Origin: Caldilineales bacterium
Lineage (GTDB): Bacteria > Chloroflexota > Anaerolineae > J102
Direction of reading: 5' to 3'
Length of the DNA stretch: 37,372 nucleotides
NCBI GenBank assembly: GCA_019695115.1
Contig: JAIBAP010000058.1
Location: forward strand, 1-37,372
In this document: in pieces, positions 1-37,372 of the stretch
Layout: each line of letters begins with the position of its first letter
How positions within the stretch are numbered: the first letter of the stretch is position 1
Notes under the pieces: generated by a model
Seen by the model: the letters and a program-made list of their open reading frames with translations, nothing else
Database searches by the model: none
What the model was told of the DNA's origin: nothing
Program-made: the position numbers and the translations under genes

Positions 1-38
1 GTTCGGCGGCTTCGCCAGAAGATTTAGTGAGACTTTAT

Positions 39-479
39 ATGAGCATACAAGAACAAATCAAAGAGTATGTTAGCAACCAACCTGAACCAAAACGAAGCGA
101 CATGCAAGAGTTGCACCGCATCATTCTGGAAGTAATGCCAAAATGTAAATTATGGTTCTTGGATGGCAAGAACAGTGAAAACAAAACCGTTTCCAATCCC
201 AATATAGGATATGGATTTCGTACCATAAAATATGCTGATGGGACAACCAAAGAGTTTTACCAAATTGGCTTGAGCGCAAACAAAACTGGAATCTCTGTCT
301 ACATCTTTGGTATCAAAGACAAGAAGTATTTAGCCGAGACATATGGAAAAAAACTCGGCAAGGCGAGTGTGAGCGGATATTGCATTAAGTTCAAAACGCT
401 GAAAGATATAGACGTTGATATTCTTGAAGCGGCAATACGATATGGGGTTGGGACTCAAAAGGAAAAAGCGCAAAATTAA
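39..479 (+). CDS. DUF1801 (YdhG-like) domain protein, cassette 1
   Basis: This 146-residue protein resembles the small DUF1801/YdhG-like family: an N-terminal helix, a central WF-DG segment followed by a G-Y-G-F strand, then a K-D-K-K-Y-L helix and a C-terminal stretch rich in charged residues. The biochemical role of the family is not established. ATG at 39 is chosen; an in-frame GTG at 27 would add four residues. The gene fills cassette 1 and is followed within about 80 bp by the left core of its attC. Its base composition is far more AT-rich than the host genes further right, consistent with acquisition as a cassette from another lineage. It probably depends on an upstream integron promoter. 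Confidence 0.7.
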   Translation: MSIQEQIKEYVSNQPEPKRSDMQELHRIILEVMPKCKLWFLDGKNSENKTVSNPNIGYGFRTIKYADGTTKEFYQIGLSANKTGISVYIFGIKDKKYLAETYGKKLGKASVSGYCIKFKTLKDIDVDILEAAIRYGVGTQKEKAQN

Positions 480-558
480 TAGAAAAGAGCCTCAATGGTT
501 GGTTACAGAAATTCTACAATCGGTTCTCAAAAACCAGTGAGTCTTAAGGCAAAGAGCC

Positions 559-688
559 GCCGAACAAAGCGTGCAGTGGATGGTGGGGATTCTGCGGCTT
601 CGACAAGCATTTTTCTGGCTTCGAGTTTTTTTCTGCTCCCAAAGCCAATCCCAGCCCACCCCACCACCACTAACGCAAGCCGTTAGGC
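559..688 (+). repeat. attC recombination site of cassette 1
   Basis: The left core GCCGAAC (559-565) and right core GTTAGGC (682-688) bound an imperfect palindrome of about 130 bp. Just inside, GCGTGCAGTGGATGGTGGGG pairs with CCCCACCACCACTAACGC apart from small bulges, giving the folded bottom-strand stem with extrahelical bases that integron integrases recognise. The bases just left of the core (556-558) extend the match to the cassette start at base 1. Small ORFs over this site are spurious. Confidence 0.82.
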
Positions 689-728
689 GCTTCGTTCAAC
701 ACCTAAAACGTAAAGAGAGAAAATAATT

Positions 729-1493
729 ATGCAGTTGGATTATGGAAATTGGGTACGAAAAAAGATTCTGCTAATTCTAGGTTTATGCGCTTTAGTAACG
801 GGCGCTCTAATCTTTATTCCTCTTGGCTCTGCTTATAAAGCAGTTACGACAGTTCTATTTGTAATTCTTTTCGTTAGTTTTCTATTTCCCCTTTATGTTT
901 ACGTTATGTTCTCCCAGAGTGGCGGAAAACTTCAAGAAAAAGTCTATAACATTGCCATTCATTATTTGGGAAAAGGTTTGAAAGGTAATTTCATTGACAT
1001 TGGTTCTGGAAATGGAGTTTTGGCTGTAACTCTTGCTCAAAAATACGAAGCCATTGAAGTTACAGGCGTTGATTATTGGGGCACAGATTGGGAATACTCA
1101 AAAAGTGTTTGCGAGAAAAATGCTCAAATTGTCAAAGTAGAAAACCGTGTGCATTTTCAAAAAGGTGACGCAGCATTGCTTGATTTTGCTGATAATACAT
1201 TCGATGGCGCAATAAGCAATCTAACCTTCCATGAAGTAAAATCTGTCCCTGACAAGAAGTTGGTAGTGCAAGAAGCGTTGCGTGTTGTGAAATCAGGCGG
1301 CAGTTTCTCGTTTATTGATTATTTTTTTGATGAAAAATATTATGGAACTGCGTTGGAGTTAGAAAAATTTCTAAAATGCTTGAATTTAGAACACTTTGAG
1401 CGTAAGCACTTGAAAGATGTGATTCCGCTACCGGCAATGTTGCAACATCCCAAAATACTGGGAAAGGTTGGAATCATCTTTGGAAAGAAATAG
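729..1493 (+). CDS. Membrane-anchored class I SAM-dependent methyltransferase, cassette 2
   Basis: The protein has 254 residues. Two hydrophobic segments (about residues 12-32 and 37-58) should anchor it in the membrane with the catalytic domain in the cytoplasm. A Rossmann methyltransferase domain follows: motif I reads F-I-D-I-G-S-G-N-G near residue 96, an acidic motif II ends V-T-G-V-D-Y, and the post-motif region has the Methyltransf_11 pattern of N-L-x-F-H-E-V followed by L-R-V-V-K-S-G-G. The substrate is unknown. AGAGAGAAAATAATT precedes the ATG and supplies a ribosome binding site. Composition is markedly AT-rich compared with the chromosome to the right. The cassette runs from about 683 to the attC ending at 1740. 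Confidence 0.85.
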   Translation: MQLDYGNWVRKKILLILGLCALVTGALIFIPLGSAYKAVTTVLFVILFVSFLFPLYVYVMFSQSGGKLQEKVYNIAIHYLGKGLKGNFIDIGSGNGVLAVTLAQKYEAIEVTGVDYWGTDWEYSKSVCEKNAQIVKVENRVHFQKGDAALLDFADNTFDGAISNLTFHEVKSVPDKKLVVQEALRVVKSGGSFSFIDYFFDEKYYGTALELEKFLKCLNLEHFERKHLKDVIPLPAMLQHPKILGKVGIIFGKK

Positions 1494-1512
1494 GTGCTTC
1501 AAACAAAAACGC

Positions 1513-1740
1513 ACCTAACAAAGCGTTCTCAGAAACCATCCCCACTCCCACCCGCGCCAGCCGCAGAAAACCCGCTCTGCTCCCCCCATTTTTGGAGCCA
1601 CGAAACCCCACTCATCCCACTTTTCGGGCAAGCTACAGGCGCCCCTGTGCGCCCAGCCCCCGGTTTCTCCCATCCAAAATGAGCCGTTTGCACTCATCGG
1701 GCTACACCCGCCTACACGCAGGTAACGCAAACCATTAGGC
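1513..1740 (+). repeat. attC recombination site of cassette 2 (long form)
   Basis: The left core ACCTAAC (1513-1519, continuing AAAGCG) and right core ATTAGGC (1734-1740) close cassette 2. At about 228 bp it is long for an attC. Its interior shares a segment with the next site: ACTTTTCGGGCAAGC, then CGGTTTCTCCC and AATGAGCCG in the same order and spacing. It has no convincing coding content; a small ORF at 1494-1682 is a shadow. Confidence 0.75.
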
Positions 1741-1814
1741 CAAATCGCGAATCGTGATTAGAATACAAGTAGTAGCAAACGTGTTGTCGACGAACTCGAT
1801 TCAACGGAGATGAA

Positions 1815-2087
1815 ATGCAGTTTGAGTGGGATCCGAAGAAAGCAGCCAGCAACCTACGGCGTCACAAGGTAACCTTCGACGAAGCAGCTACATCGCTAGA
1901 AGATGAGCTGTCGCTGACTGGTGATGACCCGGATCATTCGTTGGAAGAAGTGCGCTTGATCACCTTTGGCGTCTCCAGCGCGGGTTGCTTGCTGGTCGTT
2001 TCGCACACGGAAAGGGGCGAGCGTATCCGCATCATTATCGCTCGACTTGCTACCCGAGCAGAGAGAAACCTGTATGAGGAAGGCTAA
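1815..2087 (+). CDS. brnT: BrnT family toxin (DUF497), cassette 3
   Basis: The 90-residue protein matches the BrnT ribonuclease-toxin family over its whole length: the opening F-E-W-D-P-K-K-A, N-L-R-R-H-K-V-T-F-D-E-A, then D-H-S-x-E-E-V-R, and the closing R-I-I-I-A-R-L-A-T-R-A-E-R-N-x-Y-E. BrnT proteins have a RelE-like fold, cleave RNA and are held inactive by a co-expressed antitoxin. The downstream gene overlaps or abuts this stop, the usual arrangement of such pairs. ACGGAGATGAA just upstream of the ATG is a good ribosome binding site. Toxin-antitoxin pairs are frequent cargo of large cassette arrays and are thought to stabilise them. Confidence 0.9.
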   Translation: MQFEWDPKKAASNLRRHKVTFDEAATSLEDELSLTGDDPDHSLEEVRLITFGVSSAGCLLVVSHTERGERIRIIIARLATRAERNLYEEG

Positions 2088-2088
2088 A

Positions 2089-2334
2089 ATGGTGAATGAT
2101 GATCTGCGTCCCGAATATCGCCGTGAGGACTTCGGGCCGATGGTGCGTGGCAAGTACGCCGCACGCCTGAAAGAGTCCTCCAATATCGTCGTGCTTGACC
2201 CTGAGATTGCAGAGGCTTTCCCGAACGCTAAGGCAGTCAATGATGCTTTACGCGGCTTGCTCGAACTGGCGCGAGCGAGCGCATATCGGTCCGCGTCGTC
2301 TGTTTCGGCATCGGCACAGTCCACGCATCAGTAA
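2089..2334 (+). CDS. Antitoxin partner of BrnT, cassette 3
   Basis: This 81-residue protein starts at the ATG two bases after the brnT stop; an in-frame ATG at 2074 would overlap the toxin by 14 bp and add five residues. It carries D-L-R-P-E-Y-R, then V-R-G-K-Y-A-A-R-L, then V-V-L-D-P-E-I-A-E-A-F-P-N and A-V-N-D-A-L-R. This is the pattern of a family of short antitoxins found beside DUF497 toxins, not classical BrnA with its ribbon-helix-helix C-terminus. The last 15 residues are low-complexity Ser/Ala. It should bind and neutralise the toxin and may repress the pair. Family assignment rests on recalled sequence pattern and gene context. Confidence 0.75.
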   Translation: MVNDDLRPEYRREDFGPMVRGKYAARLKESSNIVVLDPEIAEAFPNAKAVNDALRGLLELARASAYRSASSVSASAQSTHQ

Positions 2335-2368
2335 CCGGCGTGGACTACGTATCTAGGCTCGGGGTTGG

Positions 2369-2639
2369 GTCTAACAACCGCTTCCAGCCGGCTGCCCACC
2401 GTGCGTAGTCATGTTTTGCAGCCTCGCAGCCCATCTCGCCCCACTTTTCGGGCAAGCAGCCTCGCCCTTATGCACGCGGCACGCCGGTTTCTCCCGTCCC
2501 ATAATGAGCCGCCCGCGCTCATCCGGGGTGCACCGGACGGCTGGGACTCTGCGCGTTTTGGGAGTTGGTTCTAAACTTTGGCAGTTTCCCGTTTCGTGAA
2601 TTGGTTCTCCCCAGCCGCCGGTAACGCAGGCCGTTGGCC
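2369..2639 (+). repeat. attC recombination site of cassette 3 (long form)
   Basis: The left core GTCTAAC (2369-2375) and right core GTTGGCC (2633-2639) bound about 271 bp. CGCTTCCAGCCGGCTG near the left end pairs imperfectly with CAGCCGCCGGTAACG near the right end. The interior repeats the segment seen in the cassette 2 site (ACTTTTCGGGCAAGC to AATGAGCCG). This accounts for the whole gap between the antitoxin and the next gene; I see no gene in it. Confidence 0.72.
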
Positions 2640-2657
2640 GGCTCGTAATAACAGCGT

Positions 2658-3290
2658 ATGTTTTCAAGATTTGTGGCCAAACAACTCAGTGGGCCATCTA
2701 TGGTGGTGGGGCAATGGCTGTTGGCGCCTCTGTGGAACCGCCGAAATATGGCTTTGAACAATGTGGCGCTAGAACGATTGGCGTTACAGGCAGATGACCA
2801 AGTGTTGGAAGTCGGCTTTGGAGGTGGTTATTTATTAGGGCAAATGCTCTCGTCAGTTTCTTCTGGTCTCGTGGCTGGGATTGATGCTTCTCGGGCGATG
2901 ATAGTTTACTGCGAGAAACGCTATCAGCGTTTTCAACAGTCTGGCCGCTTGGAGTTGCACTATGCATCGGTGCAGGCTATTCCGTATGGATCTGCTTATT
3001 TTACGAAGGTATGCAGCGTGAACTCCATTTTTTATTGGCCTGATGTGGCGCAGGGGATTGGAGAATGTGGGCGGGTATTAGGAGAAGGTGGAGTGTTAGT
3101 GTTGTGTTTTACGAGTAAGGCAAGCTTAGGGCGCCGGGCTTTTGCGCGACATGGGCTCCATCTATATGATGGTGACGAAGTTGGGGAAATGATGAAGCGG
3201 GCAGGCTTGGGAGATATCACTATTGAAGCTAGAGCAGATCGTCATCGGACTTTTTGGAGTGTGGTAGGGAAGAAAGGTGGGAAAGGATAG
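2658..3290 (+). CDS. Class I SAM-dependent methyltransferase (UbiE-like), cassette 4
   Basis: A 210-residue single-domain methyltransferase. Motif I reads V-L-E-V-G-F-G-G-G-Y near residue 50, motif II ends V-A-G-I-D-A-S, and the region before motif III carries C-S-V-N-S-I-F-Y-W-P-D followed by R-V-L-G-E-G-G-V-L-V-L. This is the Methyltransf_11/UbiE type, acting on a small molecule; the substrate cannot be read from sequence. The ATG at 2658 lies only about 20 bp after the cassette junction, as usual for cassettes, and no strong Shine-Dalgarno is visible. It is the second methyltransferase in the array and is not closely similar to the first. Confidence 0.85.
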   Translation: MFSRFVAKQLSGPSMVVGQWLLAPLWNRRNMALNNVALERLALQADDQVLEVGFGGGYLLGQMLSSVSSGLVAGIDASRAMIVYCEKRYQRFQQSGRLELHYASVQAIPYGSAYFTKVCSVNSIFYWPDVAQGIGECGRVLGEGGVLVLCFTSKASLGRRAFARHGLHLYDGDEVGEMMKRAGLGDITIEARADRHRTFWSVVGKKGGKG

Positions 3291-3319
3291 AGGGCGCTGG
3301 TTGTGTGTGGCTATCAGCC

Positions 3320-3449
3320 GGCCAACAATCGCATGCAGCCGACCTGCGCTACGCGCTTCCGACCCCGGCTTGTTGTGGTTCACAGTTTGTTTGGCAATTC
3401 GGCGTGGTTTCGTTGGATGCCGCTTGGCGGCTGATGCGAGACGTCGGGC
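3320..3449 (+). repeat. attC recombination site of cassette 4
   Basis: The left core GGCCAAC (3320-3326, extended to GCCGGCCAAC from 3317) matches the start of its own cassette exactly. The right core is GTCGGGC (3443-3449). TCGCATGCAGCCG on the left pairs with CGGCTGATGCGA on the right with one bulged base, giving the folded stem. The site is about 130 bp. Confidence 0.8.
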
Positions 3450-3494
3450 GGACGAGCACGACTGGTCCGGCCGGGCGACACACTTATCACCAAT

Positions 3495-3968
3495 ATGATC
3501 GAAGTTCACTATGTCGTAGTTCTGATAATCCGGCCCCGCAGCGGCAAGCACCAAGTGCTCATGGCTAAACGTTCGGCGGGGCAGTACATGGGCGACACAT
3601 GGCAGCTCATCTCAGGTGGGTTGGAGCCACACGAGACTGCGTGGCAGGGTGCGCTCCGTGAGATGCGTGAGGAGACCGGGTTGGTGCCAGAGGAGTTTTA
3701 CCGCCTTAGTACGCTCACGCACTTCTATCGACCGGACAATGATTCTTTGAATATCGCCCCCATGTTTTGCGCAATAGTCAATGAAGACGCCATTGTTACG
3801 ATTAATGCCGAGCATTCGGCGTTCGAGTGGGTAGATGTCGATGAGGCAACCTCTCGGCTCATGTGGCCGAGCGATCGGCAAGCACTGGAGGAACTGCGCT
3901 CGCTAATCTTGGTTGGCGGTATCGCCAAGAAATATATGAGGATCGTGACCGATGGCGGAGCCGTCTAA
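3495..3968 (+). CDS. NUDIX hydrolase, cassette 5
   Basis: The 157-residue protein contains a complete NUDIX box at about residues 41-63: G, five residues, E, seven residues, then R-E-M-R-E-E-T-G-L, with all glutamates that bind the divalent metal. The fold begins with V-H-Y-V-V-V-L-I-I-R and ends with a W-V-D-V-D-E-A strand, typical of small ADP-ribose or nucleoside-triphosphate pyrophosphohydrolases. These enzymes hydrolyse nucleotides linked to another moiety, often as house-cleaning; the substrate is not predictable. The ATG at 3495 follows the cassette 4 junction by about 45 bp, and the stop overlaps the left core of the terminal attC by a few bases. Confidence 0.9.
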   Translation: MIEVHYVVVLIIRPRSGKHQVLMAKRSAGQYMGDTWQLISGGLEPHETAWQGALREMREETGLVPEEFYRLSTLTHFYRPDNDSLNIAPMFCAIVNEDAIVTINAEHSAFEWVDVDEATSRLMWPSDRQALEELRSLILVGGIAKKYMRIVTDGGAV

Positions 3969-4043
3969 CGCCGACGTCAGCCGCCGGGCGCATTTCACGT
4001 ACCAACCGCACAGCTCATCCCCTGTCGGCTGCACGTGTCAGAT
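3963..4043 (+). repeat. Probable terminal attC site of cassette 5
   Basis: GTCTAAC (3963-3969) and GTCAGAT (4037-4043) are near-complementary cores. Between them ACGTCAGCCG pairs with CGGCTGCACGT. The site is shorter than the others and its left core does not match the start of cassette 5 as well as in cassettes 1 and 4, so it may be hybrid or degraded. It marks the likely right end of the array. Confidence 0.5.
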
Positions 4044-4130
4044 TGACCCCGTTCGCGAAGCAGGCGGGCGCGACTCAGCGTAGCCGCTGGGCGCCAATGG
4101 CCCTGACAGTCACCCACAAGAGGCTCTAGC

Positions 4131-4706
4131 ATGGCCGACGTGCTCCTATTCCACCACGCACAAGGACTCACCCCTGGCGTGATCGCCTTTGCCGATCACC
4201 TGCGCCGGGCCGGGCACCGGGTGCACACGCCCGACCTGTTCGATGGCCGCACCTTCGACGACCTCGATCAGGGGATTCAATTCGTCAAGGAACTGGGCTT
4301 TGGCGAGGTGCTGGCCCGCGGCGAACGCGCCGCCGACGGTTTACCCGCCGGGCTGGTCTATGCGGGATTCTCCCTGGGCGTGCTCCCAGCCCAGAAGCTG
4401 GCCCAAACCCGCCCGGCCGCCGGCGGGGCGCTGCTGTTCTTTGCCTGCGTGCCAGTGTCCGAGTTCGGCGCCGCCTGGCCGAAGGGGGTTCCGGTGCAGA
4501 TCCATGCCATGGCTGCCGACCCGTTCTTTGTCACCGAGGGCGACATCGACGCCGCGCGCGCCCTCGTCGCCCAGGCGGACGAAGCGGAATTGTTCCTCTA
4601 CCCTGGCGACCAACACCTCTTCGCCGACAGTTCGCTGCCCTCCTACGATGCGCAGGCCTCCGCCCTCCTGGGGGAGCGAGTGCTACGCTTCCTCGCCGCA
4701 CGATGA
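4131..4706 (+). CDS. Dienelactone hydrolase family protein
   Basis: A 191-residue alpha/beta hydrolase of the dienelactone hydrolase type, cytoplasmic. The N-terminal strand V-L-L-F-H-H-A-Q-G is followed by A-D-H-L-R-R-A-G-H-x-V-x-T-P-D-L-F-D-G, a hallmark of this family. The nucleophile elbow is G-F-S-L-G with Ser81 where many members have Cys; Asp130 and His162 (G-D-Q-H-L-F) complete the triad. Length is close to the short members of the family. The physiological substrate is unknown. It is the first host-like gene right of the cassettes; its GC content rises to that of the rest of the window and no attC follows it, so I do not count it as a cassette. Confidence 0.85.
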   Translation: MADVLLFHHAQGLTPGVIAFADHLRRAGHRVHTPDLFDGRTFDDLDQGIQFVKELGFGEVLARGERAADGLPAGLVYAGFSLGVLPAQKLAQTRPAAGGALLFFACVPVSEFGAAWPKGVPVQIHAMAADPFFVTEGDIDAARALVAQADEAELFLYPGDQHLFADSSLPSYDAQASALLGERVLRFLAAR

Positions 4707-4711
4707 CATCA

Positions 4712-4743
4712 AGGTGCGACGCACTTCGAAGTGCGTCGCACCT
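4712..4743. repeat. Perfect 32-bp palindrome, copy 1 of a dispersed repeat
   Basis: AGGTGCGACGCACTTC is followed at once by its exact reverse complement. The same unit recurs at 18791-18823 and 25354-25403. It sits 6 bp after a stop codon but has no T-run, so it is not a standard terminator. Confidence 0.85.
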
Positions 4744-4980
4744 CTACCCCCTCGTCCCGCAAGTGCTTGCAGGCAAGCCGTGGTTCGTATACAATGATGG
4801 CCACCTGCACGAATGGCGCAGAGAACCGAACGTCGAAACCCCACATCGTTCTCGATGCCGCCCGTCACGGTAGCTTTACCAGGCGATGGGGCCAGACGAA
4901 CAGCCGGCGACCTTCCTCTGACTGAGCCGCATGGCAACGGAGCCGGGAAGGTCATCATCCTTTCTTCTCGGAGGCAACCT

Positions 4981-5151
4981 ATGAAACTCAGCGCACCCAA
5001 GCAGATTACATTCTGGATCGCCGTAGTCATCGCTGTTCTTGGCATCATTGCCAGTCTTGTGTCGATCCCGGTGCTGTCGGGATTTGCCCTCTGGCTGGTG
5101 GTGATCGGCTTCGTGCTGTTGGCCGCCGCCAACATGCTCGAAGGTCTGTAA
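4981..5151 (+). CDS. Small two-helix membrane protein, 56 residues
   Basis: The gene has a strong ribosome binding site (CGGAGG, 7 bp before the ATG), which fixes the start; a longer frame reading from 4813 is not needed. The product is almost entirely two transmembrane helices: about residues 9-29 (F-W-I-A-V-V-I-A-V-L-G) and 32-53 (V-L-S-G-F-A-L-W-L-V-V-I-G-F-V-L-L), with a short turn containing I-P-V-L-S. Small proteins of this type are common in genomes of this kind, but I know no function. It precedes another membrane protein gene by 136 bp, so the two may or may not be co-transcribed. The 270 bp before it hold a palindrome and no other gene that I can see. Confidence 0.75.
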   Translation: MKLSAPKQITFWIAVVIAVLGIIASLVSIPVLSGFALWLVVIGFVLLAAANMLEGL

Positions 5152-5287
5152 CGAGATCGCCGGGGGTGCAGGCCCTACCTGCCGGTCGGCTCCGCGACAG
5201 CGCCGGTTTGCACCCCCAAGACCCGCCGGCATCCCTGCAGCAGGAGGGTGTTGGGCGGCAAGGGCAGTGGTGGGCGGAGGAGGAGAC

Positions 5288-5824
5288 ATGATCAAGGTTT
5301 TTCAGGAGTGGGCCAAACGTGAATACAGCTTGCGACAGCGGCTCATCGCCCTGGGCTTCGAGGCCGTCCTGTTCGTGATCGTGCTCCCCTACTTGCTCGT
5401 CGTCTCGGCGGCGGCGGTCGATCACCGCCTGGGCCTGCCCCGGTTCACCATCGGCGCTGCCAACTGGCTTGTCGGTCTGGCGCTGATCGTGGGCGGCGGC
5501 TTCCTGGCCCTGTGGTCGATCCAGACGCAGCTGACGATCGGGCGCGGCACGCCGGCGCCGATGATGCCAACGCAAAAACTGATCGCAAAAGGCCCCTTTG
5601 CCAACTGCCGCAACCCCATGGCGCTTGGCACCGTGGTCGCTTTTGCCGGCATCTGTGTGTGGATCGGCTCCTTCGCGGCGCTGGCGGTGGTCCTGGCCTT
5701 CACCGCCCTCCTGCTGCTGTATGTGAAACTGATCGAAGAGCAAGAACTGGAGGCCCGTTTTGGGGCGGAGTACCAGGAATACAAACGGCGCACCCCCTTT
5801 CTGATCCCGCGACGCCGCCGGTGA
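5288..5824 (+). CDS. Isoprenylcysteine carboxyl methyltransferase-like membrane protein
   Basis: The protein has 178 residues. The ATG at 5288 follows GGCGGAGGAGGAGAC, a clear ribosome binding site, and is preferred over an in-frame start 21 bp upstream. About four membrane helices are seen. The C-terminal half has the signature of the ICMT/PEMT family: G-P-F-A-N-C-R-N-P-M-A-L-G, then a helix ending E-E-Q-E-L-E-A-R-F-G-A-E-Y-Q-E-Y, then T-P-F-L-I-P-R. Bacterial members bind S-adenosylmethionine at the membrane and methylate lipids or other hydrophobic molecules; the substrate is unknown. It is followed by another membrane protein gene 50-60 bp downstream, likely in one transcript. Confidence 0.85.
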   Translation: MIKVFQEWAKREYSLRQRLIALGFEAVLFVIVLPYLLVVSAAAVDHRLGLPRFTIGAANWLVGLALIVGGGFLALWSIQTQLTIGRGTPAPMMPTQKLIAKGPFANCRNPMALGTVVAFAGICVWIGSFAALAVVLAFTALLLLYVKLIEEQELEARFGAEYQEYKRRTPFLIPRRRR

Positions 5825-5873
5825 ACCCGCTTCCTGGCTGGTTGCCACCGCTGTCGCAAGTGGCGGTATTCCC

Positions 5874-6350
5874 GTGAACGGACTCATGAACTTTGTCCGG
5901 GAGCAGCTTTCGGCCTACATCGAGGTGATGGTCTTTGCCGCCACCCGGCTCCGGCTCCGGCACTGGAGCGAGGCGGCGGTGATCGGTCTCATCCTCATCG
6001 TCGCCCTGGGCGTGATCTTCCTCTGCGACCGCTGGATGAAGAACTACCGGCTCCGCTTCGCCGCCGGCGCCGTTCTGTCCTCCCTCGTCCTCAGTCTGGC
6101 CGTGGGCGTGATGGGGCTGCTCTTGAGCCTGCCACGCCTGTTCTCCACTGTGCGCGACACCTTTCCCGTGGTCTGCATCGGGTCGCCGGCCTTCATTCTG
6201 ACCCTCGGCCTGCTCATCTCCTTCGGCAGCCGCCGGCGCCATCGGCGTCCCCTCTCCGGCCTCGCCATCTTGCTTGGGGCGTGGCTACTCTCCGCCTATA
6301 TCTTTTTCGCCACTTTTATCGTCTTCTTTCGCTACCTCGTGGTCAGCTAA
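5874..6350 (+). CDS. Hypothetical integral membrane protein
   Basis: A 158-residue protein starting at GTG 5874, or 154 residues from ATG 5886. Four hydrophobic helices are evident: about residues 35-50, 61-86, 99-118 and 129-154. A basic segment (R-R-R-H-R-R) between the third and fourth suggests a cytoplasmic loop. I do not recognise the family. It lies close behind the ICMT-like gene on the same strand, and is convergent with the glycosyltransferase gene ending at 6363, leaving only 12 bp between stops. Confidence 0.65.
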   Translation: MNGLMNFVREQLSAYIEVMVFAATRLRLRHWSEAAVIGLILIVALGVIFLCDRWMKNYRLRFAAGAVLSSLVLSLAVGVMGLLLSLPRLFSTVRDTFPVVCIGSPAFILTLGLLISFGSRRRHRRPLSGLAILLGAWLLSAYIFFATFIVFFRYLVVS

Positions 6351-6362
6351 CCTGAAGACCGC

Positions 6363-8078
6363 TCACTGAGCCGCCGTGGAGGGTGACAGACAGCCGGGCC
6401 GGTCGCTCTCGAGGCGATGGAGTTCGATCCGGCCATAGGTGCGGTCATCCCACCCCCTCTCCAGCGTCGTACACGCTGCCATCCAATCCCAGAACTGTTG
6501 GCGGAAGTCGGGGGGGAAGTCGAACGGGGCGCCGGCGAAGCTGTTGTTGGTCAGGATGAAGCCGGGGGCGTCGCCGTCCAGCGCCGGGGCGATCAACGCC
6601 GACAGGTCGGGCATCTGGCCGCTGCCGGCAAAACTCGCCCGTGCCTGAAGATAGATCGTGTTCAGGCCCAGGTAGGGGTGGTCGCGCAACGGCCACCACC
6701 AGCGATACTCGCCCACCACCGGCGCTTGCGGCGGCAGCGAGGCTGCGATCTGGCTGCCGAGGGCGCCGTAATTCGTCACCTCGCCCATCTGCTCCCAATC
6801 GGTGCGGTAGCCCTCGCGACCGTCCCATCCCACCAGACCCACAAAGGCGATCACCGCTGCCACGGCCCCGACCCGCACCACACCCAGCCCCGGCCCCTTG
6901 ATCGCCCATCGCGCCAGCGCCGTCGCTGACATCGCCACCGCCAGACAAAGCCCCGGCCACAGCACCAGGGCGTAGAGCGGCGTCTTGGTCTGCTCCAACA
7001 GCGCCAGGAGGACGGCAAAGGTGAGCAGGCTGGCCGCCAGCAGGAGGTCGCCCAGGCGGCCGTGGCGCCACAGACGCAAGACCAGATAGCCCAGCACCGG
7101 CGCCAGCAGGCCCAGCAGCAGGGTGGGGCCGATGTACGCCTGATGGGGATTGCCCCAACGCTGCAAGCCCAGGCCCAGCGGCCGATAACGCTGCAACTCG
7201 GCGCCGAGATTCTGGCGCCAGAAGTCGAGGGACGCGAACGCCGCCCTGTCGCCGTAGCGCGCCATCTGCCTGCCATAGTCGGCCCAGTGCAGCCCGATCC
7301 AGACCAGATAGGGCAGGAGGAGCGCCAGGAAGCCGAGCAGCAGCCAGCCAATGCCAACCCCCTGCCATCCGCCCCGGCGCCGCTGCAACAGCCAGACGCC
7401 GAGGACGAGCGGAAAGACGAACAGGCCGATGAAGTGGGTGAGCGCCGCCGCCCCCGCGCAGAGGCCGACCACCAGCGCCCGCCAGCGGCCGGGCCGGGCC
7501 GCCAGTGCCGTGAATGCGGCCAGCGTCAACCACACCCAGGCAACAGCCGTCGCTTCGAAGCGAGCCGAGCGCGCCACCCCCAGCAGGGGCAGACCCGGAT
7601 AGACCGCCACCAGGTCGGAGCGCCAGAGCAGGATGAGGAAGGTGGCGAGGAAGGCGGTGGGCAGATCGTACCAGCGCCAGCCCAACCACCCTACCGCCCA
7701 CAGCAACAGAACGGTGAAGAAAACCGAAACCATGCGCGCCAGGGCGATATCCATCCCCGCCAGGCGAAAGACCAGCGCCTGCCAGAAGTGCTGAGCCGGA
7801 AGATCGATGAAGAAATGCCGGTCGGCGCCGTCGAAACCGGCATAGAGGTCGGAGCCGAGCACCCCCTGCCGCGCCAACTTGGCCGATACAGAGATGATCG
7901 TGTTCTCATCGGCGCTCACCGGCCGGAAGTTCCCCAGATCGGCGGCGGCGAAACCAGCAAAGGTGAGCGTGAGCGCCAGCATCCAGGCCAGCCAGAGCCA
8001 ATGAACAAAGCTGAGGCGGGCGGCCGGCCTGGCTGTGGGGGCCGTGGCAGGAGGATGGGTGGGAAGTGCAGTCGTCAC
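6363..8078 (-). CDS. GT-C family membrane glycosyltransferase (ArnT/PMT-like)
   Basis: A 571-residue polytopic membrane protein with about eleven hydrophobic helices. After the first helix (about residues 27-47) the outside loop carries D-E at residues 57-58, the acidic pair that is catalytic in GT-C enzymes such as ArnT and the protein mannosyltransferases. The C-terminal quarter is a soluble domain facing outside. Such enzymes transfer sugar from a polyprenyl-phosphate donor to lipid, protein or glycan acceptors; the acceptor here is unknown. The start codon overlaps the stop of the upstream phosphodiesterase gene by 4 bp, so the two are translationally coupled, which suggests a joint role in a cell-envelope pathway. 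Confidence 0.82.
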   Translation of the reverse strand: MTTALPTHPPATAPTARPAARLSFVHWLWLAWMLALTLTFAGFAAADLGNFRPVSADENTIISVSAKLARQGVLGSDLYAGFDGADRHFFIDLPAQHFWQALVFRLAGMDIALARMVSVFFTVLLLWAVGWLGWRWYDLPTAFLATFLILLWRSDLVAVYPGLPLLGVARSARFEATAVAWVWLTLAAFTALAARPGRWRALVVGLCAGAAALTHFIGLFVFPLVLGVWLLQRRRGGWQGVGIGWLLLGFLALLLPYLVWIGLHWADYGRQMARYGDRAAFASLDFWRQNLGAELQRYRPLGLGLQRWGNPHQAYIGPTLLLGLLAPVLGYLVLRLWRHGRLGDLLLAASLLTFAVLLALLEQTKTPLYALVLWPGLCLAVAMSATALARWAIKGPGLGVVRVGAVAAVIAFVGLVGWDGREGYRTDWEQMGEVTNYGALGSQIAASLPPQAPVVGEYRWWWPLRDHPYLGLNTIYLQARASFAGSGQMPDLSALIAPALDGDAPGFILTNNSFAGAPFDFPPDFRQQFWDWMAACTTLERGWDDRTYGRIELHRLESDRPGCLSPSTAAQ

Positions 8079-9652
8079 GCCAGATAACCTAGAGAGCGCA
8101 GTTGCCGTCGCAAGATGGCCTGTTCGGAGGAAGAGAGGCGAGCGCCGTTCGTTTCGTGCGCCGGCGGTGGCGGCAATGGCCGCGCGGCGGTTTCGGGCTG
8201 CGCCAGCGCCTGAGCCAGCACGCGGCCATCCATCTCGGCGGGGAGGGGAAGACCAAAACAGTGGAGGATGGTGGGCGCCAGATCGACGATGGCGGCGTTC
8301 TCGATCTCGACGCCCCGGCGGATGCCCGGCCCGGCCAGGATCACCAGCCCCTGGCGACGATGATCGCCCGAGTTGCCGTGCCGCTGTTCATCGACCAGAC
8401 GGCCGCCCGAAACGAACAGCGGGTAGGCGGTCGCTCCGGGCTTGAAGACCACGTGCAGGTCGGGGCCGCCGCCAGCGCCCGCCACCACCTCGGCCACCAG
8501 CGGCTCGCCATCGTCGGGGTCGCGCAGATCCAGCAGGGCTGCGGCCACGGCCTGGCGCTGGCGGTCGAGATCTTCGGCTGCAACCAGGCCGGCCGGCTCG
8601 CGGCCGCGCAGGTTGATGAACACCTGTCCCATGTGTCCCAGCGCATAGGCGCGGGTGGCCGACCAGTCGACGTCGGCGAAATCGAGCAGCTTCTCTCGCC
8701 CCACCAGCCGGCCCAGCCGCCAGGCCGCCGGCCCCAGCATTCGGCTCCGGCAAAGGCGAATGCGGCGGCGGGCTTGCGGCTTGAGCGCCAGCAGCCCCTG
8801 ATCGAGCAGCCAAAGGTTGAGGTTGACGAGGCGATGGACGGGGCCGAAGCCGTGGTCGCTGAGGACGATGACCACGGCCTCGGCCGGCAGCAGGCCGAGC
8901 AAGCGGCCGACACCCTCATCGACGGCGGCGAACAGGTCGCGCACGGCCGAGCCGAAACGAGCGCCCAGCCGGGCATCGTGCCAGGGGTGTGAGGGGTCGA
9001 GATGGCGCCAGAGCGCGTGTTGGGCGATGTCCGTGACCAGGAAGTGCACCATCAGGAAATCGGTGGGATGGTCGGCGGCCAGCCGCAGGGCATAGCGGAG
9101 TTGCACGGCCAGGATATCGTGCAGGTCGGCGATGAAGGCGGCTTCGTGGCCGGGCCGGTAGCCACGGCGCGGGGTCAGACGATAGGGGCCGAGTTGGCGC
9201 CGGTAGGCTTCCAGCAGGCCGGGGGGATGGGTGGTGGCGCCCTGGTCGGGGCTGAGCAGACCGGGGACGATGAAGCCGTCGATGGCTTCGGGCGGGTGGG
9301 TGACGGGGACATTGAGCACACCGGCGCTCACGCCTGCCTGCGAAAGCAGCCGCCACAGCGTCGGCCCAGCGATGGCGCCGGCGTCGATCAGGTCGAAGAC
9401 GCCGGCGCGCCCGCGAAAGAAGTCGAAAACGCCATGCCCGGACGGGTGCTTTCCGGTCATGAAACTGGCCCAAGCCGGCGCCGTGACCGGCGGCAGGGTG
9501 GATTGCAGCCGTCCCCAGGCGCCCTCGGCCATCAGACGCCGCAAGTTCGGCAGGTGACCGGCCTCGGCCCACGGGCGCACCAGGTCGAGGGTGGCGCCAT
9601 CCAACCCGACCACGAGCATCTGCGGTGGGTGGGCCGTGGGGCTGGCAGGCAT
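8075..9652 (-). CDS. Alkaline-phosphatase-fold phosphodiesterase / nucleotide pyrophosphatase family
   Basis: A 525-residue protein from the ATG at 9652 (an in-frame GTG at 9661 adds three residues). The metal-binding start V-V-G-L-D-G (Asp18) is followed by P-P-V-T-A-P-A-W with Thr57 as the likely nucleophile, then T-G-K-H-P-S-G-H-G-V. Further metal ligands appear in V-T-D-I-A-Q-H and L-S-D-H-G-F-G, and the C-terminus has D-L-A-P-T-I-L-H-C-F-G-L, all as in the type I phosphodiesterase branch. It has no signal peptide, so a cytoplasmic site is likely. Members hydrolyse phosphodiester or pyrophosphate bonds in nucleotides, nucleotide sugars or lipids. A longer reading frame upstream runs through the radical SAM gene and is a shadow. 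It lies 19 bp after that gene. Confidence 0.85.
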   Translation of the reverse strand: MPASPTAHPPQMLVVGLDGATLDLVRPWAEAGHLPNLRRLMAEGAWGRLQSTLPPVTAPAWASFMTGKHPSGHGVFDFFRGRAGVFDLIDAGAIAGPTLWRLLSQAGVSAGVLNVPVTHPPEAIDGFIVPGLLSPDQGATTHPPGLLEAYRRQLGPYRLTPRRGYRPGHEAAFIADLHDILAVQLRYALRLAADHPTDFLMVHFLVTDIAQHALWRHLDPSHPWHDARLGARFGSAVRDLFAAVDEGVGRLLGLLPAEAVVIVLSDHGFGPVHRLVNLNLWLLDQGLLALKPQARRRIRLCRSRMLGPAAWRLGRLVGREKLLDFADVDWSATRAYALGHMGQVFINLRGREPAGLVAAEDLDRQRQAVAAALLDLRDPDDGEPLVAEVVAGAGGGPDLHVVFKPGATAYPLFVSGGRLVDEQRHGNSGDHRRQGLVILAGPGIRRGVEIENAAIVDLAPTILHCFGLPLPAEMDGRVLAQALAQPETAARPLPPPPAHETNGARLSSSEQAILRRQLRSLGYLA

Positions 9653-9671
9653 GGGTGTCACCGGTAAACGA

Positions 9672-11180
9672 TCAGAAACCGCTCGTCTCTGGGCGCTGAT
9701 AGGCGATGAGGCGATGCAAGGCCCGCAATTCCAGCGGAAAACGATAGTATTGCCAATGATAGCGCCAGGCCGAGGCGGCGCGCAGCACCTTGCGCCAGTT
9801 GCCATGCAGTCTGGCGTCGGTGGAGGTGGGGTAATAGGCGTTGAGCACGCGCTCGAAATCTTGCAGCCGCTCGCGCAGCGGTTGTTTGACCCAGGGCATG
9901 GTGGCGCTGCGCCGCTGCGTGAAGTCGAGCCAGGCCGGGCTGACCCACTCTTCCAGGGTTTCGGGAAAGGCAAAGCCCTCGGCGCGGGCTTCGTCGTAGA
10001 GGTCGCCCGCCAGCGGCACCGGCGTGTAAAGATACATGATGATCTCGGCCCGCGGGTTGACCGCTTTGACCCGGCGGATGAAGGCGATGGTGTCATCCAC
10101 GTCGCCTTCAGGGTCGGGCGGGTTGCCCATCACGAACGAGAATTCGGGCACGATGCCCCAGCGGGCCATGCGTCGGGCGATCTCCAGCGTTTTGTCGGGG
10201 TGCATGGTGCCGCCCTTGTGCATCCGCTTCAGCGTTTCCATCGACCCCGATTCCGCGCCCATGAAGACCATGCTCAGCCCACTGTCGGCCATGGCCTGCC
10301 AGGTCGAGTCTGAGAATTTGAGCAGGGTGTCGATGCGGGCCTCGCCCCACCAGCGCACGCCCAGGCCGTTGATCCGGGCGCTGAACTCGGCCACCCGGCG
10401 TTCGTCGACGAAGAAATTGTTGTCGTAGAACTCGACCGCGTTCACCCCCCACCGTTCGACATAAGTCCGCACCACCGTCGCCACCTGTGCGGCCGTCTGC
10501 GGCAGCCATTTGCCGTCGACCATGTTCACCACGGCGCAGAAATTGCAGAAGAACGGACAGCCGTAGGAGGAATGGTAGCCTAGCGTGCGCTCGCCCAGGA
10601 AGGTGCGGCGGATGTAGCGTTCCATCGGCAGGCGCTCGAAGTTGAACGGCGGCAGATCCTTGGGCCGGGGGAGCGGCGCCAGGGGATTGGAGACGGGGCG
10701 GCCGGCGGAGTCGCGGTAGGCCAGGCCGGGGATCGCCTGGAACAAGGACGGGTTGCCGGTTGCCGGTTGCGGGTGGGTTGCGTGCAGGGTGGCGAGGAGT
10801 TCCTTGAAGGCCAGTTCGCCGTGGCCGCGGACGACGAAGTCGACGAAGTCCGAGCGCAGGGCCACATCCCAATGCTGGGTGGGGAAGTAGCCGCCCCAGA
10901 CGATGACGGCCTGGGGATGGCGGCGCTTGATCGCGCTCGCCAGCGGTACGGATTGCTGCAACTGCGGCCCCGGCATCACCGTGAACCCCACCACCACCGG
11001 CCCATCGTCTCCCTGCGCCCCGATCAACTCGTCCAGCCGGGCCAGCGGATCATCCTCCAGGTTGCCATCGACGATCTGGTAGTCGGTGCTCCCTTCCAGC
11101 ACGGCGCCCAGGGCCAGCAGCGAGCAGGGCAGGATGGGTTTGCGGTTGGCAGAGGATTGGGGGTTGTAGAGGAGGAGCAT
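9672..11180 (-). CDS. B12-binding-domain radical SAM protein
   Basis: A 502-residue protein. Residues 1-130 form the Rossmann-like cobalamin-binding domain of this class, with V-W-G-G-Y-F-P-T and V-V-R-G-H-G-E; the classic DxHxxG ligand motif is absent, as in many members. The radical SAM core begins with Cys208, Cys212 and Cys215 (C-P-F-F-C-N-F-C), which hold the 4Fe-4S cluster. G-A-E-S-G-S follows, the usual SAM-contacting strand. Members carry out methylations or cyclisations on lipids, tetrapyrroles or natural products; the reaction here is unknown. The ATG at 11180 is chosen because upstream sequence is heptamer repeat. It is followed after 19 bp by the phosphodiesterase gene, probably in one operon. 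Confidence 0.88.
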   Translation of the reverse strand: MLLLYNPQSSANRKPILPCSLLALGAVLEGSTDYQIVDGNLEDDPLARLDELIGAQGDDGPVVVGFTVMPGPQLQQSVPLASAIKRRHPQAVIVWGGYFPTQHWDVALRSDFVDFVVRGHGELAFKELLATLHATHPQPATGNPSLFQAIPGLAYRDSAGRPVSNPLAPLPRPKDLPPFNFERLPMERYIRRTFLGERTLGYHSSYGCPFFCNFCAVVNMVDGKWLPQTAAQVATVVRTYVERWGVNAVEFYDNNFFVDERRVAEFSARINGLGVRWWGEARIDTLLKFSDSTWQAMADSGLSMVFMGAESGSMETLKRMHKGGTMHPDKTLEIARRMARWGIVPEFSFVMGNPPDPEGDVDDTIAFIRRVKAVNPRAEIIMYLYTPVPLAGDLYDEARAEGFAFPETLEEWVSPAWLDFTQRRSATMPWVKQPLRERLQDFERVLNAYYPTSTDARLHGNWRKVLRAASAWRYHWQYYRFPLELRALHRLIAYQRPETSGF

Positions 11181-11222
11181 GGGGGTGTGCCGTGTTCCGT
11201 GGTGCGTGGTGCGTTGGGCGCC
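11181..11222 (-). repeat. CACGnnn heptamer repeat, locus 1
   Basis: Read on the minus strand this is G-G-C-G-C-C-C-A-A-C followed by CACGCAC/CACGGAA-type heptamers ending directly at the radical SAM start codon. The leader GGCGCCCAAC also precedes locus 4 (33921-33930). No ribosome binding site is evident other than what the repeat provides. Confidence 0.7.
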
Positions 11223-11238
11223 GCGGAGGGGATTTGGG

Positions 11239-11988
11239 CTAGGTGGGGAGAGATGCCGCAAAGATGGTCATGATCTCGTTCCACCAGCGGCGCTCGGCCA
11301 CGACCTCGAGGCCAAAGCCCTGCGCCGACAACAGGGCCAACAACTCGGCCCCGTCGCCGTCGGTCGAGAGCAAGATCCAGGCCCGGCCGCCCGGACGCAG
11401 GTGTGGGGCCAGGCCGGCGGCGAAGCGCTCGAACACCGTCTCGCCCCGCCAGGCATGGTCGAGGGCGGTTTGCGGGCGGCCGCGAAAGAAAGGCGGGTTG
11501 AAAACGACCAGGTCGAACTGCTCGCCGGCAACCGGGCCAAAGAGATCGCCCTCTCTGGCCTCGACCTGGGCCTCCACCCCGTTCAGCAGGGTGTTGAGGC
11601 GGGCGCAGCGCACGGCAGCCGGGTTGATGTCGGCGGCGATGACCCTGGCCCCGCCGCGGGCGGCAAAGACCGAGACAACGCCGGAGCCACAGCCCAAATC
11701 GAGCACCGAGAGGCCGGGCGCCGCCAACAGCGGATGCCCGGCGATGGTGCGGGCCAGCAACTCGCCCCCGCGGAAAAGGACGGGGTTGAAGACATCGGGC
11801 AGGACGACGAGGGGGACGCCGTCGATGGTCTCGATCACCAGGCGGCCATAGCGCCGGCCCAGCCACCGGTGCCGGAACACCAGCCAGGCGCGGGCCAGGG
11901 CGGCGCGGGGGCCGGTCAGCCGTCTGCGAGAAGTGATCTGCGGAGCGAGTGGGCGGTACTCTGCACCGCCCACTCGCGAACGGTTAGC
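11239..11988 (-). CDS. SAM-dependent methyltransferase, small-domain (MTS/HemK-like) type
   Basis: The protein has about 249 residues. A short N-terminal region leads to P-D-V-F-N-P-V-L-F-R-G-G, then motif I V-L-D-L-G-C-G-S-G (residues 96-104), motif II A-D-I-N-P-A-A-V-R-C-A-R-x-N, and the catalytic F-N-P-P-F-F (N165-F168). The N-P-P-F tetrad is typical of methyltransferases acting on an amide or exocyclic nitrogen: glutamine in release factors, or adenine/guanine in RNA. The exact target is not clear. The start is uncertain: residues about 3-18 from the ATG at 11988 are encoded by a hairpin repeat, and no good alternative start is apparent. It lies between proS and the radical SAM gene on the same strand. 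Confidence 0.78.
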   Translation of the reverse strand, partial: ANRSRVGGAEYRPLAPQITSRRRLTGPRAALARAWLVFRHRWLGRRYGRLVIETIDGVPLVVLPDVFNPVLFRGGELLARTIAGHPLLAAPGLSVLDLGCGSGVVSVFAARGGARVIAADINPAAVRCARLNTLLNGVEAQVEAREGDLFGPVAGEQFDLVVFNPPFFRGRPQTALDHAWRGETVFERFAAGLAPHLRPGGRAWILLSTDGDGAELLALLSAQGFGLEVVAERRWWNEIMTIFAASLPT

Positions 11989-12133
11989 CATGATTTGCGG
12001 AGCGAGCACGCCGACGTGCGAACGGGCGGCGTGAGGGGTGTTCCGGGTTCCGTGTTCCGTGTTCCGGGTTCCGTAAAACGTGAGGCGTGAAACGTGAATG
12101 ATCCTGCGGAGTGAGCACGCCGACGTGCGAACG
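11934..12133. repeat. Hairpin repeat, copies A-C, with heptamer repeat locus 2
   Basis: Three copies of TGAT-YY-GCGGAGYGAG followed by a hairpin and GCGAACG lie at 11934-11982, 11991-12029 and 12098-12133. In copy A the stem is CGAGTGGGCGGT paired with ACCGCCCACTCG. In B and C it is the shorter GCACG-CCGA-CGTGC. Between B and C (about 12029-12097) lie heptamers readable on the minus strand as CACGTTT, CACGCCT, TACGGAA, CCCGGAA and CACGGAA. This occupies the gap between the methyltransferase and proS; no gene is visible. Confidence 0.75.
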
Positions 12134-12143
12134 ACCAGCCTAT

Positions 12144-13907
12144 CTATTCGACATACGGGACTGGCGTCAGACGGGCGCGCACAGCGGATTCGAGCGCGGC
12201 CACCTCCGCCCGCACACGTTCGACGACTTCGGCCAACGGCACGAGCGCCGCCTCCGTGCCCGCGCGCAACTTCAGCTCGGCGCCGCCTTTCTGCAACGAG
12301 CGTCCGCCCACGGTCAGGCGCAGGGGCAGACCGATCAGATCGGCGTCGTTGAACTTCACCCCGGCGCTGATCTCGTCCCGGTCATCGTACAGCACCTCGA
12401 CCCCGGCCCCCTGCAGGTCGCGGTAGATGACCCCGGCCGCGTCCTCGCCGCCCTTCAGCGCCACCAGGTGGACGTGATAGGGCGCAATCGAGATCGGCCA
12501 GACCAGCCCGGCTTCGTCGTGATGTTCTTCGGCCACACAGGCCAGCAGGCGGCCGCTGCCGATGCCATAGGAGCCCATGATCACCGGCTTGCGCTGGCCG
12601 TCTTTGTCCAGGTAGGTGCAGCCGAGCGAATCGCTGTAGAAGGCGCCGAGCTTGAAGATATTGCCCGTCTCCACCCCGCGCGACGTGTGTAGCGGGCTGC
12701 CGCAATTGGCGCAGGCATCGCCATCTGCCGCCGAGACGATGTCGGCGACGATGGCGGCGGTGAAGTCCCGGCCGTAGTTGGTGTGCAGATAGTGATAGCC
12801 GTCCTCGTTGGCTCCGGCCGCCAGGTTGGGCGAGGCCGGGATCAGGTCATCGACCACTACCAGCGTGCCGGGGGCGATGCCGATGGGCGAGCCATAGCCG
12901 GGTGAAGCGCCAATGGCTCGGATTTCCTCCTCGTGGGCCGGGCGCAGGGCCTTGGCCTTGAGGACATTGCTCAGCTTGGTTTCGTTCAGTTCCATATCCC
13001 CGCGCACCACGGCAAAGACGAAACGCTCCACATCCTTGCCATGATCGAGCAGCGTGGCCACCTGGAACACCGCCTTGGCGGTCTGGCTTTCGGGGATGTC
13101 GAGGAAGCGGGCCAGGTCGGCGATGGTCTTGGTGTCGGGGGTGGCCACCTCTTCCAGGGGTTTGGGGGCCTCGGCTGGCGGCTGGGGCTTGCGGAAGCGG
13201 GCGACCTGGCGGTTGGCCGTATAGCCGCAGTGGTCGCACAGCACCAGGGTGTCTTCGCCGATGGGCGAGAGATACATGAATTCGTGCGCCTGCGTCCCGC
13301 CCATCATGCCCACGTCCGACTTGACGGCAATGACATCCAGCCCACAGCGGCGGAAGATGTTGAAGTAGGCCTGATAGTGGGCGCGATACTGCCGGTCCAG
13401 CCCCTCCCAGTCGGCGTCGAGGCTGTAGGAATCTTTCATCGTGAACTCGCGCACACGGATCAGCCCCCCTCGCGACCGCACTTCGTCCCGCCATTTGGTT
13501 TGGATGTGGTAGACCAACATCGGCAACTGGCGATAGGATTGAACGTCCTTGCGCACCAGGTCGCCGATGACCTCTTCGTGCGTCATCGCCAACACCATGT
13601 CGCGACCGCCGGCGTCCTCGAAGCGCCCCAGTTCCGACCCGATCTTGTACCAGCGCCCGGTCTCTTTCCAGAGGTCGGCCGGGTGGACGACCGGCATGGT
13701 GATCTCCTGGCCGCCGATGGCGTTGATCTCCTCACGCATGATGTTCTCGATCTTGGTGAGGGAACGCCGGGCCAGGGGCATGGCGGTGAAGATGCCGGCG
13801 CCGAGCTGGCGCACAAAACCCGCCCGCAGCAGCAGCTTGTGGCTGGCGACTTCGGCTTCGGCGGGGGCCTCGCGCAGGGTGAGGCCGAAAAGATGACTCA
13901 TTCGCAT
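12144..13907 (-). CDS. proS: Prolyl-tRNA synthetase, bacterial long form
   Basis: The 587-residue enzyme attaches proline to tRNA-Pro in the cytoplasm. The class II catalytic core is clear: motif 1 around G-I-F-T-A-M-P-L-A-R-R, motif 2 with R-V-R-E-F-T-M-K-D-S-Y-S, and motif 3 near G-S-Y-G-I-G-S-G-R. The insertion between motifs 2 and 3 (about residues 225-400, with T-A-x-A-V-F-Q and N-E-T-K-L) is the editing domain that clears mischarged Ala, which identifies the bacterial ProS1 type. An anticodon-binding domain ends the protein. The start M-R-M-S-H-L-F is taken at 13907; two residues later a second Met is possible. Upstream lies a possible -10 box (13947-13952). No truncation or missing motif is seen. 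Confidence 0.95.
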   Translation of the reverse strand: MRMSHLFGLTLREAPAEAEVASHKLLLRAGFVRQLGAGIFTAMPLARRSLTKIENIMREEINAIGGQEITMPVVHPADLWKETGRWYKIGSELGRFEDAGGRDMVLAMTHEEVIGDLVRKDVQSYRQLPMLVYHIQTKWRDEVRSRGGLIRVREFTMKDSYSLDADWEGLDRQYRAHYQAYFNIFRRCGLDVIAVKSDVGMMGGTQAHEFMYLSPIGEDTLVLCDHCGYTANRQVARFRKPQPPAEAPKPLEEVATPDTKTIADLARFLDIPESQTAKAVFQVATLLDHGKDVERFVFAVVRGDMELNETKLSNVLKAKALRPAHEEEIRAIGASPGYGSPIGIAPGTLVVVDDLIPASPNLAAGANEDGYHYLHTNYGRDFTAAIVADIVSAADGDACANCGSPLHTSRGVETGNIFKLGAFYSDSLGCTYLDKDGQRKPVIMGSYGIGSGRLLACVAEEHHDEAGLVWPISIAPYHVHLVALKGGEDAAGVIYRDLQGAGVEVLYDDRDEISAGVKFNDADLIGLPLRLTVGGRSLQKGGAELKLRAGTEAALVPLAEVVERVRAEVAALESAVRARLTPVPYVE

Positions 13908-13946
13908 GGGGAAAGCCTCGGAGCAAAGGATTGAGAATAAAGTGCG

Positions 13947-13952
13947 ATTGTA
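13947..13952 (-). promoter_or_regulatory. Putative -10 box for proS
   Basis: On the minus strand TACAAT lies 40 bp before the proS ATG. No good -35 hexamer is found at 17-18 bp, so this is a weak prediction. Confidence 0.3.
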
Positions 13953-14079
13953 CATCAGCGCCAGGCGATAGGAAAAACGGCTTTCCGCAACCGCAACGGT
14001 CGGCGATAGCCCGACAGCTTGCAGCCGGAGGGTTCCTGCGCTACAGTAACTCTTTCACCCCCTGCCTTGCCCGCCGACT

Positions 14080-14565
14080 ATGCCCCCCCGCCTCTCCCCA
14101 GCCCAGGTTTTCTGCTATCTGCGCATGGGCCTTGTCACCGGTCTCATCGACAAAGCCGCCCTGATCGCCTGGGCCGACGCCGAGATCATGGCGGCGGCCC
14201 TGCCCGACGACCGCATCATCGACCTGGCGCTGTCGCAGAACCGTTCCTACAGCGCCATCCTCTGGCGGCTGCGCGATTACCAGGGGCCACCGATCTACGA
14301 ACTGGCGTTGGAGGCGCTCCTGGCCCGCGCCGGGCGCTGTCTGGCCGCCGACCCCGGCCGGGCGACCGACATTGCCCTGGGGCTGCGTCTGCTGGATGAG
14401 GAAGAATATCTGCCACCGCTGATCCGCCGGCCGATCCAGGATCTGAAAGCCGCCATCGACGACTGGCGTCGCGGCCATCTCTCTCCCGCCGGCCTGCATG
14501 CTCACCTGGCCGCTTTTCTGGCCCCCTTCCGCGCCTACGAAGCGCTCCTCGACCATCTTCCCTGA
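14080..14565 (+). CDS. Hypothetical protein
   Basis: A 161-residue predicted cytoplasmic protein, mostly helical, rich in Leu, Ala and Arg. Near the N-terminus it reads G-L-I-D-K-A-A-L-I-A-W-A-D-A-E-I, a patterned segment also seen in some small uncharacterised or immunity-like proteins, but I cannot assign it to a family. It has no signal peptide or transmembrane helix. No strong ribosome binding site precedes the ATG. It ends 15 bp before rarD on the same strand and could be co-transcribed. Codon use matches the host genes, which supports that it is real. Confidence 0.6.
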   Translation: MPPRLSPAQVFCYLRMGLVTGLIDKAALIAWADAEIMAAALPDDRIIDLALSQNRSYSAILWRLRDYQGPPIYELALEALLARAGRCLAADPGRATDIALGLRLLDEEEYLPPLIRRPIQDLKAAIDDWRRGHLSPAGLHAHLAAFLAPFRAYEALLDHLP

Positions 14566-14580
14566 ACGGGAGGCACTCCC

Positions 14581-15477
14581 TTGCACAGCCGAAACGGACT
14601 CCTGACCGCCGCCGTCGCCTACATCCTCTGGGGCCTGTTTCCCATCTACTGGAAACTGCTGCAGGATGTCCCACCGCTCGAAATCCTGGGCCACCGCGTG
14701 GTCTGGTCGTTGGCGGTGGTGATCATCCTGCTGGCCGTGCGGCAAAACTGGACCTGGATGGGGCGGATGCTATCTCGCCCGGCCATCTTGCGCGCGGCGG
14801 CGCTGACGGCGCTGCTTTTGATCTCGAATTGGTTCATGTACATCTGGGCCAACAACAACGGGCACATCGTCGAAGCCAGCCTGGGCTATTTCATCACGCC
14901 CCTGGTCAGTGTCTTGCTGGGGCTGGTGGTGTTGCGCGAACGGCTGCGCCCCGGCCAGTGGCTGGCCATCGGCATCGCTGCCGCTGGCGTCGGTTATCTG
15001 CTCCTCAACTCCGGCGGCCTGCTGTGGATTTCGTTCGGGCTGGCGTTGACCTTCGGTTTCTATGGCCTGCTACGCAAGACCGCCCATCTCAGCTCGCTAG
15101 AAGGTCTGACGGTTGAGATGGGCGTCCTTTTCCTGCCGGCGCTGGCCTGGCTGGTCTATCTACAGTTCACCGGCGCGGGTTCGTTTGGCCGCAGTGACGC
15201 TCTGACCACCTTGTTGCTGGTTGGCTGCGGCCTAGTCACGGCTGTGCCGCTGTTGTTTTTTGCCCGGGGCGCCAAGCAAGTGCCGCTGAGCGCCCTGGGC
15301 GTCCTGCAATACGTGGCCCCCACGCTGCAATTCCTCTTGGGGGTGTTGGTCTACGGCGAAGCCTTCACCACCGCCCGGCTGATCGGGTTCAGCATCATCT
15401 GGACGGCGCTGATCCTCTACACCGGCGAAGGCATCTGGCAGAGCCGGCGCCGGCAGCCTCAGTCTGGGCGCGGGTAG
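14581..15477 (+). CDS. rarD: EamA/RarD family transporter
   Basis: A 298-residue inner-membrane protein with ten predicted helices, starting at TTG 14581 after a GGGAGG ribosome binding site. The RarD subfamily shows in G-L-x-x-A-x-x-Y-I-L-W-G-L-F-P-I-Y-W-K near the start, H-R-V-V-W-S, the W-x-x-N-N-x-H-I-V-E-A-S-L-G-Y-F-I-x-P-L segment, and P-L-L-F-F-A-R-G-A-K near the C-terminus. Members are drug/metabolite-type exporters, the substrate usually unknown. Its 3' end overlaps the convergent SelW gene (ending at 15459) by 19 bp. Confidence 0.93.
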   Translation: MHSRNGLLTAAVAYILWGLFPIYWKLLQDVPPLEILGHRVVWSLAVVIILLAVRQNWTWMGRMLSRPAILRAAALTALLLISNWFMYIWANNNGHIVEASLGYFITPLVSVLLGLVVLRERLRPGQWLAIGIAAAGVGYLLLNSGGLLWISFGLALTFGFYGLLRKTAHLSSLEGLTVEMGVLFLPALAWLVYLQFTGAGSFGRSDALTTLLLVGCGLVTAVPLLFFARGAKQVPLSALGVLQYVAPTLQFLLGVLVYGEAFTTARLIGFSIIWTALILYTGEGIWQSRRRQPQSGRG

Positions 15478-15737
15478 GTGGGCGTGGCAGGGCCGACGTG
15501 TTGCCTGAACAGGGCCAGGATCTCGCCGGGTTCGGCATGCCGGCCCAGCGCCTTCTTGGAGAAGATCAGCTCGCCATCGACCCGGAAATCGAAGACCCCG
15601 CCGGCGCCGGTGACGAAGGTGAAGGATTCGATCACGTGTTGGTAATCACCCAGAACATCTGCCGCCGCACGGACGGCTCGGTCGAGGTGGTTTCAAGGTA
15701 CGCAGTATTCGAGGCTGAGGCGGTGTTTTTTGTTCAT
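15459..15737 (-). CDS. selW: SelW/Rdx family selenoprotein with in-frame UGA (CxxU)
   Basis: Reading UGA at 15693-15695 as selenocysteine gives 92 residues: M-N-K-K-H-R-L-S-L-E-Y-C-V-P-U-N-H-L, on through V-T-G-A-G-G-V-F-D-F-R-V-D-G-E-L-I-F-S-K-K to G-R-H-A-E-P-G-E-I-L-A-L-F-R and a normal UGA stop. This is the whole SelW/Rdx fold, a thioredoxin-like redox protein whose active site is CxxC or CxxU; here Cys12 and Sec15. The region after the UGA keeps the family's conserved G-R-H-A-E-P-G-E box, so the frame is under selection. AGG lies about 8 bp before the ATG. Standard gene callers stop at the UGA and miss the gene. The alternatives are a recent nonsense mutation or a base error. Selenocysteine machinery genes are not in the window. 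Confidence 0.8.
15664..15677 (-). promoter_or_regulatory. Possible bacterial SECIS hairpin
   Basis: On the minus strand, 15 nt after the UGA, GCCG-UCCGUG-CGGC can fold into a short stem with a six-base loop (or five pairs with a U-G and a four-base loop). The loop begins about 19 nt after the UGA, within the range known for bacterial SECIS elements, but the first two loop bases lack the usual G. I treat it as plausible only. Confidence 0.35.
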
Positions 15738-15783
15738 GATGACCTGTGGGAGAGGGTGTGAATGATCTGGTGGGGTGAAACGG

Positions 15784-15974
15784 GTTCCGTAAAACGTGAG
15801 GCGTGAGGCGTGAATGATCTAGCGGAGTGAGCACGCCCACGTGCGAACGGGCGGCGTGAGGCGTGAAACGTGAGGTGTGAAACGTGAGAATCGCCGACAT
15901 CCCTCACGCACCACGGAACACGCACTACGCACCACGGAACACGCACCACGCACCACGCACCACGCAACCCGGAA
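15784..15974. repeat. Heptamer repeat locus 3 with hairpin repeat copy D
   Basis: The order is GTGAGGC/GTGARRC heptamers (about 15796-15815), a hairpin repeat of the GCGGAGTGAGCACG type (15814-15854), five more GTGARRC heptamers (15856-15890), then ten uninterrupted heptamers of the CACGCAC/CACGGAA type (15905-15974). It fills the space between the SelW gene and the methyltransferase gene; no gene is visible in it. Confidence 0.8.
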
Positions 15975-15980
15975 CATGCG

Positions 15981-16787
15981 TCATCCCGCGCGGCGCAGGA
16001 GCAGGAGGTAGTGGTCACCCAGGCCGCGGCTGAGGCGGGCGGTGCGGGTTTCGAGGCGGGCGAGCCGGGTGAAAAGGCCGGGGAAGCGATCGACCAGGTG
16101 GCTCAGATAGCTGGGCGGGAGCCAGAGGCCCAGGCTTTGCACCTGCTCGACCCGGAACCAGGGGGCGAAGTCGCGGCGCATTCGTCCGGCGCCTGGATAA
16201 TGGATGGGAAGGCGAACGTCGCCGATGACGGCCTCGGCCGGGCCATGCAGCCGCCTGAAGGCAGTGCGCAGGTCGGCGTGAGCCAGGTGCCAGGCCATCT
16301 CCCAGGGACAAAACGGCCCCATGGGCGCCAGCACCACCCACCCGCCCGGCCTGACCAACTCCGCCAGCGCCTGGGCCAACGGTCGCCAGTCGCCGAGGAC
16401 GTTCAGGCCGCCGAAATTGGAGAGCACGCCATCGAAGGGCAGGCCAGCGACGGTGTTTTCCGGTTGCCAGCGACGCTGGCCGAGCGTGGAAAGGTCGAGG
16501 AATTGGAAAACGATCTGCTGGTCGACGCCTGCCGCCTGGGCCTTGCCTCTGGCGACTGCCAGCATCGCCGCTGATCCGTCCGTCGCCGTCAGCCAAAGCC
16601 CCTGCCGAGCCAGCCAGACGGCATCCTCGCCGGTGCCGCAGGCCAGTTCCAGCACGTGCTGGCCGGGTCGCAGGCAGGTGGACAAAACGTCCCACACTCG
16701 CTGGCGCAGCCAACGGCCCAGCGTCGTGTTGGTGAAATCAACATCGTAGGCCGGGGCGAGGGCATCGAAGGCGCCGGGCGTGGTCAC
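15981..16787 (-). CDS. Class I SAM-dependent methyltransferase
   Basis: A 268-residue single-domain protein. Motif I is V-L-E-L-A-C-G-T-G-E-D (about residues 45-55), motif II A-T-D-G-S, motif III region L-S-N-F-G-G-L-N-V and the post-motif L-V-R-P-G-G-W-V-V-L-A. The pattern is that of small-molecule Methyltransf_25/UbiE-like enzymes. The C-terminal 80 residues are an extra helical part. The ATG lies 5 bp after the stop of the radical SAM gene, so the two are almost certainly co-transcribed and perhaps act in one pathway. The acceptor is unknown. Confidence 0.85.
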   Translation of the reverse strand: MTTPGAFDALAPAYDVDFTNTTLGRWLRQRVWDVLSTCLRPGQHVLELACGTGEDAVWLARQGLWLTATDGSAAMLAVARGKAQAAGVDQQIVFQFLDLSTLGQRRWQPENTVAGLPFDGVLSNFGGLNVLGDWRPLAQALAELVRPGGWVVLAPMGPFCPWEMAWHLAHADLRTAFRRLHGPAEAVIGDVRLPIHYPGAGRMRRDFAPWFRVEQVQSLGLWLPPSYLSHLVDRFPGLFTRLARLETRTARLSRGLGDHYLLLLRRAG

Positions 16788-16791
16788 GCCC

Positions 16792-18240
16792 CTACCAGCC
16801 CTCAGCCGCGCGCTCGGCAGGCTGCCAACCCCGGCCGGCGGCCTGGCCGCCCTCGCGTTCGCCGGCGGTCAGGCGCATGCCCAGCCGCCCGCGACGAGCG
16901 TTGACCCACATCCGGGCCATGCGCCCCCACTGCCGTTCGCCCGCCCGTCGCTCCTTGTGCAGATTGACCTCGTTCACCATCCAGCGCGTGGCGTGGTCGT
17001 AGAAACGCCGCGAGTGGCGGCCGGCCACACTCAGGTCGCGATCGGTGCGCTCGGCCCAGGCGCGGTCGGCGATGACACGGTCGGCGACCGCCTCATAGTA
17101 CTTCGTACCGCGGATGGGATAGGCGACGGTGGTGAGGAAGACATCGGGGTTGGCTTGTTGCAGATGGGCCACGGTCGCCTTCAGGTCAGCCAGCTCCTCG
17201 CCCTCGTAGCCGAGCATGATGAACATGCCCACCTGGATGCCCGCCGCCTGCAACATCCTGGTTTTGGCCTGCACATCCTCGACGTTGGCTTTGCGTTTCA
17301 TGGCGTCGAGGATGCGCTGCGAACCACTTTCGGCGCCGATCCACAGCCTCCGGCACCCCATCTCGGCCAGGGTTGCAACCACGGCCGGGTTGAGACGGTC
17401 GGCGCGGCTGATGCACTCGAAGGGGATGTGCAGGCCCCGGCGCTTGAGTTCGGCGGCGTAGCTCTGCGTCCAGCGCGGCTGGATGGTGAAGACATCGTCG
17501 GCGTACCAGAGTTGGTCAGGGCGATAGCGTTCGCGTAGATAGGCGACCTCGTTGACCACATCTTCGACGCTGCGCCGGCGGTGCGTCTCGCCGAAGACTG
17601 TGTGGCTGCACCAGGTGCAGGTGTAGGGGCAGCCGCGGGCGGTGATCAGCGAGAGCGAGCGCAGGCCATGATGGGCGCGCCAGGTTTCCAGGTAGCGTTC
17701 GAGGTCGATGGCCTCGCGCGCCGGCCAGGGCTGGGCCGAGAGGTCGGGGATCTGAGCGCGGGCGGCGGTGCGTATCACCCGGCCGTCGCCATCGCCAAAG
17801 GCAATGCCGGCGATGGTCTCGAGCCGGGTCAGCCCATGCCGGGCCAGATGCGGCAACAGCTCGGCCAGGGTCAGTTCGCCTTCGCCGATGACGATGATAT
17901 CGGCGCCATCGTGCAGATAGTCGGCGGCGTAGTGCGGCGGCTCTGGCCCACCCAAGACGACGATCGCCCCGGCCTCCTTGCAGCGTCCGATCATGCGCAG
18001 GACGTTCTGCTTGGTCATCAAGTTGGTGTAGATGCCCACCACCGGCGGCCGCTCCCGCTCGATGGTCTGGCTGAACTCCTGCCAGCGGCTGAAGGTGGAA
18101 TCGAAGACCTCGGCCGCAAAGCCGCCTGCCCGCAGGTGCGAAGCCACATACAGCAGGCCCAGGGGCGGGTAGGGCTTCATCACCTGCAGTTCGTGCGGGT
18201 CTTCGTAGAGGAAGTAGCCGTGGGTCAGGAGGATGTCCAT
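16792..18240 (-). CDS. B12-binding-domain radical SAM protein
   Basis: A 482-residue protein of the BchE-like class. The N-terminal domain (1-140) has K-P-Y-P-P-L-G-L-L-Y-V-A-S-H-L, V-L-G-G-P-E-P and V-I-G-E-G-E-L-T, the cobalamin-domain pattern of this class. The cluster cysteines are 204, 208 and 211 (C-P-Y-T-C-T-W-C), followed by G-A-E-S-G-S. Members typically methylate or remodel lipids and tetrapyrroles; no substrate can be named. ATG 18240 is preceded by repeat-rich low-complexity sequence (GGCGGAGGGCGGAG), not a longer frame. It shares its organisation with the enzyme at 18848-20386. Confidence 0.88.
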   Translation of the reverse strand: MDILLTHGYFLYEDPHELQVMKPYPPLGLLYVASHLRAGGFAAEVFDSTFSRWQEFSQTIERERPPVVGIYTNLMTKQNVLRMIGRCKEAGAIVVLGGPEPPHYAADYLHDGADIIVIGEGELTLAELLPHLARHGLTRLETIAGIAFGDGDGRVIRTAARAQIPDLSAQPWPAREAIDLERYLETWRAHHGLRSLSLITARGCPYTCTWCSHTVFGETHRRRSVEDVVNEVAYLRERYRPDQLWYADDVFTIQPRWTQSYAAELKRRGLHIPFECISRADRLNPAVVATLAEMGCRRLWIGAESGSQRILDAMKRKANVEDVQAKTRMLQAAGIQVGMFIMLGYEGEELADLKATVAHLQQANPDVFLTTVAYPIRGTKYYEAVADRVIADRAWAERTDRDLSVAGRHSRRFYDHATRWMVNEVNLHKERRAGERQWGRMARMWVNARRGRLGMRLTAGEREGGQAAGRGWQPAERAAEGW

Positions 18241-18308
18241 GACGGGCGGAGGGCGGAGGGCGGAGATCAGAGGGCGGAGATTGGAGATTGGAGATTGGGG
18301 ATTGGGGA

Positions 18309-18710
18309 TTAGCCCTGGGCCTGGACTTTGGTGGGGAGGATTTTGTAGGTGACGCGGGCCTCGCCGGGGCGACGCCAGGGGTAGATTTCCTGGCCGGTGT
18401 ATTTGTAGCAGAGGCGGTCGATCATGGTTTCGGCGCCTTCTTCGCTGATATCGACCACCTGGCCCCTGATCTGCAGATAGCGATAGGGGTTGGTGGGGTC
18501 GCTGATGGCCAGGGCGACGTTGGGGTTGCGGCGCAGGTTGCGGTCTTTGACGCGGCCGACGGCGCTGTTGATGATGATGTGCTCGCCGTCGAAGTCGAAC
18601 CACACCGGCGTGACCTGCGGCCCGCCGTCGGCCATGATCGTGGAGAGGTGGGCGAAGGATTTGGTCTCGAAGTTGACGAGATCGCGATAGCTTTCGGGGA
18701 TGGGGGACAT
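18309..18710 (-). CDS. PPOX-class F420- or FMN-dependent protein
   Basis: A 133-residue protein with the split-barrel flavin/deazaflavin-binding fold: F-A-H-L-S-T-I-M-A-D-G-G-P-Q-V-T-P-V-W-F-D-F-D-G, then I-I-I-N-S-A-V-G-R-V-K-D-R-N-L-R-R-N-P-N-V-A, then Y-L-Q-I-R-G-Q-V. This combination is typical of the small PPOX-class F420-dependent enzymes. They reduce or oxidise small molecules using F420 or FMN. The ATG at 18710 is chosen; the longer frame upstream crosses a palindromic repeat. It lies between two B12-type radical SAM genes on the same strand. Confidence 0.87.
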   Translation of the reverse strand: MSPIPESYRDLVNFETKSFAHLSTIMADGGPQVTPVWFDFDGEHIIINSAVGRVKDRNLRRNPNVALAISDPTNPYRYLQIRGQVVDISEEGAETMIDRLCYKYTGQEIYPWRRPGEARVTYKILPTKVQAQG

Positions 18711-18790
18711 GGGGTGTGCTCCTGATCGGTTGGGGTGAGGATGAGAAATGCTGCCCTCTGACGGCCTGGCCTGCCGGTCTCTTACACAAG

Positions 18791-18823
18791 AGGTGCGACG
18801 CACTTCCAAAGTGCGTCGCACCT
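18791..18823. repeat. Dispersed palindrome, copy 2
   Basis: AGGTGCGACGCACTT, CCA, then the exact reverse complement. It is nearly identical to the copy at 4712-4743. Confidence 0.85.
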
Positions 18824-18847
18824 GCTCCCCTCCTCCCTCCCTCCTGC

Positions 18848-20386
18848 CTATTCTCCCTCTTGCGGCGTGGGCGTGGCGGCGGCCAGCGACGACATGCCCG
18901 CCGGCAGTGGCGCCAGGGCGCGATGCGGGAGCCGGGCCAGGCGGTCGAGTTCTCTGCGAGCCAGGGGCAGGGTGGCGGTGTGGTAGAGCATCGCCCCGAT
19001 CTGGCGCAGGCTGGGCGGCGGGGCGCCATCACGACGCCAAAGGCCGCGCCAGGTTTTGGCCGCCCGGTACTCTTTGTGCAGGACGGTGTGGAGATGGCGA
19101 TAGAAGGCGGTGGCGAAGGGGCCGTCGTAGAGCATGGCCAGGTCTTCGGAATCCTGCCAGTTTTGCTTGGCCCCCAGCTGATCCTTGACCCGTGCGAAGA
19201 ACTTCGTCCCCGGCAGCGGATAAGAGACCGACATGCCGATGTCATCCGGGCGACAGTCGCGCACCATTTGCAGGGTCCTCTCGATATCTGAGCGCGTTTC
19301 GCCGGGGTAGCCGAATTGCAGAAAGAAGCCGATCTTGATCCCGTGTTTGTGAAGTAAGGCCGCAGCGGCGTAGATTTGTTCGACCTTGGTGCCCTTTTCC
19401 ATCGCATCCAGGACCTTCTGCGAACCGGATTCGGCCCCCACCCACACGATCCGGCAACCGGCGCGCTTCATGGCTTCGACCTCGCCCGGTCGCAACAGCA
19501 AGTCCACCCGGCTCAGGCACTTGAACGGCGTCACCGCGCCCCCTTGCTCCACCAGATCGGCGAAACGCGACCACCAGCCCGGTTTCAGGCCCACGATGTC
19601 GTCGGCGAACCAGATGTGGTCGGGATGCCAGCTTGTCTGCAGCCACTTCATCTCGGCGGCCACGTTTTCGGGGCTGCGGGCGTTGTAGCGCTGGCCCCAG
19701 ATCGGCTTGGCGCACCAGTTGCAATGGTAGGGGCAGCCGCGCGTGGTCACCATGTTCATCGAGTAGTAGCCATGCCGCCGCCGCCAGATGCCCCGGTAAC
19801 GCTCGACCTCGATCAGATCCCAGGCCGGGAAGGGCAGGACATCGACGGCGGCGATGTCGGGGCGGCGGCGATTGACAACGACCCCTTGGCCCGCGCCTTC
19901 ACCGCCCCAGGCCAGGCCCAGGATGTCGCCAAGGGCCGTTTGGCCGCGCCCGCTCAGGCGATCCAGCAGCTCGACCAGCGTCATCTCACCCTCGCCCACC
20001 AGCACGAAATCGGCGCCGTGGGCCATGTATTCGGCGATGTGATCGGTGGCATCCGAGCCGCAAACAATGACCGTGCAGCCGCAAGCTCTGGCCATCCGGC
20101 TCATCTCGAAGGCAGCCTGGCGCATCCGCAGCAGGCACATCTTGGAGAGATAGTTGAAATTGTCTTCGTAGATGACGGCGAAGCGCGGCTGTTCTCGATT
20201 CAGCGCCTGTTCCCATTCCTGCTCCGACTCAGCCAGCATGGCGTCGAAGAGGGCGACATCGTAGCCGCGCGAGCGCAAGAAACTGGCGGCGTACATCGTC
20301 CCCAACGGGGGATAGGGCTGCATCGCCTCCCACAGTTTGGGGTCGAAACGCAGATAGTAGGATTGGCCGAACAGGACTTCGCTCAT
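18848..20386 (-). CDS. B12-binding-domain radical SAM protein
   Basis: A 512-residue protein. The N-terminal domain has M-Q-P-Y-P-P-L-G-T-M-Y-A-A-S-F-L, V-I-V-C-G-S-D and V-L-V-G-E-G-E-M-T. The 4Fe-4S cysteines are 218, 222 and 225 (C-P-Y-H-C-N-W-C), followed by G-A-E-S-G-S. The N-terminal P-Y-P-P-L-G motif and overall plan match the enzyme at 16792-18240, suggesting related but distinct reactions. The start overlaps the stop of the nucleotidyltransferase gene by 4 bp, so the two are coupled. The last 25 residues are low-complexity and may vary. Confidence 0.88.
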   Translation of the reverse strand: MSEVLFGQSYYLRFDPKLWEAMQPYPPLGTMYAASFLRSRGYDVALFDAMLAESEQEWEQALNREQPRFAVIYEDNFNYLSKMCLLRMRQAAFEMSRMARACGCTVIVCGSDATDHIAEYMAHGADFVLVGEGEMTLVELLDRLSGRGQTALGDILGLAWGGEGAGQGVVVNRRRPDIAAVDVLPFPAWDLIEVERYRGIWRRRHGYYSMNMVTTRGCPYHCNWCAKPIWGQRYNARSPENVAAEMKWLQTSWHPDHIWFADDIVGLKPGWWSRFADLVEQGGAVTPFKCLSRVDLLLRPGEVEAMKRAGCRIVWVGAESGSQKVLDAMEKGTKVEQIYAAAALLHKHGIKIGFFLQFGYPGETRSDIERTLQMVRDCRPDDIGMSVSYPLPGTKFFARVKDQLGAKQNWQDSEDLAMLYDGPFATAFYRHLHTVLHKEYRAAKTWRGLWRRDGAPPPSLRQIGAMLYHTATLPLARRELDRLARLPHRALAPLPAGMSSLAAATPTPQEGE

Positions 20387-21342
20387 CCGGCGGCCTCGTC
20401 GAGGGCATGAAGGCGCTCGGAAAATGCCGCCAGGATGCGCTGGCTATGGCCCTCGAAATGGCCCTTGCACCAGTCGGGGGCGAAGGCAGCCTCGGTTTGA
20501 TTGGGATAGCGTTTCTGGAACTTCTGGACTTTGCGCTGCATCTCCCACCGATCCAGCCGGGCGCCCAGGCCGGTGCGCAACACGGCCTCGGCCATCCCCC
20601 GGGCCGGGCGCAGCAGTTTCGGCGCCCGTTCGCCTGGCTCGACCCTGGCCGTCTGCGGCGGTGGGCCATCGGCGTTGGGCAGGAAATCGGCGCTCCAGGC
20701 GTTGATCCGGCGCAACCGCCGGTATACATCCTCGCCGTGCAGCGGCACCATCTGCGCCAGTTCCCGCGCCACGAACAGATTGTGTTCGTGGATGACCAGG
20801 GCGCGTTCGGAAAGGAAGTAGTTGGGGCAGACCGGGTCCCCGCGGCGGGCCGCCCAACGAACGACGGCGATGACCAGCGCCCGGCACACCCACAAGCGGT
20901 CGGGGGCGGTGATCACAAAGTAGTCCAGGTCGCTGTTGTCGTCGGCATTGTCCATGGCCAACGAGCCGGTGAGCGCCACCATGCGCACGAAGGGCAGCGC
21001 CGCCAGCAGGCGGCCGTAGCTCTGCGCCCGCGCCCACAGCCGTCGCGCCCGTTCGGCGCGGCGGCGGCGGATGTCGACGATGTGTTCGCGTCCGGGCAGG
21101 CTGGCAAAGCCCTCGCGGCAGCCCAGACGCCCCGATGTAGCCAGGCCATTGCTGATCGCCTGTTGGACGCGCGGCAACGAGGCCGGCACCTCCAGATAGC
21201 GATGGACTTCGGCTGCGGTGAGCGGATAGTCGAAGACATCGGCATAGGCGATGGTATGGAGGATGGCCGTCTCAAGGTCGGGCAAGGCGACGAGGCTATC
21301 GCGGCGGGCGCTTTCGCCGGCGGTTGTCGAGCCAGTAGTCAT
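20383..21342 (-). CDS. Nucleotidyltransferase-fold protein (DNA polymerase beta superfamily)
   Basis: A 319-residue protein from ATG 21342 (a TTG at 21366 is possible). The nucleotidyltransferase signature is present: A-L-T-G-S-L-A-M at residues 124-130 followed by D-x-D in S-D-L-D-Y-F-V-I (Asp138 and Asp140). The two carboxylates bind metal for nucleotide transfer. A helical N-terminal domain (A-I-L-H-T-I-A-Y-A-D-V-F-D-Y-P-L-T-A-A-E-V) looks like a winged helix. The function in this family is not established. Translational overlap with the radical SAM gene suggests a shared pathway. Confidence 0.78.
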   Translation of the reverse strand: MTTGSTTAGESARRDSLVALPDLETAILHTIAYADVFDYPLTAAEVHRYLEVPASLPRVQQAISNGLATSGRLGCREGFASLPGREHIVDIRRRRAERARRLWARAQSYGRLLAALPFVRMVALTGSLAMDNADDNSDLDYFVITAPDRLWVCRALVIAVVRWAARRGDPVCPNYFLSERALVIHEHNLFVARELAQMVPLHGEDVYRRLRRINAWSADFLPNADGPPPQTARVEPGERAPKLLRPARGMAEAVLRTGLGARLDRWEMQRKVQKFQKRYPNQTEAAFAPDWCKGHFEGHSQRILAAFSERLHALDEAAG

Positions 21343-21497
21343 AGCAGCGGCGTTGGGGGTCTGCAAACCGTTTACGAGTCACAACCATGTCCACACTGAC
21401 AGCCGCACCCCGCGCCAGGCGAGGCGGGCGGCGCAAGTATAGCAGAGCTTGCAGCCAGCGCCAACCGCGACGCCCCCCAGACCGGTTGCGGCTATCG

Positions 21498-22022
21498 TTA
21501 GCCGGCGAAGACGTACCAGACCAGGTAAACCGCAATTCCCAGCAGGATGGTGGTCATGTAGAGGCCATACGCCGCCCGCATCCACGGCTTGTAGTGCTGA
21601 AAGCGCAGGGCCGTGGGAACCAGCCTGTTGCCGCGCAGCACCACGAAATTACCGACGACAAAGGCGAACACCCCTGTGAGAGCGTGAACGGTGGTGATCA
21701 GATAGAAGCTCTCACCCAGGCGGGCAGGGATGCTGGGAGCGACGAACTTGCTATAGGGTGTGACCATGATCCACAGCGCCAACAGCGTCGTCAGCACCCC
21801 GCCGCTGGTCTGCAGCCAACGGTGGCGGCCAAACAGCCGCCCGGCCTGTGCAGCTTCCGGGCTTCCTTTGGCGTAGCGCCGCTCGATGGCCTGCGCCTTC
21901 TTGGCCACATAGGCGCCGTAACTGAAGATGACCCCCGCCACGACCATCAACGTCAGGGTCATGTCGGCGGCGAAGTTGGCGGTGGTGCCCAGAAAACCGG
22001 GCATGCGCGCAAAGTCAGGCAT
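21498..22022 (-). CDS. DUF420-like integral membrane protein
   Basis: A 174-residue protein with four to five membrane helices. The start is ATG 22022, preceded by TGCGGAGACGCTT with a GGAG ribosome binding site. R-L-F-G-R-H-R-W-L-Q-T and T-V-H-A-L-T-G and F-Q-H-Y-K-P-W-M-R place histidines near helix ends, as in DUF420 proteins, which are related to small haem-associated membrane proteins near cytochrome oxidase. I cannot confirm haem binding. The neighbours do not include oxidase genes. It follows the PEP-CTERM gene on the same strand after 116 bp. Confidence 0.65.
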   Translation of the reverse strand: MPDFARMPGFLGTTANFAADMTLTLMVVAGVIFSYGAYVAKKAQAIERRYAKGSPEAAQAGRLFGRHRWLQTSGGVLTTLLALWIMVTPYSKFVAPSIPARLGESFYLITTVHALTGVFAFVVGNFVVLRGNRLVPTALRFQHYKPWMRAAYGLYMTTILLGIAVYLVWYVFAG

Positions 22023-22138
22023 AAGCGTCTCCGCAAGCAAGAGTCTCGACAGATGGAAGAAAACGAGCGACCGCCGTTCGAGGCCACTGCGGGCGAGAAA
22101 CGACGGTCGCGTTCAGGAAGGGCAGAGAAAAATCGGAG

Positions 22139-23320
22139 CTATCGCTGGCGACGGCGGCGGGCATAGCCGGCCAGTCCGGCCAGCCCCGCGCCCAGGAGTA
22201 GGATGGTGGTAGGCTCCGGGATCTCGTTGGGCGCAGCCGGGGCCACGCCGCTATACTTGACCACAGCACCAGAGCCGGGCGCGCCGACGCCGTCGATGGT
22301 GATGAAGGCGTCGCCGGCGCTGTTGAAGGCTACCGAGGTCGGGAAGCTGAGGTTGCTGACCACGGTTTCGGAGGTGAAGCCCGGCTTGATGCGCACGAGC
22401 GCGCCGCTGTTGGGCGCCGGCCCCTGTTGGCCGAAGACGGCGAACTGGATGGCGTAGAGGTTGCCATCGGGGCCGCGGCGCAAGTCGGTCAACGAGGTCA
22501 GGCCTTCGGCATAGTCGGAGACGGCGCCGTTGACGGCCACCTGGACGACCTTGGTGGTGGCGGGTGTGAAGGGGAAGCCGCGCAGCAGGGAAACGTAGAA
22601 GCTGCCGTCGCTATTGGCCACGACGCCGGTGGGCACTGCTTCGGACACGGGCGGGCCAACGCCAGAGTTGTTGGGGAAGGGTGCGAACACGGCCACCAGA
22701 CTGACCTGACCGCTGGTAGGGTTCACCCGCAGCAGGTCGTTGCCGCCGGCGTCGGTCACATAGAGATTGCCATCCGAGCCGGCCGTGAGGCCATAGGGAT
22801 GGGTGTCCTTCTCGCCGCCGGCCGGATTCTGGCTACTCTCCAGATCCCAGCCATTGGCCACCTCGGTCGCCATCCCCCCCGCCACACGCACGATGGCGGC
22901 CATGTTGGTCAGGCGGGCGCTGTCGAAGGCTTCATTCCAGATGCCGTTCGTGGCAAAGACCTGGCCGTTGAGGACGGTGATCCTGGCGGCGCCAGTGTTG
23001 TCTTGGGCGGAGGGCCAGGCGATGGTGGGCAGGGTGGCCTGCACCGACTGCGTTCCATCCGCGGCCACGCGCACGATGCGGGCGTTGCTGCCCAGGGCGA
23101 CCGGGTTTCCACCCACGATGGGCTGGGTCGCTCCGCCCGGAATGCCGCCATCCGCCACCCACACACTGCCATCTGCGGCCACGAAAACGCCTTGCGGCCC
23201 GTTGAAGCCGGTGGCGACCGTGGTCGGTCCTCCTACCGCATAGGCGCTGCCAACTACCACCAACCCCATCAACAGCAGCCCCATCACCAGAAACAGCGTG
23301 AGTTTTCGTTCGAGGCTCAT
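22139..23320 (-). CDS. ScyD/ScyE-like beta-propeller protein with PEP-CTERM sorting signal
   Basis: A 393-residue exported protein. Residues 1-28 are a signal peptide ending A-Y-A. The middle has repeated G-F-N-G-P-Q-G-V-F-V-A-A-D-G-S-V-W-V-A-D-like and G-S-D-G-N-L-Y-V-T-D-like blades, the pattern of ScyD-type NHL-like propellers. The last 27 residues form a complete PEP-CTERM signal: P-E-P-T, a hydrophobic helix with G-L-A-G-L-A-G, and an R-R-R-R end. Such signals are cleaved by exosortase. The ATG at 23320 follows AAGGAGGAAACG, a strong ribosome binding site. A promoter is predicted about 190 bp upstream, implying a long leader. Confidence 0.88.
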   Translation of the reverse strand: MSLERKLTLFLVMGLLLMGLVVVGSAYAVGGPTTVATGFNGPQGVFVAADGSVWVADGGIPGGATQPIVGGNPVALGSNARIVRVAADGTQSVQATLPTIAWPSAQDNTGAARITVLNGQVFATNGIWNEAFDSARLTNMAAIVRVAGGMATEVANGWDLESSQNPAGGEKDTHPYGLTAGSDGNLYVTDAGGNDLLRVNPTSGQVSLVAVFAPFPNNSGVGPPVSEAVPTGVVANSDGSFYVSLLRGFPFTPATTKVVQVAVNGAVSDYAEGLTSLTDLRRGPDGNLYAIQFAVFGQQGPAPNSGALVRIKPGFTSETVVSNLSFPTSVAFNSAGDAFITIDGVGAPGSGAVVKYSGVAPAAPNEIPEPTTILLLGAGLAGLAGYARRRRQR

Positions 23321-23509
23321 GATCGTTTCCTCCTTGAGAGAACAGGTTGTCTGTAGCCGCACGTCATCGGCGGCACTTGCAGTCGAAAGCGATTCGGGGC
23401 CGGTTAGCCCCCCGGAACATGCATCCGGCATCCTCCTGAGCGAAACGGACAAACTGGCGGCCTTGGGGCCGACGGCGAACAGGCTTTATTCAGCCAGGCT
23501 AAGGAAACC

Positions 23510-23538
23510 CTTATAGCACACTCCCCGAACATGTACAA
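23510..23538 (-). promoter_or_regulatory. Predicted promoter for the PEP-CTERM gene
   Basis: Minus strand TTGTAC (23533-23538), 17 bp spacer, TATAAG (23510-23515). The spacing is ideal and the -10 matches 5 of 6 consensus bases. It would give a leader of about 180 nt. The 375 bp between the two divergent genes (23321-23695) hold this and possibly a plus-strand -10, TATACT at 23576-23581, with no good -35; no gene is seen. Confidence 0.45.
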
Positions 23539-23695
23539 ATTCGCCGCAATCCTGGCCTTGTCGAACGTAGCGTGCTATACTAAACGCAAGCGACTTCAAG
23601 AACGTGAGTTCCGCTCCTGGCGTGACCACGGCTGCTAGAAGAAGGGACTGCCAGGGCCAGGCGCTCACCGGTCAGCAACCAGAGGAGAAGGTCAA

Positions 23696-25033
23696 ATGAA
23701 GCATCTGCATCTGTTCTATCGGCTTTTGGCGCTGGCATTGTCGGCGCTGGTGGTGCTCGTGGCCGCCAGCCTTGCCGAGGCCGCGCCGCCGGCGCCTGCG
23801 GCCGGCGTCGCCGAATCCAGTTTTTGGCTGGCCTACTACGCCGGGCCACGCGGCAGCCACGATATCTTCCTGGTCAGCGCCGATGGCCGCAGCAAGCGGC
23901 AACTGACCGGCCCCAACCGCTTCGACGAGGCCGAGCCTGCCTGGCGACCCGACGGCCGGGCCGTGGCCTACGAGTCGAACGAGCTTGACGACTACGACAT
24001 CTGGTTGGCGGCCGAGGGCGCCGCGCCCATCATGCTGATCGGCACCAGTGAAGATGAACTGGAGCCGGATTGGGCGCCGGATGGGCGGGCGATTGTCTTC
24101 GTGCAGGGGCCGTTCGTCGACACTATGGGCGTTCTGACCATTGCCGAAGAAGAAGTGGCCGAGCTGCTGCCGCTGGCTGAAGGCGCACTGTACGGGCGCT
24201 CGCCGGCGTGGTCGCCGGATGGCAGCCAGATCGCTTACATGGCCCTGCAGGACGGCCACTGGCAGATCTTCGTCTACGATTTTCGTTTCGACGCCGCCGA
24301 ACAGGCGTCGTTCTGCAGCCAACATTGCCGCTATCCCAGCTGGTCGCCCGACGGTCGTTTTCTCTTCTATCATGCCGCCAACGGGGGGTTGCAGCCCCTC
24401 ACCATCTGGCGGACGCCGGCCGATTCGGTGGGGAGCGGCGTGGATGCGCGGGTGGAGGTGCTCAAAGGCCAGGCGCCGGGTCGGCCAGACCAGGCAGCCG
24501 ACGGCCGGCTGGCTTTCAATGGCCCGAACGATCTCTTTCTGCTACCCGCGGGCGGCGCCGGACGCAAACTGATCCCCCACACCCGCGGCGGCATTGCGCC
24601 CGACTGGTCGCCGCCCCTGGCCTCCCCGCCCAAACTGGGACGGGCCATCGACCTGACGCCCCCGCCCACCCCCGCCCGTTATTTCGATCTGATCTGGGTG
24701 CCGGGCTGCAACCCGCGGCGGCCGGTGGTGGCCCTGGCCCTGCCGGGGCAGGGCGGCTGCACGCCGGGCGTCGAGACCTGGGATCTGGACGCCTTCGCCG
24801 ACGAACTGAGGGCGCTGGGGCTGATCGGCCGCCGCGAATGGCTGGTGGCTGTGCCGCTGGGCGGGAAAGCGAACCAGGGGCTGGTGATCAGAGAGACGGG
24901 GAACAGCCGCAAAGGCTGGATTCGCATCGGCGGCGGCTCGCCGGGCAGCGTGTGGCGCACACCCTACAGCCAGGCCACGCAGGTTGGCAATCGCTGCAAA
25001 TTGCGGATCGATTACACCTGGGAGTGCCGCTAA
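23696..25033 (+). CDS. Secreted TolB-like beta-propeller protein
   Basis: A 445-residue protein with an N-terminal signal peptide (about residues 1-30, ending A-E-A). Four or five repeats follow of the TolB/PD40 type: D-I-F-L-V-S-A-D-G-R-S-K-R-Q-L-T, then P-A-W-R-P-D-G-R-A-V-A-Y, P-D-W-A-P-D-G-R-A-I-V-F, P-A-W-S-P-D-G-S-Q-I-A-Y and P-S-W-S-P-D-G-R-F-L-F-Y. The C-terminal 130 residues (N-P-R-R-P-V-V on) contain several cysteines that may form disulfides. These propellers usually bind proteins or polysaccharides at the cell surface; no enzymatic residues are recognised. AGAGGAGAAGGTCAA precedes the ATG. The gene ends at a strong terminator and is divergent from the PEP-CTERM gene. Confidence 0.82.
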   Translation: MKHLHLFYRLLALALSALVVLVAASLAEAAPPAPAAGVAESSFWLAYYAGPRGSHDIFLVSADGRSKRQLTGPNRFDEAEPAWRPDGRAVAYESNELDDYDIWLAAEGAAPIMLIGTSEDELEPDWAPDGRAIVFVQGPFVDTMGVLTIAEEEVAELLPLAEGALYGRSPAWSPDGSQIAYMALQDGHWQIFVYDFRFDAAEQASFCSQHCRYPSWSPDGRFLFYHAANGGLQPLTIWRTPADSVGSGVDARVEVLKGQAPGRPDQAADGRLAFNGPNDLFLLPAGGAGRKLIPHTRGGIAPDWSPPLASPPKLGRAIDLTPPPTPARYFDLIWVPGCNPRRPVVALALPGQGGCTPGVETWDLDAFADELRALGLIGRREWLVAVPLGGKANQGLVIRETGNSRKGWIRIGGGSPGSVWRTPYSQATQVGNRCKLRIDYTWECR

Positions 25034-25037
25034 AAGC

Positions 25038-25075
25038 AAAAGAACCGCCGGATTTCTGTATCCGGCGGTTCTTTT
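25038..25075. terminator. Bidirectional rho-independent terminator
   Basis: AAGAACCGCCGGAT, six loop bases, then ATCCGGCGGTTCTTTT form a strong stem with T-runs on both strands. It ends the propeller gene (plus) and, on the other strand, the serine tRNA transcript 3 bp away. Confidence 0.9.
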
Positions 25076-25076
25076 G

Positions 25077-25173
<97 letters not shown>

Positions 25174-25199
25174 GTAGGGTATAAGGGCGACCAACAAGG

Positions 25200-25284
25200 C
25201 GGAGGGAGAGGGATTCGAACCCCCGGCACCGTGAGGTGCAACTGTTTTCAAGACAGTCGCCATCGTCCACTCGGCCATCCCTCC
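25200..25284 (-). tRNA. tRNA-Ser(UGA)
   Basis: Acceptor GGAGGGA pairs with TCCCTCC. The anticodon stem CTGT/ACAG carries loop C-T-T-G-A-A-A (anticodon at 25248-25250), reading UCA-type serine codons. A long variable arm (GCACCTCACGGTGC) fits serine. No CCA is encoded. It is upstream of the other serine tRNA in the same transcript, 26 bp apart. Confidence 0.95.
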
Positions 25285-25317
25285 GTGGGCGGGCCTCCCT
25301 CGACTTGGGCGGAGAAA

Positions 25318-25347
25318 ATCATATCATCGCGGGGGAGGGGCTGTCAA
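25318..25347 (-). promoter_or_regulatory. Promoter for the tRNA-Ser pair
   Basis: On the minus strand TTGACA (25342-25347), 18 bp spacer, TATGAT (25318-25323). The -35 is perfect and the -10 is 5 of 6. The predicted start lies about 25 bp before the first tRNA. Confidence 0.7.
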
Positions 25348-25353
25348 AAACAT

Positions 25354-25403
25354 AGGTGCGACGCACTTCTAGGTGCGACGCACTTCCAAAGTGCGTCGCA
25401 CCT
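25354..25403. repeat. Dispersed palindrome, copy 3 (one and a half units)
   Basis: A half unit (25354-25369) is followed by a full unit (25371-25403) identical to the copy at 18791-18823. It sits between the tRNA promoter and the carH promoter. Confidence 0.85.
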
Positions 25404-25410
25404 ACCAACA

Positions 25411-25456
25411 ATCTTGCCAACCATTTGTCAATCTTTTTCAAACAAAAACTTGACAT
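25411..25456 (+). promoter_or_regulatory. Putative CarH operator (direct repeats)
   Basis: TTGCCAA (25414-25420), TTGTCAA (25425-25431, 11 bp on) and TTTTCAA (25435-25441, 10 bp on) are directly repeated just before the -35 TTGACA (25450-25455). Thermus CarH is known to bind 11-bp direct repeats overlapping a -35 element, so autorepression in the dark is plausible. The site is inferred from pattern only. Confidence 0.5.
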
Positions 25457-25478
25457 GCCGCCCGGACTATGCTAAATT
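25450..25478 (+). promoter_or_regulatory. Promoter of the carH operon
   Basis: TTGACA (25450-25455), 17 bp spacer, TAAATT (25473-25478, 4 of 6 consensus). It lies 70 bp before the carH ATG. The direct-repeat operator-like boxes lie just upstream. Confidence 0.6.
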
Positions 25479-25548
25479 CCCCTCGACAAAAGCTGTACGA
25501 CTCCCTCTGACTGTCCACTTCCTGCTCGCGCCGCCGGCGCCCCTCCCT

Positions 25549-26895
25549 ATGGCCGCACACCTCGACGACACCCCCACCTTCAACCTCAAAGCCGTCGTGC
25601 AAGATACCGGCCTCAAGCCCGACACCCTGCGGGCGTGGGAGCGGCGATACGGTCTGCCTTCGCCCGGCCGCACCACCGGCAAACACCGCCTCTATTCGCA
25701 GCGCGACATCGAAATCCTCAAGTGGCTCAATGCCCGCCAGGAAGACGGCCTCAGCATCAGCCGCGCTGTCGACCTCTGGCGCAAGCTGGAAAGCGAGGGC
25801 GAAGACCCGCTGGCCGTGAGCGAAACCGTTGACTTTGCGCTGGCGCCGCCGACCGTGGCCGGCCAGAACCTGGTCGAAGTGCGCGAGGGCTGGGTGCGGG
25901 CCTGCCTCGACTACGACGAAGCCCGGGCCGAAGCCCACCTGGCTCAGGCCTTTGCCCTCTTCCCCCCCGAAGTCGTCGTCCTGGAGGTGCTGAGGCAGGG
26001 CATGGTGATGGTGGGCGATGGTTGGCATCGGGGCGAGATCACCGCACAGCAAGAGCACTTCACCTCGGAACTGGCCGTCCGGCGTCTCGAAGCCCTGATC
26101 GGGGCCATCCAACCCACCCGCCCCACCCGCATCGTGGTTGGCTGCCCGCCCGAAGAAACCCACACCTTCAGCCCCCTGGTCATCAACTTCCTCCTCCGGC
26201 GCCAGGGCCACCAGACCCTTTTCCTGGGCGCCAACATCCCTATCACCCGTTTCGAGGCCACGCTCGCCCAAACCCGGCCCCATCTCGTCATCCTCACCGC
26301 CCAGCTTCTGCACACCGCCGCCACCCTGGCCGACATGGCCGAGACCCTGCGGCAGACTCGCATCCCGCTGGGCTTCGGCGGCCTGGTCTTCGCCCACACC
26401 TCCGGCCTGGCCGCCCGCATCCCCGGCCACTACCTGGGCGACCGCATGGAGGCGGCGGTGAGCCGGGTCGAACGCCTTTTCAGCGCCCCCGCTGAGCCGC
26501 CCACCGCCATCCCCCTCCCCAGCGGCTACGATCAGGCCATCGAGCACTATCTCGACCAGCGACCGCTGATCGGCGCCCGCGTCTCCGAGATGTTGCAGGG
26601 CCGCATGGCCGACTTGAACCCGTTTTACCTCTTCATCGCCAACACCAATCTGGCCCAGAACATCCATGCTGCGTTACGATTGGGCAATTTGGATTTCCTC
26701 GGCCCCGAAATGACCTGGATCCGCAGCCTCCTGTACGAACGCCAGATCCCCGACGAGGCCCTGAACGCCTACATCCGCGCCTATGCCGACGCCGCCAAAG
26801 CCACGCTCGACGCCCGCGGGGCGCCGATCATCGCCTGGCTCGACGCCACCCTTGCCCACCTCGCTCAAGCCAACGGCCAGGCAAGACCAGCCTGA
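25549..26895 (+). CDS. carH: CarH/LitR-like MerR-family B12-dependent photoreceptor regulator
   Basis: A 448-residue protein from ATG 25549; a longer frame upstream runs through a tRNA and is not real. Residues 10-75 are a MerR winged helix (T-L-R-A-W-E-R-R-Y-G-L-P-S-P). A four-helix B12-binding bundle (about 107-190) contains W159-H160-R-G-E and E169-H170, at the same spacing as the Trp131, His132 and Glu141 that cap adenosylcobalamin in Thermus CarH. The Rossmann cobalamin domain (about 193-325) has E203-T-H205, the likely lower ligand position. Such proteins bind DNA as tetramers in the dark and release it when light breaks the Co-C bond. About 120 extra C-terminal residues exceed the usual length of near 290. 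It heads a photolyase operon. Confidence 0.88.
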   Translation: MAAHLDDTPTFNLKAVVQDTGLKPDTLRAWERRYGLPSPGRTTGKHRLYSQRDIEILKWLNARQEDGLSISRAVDLWRKLESEGEDPLAVSETVDFALAPPTVAGQNLVEVREGWVRACLDYDEARAEAHLAQAFALFPPEVVVLEVLRQGMVMVGDGWHRGEITAQQEHFTSELAVRRLEALIGAIQPTRPTRIVVGCPPEETHTFSPLVINFLLRRQGHQTLFLGANIPITRFEATLAQTRPHLVILTAQLLHTAATLADMAETLRQTRIPLGFGGLVFAHTSGLAARIPGHYLGDRMEAAVSRVERLFSAPAEPPTAIPLPSGYDQAIEHYLDQRPLIGARVSEMLQGRMADLNPFYLFIANTNLAQNIHAALRLGNLDFLGPEMTWIRSLLYERQIPDEALNAYIRAYADAAKATLDARGAPIIAWLDATLAHLAQANGQARPA

Positions 26896-26941
26896 GCTCG
26901 AAAACATCAGCCACATCGACGCCCGAAAAGGAACCCAACCC

Positions 26942-27874
26942 ATGCGTGTCTTGATCACCGGCGGCCCCGGTCTCATTGGCTCCCCCCTGGCTGCCAGCCT
27001 GGCAGGGGACGGCCACGATGTCATCTTCCTCACCCGCAACCCCGGCCGCCTGGCCGGGCGACTTCCCAAAGGCGTACGCGCCCATGCCTGGGATGCCCGC
27101 ACCGCCGGCGGTTGGCTCGCCCTGGCCGACGGCGCCGGGGCCATTGTCAACCTGGCCGGTGAAAGCATTGCCGGAACCGGTCGCATCCCCAGCCGCTGGA
27201 CGGGCAAACGCAAAGAAGCCATCTACACCAGCCGGGTCTATGCTGGATTGGCGGTGGTGGACGCTGTCGAAGCCGCCGCCAGGAAACCGCAAGTCGTCAT
27301 CCAGGCTTCGGCCGTGGGCTACTACGGCCAGCGCGAGGACGATGTCATCCTGACCGAGCAGAGCGCCGCCGGCGATGATTTCCTGGGCAAGGTCTGCGTC
27401 GCCTGGGAAAAATCGACGGCGCCGGTGGAAGAGATGGGCGTGCGCCGCTGCCTCCTCCGCACCGGCCTCGTCCTGGCCAACCAGAAAGGCTCGCCCCTGC
27501 CCCTGGCCGCCCTCCCCTTCCGCTTCTTTGCCGGCGGGCCGTTGGGCAGCGGCGACCAATATTGGCCGTGGATACACATCCACGACGAAGTGGCCGCCAT
27601 CCGCTTCCTGATCGACAACGACAAAGCCTCCGGCCCCTTCAACCTTACCGCTCCCAACCCCGTCAGCAACCGCGAATTCGCCGCCGTGCTCGGGCGCGTC
27701 CTCCATCGCCCCACCCTCGTGCCCGCGCCCGGCCTGGCCCTGCGCCTGGCCCTGGGTGAGATCGCCACCCTCGTGCTCGACGGCCAGCGCGCTGTCCCCC
27801 AGAAGCTACTCGACTTGGGCTTCAAATTCCGCTACGCTGAACTTTTCTACGCCCTGCGCAACCTGTTTGCCTGA
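26942..27874 (+). CDS. TIGR01777-family NAD-dependent epimerase (SulA/YfcH-like)
   Basis: A 310-residue protein starting at ATG 26942, 47 bp after carH; the longer frame is a shadow. The Rossmann nucleotide-binding loop T-G-G-P-G-L-I-G (residues 6-13; usually GGTGFIG) is followed by [15 protein letters not shown] and a C-terminal DUF1731 region with [12 protein letters not shown]-x-F. This family often lies beside photolyases and LitR/CarH genes. The reaction is unknown. It is most likely in the light-induced operon. Confidence 0.88.
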
Positions 27875-27932
27875 GATTTCTCTGGCGGACACTGCCGCCG
27901 CCTTGCCTGCTCGCCGGCAACTCATAGCGCCC

Positions 27933-28388
27933 ATGAAAACCTTCAACCATCGTTTCCGCGTGGCCGCGCCCCTGGCCGAAGTCGCCGCCTTCCATCGCCG
28001 TTCCGCCAGCATGGGCGCCATCACCCCACCGCCGGTCATCGTCCGCGTGCATCAGGCGCCGGCCGAGTTGGCCGGCGGTGACGAGATGAGCTTCAGCCTT
28101 TGGTTCGGCCCGGTCCCCATCCGCTGGCTGGCCAGGATCGAGGACGTCACGCCCAACGGTTTTAGCGACCGCCAGATTTCGGGGCCATTCGCTGCCTGGG
28201 TTCACCGCCATACCTTTGTCGGCGTGGGCGAAAACGCCACCGATGTCTTCGACGCCATCGCCTTCGCACCCAAGCCCGGCGGCTTCGACGGGCTGGTGGG
28301 GCGGGTGATGGCCCTCAGCCTGCCGTTTCTTTTCGCTTTTCGCGGTTGGAAGACCCGCCGCCTGCTCGAACGCCGCCCCCGCCGATGA
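27933..28388 (+). CDS. SRPBCC-like (START/Bet v1-fold) protein
   Basis: The protein has 151 residues, from ATG 27933 ([21 protein letters not shown]). The overall pattern of alternating strands ([21 protein letters not shown]) and a final helix suggests the SRPBCC fold, which binds hydrophobic ligands. Such proteins commonly sit beside TIGR01777 epimerases and photolyases. The gene ends in an ATGA overlap with the photolyase start, so the two are coupled. Confidence 0.72.
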
Positions 28389-29779
28389 CCGTTGCCATCT
28401 GGTGGATTCGCCGCGACCTGCGCCTGGCCGACAACCCCGCCCTGGCCGCGGCCCTGGCCCATGCCGATGAGGTCGTGCCGCTGTTCGTGCTCGACCCCTT
28501 CTTCGCCACCTCCCCCTTTGTGGGCGACAAGCGGCGGGCGTTTCTGTGGGGTGGGCTGGGGGAACTGGCAGGGGATCTGCAACGGGTGGGCGGGCGTCTG
28601 ATCATCCGCCGCGGCCAGCCGCTGCCGCAATTGCGCCGGATCGTCCAGGAGACCGGCGCCAACGCCATCTTCGCCGGCGCCGACCATGCCGCCTATGCCC
28701 GCCGTCGCGACGCTGCTGTGACCGCCGCCCTCCCCCTCCGTCTGGTCGATGGCCTCACCGTCCATCCCCCCAACGCCGTGCTCAAGCCGGACGGCAGCCC
28801 CTACACCGTCTTCACACCCTTCAGCCGGGCTTGGAAGACCCTGCCCCGCCCTGTCCCCCAACCTGCTCCGGCCGCCATCGTCACCCCGGATGGCCCCGCC
28901 TCTGACGGCCTGCCGGCCATCGACCCCACCCCCACCTTCCCACCTGGCGAAGCAGAGGCCCTACGCCGGCTGCTGGCTTTCACCGCCGGTCGTCCGGCGC
29001 CCCTCCTGGCCTATGGCGACGCCCGCAACCGCATGGATGTGGACGGTACAGCGCAGCTTTCGCCCTATCTCCGGTTCGGCATGATCTCCCCTCGTCAGGC
29101 AGTGGCGGCGGCCGATGCGGCCAGCGACCGCGCCCGCGGCGAGGGAGAACGCAAGAGCGCCGAAACCTGGCTGAACGAACTCATCTGGCGGGAGTTCTAT
29201 CAGAGCATCCTCTACCACCACCCCCACGTCCTCGGCCGCTCGTTTCGCCCTGAGTTCGAGGCCATCCGCTGGAGCGAGGACGCGGCCGCCTTCGCCGCCT
29301 GGTGCGCGGGCAGCACCGGCTACCCGATCGTGGATGCGGCCATGCGCCAACTGGTGCAGACGGGCTGGATGCACAACCGCGCCCGTATGATCACCGCCTC
29401 GTTCCTGGTCAAGGACCTCTTGATCGACTGGCGCTGGGGCGAGCGTTTCTTCATGCAACACCTGATCGACGGCGACCCGGCGGCCAACAACGGCGGCTGG
29501 CAGTGGACGGCGGGCGTCGGCACCGACGCCGCCCCCTATTTCCGCGTCTTCAACCCCGTGCTGCAGAGCGCCAAATTCGACCCCGACGGCGTCTTCATCC
29601 GCCGCTGGCTACCCGAATTGGCCGCCGTCCCCACCTCCTACCTTCACGCCCCCTGGACGATGCCGACCTCACTCCAGCAAGCGGCCCACTGCATCATCGG
29701 CCGTGACTACCCGGCGCCCATCGTCGACCATGCCTGGGCGCGGGAGCGGGCGCTGGCGGCCTATCGGGTTCAACCTTGA
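28385..29779 (+). CDS. phrB: Deoxyribodipyrimidine photolyase (class I CPD type)
   Basis: A 464-residue protein that repairs UV-induced pyrimidine dimers with blue light. The N-terminal antenna-binding domain starts [16 protein letters not shown]. The FAD-binding C-terminal domain has [11 protein letters not shown], the [13 protein letters not shown] segment, W-M-H-N-R-A-R-M-I[10 protein letters not shown] and [12 protein letters not shown], all hallmarks. ATG 28385 overlaps the stop of the preceding gene. An in-frame upstream ATG at 28346 is inside that gene and disfavoured. Regulation by CarH is inferred from operon position. Confidence 0.95.
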
Positions 29780-29863
29780 AATTCATGCTGCCAACCCGAC
29801 AGGCATCAGTATCACGCGCTCACGCGACAATTCGGCCGCATAAGACACTGCCGCCTGGCATCT

Positions 29864-31168
29864 CTACACCCCCGCCGCCTCGTGCAGCTTACGCTCCTCC
29901 AGGGCGCGAGCGCGCATTTGGCCGCGCAGCACGGCAATGTCGCGCGGGACGAGATAGGCGGTGAAGAACAGGAAGACGGTGCCCAACAGCCAGGCCGTGG
30001 TGCAGATGATCAGAATGGCGTTGCCCAGCGATGAATCACGGGCGATGAACCCGGCCAGCAGCGGCGCCGCCGCCGCGCCGGCGCTTTCGATGAAGTACTG
30101 GATGGCGAGGGCCGAACTGCGCACCTCGGGCAGGGTGATGTCGTAGACGGTGGAAATCACATTGGGCGAGGCAAAGGGGATGAAGAGGGCGGTGATCAGC
30201 AACATGATCATGAACAGGCCCTGGTTGACCATCGGCACGCGCAGGGTCAGGTTGAGGAGGATGGCCCCCACCAGCACGCCCACCAATGCCACGATCACCC
30301 GGCCCCGGTTCGTGCGCTTGAACAGCGTATCGCCCAGCAACCCGCCCACGAAATAGCCTGCCGCCAACACCAGGATGGCCGGCGCCATCGTCGTCAGGAT
30401 GGCCCCCTGGCTGTAGTTCCGCTCGGTTTCCAGATAGCGGAAGAACCAGAACGTGATCACATTCCAGGGGAAGACGCCCACGAATCCCTGGGCAAAGAGG
30501 AACAGCAGGCTGGGCTTACGAAAAAGTCCCCAGGCCAGCTGCCAGTCGAAGCGGTACACCCCCATTTCTTCCATCCCGGCCAGCTCCGGCTCGCTCTGGC
30601 CGCGCGGCGGCTCCTTGATCACGAAGAAGATCACCACCGCCATCACGACGCCCAACGAACCGGTGATGAAGAAGACGCTCCGCCACCCCAACGTGCCTGC
30701 CAGCAGGGTGGCTATAACCAGACCGGCCATGTAGCCCAGCGGCTGTGTCAACTGCAAAAGCCCGTAGACCTTGCCGCGCATCTCCGGGCCGAAATAGTCG
30801 GAGACCAGGCTGAAGATGCCGGGGTAAGCGGAATCATCGATGCCGGTGCTGGCGCGGGTGACCAGGAAAGCCGAGTAGGTCGGCGCCAGGGCATTGAGCC
30901 AGGTGGTGGATCCCCAGATGAACGAGGCCAGCGCCAGAAGCTTGGCCCGCGCATAACGGTCATAAAGATAACCCCATAACGGATACATCAACGCTCCCAC
31001 TAACAGCGCCCCGGTCGAGACGGCCCCCATCTGCACCTCGTCGATCCCGAACGTGTTCATGATCGGCGTCGTCAGCGGGCCGATCAACAGGCGGTCGGAC
31101 TGGTGAAGAAACATGAAAATAAAGAGGACGATGACAACGATCCAACGACGGCGAATGAAACGCTCCAT
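29864..31168 (-). CDS. Major facilitator superfamily transporter
   Basis: A 434-residue, twelve-helix inner-membrane protein starting at ATG 31168 (AAGGAACCG upstream). The loop after helix 2 reads G-Y-L-Y-D-R-Y-A-R-A-K, a form of the conserved MFS motif between helices 2 and 3. The central loop carries the usual long hydrophilic stretch. The sulfatase divergent from it suggests transport of an organic acid, sugar or sulfated compound, but the substrate is not known. The longer frame to 31501 is upstream DNA. Confidence 0.88.
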   Translation of the reverse strand: MERFIRRRWIVVIVLFIFMFLHQSDRLLIGPLTTPIMNTFGIDEVQMGAVSTGALLVGALMYPLWGYLYDRYARAKLLALASFIWGSTTWLNALAPTYSAFLVTRASTGIDDSAYPGIFSLVSDYFGPEMRGKVYGLLQLTQPLGYMAGLVIATLLAGTLGWRSVFFITGSLGVVMAVVIFFVIKEPPRGQSEPELAGMEEMGVYRFDWQLAWGLFRKPSLLFLFAQGFVGVFPWNVITFWFFRYLETERNYSQGAILTTMAPAILVLAAGYFVGGLLGDTLFKRTNRGRVIVALVGVLVGAILLNLTLRVPMVNQGLFMIMLLITALFIPFASPNVISTVYDITLPEVRSSALAIQYFIESAGAAAAPLLAGFIARDSSLGNAILIICTTAWLLGTVFLFFTAYLVPRDIAVLRGQMRARALEERKLHEAAGV

Positions 31169-31294
31169 GGCTTCGGTTCCTTGTGGTGTGGAGGCTGGTG
31201 GCTTTTGACAGTGCAACGGCGCAAAAACGAGGGCAATCGTAACGCCTCGGGCGGTTTTTTGGCAACACGGGCCGCGTCGCCAACGAGCGGCAAA

Positions 31295-31323
31295 TTGCGG
31301 CCCCCCACCGACTGTGCTAGGAT
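31295..31323 (+). promoter_or_regulatory. Possible promoter for the sulfatase
   Basis: TTGCGG (31295-31300), 17 bp spacer, TAGGAT (31318-31323). The boxes match 3 and 4 of 6 bases. The 304-bp divergent intergenic region (31169-31472) holds this and the repeat-like CTTCGTGATCTTCGTGGC; no gene is visible. Confidence 0.3.
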
Positions 31324-31472
31324 TGATGTGCTGCCCGTTGGCAGTGGCGCCGCCGACGGTGCAACGCTTCCCACGCCTCACGAGCCAGGACTTTGTGTTG
31401 TCTTCGTGATCTTCGTGGCTTTGTGTGCGACAGGGTTGCGACTGCCAGACAATCATCTTGTATGGAGACGAA

Positions 31473-32708
31473 ATGAGCAACGAAAAGCCAAACTTCATCA
31501 TCGTCTTGCTTGACGATCTGGGCTATGGCGATCTCGGCTGCTTTGGTTCGGAGACGATCCGCAGCCCGCGCATCGATAGCCTGGCGGCCGAGGGCGCCAA
31601 ACTAACGGCCATGTACACACCCGTGGCCGTTTGTAGCCCCTCGCGCGCGGCTCTGCTCACCGGTCGCCAGCCGCAGCGAACCGGCGTCACCTACGCGCTG
31701 CAAGATCACGATACGATTGGCTTGCCTGCCTCGGAACTGACTCTGGCCCAACTGCTCAAAGACCAGGGCTACCGCACAGCCCTGGCGGGCAAATGGCATC
31801 TCGGCTCGTTGCCCCAATTCAACCCCACCCACTACGGCTTCGACTATTTCTTCGGCGTGCTCTACAGCAACGACCTCCAACCCTTCGATCTCTACAAGAA
31901 CGAAGCCATCCTGGAAAAGGAGACGAACCAGGCCGCATTGAGCCGGCGTTTCACCAACCAGATCATCCAATTCATCCGCAAAGCGCCCGACCAGCCGTTT
32001 TTTGCCTACCTGTCGCACATCATGCCGCACGAGCCGCTCAGCGTCGAAGCGCCTTTTCAGGGTAAATCGCGGGCCGGGCTTTACGGCGACACCATCGAGA
32101 GCGTCGATTTCCATCTCGGCCGCCTGCTCGACCGGCTGGAAGGCGAGTTCGGCATCCGCGACAACACTTTTATTGTCGTCCTTAGCGACAACGGCCCCTG
32201 GCACGAGGGCAGCGCCGGCGGCTTGAGCGGGCGAAAGCGGAGTGTGTACGAAGGCGGGGTGCGGGTCCCATGCGTGATCCGCTACCCGCGCGGGATTCCG
32301 CCCGGACTGGTCATCGACCAGCCCACCTCGATGATGGACTTCGTCCCGACCATGGTGAGGATGGCGGGCGGCGCGCTGCCACCCGATCGTGAGTACGATG
32401 GCCTGGACATCGGCCCAGCCCTGGCCGGCGGCCCTATGCCCGCCCGTCCGCCTCTCTTTTTCACCGGCCCTACCCCACCCAATGTCACCCAGTCGCCTGC
32501 CACGGCGCTGCGAGCGGGTCGCTGGAAGCTGGTGGTGGCGCCTGGAACCCCAGACCGCGTCCGACTCTATGATCTCGAGGCTGACAGCGCCGAGAGCATG
32601 AACCTGGCCGCCGACCATCCCGACGTGGTGGCGCAGATGCTGGGCGAGATCAACACCCTGAGCACCGCCGGGCGCTATCGAGGCCCCCGCAAAACCCGCA
32701 ACGCCTGA
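31473..32708 (+). CDS. Sulfatase (formylglycine-type arylsulfatase family)
   Basis: A 411-residue protein. The signature [12 protein letters not shown] starts at Cys54, the residue converted to formylglycine by a maturase. Metal-binding D14-D15 in [10 protein letters not shown] and the later V-L-S-D-N-G-P are present. It hydrolyses sulfate esters. No signal peptide is visible, so it may be cytoplasmic, which is unusual for this class. The start at 31473 follows TGGAGACGAA. It is divergent from an MFS transporter, with which it may form an uptake-and-use pair. No maturase is in the window. Confidence 0.9.
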
Positions 32709-32725
32709 TCCGAACGGGGCGGATC

Positions 32726-33313
32726 ATGAACACGACCATCCCGGTCTACACCATCGGCTACGGCGCCCGCACCATCGACGCCTTTCTCGATCTCCTGGCC
32801 GGCTACGAGATCGGCTACCTGATCGACATCCGCAGCGCGCCCTACTCGCGCTTCAAGCCGGAGTTCGGTCGCGAGGCGCTGGAGAGGGAATTGCGGCGGC
32901 GCGGCATCCGCTATGTCTTTCTGGGCCAGCAGCTGGGCGGCCGGCCGGATGACCCCGACTGCTATGTGGAGGATGGCGGCGAGGGCGAGGGGGCGCGCAA
33001 GGTCGATTACGAGCGGGTGAAGCAGAAGGATTTCTATCAGCAGGGTCTGGGGCGGGTCAAGAACGCCTTCGACCAGCAATTGCGCGTCGTCCTCATGTGC
33101 AGCGAGGGCAAGCCCGAAAATTGTCATCGCAGCAAATTGATCGGCGCTTCGCTCGAGGCGATGGGCATCTCCGTCGCCCACATCGACGAGAACGACGAGT
33201 TGCAAACCCAGGCTGCCGTCATCACCCGGCTGACGGCCGGGCAACTGAGTCTGTTCGACATGACTTTCACCTCGCGCAAGCGTTACGGCGGCAAGGAGGA
33301 GGAAGATGACTGA
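32726..33313 (+). CDS. DUF488 domain protein (first of pair)
   Basis: A 195-residue protein. It begins [17 protein letters not shown] and continues [16 protein letters not shown], then a conserved L-G-G-R-P, and later [16 protein letters not shown], a cysteine pair with C-H-R typical of DUF488. The function of the family is not established, but members are often found near nucleic-acid-processing genes. It overlaps the next DUF488 gene by 8 bp, so the pair is coupled, and lies upstream of a RecQ-family helicase. Confidence 0.88.
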
Positions 33314-33791
33314 GTTTGTCACCATCGGCGCTTTTGGCTGGACGGAAGCGGCGTTCTTCGGGGCGCTCACCGCGGCCGGGGTGAGTGTTTTCTGCGATCT
33401 GCGGCGGCGGCGGGGCGTGCGAGGGGCCGACTATGCCTTCGTCAACAGCCTTCGTCTGCAAGACCGCCTGGCCCAGCTCGGCATCCGCTATCTCCACCGC
33501 CTGGATCTGGCCCCCACCCTGGCCGTGCGCCAGGTTCAGCATGATGCCGACGACGCCAGCAAGACGGCCAAACGCCAGCGCACGACCCTCAGCCCGGATT
33601 TTGCCGCCGCCTACCAGCGCCAGTGTCTGGCCGGCTTCGACAGCGCCGGCTTCCTGGCCGAGCTTGGCCCGGATGCGGGCGTGGTGGCGCTCTTTTGCGT
33701 CGAGCGCGAGGCGGCTGCCTGCCATCGCTCGTTGCTGGCGGCGCGGCTGGAGCGCGACCTGGGCCTCACCGTCCGCCATCTTCTGCCCTGA
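33306..33791 (+). CDS. DUF488 domain protein (second of pair, diverged)
   Basis: A 161-residue protein. It starts [15 protein letters not shown] and has [13 protein letters not shown], then [12 protein letters not shown], so the C-H-R motif is kept while the N-terminal part differs from the first copy. It may pair with the first as a heterodimer, which is inference. Translational coupling through an 8-bp overlap with the previous gene supports a joint function. Confidence 0.83.
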
Positions 33792-33833
33792 GTTTTTGAT
33801 CCGCGAAGGGCGCGAAGAGACGCGAAGGGAGGC

Positions 33834-34044
33834 GTGAAATGTGAGGCGTGAGGCGTGAGGCGTGAAACGTGAGGCGTGAGGCGTGAAACGTGAGGCGTGA
33901 GGCGTGAAACGTGAGAAGACGGCGCCCAACTTCACGCACCACGGAACACGGAACACGCACCACGCACCACAAAACACGGAACACGCACCACGGAACACGC
34001 ACCACGCACCACGGAACCCGGAACACGCACCACGGAACCCGGAA
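33834..34044. repeat. Heptamer repeat locus 4 (two convergent arrays)
   Basis: Twelve consecutive heptamers of GTGAGGC/GTGAAAC type (33834-33917; on the minus strand CACGCCT/CACGTTT) are followed, after GACGGCGCCCAACTT, by sixteen uninterrupted plus-strand heptamers, CACGCAC, CACGGAA, CCCGGAA and one CACAAAA (33933-34044), ending 13 bp before the RecQ start. The fragment GATCCGCGAAGGGCGCGAAG at 33799-33818 is another simple repeat just before it. Confidence 0.92.
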
Positions 34045-34057
34045 CTTCTCAACTCCC

Positions 34058-37021
34058 ATGAAGACCAACGTCCTGATCGTCGCCAAAACTCGTCGCGGCG
34101 CCGGCGCCTGTGTGGGCGGCATTGCCGAGGACGGGCGCAGCCTGCGCCTGGAAGCCTTCGACGCCGGGCACAACGAACATGCCGGGCTGGAGTACCAGGT
34201 GGGGGAGTGGTGGGAGGTGGAGGCAAGCCAGCCGGCCCGGATCATCCCGCCGCATGTCGAGAATACCGTCGTCCATCAGAAGCGCAAGGTGGGGGCCGAA
34301 GCCGACCCCATCGCCCACATCACCGCCCACATGCCGCCCAAGAGCGGCGGGCCGGAGGTGCTGTACGAGGGCCTGGCGCAGGCAGCGCCCGGCGGGCCGT
34401 TGTACATCGCCGCCAGCAAGGGGTTGCCGCCCTACAGCACGATGTTCTGGCAGCCCGACCGCCCGTTGCAGCGCGACGGCGACGCCAAACGCATCCGCTA
34501 TCGCTATCCCACCGCCGGCGGCGGCTGCACCCTCACCTTCGTCGGTTTTCAGGAGCCGGTCGAGGTCATCCCGGCGGGGGCGCTGCTGCGCGTCTCGTTG
34601 GCGCACTGGTGGCGTCCGGCCGACCGGCCCGATGACGAACTGCGTTGCTATGTCCAGCTTTCGGGCTGGTTCTTGCCTGCTGCCGGGGCCAGCGCGTCGG
34701 TGGTTCCGGCGACGATGCCCGCGCCCGCGGCGCCTGCCTCCTCCGATCCTTCGTTTCACTCAGAGCCTGCCCTGAACGAAGTGAAGGGACAAGCTCTGCC
34801 ATCCTTCGTTTCACTCAGGACAAGCTCTGCCGCCCGCCATCTGCTCAAATCTGTCTTCGGCTACGATTCCTTCTGGCCGCTGCAAGAGGAAATCGTTGCC
34901 AACATCCTCCAGCGCCGCGACACGCTGGTGATCATGCCCACGGGGGGCGGCAAGTCGCTGTGCTATCAGCTCCCGGCCCTGGTCTTCGACGGCCTGACGG
35001 TGGTCATTTCGCCGCTGATCGCCCTCATGCAAGACCAGGTGGACGGGCTGCGCGAGATGGGCGCTCCGGCCATCTTCCTCAACAGCACGCTGGACTATCC
35101 CAACTACGTCGCCGCCATGCACCGCGTCCGCGCTGGCGAGATCAAGCTGCTCTATCTGGCGCCAGAGACGCTGCTGCGGCCCGAAACCCTGCTTCTGCTC
35201 GACCAATCGCAGGTGACGGCGCTGGTGATCGACGAAGCGCACTGCATCTCGGAGTGGGGCCACGATTTCCGCACCGAGTATCGCCAGCTGTTGCCCGTTC
35301 GCCGTCGCTATCCCGCCGCCGTCTGTGTGGCCCTGACGGCCACGGCCACGCCGCGCGTCCAGCAGGACATCAAGCACATCCTGGGCCTCGCCGAATCGAA
35401 CAGCTTTGTCGCCAGCTTCGACCGGCCCAATCTCCACCTGGGCGTACAACTGCGCAGCGAGGGGCTGAAGCAGACGGTGGAGTTCCTGGAGGCGCATCGC
35501 GGGCAGCCGGGCATCATCTATTGCAGCACGCGCGGGCAGGTGGATGAGCTGGCGGCGGCCCTGCAAGCGCAGGGGTGGCCGGCCCTTGCCTACCATGCCG
35601 GGATGGAGGACGCCGCCCGCAAGGAGCACCAAAATCGTTTCATCCGCGGGGACGATGTGGTGATGGTGGCCACCATTGCCTTTGGCATGGGCATCGACAA
35701 GCCCAATGTGCGTTTTGTCCTCCACTACAACCTGCCGCAGAGCCTGGAAAACTATTACCAGGAGGTCGGGCGGGCCGGGCGCGATGGCGAGCGGGCCGAT
35801 TGCCTGTTGCTGTTCAGCCAGGCAGATGTGCATACCATCCATCATTTCATCGACGAGGGCGCGCCGTCGGAGCGCAAGGGGCGCATCGCCCGGCTGCAAG
35901 ACCTGGTGAACTATGTGCAGACGGATGTCTGCCGGCGGGCGCCGCTGCTGCACTACTTCGGCGAGACGCGGGCCGACGAGCCGTGCGGCGCTTGCGACAA
36001 CTGCGTGGCCCAGGCGCAGGTTGGCGAAGGCGAGCGCGTGGATGTGACCATCCCGGCGCAGAAGTTCCTGTCCTGCGTCAAGCGCACGGGCGAGGTGTTT
36101 GGCGTCGGCCATATCATCGACGTGCTGCGCGGGTCGCAGGCCAAAGAAGTGCTGTCGCGGCGCCACGACCAGCTTTCGACCTACGGCATCGGCAAGGAGT
36201 TCACCGCCCGGCAGTGGCGCTATCTGGCCCAGCAGTTCATCAGCCAGGGTCTGCTCCAGCAGGATCTGCAGCACGGCAGCCTGCGGCTGACGCCCAAGTC
36301 CTGGCAGGTGTTCAAGGGCGAGCCAGTGGCAGTGATCATGGAGCGGGCGAGGGCGGCCGGGCCGGCGACCGCCGCCAGCTATGACGCCATTCTGTTCGAG
36401 CAGTTGCGCGGGTTGCGGGCCGAACTGGCAGCAGCAGCCGATGTCCCGCCCTACATCATCTTCCATGACCGCACGCTGATGGAGATGGCCACTTACTTCC
36501 CGCAATCGCGCCAGGCCCTCCTGTCTCTGGATGGCGTCGGCGAGCGCAAGCTCGAACGTTATGGCGAGGCGTTCCTGGCTTTGTTGCGCCGCTACTGCAC
36601 CGAAAACGGACTGCAAGAACGCCCGCGCGTGGCCCTGGCCTCGCTTCCGTCCCTGAAAGTCGATTCCGGCAAGCGGCGTTTCCAGGAGGTCGGCGAGTTG
36701 TTCGTCGCCGGCAGTTCTATCGCCGACTTGCAGGCGCTGTACGGCGTGCAGCGAGGCACGATCATCACCCATCTGGTCGATTACCGGCGGGCGGGCGGCG
36801 AAGTGGACGGCGAGCGGGTGCTGCTGGCCTCGACCCTCTCGCCCGCCGAGCAGGAGCGCGTCCTGAGTGTGCTGGCCGAGCTTGGCTCCGGCTCGTTGCG
36901 TCCGGTTTTCGATGCGTTGGGTGGGGCGATCACATGGGAGGACTTGCATCTGATGCGGTTGTATTACGAAGCGACGCGCACAAGGAGGGACGATAGCGTT
37001 TCCCTCGTCTCGGCCGGTTGA
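34058..37021 (+). CDS. recQ: RecQ-family ATP-dependent DNA helicase with N-terminal dual-OB-like domain
   Basis: A 987-residue protein from ATG 34058; the same frame extends further upstream only through heptamer repeats. Residues 1-225 begin T-N-V-L-I-V-A-K-T-R-R-G-A-G-A-C-V-G-G-I and resemble a dual OB-like domain often encoded next to DUF488. A linker of about 30 residues (230-258) comes from a dispersed repeat. The RecQ helicase follows: motif I with T-G-G-G-K-S near 295, V-I-D-E-A-H near 390, T-A-T-A-T-P near 428, the C-terminal helicase domain with Y-H-A-G-M and V-G-R-A-G-R-D-G near 573, zinc cysteines (C-x-x-C-x-x-C) around 645, RQC (660-750), HRDC (770-850) and a final HTH_40 domain. 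It unwinds DNA 3' to 5'. The upstream DUF488 genes are on the same strand. Confidence 0.9.
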   Translation: MKTNVLIVAKTRRGAGACVGGIAEDGRSLRLEAFDAGHNEHAGLEYQVGEWWEVEASQPARIIPPHVENTVVHQKRKVGAEADPIAHITAHMPPKSGGPEVLYEGLAQAAPGGPLYIAASKGLPPYSTMFWQPDRPLQRDGDAKRIRYRYPTAGGGCTLTFVGFQEPVEVIPAGALLRVSLAHWWRPADRPDDELRCYVQLSGWFLPAAGASASVVPATMPAPAAPASSDPSFHSEPALNEVKGQALPSFVSLRTSSAARHLLKSVFGYDSFWPLQEEIVANILQRRDTLVIMPTGGGKSLCYQLPALVFDGLTVVISPLIALMQDQVDGLREMGAPAIFLNSTLDYPNYVAAMHRVRAGEIKLLYLAPETLLRPETLLLLDQSQVTALVIDEAHCISEWGHDFRTEYRQLLPVRRRYPAAVCVALTATATPRVQQDIKHILGLAESNSFVASFDRPNLHLGVQLRSEGLKQTVEFLEAHRGQPGIIYCSTRGQVDELAAALQAQGWPALAYHAGMEDAARKEHQNRFIRGDDVVMVATIAFGMGIDKPNVRFVLHYNLPQSLENYYQEVGRAGRDGERADCLLLFSQADVHTIHHFIDEGAPSERKGRIARLQDLVNYVQTDVCRRAPLLHYFGETRADEPCGACDNCVAQAQVGEGERVDVTIPAQKFLSCVKRTGEVFGVGHIIDVLRGSQAKEVLSRRHDQLSTYGIGKEFTARQWRYLAQQFISQGLLQQDLQHGSLRLTPKSWQVFKGEPVAVIMERARAAGPATAASYDAILFEQLRGLRAELAAAADVPPYIIFHDRTLMEMATYFPQSRQALLSLDGVGERKLERYGEAFLALLRRYCTENGLQERPRVALASLPSLKVDSGKRRFQEVGELFVAGSSIADLQALYGVQRGTIITHLVDYRRAGGEVDGERVLLASTLSPAEQERVLSVLAELGSGSLRPVFDALGGAITWEDLHLMRLYYEATRTRRDDSVSLVSAG
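34745..34830 (+). repeat. Dispersed repeat within the RecQ fusion coding sequence
   Basis: ATCCTTCGTTTCACTCAG and ACAAGCTCTGCC occur twice in tandem (34746-34800 and 34801-34830). The second copy reads TCACTCAGGACAAGCTCTG, close to TGTTCAGGACAAGCTCTG in the terminal inverted repeat. The repeat is read in frame and encodes the linker between the OB-like and helicase domains. Confidence 0.75.
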
Positions 37022-37191
37022 TCATCCCCCGTCTATGTTCTGGCTTCATGGCCAAACCTTATCTGTGTTTCCCCCAGGGCTTTCCGTTTCTCATTTGATG
37101 CAAGAGAACTCCTCGATAGTGTGTCATGCTGAGTGAAACGAAGCATCTGCGGGTCAATCGGCCAACTTACATGGTGAAGACCATACCAGCG
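37022..37191. other. Noncoding tail with dispersed-repeat fragment
   Basis: TGTCATGCTGAGTGAAACGA at 37122-37141, continuing AGCATCTGCG, resembles a repeat type common in many bacterial genomes. No gene is seen. It directly follows the RecQ stop and leads to the inverted repeat. Confidence 0.5.
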
Positions 37192-37372
37192 AAGCATCCA
37201 TTCGCTACGCTCAGAGCTTGTCCTGAACACAGTGAAGGAACAGGTTCTCGCGCGTCTTAGGTCAGCACTAACGGAAAGGCATCATACAATTCATGAGATT
37301 TGGATGGCCCACGCGAGAACCTGTTCCTTCACTGTGTTCAGGACAAGCTCTGAGCGTAGCGAATGGATGCTT
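37192..37372. repeat. Perfect 61-bp inverted repeat at window end
   Basis: The left arm (37192-37252) and right arm (37312-37372) are exact reverse complements of each other, separated by 59 bp. The right arm ends with the last base of the window, so it may continue or may be an assembly fold-back. Its inner part, GAACAGGTTCTCGCG, is AT-balanced and no ORF fills the spacer. Confidence 0.88.

Follow-up and report, generated by a model that had tools for sequence, protein, structure and literature searches.

The locus considered here lies in a window of 37,372 nucleotides, the whole stretch of DNA that was analysed, from a Caldilineales bacterium. It raises the question of whether a UGA inside an otherwise uninterrupted minus-strand reading frame is read as selenocysteine (Sec), as a preliminary description proposed when it placed a 92-residue SelW/Rdx protein there. 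Our answer is that this gene almost certainly encodes a real selenoprotein of the SelW-like (Rdx) family, with its UGA read as Sec. Direct observation covers the reading frame, its family assignment, the conservation of both the UGA and the hairpin, and the machinery genes; that Sec is actually inserted at the UGA is what we infer.

An Rdx reading frame with an internal UGA

Re-reading of the sequence bore out the proposed frame at every coordinate (Table 1). The frame runs from its ATG to a normal TGA stop, as first described, with one internal in-frame TGA, and it translates as MNKKHRLSLEYCVPUNHLDRAVRAAADVLGDYQHVIESFTFVTGAGGVFDFRVDGELIFSKKALGRHAEPGEILALFRQHVGPATPTYPRPD. The gene and the rarD-like gene are convergent, and their 3' ends do overlap by the 19 bp originally given. 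It had also been claimed that ORF callers miss the gene, and the frame is indeed absent from the listing of open reading frames of at least 80 residues. No other Rdx gene was found in the source genome.

Table 1. Features at and around the SelW-like locus, in window coordinates
Feature	Position	Strand	Basis
SelW-like (Rdx family) selenoprotein gene	15459..15737	-	ATG start, 92 codons + TGA stop; PF10262, TIGR02174
In-frame UGA as selenocysteine, residue 15 (C12-V-P-U15)	15693..15695	-	TGA in 80/80 relatives
Predicted bacterial SECIS upper stem-loop, GCCGUC-CGUGC-GGCGGC	15661..15677	-	Folding; fixed family position + covariation
rarD-like EamA transporter	14581..15477	+	TIGR00688 over cut-off
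Class I methyltransferase, next upstream gene, same strand as SelW	15981..16787	-	

The Pfam Rdx model matches residues 7-78, on both sides of the UGA, at 6.8e-13, and its score of 49.1 bits against a gathering cut-off of 22.6 places the protein in the SelW-like/Rdx family. The corresponding NCBIfam model scores 35.3 bits, just above its cut-off of 34.2. The UGA occupies the second redox position of a CxxU motif, where homologues with CxxC have their second Cys, in agreement with the original placement. Two solved structures that align to the protein, PDB 3dex (E 6.5e-10) and PDB 2fa8 (E 1.2e-8), carry Cys at residue 15, as do Cys homologues on plasmid records. These two are bacterial Cys proteins of the SelT/SelW/SelH type (SAV_2001 and Atu0228, respectively) that align with the protein over about 80 residues; they differ from it in having Cys in place of Sec and in their C-terminal box, which is not RHAEPGE. 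Homology to 3dex and 2fa8 suggests a thioredoxin-like fold. Mammalian selenoprotein W also belongs to the Rdx family and shares the CxxU motif, although in eukaryotes the SECIS is located in the 3' UTR instead.

A selenoprotein gene implies a host with Sec machinery, and all of it was found in the source genome, which is 5.99 Mb and 100% complete. The genome contains selA (552.8 bits), selB (306.7 bits, or 334.9 with a neighbouring piece added), selD (353.1 bits) and a tRNA-Sec (73.1 bits) with anticodon tca. The selD gene (G000:C3:3875-4810, L010) itself has one in-frame TGA, within CAG-U-ASK, which we take to be the SelD active site. It is therefore likely to be a second selenoprotein gene, and a TGA at that site is a further sign that UGA is decoded as Sec in this organism.

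In the mechanism that we propose, the SECIS hairpin immediately 3' of the UGA would direct SelB, loaded with Sec-tRNA(Sec), to this codon (15695-15693). The product would be a thioredoxin-like protein of 92 residues whose redox pair is C-V-P-U. Most likely it acts as a small thiol/selenol oxidoreductase in which C12 and U15 form a selenenylsulfide.

Conservation of the UGA and of the hairpin that follows it

Homologues were sought in one genome per species. Because the query had Cys in position 15, TGA gained no advantage in this search. The 80 loci collected from public genomes are mostly from Chloroflexota, with others from Acidimicrobiia, Gemmatimonadota and a few further groups, and they range from 74% to 33% identity. 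Every one of them has TGA at the residue-15 codon together with Cys at residue 12, and the segment upstream of the UGA that contains this first Cys is conserved in all. The same TGA is present in a separately assembled relative from the same genus. A scan of the phylum gave a match in 128 of 301 genomes; the best 59 rows all have a TGA, and stop-free forms appear at lower similarity.

The gene is patchily distributed. The other genome of the genus, G001, lacks it at 98% completeness, and 17 of 61 nearer relatives carry it, each with at least one TGA. In all 17 carriers selB scores above the cut-off; selA does so in 16, and the remaining one has a piece of selA at a contig edge. Since selA is present in 53 of the 61 in any case, the co-occurrence of SelW and selA is consistent with Sec decoding but weak. 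In four of the 61 genomes (G022, G034, G050 and G060), selA and selB both fail to reach the limits, and none of the four has SelW.

Downstream of the UGA, the frames of the relatives are intact, with no decay or frameshift. Comparison of this region with the same-genus relative L020 gave a dN of 0.15 and a dS of 0.87, and comparison with L021 gave 0.15 and 1.82, dS values near or above 1 being only rough. These values indicate that the coding sequence 3' of the UGA is under purifying selection. The earlier argument that a frame intact on both sides of the UGA is hard to attribute to chance is upheld by the L020 values, by the Pfam match across the UGA and by the TGA in every relative.

Bacterial SECIS elements are described as having an apical loop of 3-9 nt, an upper stem of 4-16 bp, a distance of 16-37 nt from the UGA, a G among the first two bases of the loop and an energy of -7.5 kcal/mol or lower (PMC13188914). 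The hairpin here falls within all of these limits, with a 6-bp upper stem, a 5-nt loop (CGUGC) that has G at its second position and lies 21 nt after the UGA, and a folding energy of -18.1 kcal/mol. Taken alone, its stability does not exceed that of shuffled sequences (z -1.07), 24-44% of synonymous recodings are equally stable, and a scan with Rfam gave no SECIS model match at the hairpin. Because the single hairpin is not significant, support for a SECIS rests on the family.

Across the family, a SECIS-like hairpin is conserved. Of 81 sequences, 78 have a helix of 5 bp or more at either of two fixed places 3' of the UGA, a count that is somewhat favoured by the picking of these places after folds of the same sequences had been viewed and that is drawn from sequences whose kinship makes them non-independent. 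The two places have the loop starting at base 24 (62/81) or at base 20 (33/81), with the U of the UGA as base 0, and some sequences have both; 3 of 81 lack such a helix at either. At any other position up to base 120, a helix is found in at most 10 sequences, and a null of 200 synonymous recoding trials gave a mean of 24% and a maximum of 37%. Given the large gap to this null, the post hoc choice of places and the kinship should not overturn the result. Compensatory stem pairs are seen as C-G/T-A at 20:32 and 19:33, G-C/A-T at 21:31 and T-A/C-G at 22:30. The hairpin 4 nt nearer the UGA, with loop CGUGA or similar, occurs in Acidimicrobiia-type sequences and a few Anaerolineae loci as a register shift within one family (L021, L029, L032-L035, L037, L038, L040, L077, L078, L086, L088 and L090).

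Other readings of the UGA

One alternative is that the gene for an Rdx protein with CxxC has become a pseudogene, or looks like one, because of a nonsense mutation or an error of sequencing at the TGA; this codon lies one base from TGC or TGT and is the only lesion in this copy. Such an accident would have to recur at the same codon in 80 of 80 independently assembled relatives, and would have to coexist with selection 3' of the UGA, a conserved hairpin and complete Sec machinery; in practice the relatives refute it, and we give it next to no credence. A UGA within a conserved frame would by itself be compatible with insertion of another amino acid, whether because the genetic code is altered or because UGA is generally read through. 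Yet this gene terminates at TGA, as do many of its relatives (TGA 38, TAA 24 and TAG 18 among the 80), the internal UGA exactly replaces a redox Cys, and the genome encodes SelB and tRNA-Sec, so this reading is extremely improbable.

It is just as hard to credit that the true product is a shorter Rdx fragment starting 3' of the UGA, which is how RefSeq treats a homologue in Thermomicrobium roseum. In that record (NC_011961.1, L100:1492-1746), the Rdx CDS WP_012642931.1 begins 3' of an in-frame TGA at L100:1534-1536. A fragment of this kind would lose the redox site, whereas the upstream segment and its Cys are conserved throughout the relatives. WP_012642931.1 is probably a SelW-like selenoprotein whose annotation has been cut short.

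The SelW-like family and the gene neighbourhood

With the UGA read as Sec, the protein joins a family known since at least 2006; the initial claim proves correct, has good support and is of an ordinary kind. Bacterial SelW-like selenoproteins were catalogued in 2006, with the remark that organisms using Sec have hardly any Cys homologues of them, or none (PMC1794560). In the Global Ocean Sampling data of 2008 they were the most abundant prokaryotic selenoprotein family, with CxxU and 427 sequences (PMC2398784). The CxxU motif, the Rdx family, a SECIS directly downstream and the scarcity of close Cys forms are all shared with the gene here, and no difference of substance emerges. What sets the gene apart is its branch, which is rich in Chloroflexota and Acidimicrobiia and is marked by C-V-P-U at the redox site and by an R-H-A-E-P-G-E box; the excerpts consulted from the two surveys do not mention such a branch for the phylum. 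For SelW-like selenoproteins together with Chloroflexi, the 2006 survey was the sole relevant source found.

The finding leaves the understanding of the SelW-like family unchanged. A Chloroflexota genome gains a clear selenoprotein, in a branch where nearly every member has Sec rather than Cys, which is why the gene is missed by a standard ORF listing and a homologue is truncated in at least one RefSeq record. With its two registers, the conserved hairpin offers data that can be used to refine models of bacterial SECIS elements.

Upstream of SelW lies the methyltransferase, in a row with two genes for B12-binding radical SAM proteins (15981-20386, minus strand). This order is kept in the same-genus relative L020, which is probably one genome with L103; none of the other loci fetched has it, and no neighbourhood conserved outside the genus came to light among them. 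G001 lacks a close copy of the methyltransferase as well as SelW. It is conceivable that SelW serves as a dedicated selenol reductant for the upstream genes in a small biosynthetic cluster; given this limited conservation, such a link is only a guess, and an improbable one. A check for phage origin gave no sign of it. Tandem heptamer-based repeats (CGTGAGG and CACGCAC units) occupy 15795-15966, between the methyltransferase and SelW, and the gap between these two genes is 243 nt here compared with about 85 nt in L020.

Follow-up and report, generated by a model that had tools for sequence, protein, structure and literature searches.

What could two overlapping DUF488 genes be doing directly upstream of a RecQ helicase that carries an extra N-terminal domain? 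This arrangement lies at one end of the window, a 37,372-nt stretch of contig JAIBAP010000058.1 from a Caldilineales bacterium (Chloroflexota), the rest of which holds housekeeping genes. DUF488 proteins are widespread and, to our knowledge, have no established function. Our preferred reading, to which we assign a probability of roughly 0.5, is that the locus encodes a DNA-end-processing module of defence origin that has become coupled to RecQ.

Profile searches with Pfam resolve the locus into two DUF488 genes followed by a gene for a DuOB–RecQ fusion (Table 1). The gene content proposed by the initial annotation was confirmed: both DUF488 genes match PF04343 and overlap by 8 bases, and the RecQ protein indeed has an additional N-terminal dual-OB-like domain, with a PF22557 match preceding the RecQ domains (order: DuOB, DEAD, Helicase_C, RecQ_Zn_bind, RQC, HRDC, HTH_40). 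Its longer frame for the fusion gene, starting at GTG 33911, is ruled out as a mis-start inside a repeat, residues 1–49 being mostly translated heptamer repeat array (33829–34045). We place the start at ATG 34058 because the resulting N-terminus, MKTNVLIVAKT, matches the starts of relatives in the alignment, making this codon the likely true start of the 987-aa fusion. The heptamer repeats are scattered genome-wide (207 and 171 matches, with 0 for reversed-pattern controls), and a dispersed element, CCTGAACGAAGTGAAGG, lies in-frame in the DuOB–RecQ linker (34771–34787). The 6.0 Mb genome contains only three DUF488 matches and one DuOB, and two of the former sit directly upstream of the latter, an adjacency that is therefore far beyond chance.

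Table 1. Features of the DUF488–DuOB–RecQ locus (positions in the window)
Feature	Position	Strand	Remarks
DUF488-1	32726..33313	+	195 aa; PADLOC PDC-M45B-like; PF04343 E 2e-21
DUF488-1 motif C125-x-E127...C133-H-R135	33098-33130	+	
DUF488-2	33306..33791	+	161 aa; 8-base overlap with DUF488-1; PF04343 E 8e-10
DUF488-2 motif C131-x-E133...C139-H-R141	33696-33728	+	
Heptamer-repeat arrays, intergenic	33829..34045	.	between DUF488-2 and fusion gene
DuOB-RecQ fusion gene	34058..37021	+	987 aa, likely start ATG 34058; start by alignment to relatives
DuOB domain, two OB folds	34067..34669	+	PF22557 E 1.2e-18; 9.7e-20 on genome
Linker between DuOB and helicase	34691..34837	+	holds in-frame dispersed-element copy
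RecQ helicase core (DEAD + Helicase_C)	34877..35788	+	PTGGGKS, IDEAHC, QEVGRAGRDG intact
RecQ zinc-binding domain (RecQ_Zn_bind)	35822..36004	+	PF16124 E 5e-17
RQC domain	36032..36325	+	sole RQC match in window genome
HRDC domain	36392..36586	+	PF00570 E 2e-22
HTH_40, C-terminal	36695..36958	+	PF14493 E 1e-10

The helicase part is that of a canonical RecQ. The fusion scores 738 bits against TIGR01389 (recQ; cut-off 640) and contains the Walker A, DEAH and motif VI sequences as well as the zinc-binding, RQC and HRDC domains, differing from canonical RecQ by its N-terminal DuOB (~205 residues) and its two tightly linked DUF488 genes. In the wider comparison, Walker A is kept in 54/55, DEAH in 55/55, and motif VI is present. 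RecQ family members unwind DNA with 3′→5′ polarity. In Chloroflexota carriers, the fused protein usually supplies the sole full-length RecQ; two Verrucomicrobia carriers (G416 and G420) have a second RecQ, and therefore this status is not general. A helicase related to RecQ also serves in defence in PsyrTA and RqlHI, as the toxin, and the PADLOC PsyrT model matches the window helicase (347 bits). There, however, the partner is a DprA-family antitoxin, whereas here the upstream partners are DUF488 genes; no DprA-like partner was found upstream of the fusion, and the contig continues for only 351 bases downstream. Membership of the Dpd system as DpdF was rejected (NF041063 score 204.8 bits, cut-off 550).

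The DuOB domain matches PF22557 over nearly its entire length (68.4 bits, cut-off 27; profile positions 2–210 of 210). With its AlphaFold model (pLDDT 93.7), the best 34 Foldseek matches are nearly all HIN-200 DNA-sensor domains (top E 9.6e-6, TM about 0.37; VIA Z 4.8), and RPA is also structurally near. HIN-200 proteins (AIM2, IFI16, MNDA) and RPA70 share with DuOB two consecutive OB folds, which in DuOB span the entire domain, but they are eukaryotic proteins, and no convincing sequence similarity was found between DuOB and any solved structure. As modelled, DuOB appears to resemble these tandem-OB DNA binders, with weak superposition, and the HIN-200 likeness says nothing on the form of nucleic acid bound.

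DUF488-1 and DUF488-2 match PF04343 with 77.3 and 39.8 bits, respectively (cut-off 22.2), and Pfam holds both a DuOB entry and a DUF488-N3a subclade. The motif CxE(x5)CHR is invariant in both paralogues (120/120 loci), and since both keep the complete motif, a pairing of an active with an inactive DUF488 is ruled out for the loci examined. We take DUF488 to belong to the RapZ-C-DUF488-DUF4326 clade of the rhodanese-phosphatase superfamily; Burroughs and Aravind, in 2023, reportedly predicted that proteins of this clade process DNA ends. Independently, a structure search with the AlphaFold model of DUF488-1 (pLDDT 89.6) returned PTP-like phosphatases, among them the capping-enzyme RNA 5′-triphosphatase and KAP (Z 9.0), and diphthine-synthase-like methylases. 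The model has the Rossmann-like fold of the superfamily, in which a strand (121–125) ends at the cysteine, C125, and a helix follows from H134-R135. No convincing sequence relative of DUF488-1 was found among solved structures; the predicted fold is cysteine-phosphatase-like. Its chemistry could differ, because DUF488 has a longer loop (C-x9-R) than the phosphatases (C-x5-R) and methylases share similar folds, and we rate phosphate-type end chemistry at slightly less than an even chance.

Across genomes, the same parts recur together. The suggestion in the initial annotation that dual-OB proteins are often encoded beside DUF488 was borne out: among Chloroflexota DuOB loci, 27 of the 37 examined have a same-strand DUF488 nearby (two copies in 26 of those), and among GTDB loci with DuOB, all but 2 of the 80 found have one. 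DuOB and RecQ share one reading frame at 67 loci in at least five phyla, 60 of which have exactly two DUF488 genes. In the RecQ tree, these fused loci group in a single branch (SH-aLRT 94–98) with members from Chloroflexota, Verrucomicrobiota, Poribacteria, Acidobacteriota and Latescibacterota. The RecQ link also takes other forms: a separate, divergent RecQ gene lies downstream, next to DuOB, at eight loci (L160–L162, L165–L167, L169, L179), with another separate RecQ gene beside DuOB at L058; and within the fused branch, a DUF488 gene overlaps a plain RecQ by ATGA (L182) or, in the window's own family, is fused directly to RecQ (L189). Pairwise distances of the four components correlate (r 0.52–0.79, with 0/500 permutations as high), a pattern that shared descent alone can also produce. 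Among 717 neighbours, no fourth conserved gene was common beyond closely related genomes. Because this gene set is found again in dozens of genomes from several phyla, its members very probably cooperate on DNA; with the RecQ link conserved in several forms, the earlier proposal that all three act jointly on nucleic acid is very probably right.

The trio itself already has a name, contrary to the suggestion that the unit may be undescribed: in PADLOC-DB it is the candidate system PDC-M45, with DuOB as component A and a DUF488 protein as each of components B and C. None of the papers in the collection searched names PDC-M45 or uses DuOB for this domain. DUF488-1 matches PDC-M45B (PDLC04657) with 162 bits (E 3e-48) and qualifies as component B, while DUF488-2 matches PDC-M45C (PDLC04658) weakly (E 7e-8) and PDC-M19A better (E 9e-10). 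PDC-M45A is absent among the best 25 PADLOC matches of the fusion. Standard DuOB proteins are matched by PDC-M45A; standalone DuOBs of the window's subtype (L037, L042, L041) have no PADLOC match, while L047 and L050 do. Like PDC-M45, the window locus combines these three kinds of protein in a compact operon, but it has a DuOB subtype missed by the PDC-M45A models and fused to a full RecQ. The DuOB–RecQ fusion is a variant beyond the listed trio.

Unfused trios occur on plasmids, next to CBASS and within a type III-B CRISPR locus. They also occupy the interval flanked by P2-type gpA and portal genes, a known anti-phage hotspot of P2 prophages (PMC9122126). Most likely, the unfused trio is a mobile defence module, and defence was probably its original role. 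A standard DuOB query found no match in the phage genomes of INPHARED, nor did the Salmonella plasmid trio in complete E. coli genomes at the DNA level. The defence reading of the initial annotation is supported by context for the unfused trio. The neighbourhoods of the fused form look ordinary, and the enrichment in defence islands that had been proposed as a check was not seen there.

Of the alternatives, one would extend immunity to the fused form: DuOB would sense foreign or broken DNA, RecQ would unwind it, and the DUF488 enzymes would modify ends or nucleotides so that invader replication fails. The PDC-M45 listing, the hotspot, CBASS and CRISPR settings of unfused copies, and the RecQ-like helicases in other PADLOC systems (the PsyrT match) argue for this reading. 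PADLOC candidates, however, are mostly unvalidated, the PDC-M45A model misses the window's DuOB subtype, and no enrichment was seen at the fused loci. We consider this account possible, at distinctly lower than even odds, and would say the same of defence as the present main role of the RecQ-fused form. The most far-reaching reading is of an immune system, so far undescribed, that edits DNA ends together with RecQ: a bacterial HIN/RPA-like DuOB domain would recognise foreign or broken DNA, RecQ would open it, and a pair of active DUF488 cysteine enzymes would alter the strand ends, the module having become the cell's own RecQ in whole lineages. This seems unlikely.

A dedicated DNA-repair module, in which DuOB recognises the RecQ substrate and DUF488 enzymes clean damaged ends with no role in immunity, is rather unlikely as well. 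It would fit the frequent status of the fused protein as the only full-length RecQ of Chloroflexota carriers, and its RQC domain as the only one matched in the window genome. PADLOC tallies, which are descriptive and without a random-gene control, show hardly any defence neighbours at fused loci, and the Poribacteria fused loci have conserved neighbour genes, both of which suit a chromosomal repair gene. At one locus (L151), the operon also includes genes for a P-loop kinase and a Prim-Pol, a hint of end processing, and a DNA photolyase gene lies 3 kb upstream of the locus in the window. Against repair alone stand the mobility of the trio when RecQ is absent (on plasmids, in prophages, and in CRISPR and CBASS islands), its patchy spread (DuOB of any kind in 38/199 genomes of the class) and frame-broken copies (L121, L123), as in dispensable genes.

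Less probable still is a nucleotide-signal module, with a small nucleotide or a derivative of ADP-ribose as the DUF488 substrate and DuOB–RecQ as the DNA-side sensor or effector. In viruses, DUF4326, a sister family of DUF488, occurs in fusions with NADAR, Macro and SLOG domains, and ADP-ribose-linked phosphates have been proposed as its substrates (PMC9503650). In plasmid copies from enterobacteria and Acinetobacter, DUF4326 stands in for the second DUF488. However, NAD or ADP-ribose enzymes were not recognised beside the loci inspected, and the L189 fusion and L182 overlap suggest that DUF488 works directly with the helicase. Finally, chance adjacency of DUF488 to a RecQ with an unrelated extension has a negligible probability, being rejected by the same gene order in many phyla, direct fusions, overlapping genes and the rarity of the parts in the genome, with no support found.

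In the DNA-end-processing module of defence origin that we prefer, the three genes would form one DNA-acting unit, a proposal built on the conservation of gene order, on the domain fusions observed, on helicase motifs that are intact and DUF488 motifs that are invariant, and on predicted folds. The tandem-OB DuOB may grip DNA at a junction, a gap or an end, after which RecQ would unwind it, baring a strand end. The DUF488 pair could then remove or transfer a phosphate (or similar group), either on the bared end or on a nucleotide set free. In one lineage, the trio would have been fused to a canonical RecQ and then have spread across phyla. Because the fusion usually provides the only full-length RecQ in Chloroflexota carriers, the module probably serves both DNA-end repair and protection from foreign DNA there.

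For DUF488, the RecQ link offers a testable role, that of acting on substrates made available by RecQ and a tandem-OB domain, DNA ends for example. More broadly, the locus suggests that several phyla have incorporated a candidate defence module into a repair helicase; if true, this would be an unusual case of one protein common to immunity and repair.

The two DUF488 genes of the window overlap by 8 bases and are directly followed by a gene that joins the dual-OB domain DuOB (PF22557) in frame to a RecQ helicase. This fusion gene most likely starts at ATG 34058, giving a protein of 987 amino acids; a longer frame from GTG 33911 was rejected, as it crosses heptamer repeats in the spacer downstream of DUF488-2. 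Only 351 bases separate the end of the fusion gene from that of the contig (C58, complete in the window). This contig belongs to the 6.0-Mb genome of a Chloroflexota bacterium, probably of the class Anaerolineae, and has a GC content of 43% in positions 1-2000 versus ~65% over the remainder. The heptamer repeats form two families, CGTGAGG-type and CACGGAA-type, occurring about 200 and 170 times in the genome (two probes of 25-28 bases gave 207 and 171 matches, their reversed versions 0). Both have invaded the DUF488-2/fusion gap; most relatives have only a short gap there or none at all. A dispersed element with the core CCTGAACGAAGTGAAGG is present in 21 genome copies (≤1 mismatch; reversed control 0).

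Features of the window around the DUF488 pair and the DuOB-RecQ fusion gene
Feature	Position	Remark
DUF488-1	32726-33313	overlaps DUF488-2
DUF488-2	33306-33791	upstream of the DuOB-RecQ fusion
Heptamer-repeat array	33829-34045	in the DUF488-2/fusion spacer
CCTGAACGAAGTGAAGG-core element	34771-34787	in-frame insertion in the DuOB-RecQ linker
Diverged copies of the CCTGAACGAAGTGAAGG-core element	37222-37238, 37326-37342	near the contig end

The initial annotation had proposed these genes as a candidate, possibly undescribed system. The unit of two DUF488 genes and a DuOB-RecQ gene is real and conserved, recurring across phyla, but the underlying trio is already listed as a candidate: a standard DuOB and two DUF488 proteins are components A, B and C of the PADLOC phage-defence candidate PDC-M45, and the dual-OB domain is already named DuOB in Pfam. 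DuOB is present in 45 of 400 Chloroflexota genomes. Among the 37 Chloroflexota loci fetched with flanks (window counted), 27 have a same-strand DUF488 gene within ~1 kb, and 26 of these have two. A scan of GTDB genomes with the window's DuOB subtype found DUF488 at all except two (L114, cut off by a contig end, and L134) of the best 80 of 155 relatives; within this set, DUF488 and DuOB genes frequently overlap by a few bases, and one DUF488 gene (L156) is divergent from DuOB. Carriers include Anaerolineae, Caldilineae, Ardenticatenia, Verrucomicrobia, Poribacteria, Acidobacteria, Phycisphaerales, Latescibacterota and Bacteroidetes.

DuOB is fused to NHL repeats (L038:8940-10520) or to a glyoxalase-like domain (L036:3664-4794) at DUF488-linked loci. 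At L042:2310-7503, an unfused trio is closely preceded by two intein-containing genes, one DUF444 and one SpoVR. In Chloroflexota, a family of weakly scoring DuOB matches (L054, L055, L067) lacks DUF488; the genes around DuOB match in length between L054 and L055 (477, 155, DuOB 235 and about 612 aa).

Both DUF488 paralogues keep the motif CxE(x5)CHR at 120 of 120 loci, so an active/inactive pair was dismissed. In the predicted model of DUF488-1 (pLDDT 89.6), a strand terminates at C125 and a helix begins at H134-R135, an arrangement shared with cysteine phosphatases except for a longer loop. Structurally close to the model are the capping-enzyme RNA 5′-triphosphatase, PRL and dual-specificity phosphatases, besides KAP (Z 9.0) and diphthine-synthase-like methylases. 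Burroughs and Aravind (2023) reportedly grouped DUF488, such phosphatases and these methylases in a rhodanese-phosphatase superfamily, and are said to have predicted DNA-end processing in conflict systems. The same group describes DUF4326, the sister family of DUF488, as a rhodanese-phosphatase clade with ties to ADP-ribose metabolism and DNA modification (PMC9503650, PMC7824862). The DuOB model consists of two OB folds (pLDDT 93.7). Its best 34 Foldseek matches are, with weak similarity, HIN-200 domains nearly throughout, some of which we take to be such from their PDB codes; RPA is also structurally near, and DuOB is likely to bind DNA, judging from the predicted fold.

DuOB and RecQ share one frame at 67 loci (a count with at least one duplicate genome, L034 being L140), 60 of which have exactly two DUF488 genes. 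Nearly all fused copies retain intact RecQ motifs. In the RecQ tree, they group as a single branch (SH-aLRT 94-98) that comprises several phyla; its closest outsiders are the plain Anaerolineae RecQs L183 and L184. The simplest reading is a single fusion event followed by transfer between phyla. Other configurations also tie RecQ to these genes. A separate divergent RecQ-like helicase (768-1060 aa) lies downstream of DuOB at L160-L162, L165-L167, L169 and L179, in most cases preceded by the DUF488 pair, and at L058 the gene of another distinct RecQ overlaps DuOB. Within the fused branch, two loci have lost DuOB: in L182:885-3607, an intact DUF488 gene overlaps a plain RecQ by four bases, while in L189:2096-4786, from the window's own family, DUF488 with a decayed motif (LMDAPARPEASHRS) is fused directly to RecQ. 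Together, these arrangements argue for a functional link between RecQ and DUF488/DuOB. Another helicase pairing is found at L041:9705-12450, where a window-subtype DuOB without DUF488 directly follows a UvrD-type helicase gene. The fused gene is frame-broken in L121 (= L173), L123 and L101, and a DUF488 gene is fragmented too in L121 and L123, through either decay or assembly error.

Of 199 genomes of the Anaerolineae class, 34 contain a strong RQC match, scoring 90 bits or more. By our count, the match sits in a DuOB fusion within one contig in 19 of them (frame broken in two), in 3 others a fusion is apparently interrupted by contig ends, 2 are the DUF488-linked L182 and L189, and in 10 the match is unlinked. 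The window genome has no RQC match other than the fused protein, which in Chloroflexota carriers is usually also the sole full-length RecQ; an additional RecQ is frequent among carriers from Verrucomicrobia and Poribacteria. Open frames of ~1030-1220 aa in six Anaerolineae-class genomes (G449, G491, G526, G544, G545, G593) have two separate RQC matches each and are possible duplicated-RQC helicases.

An unfused trio on an Agrobacterium plasmid has CBASS nearby, and one on an Allochromatium plasmid is flanked by CRISPR type III-B genes on one side and a Cas1/Csx16 pair on the other. Restriction-modification methylases adjoin the trio at L050 and L142, and in a viral contig (L157) it lies near a terminase gene. 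At L159 its neighbours are the P2-type replication gene gpA and a portal gene, a location known as an anti-phage hotspot of P2-like phages (PMC9122126). Enterobacterial and Acinetobacter plasmids (L072, L073) encode DuOB-DUF488-DUF4326, with DUF4326 in place of the second DUF488. These neighbours lend contextual support to a defence role of the unfused trio. A 4.2-kb mobilizable Klebsiella plasmid (L071) carries DuOB and DUF488. Around the fused loci, none of 359 neighbour genes is shared beyond close relatives, and PADLOC matches are scattered in a descriptive tally made without a random-gene control. A Saprospiraceae operon (L151:3574-6612) encodes DUF488-DUF488-P-loop kinase (AAA_33)-Prim-Pol-DuOB; its gene content suggests that kinase and Prim-Pol may be end-healing and fill-in partners, which would agree with end processing.

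The apparent novelty lies in how strong and varied the RecQ link is, and in the fusion taking over as the cell's RecQ; the window locus is best regarded as a RecQ-fused relative of the candidate trio listed as PDC-M45.
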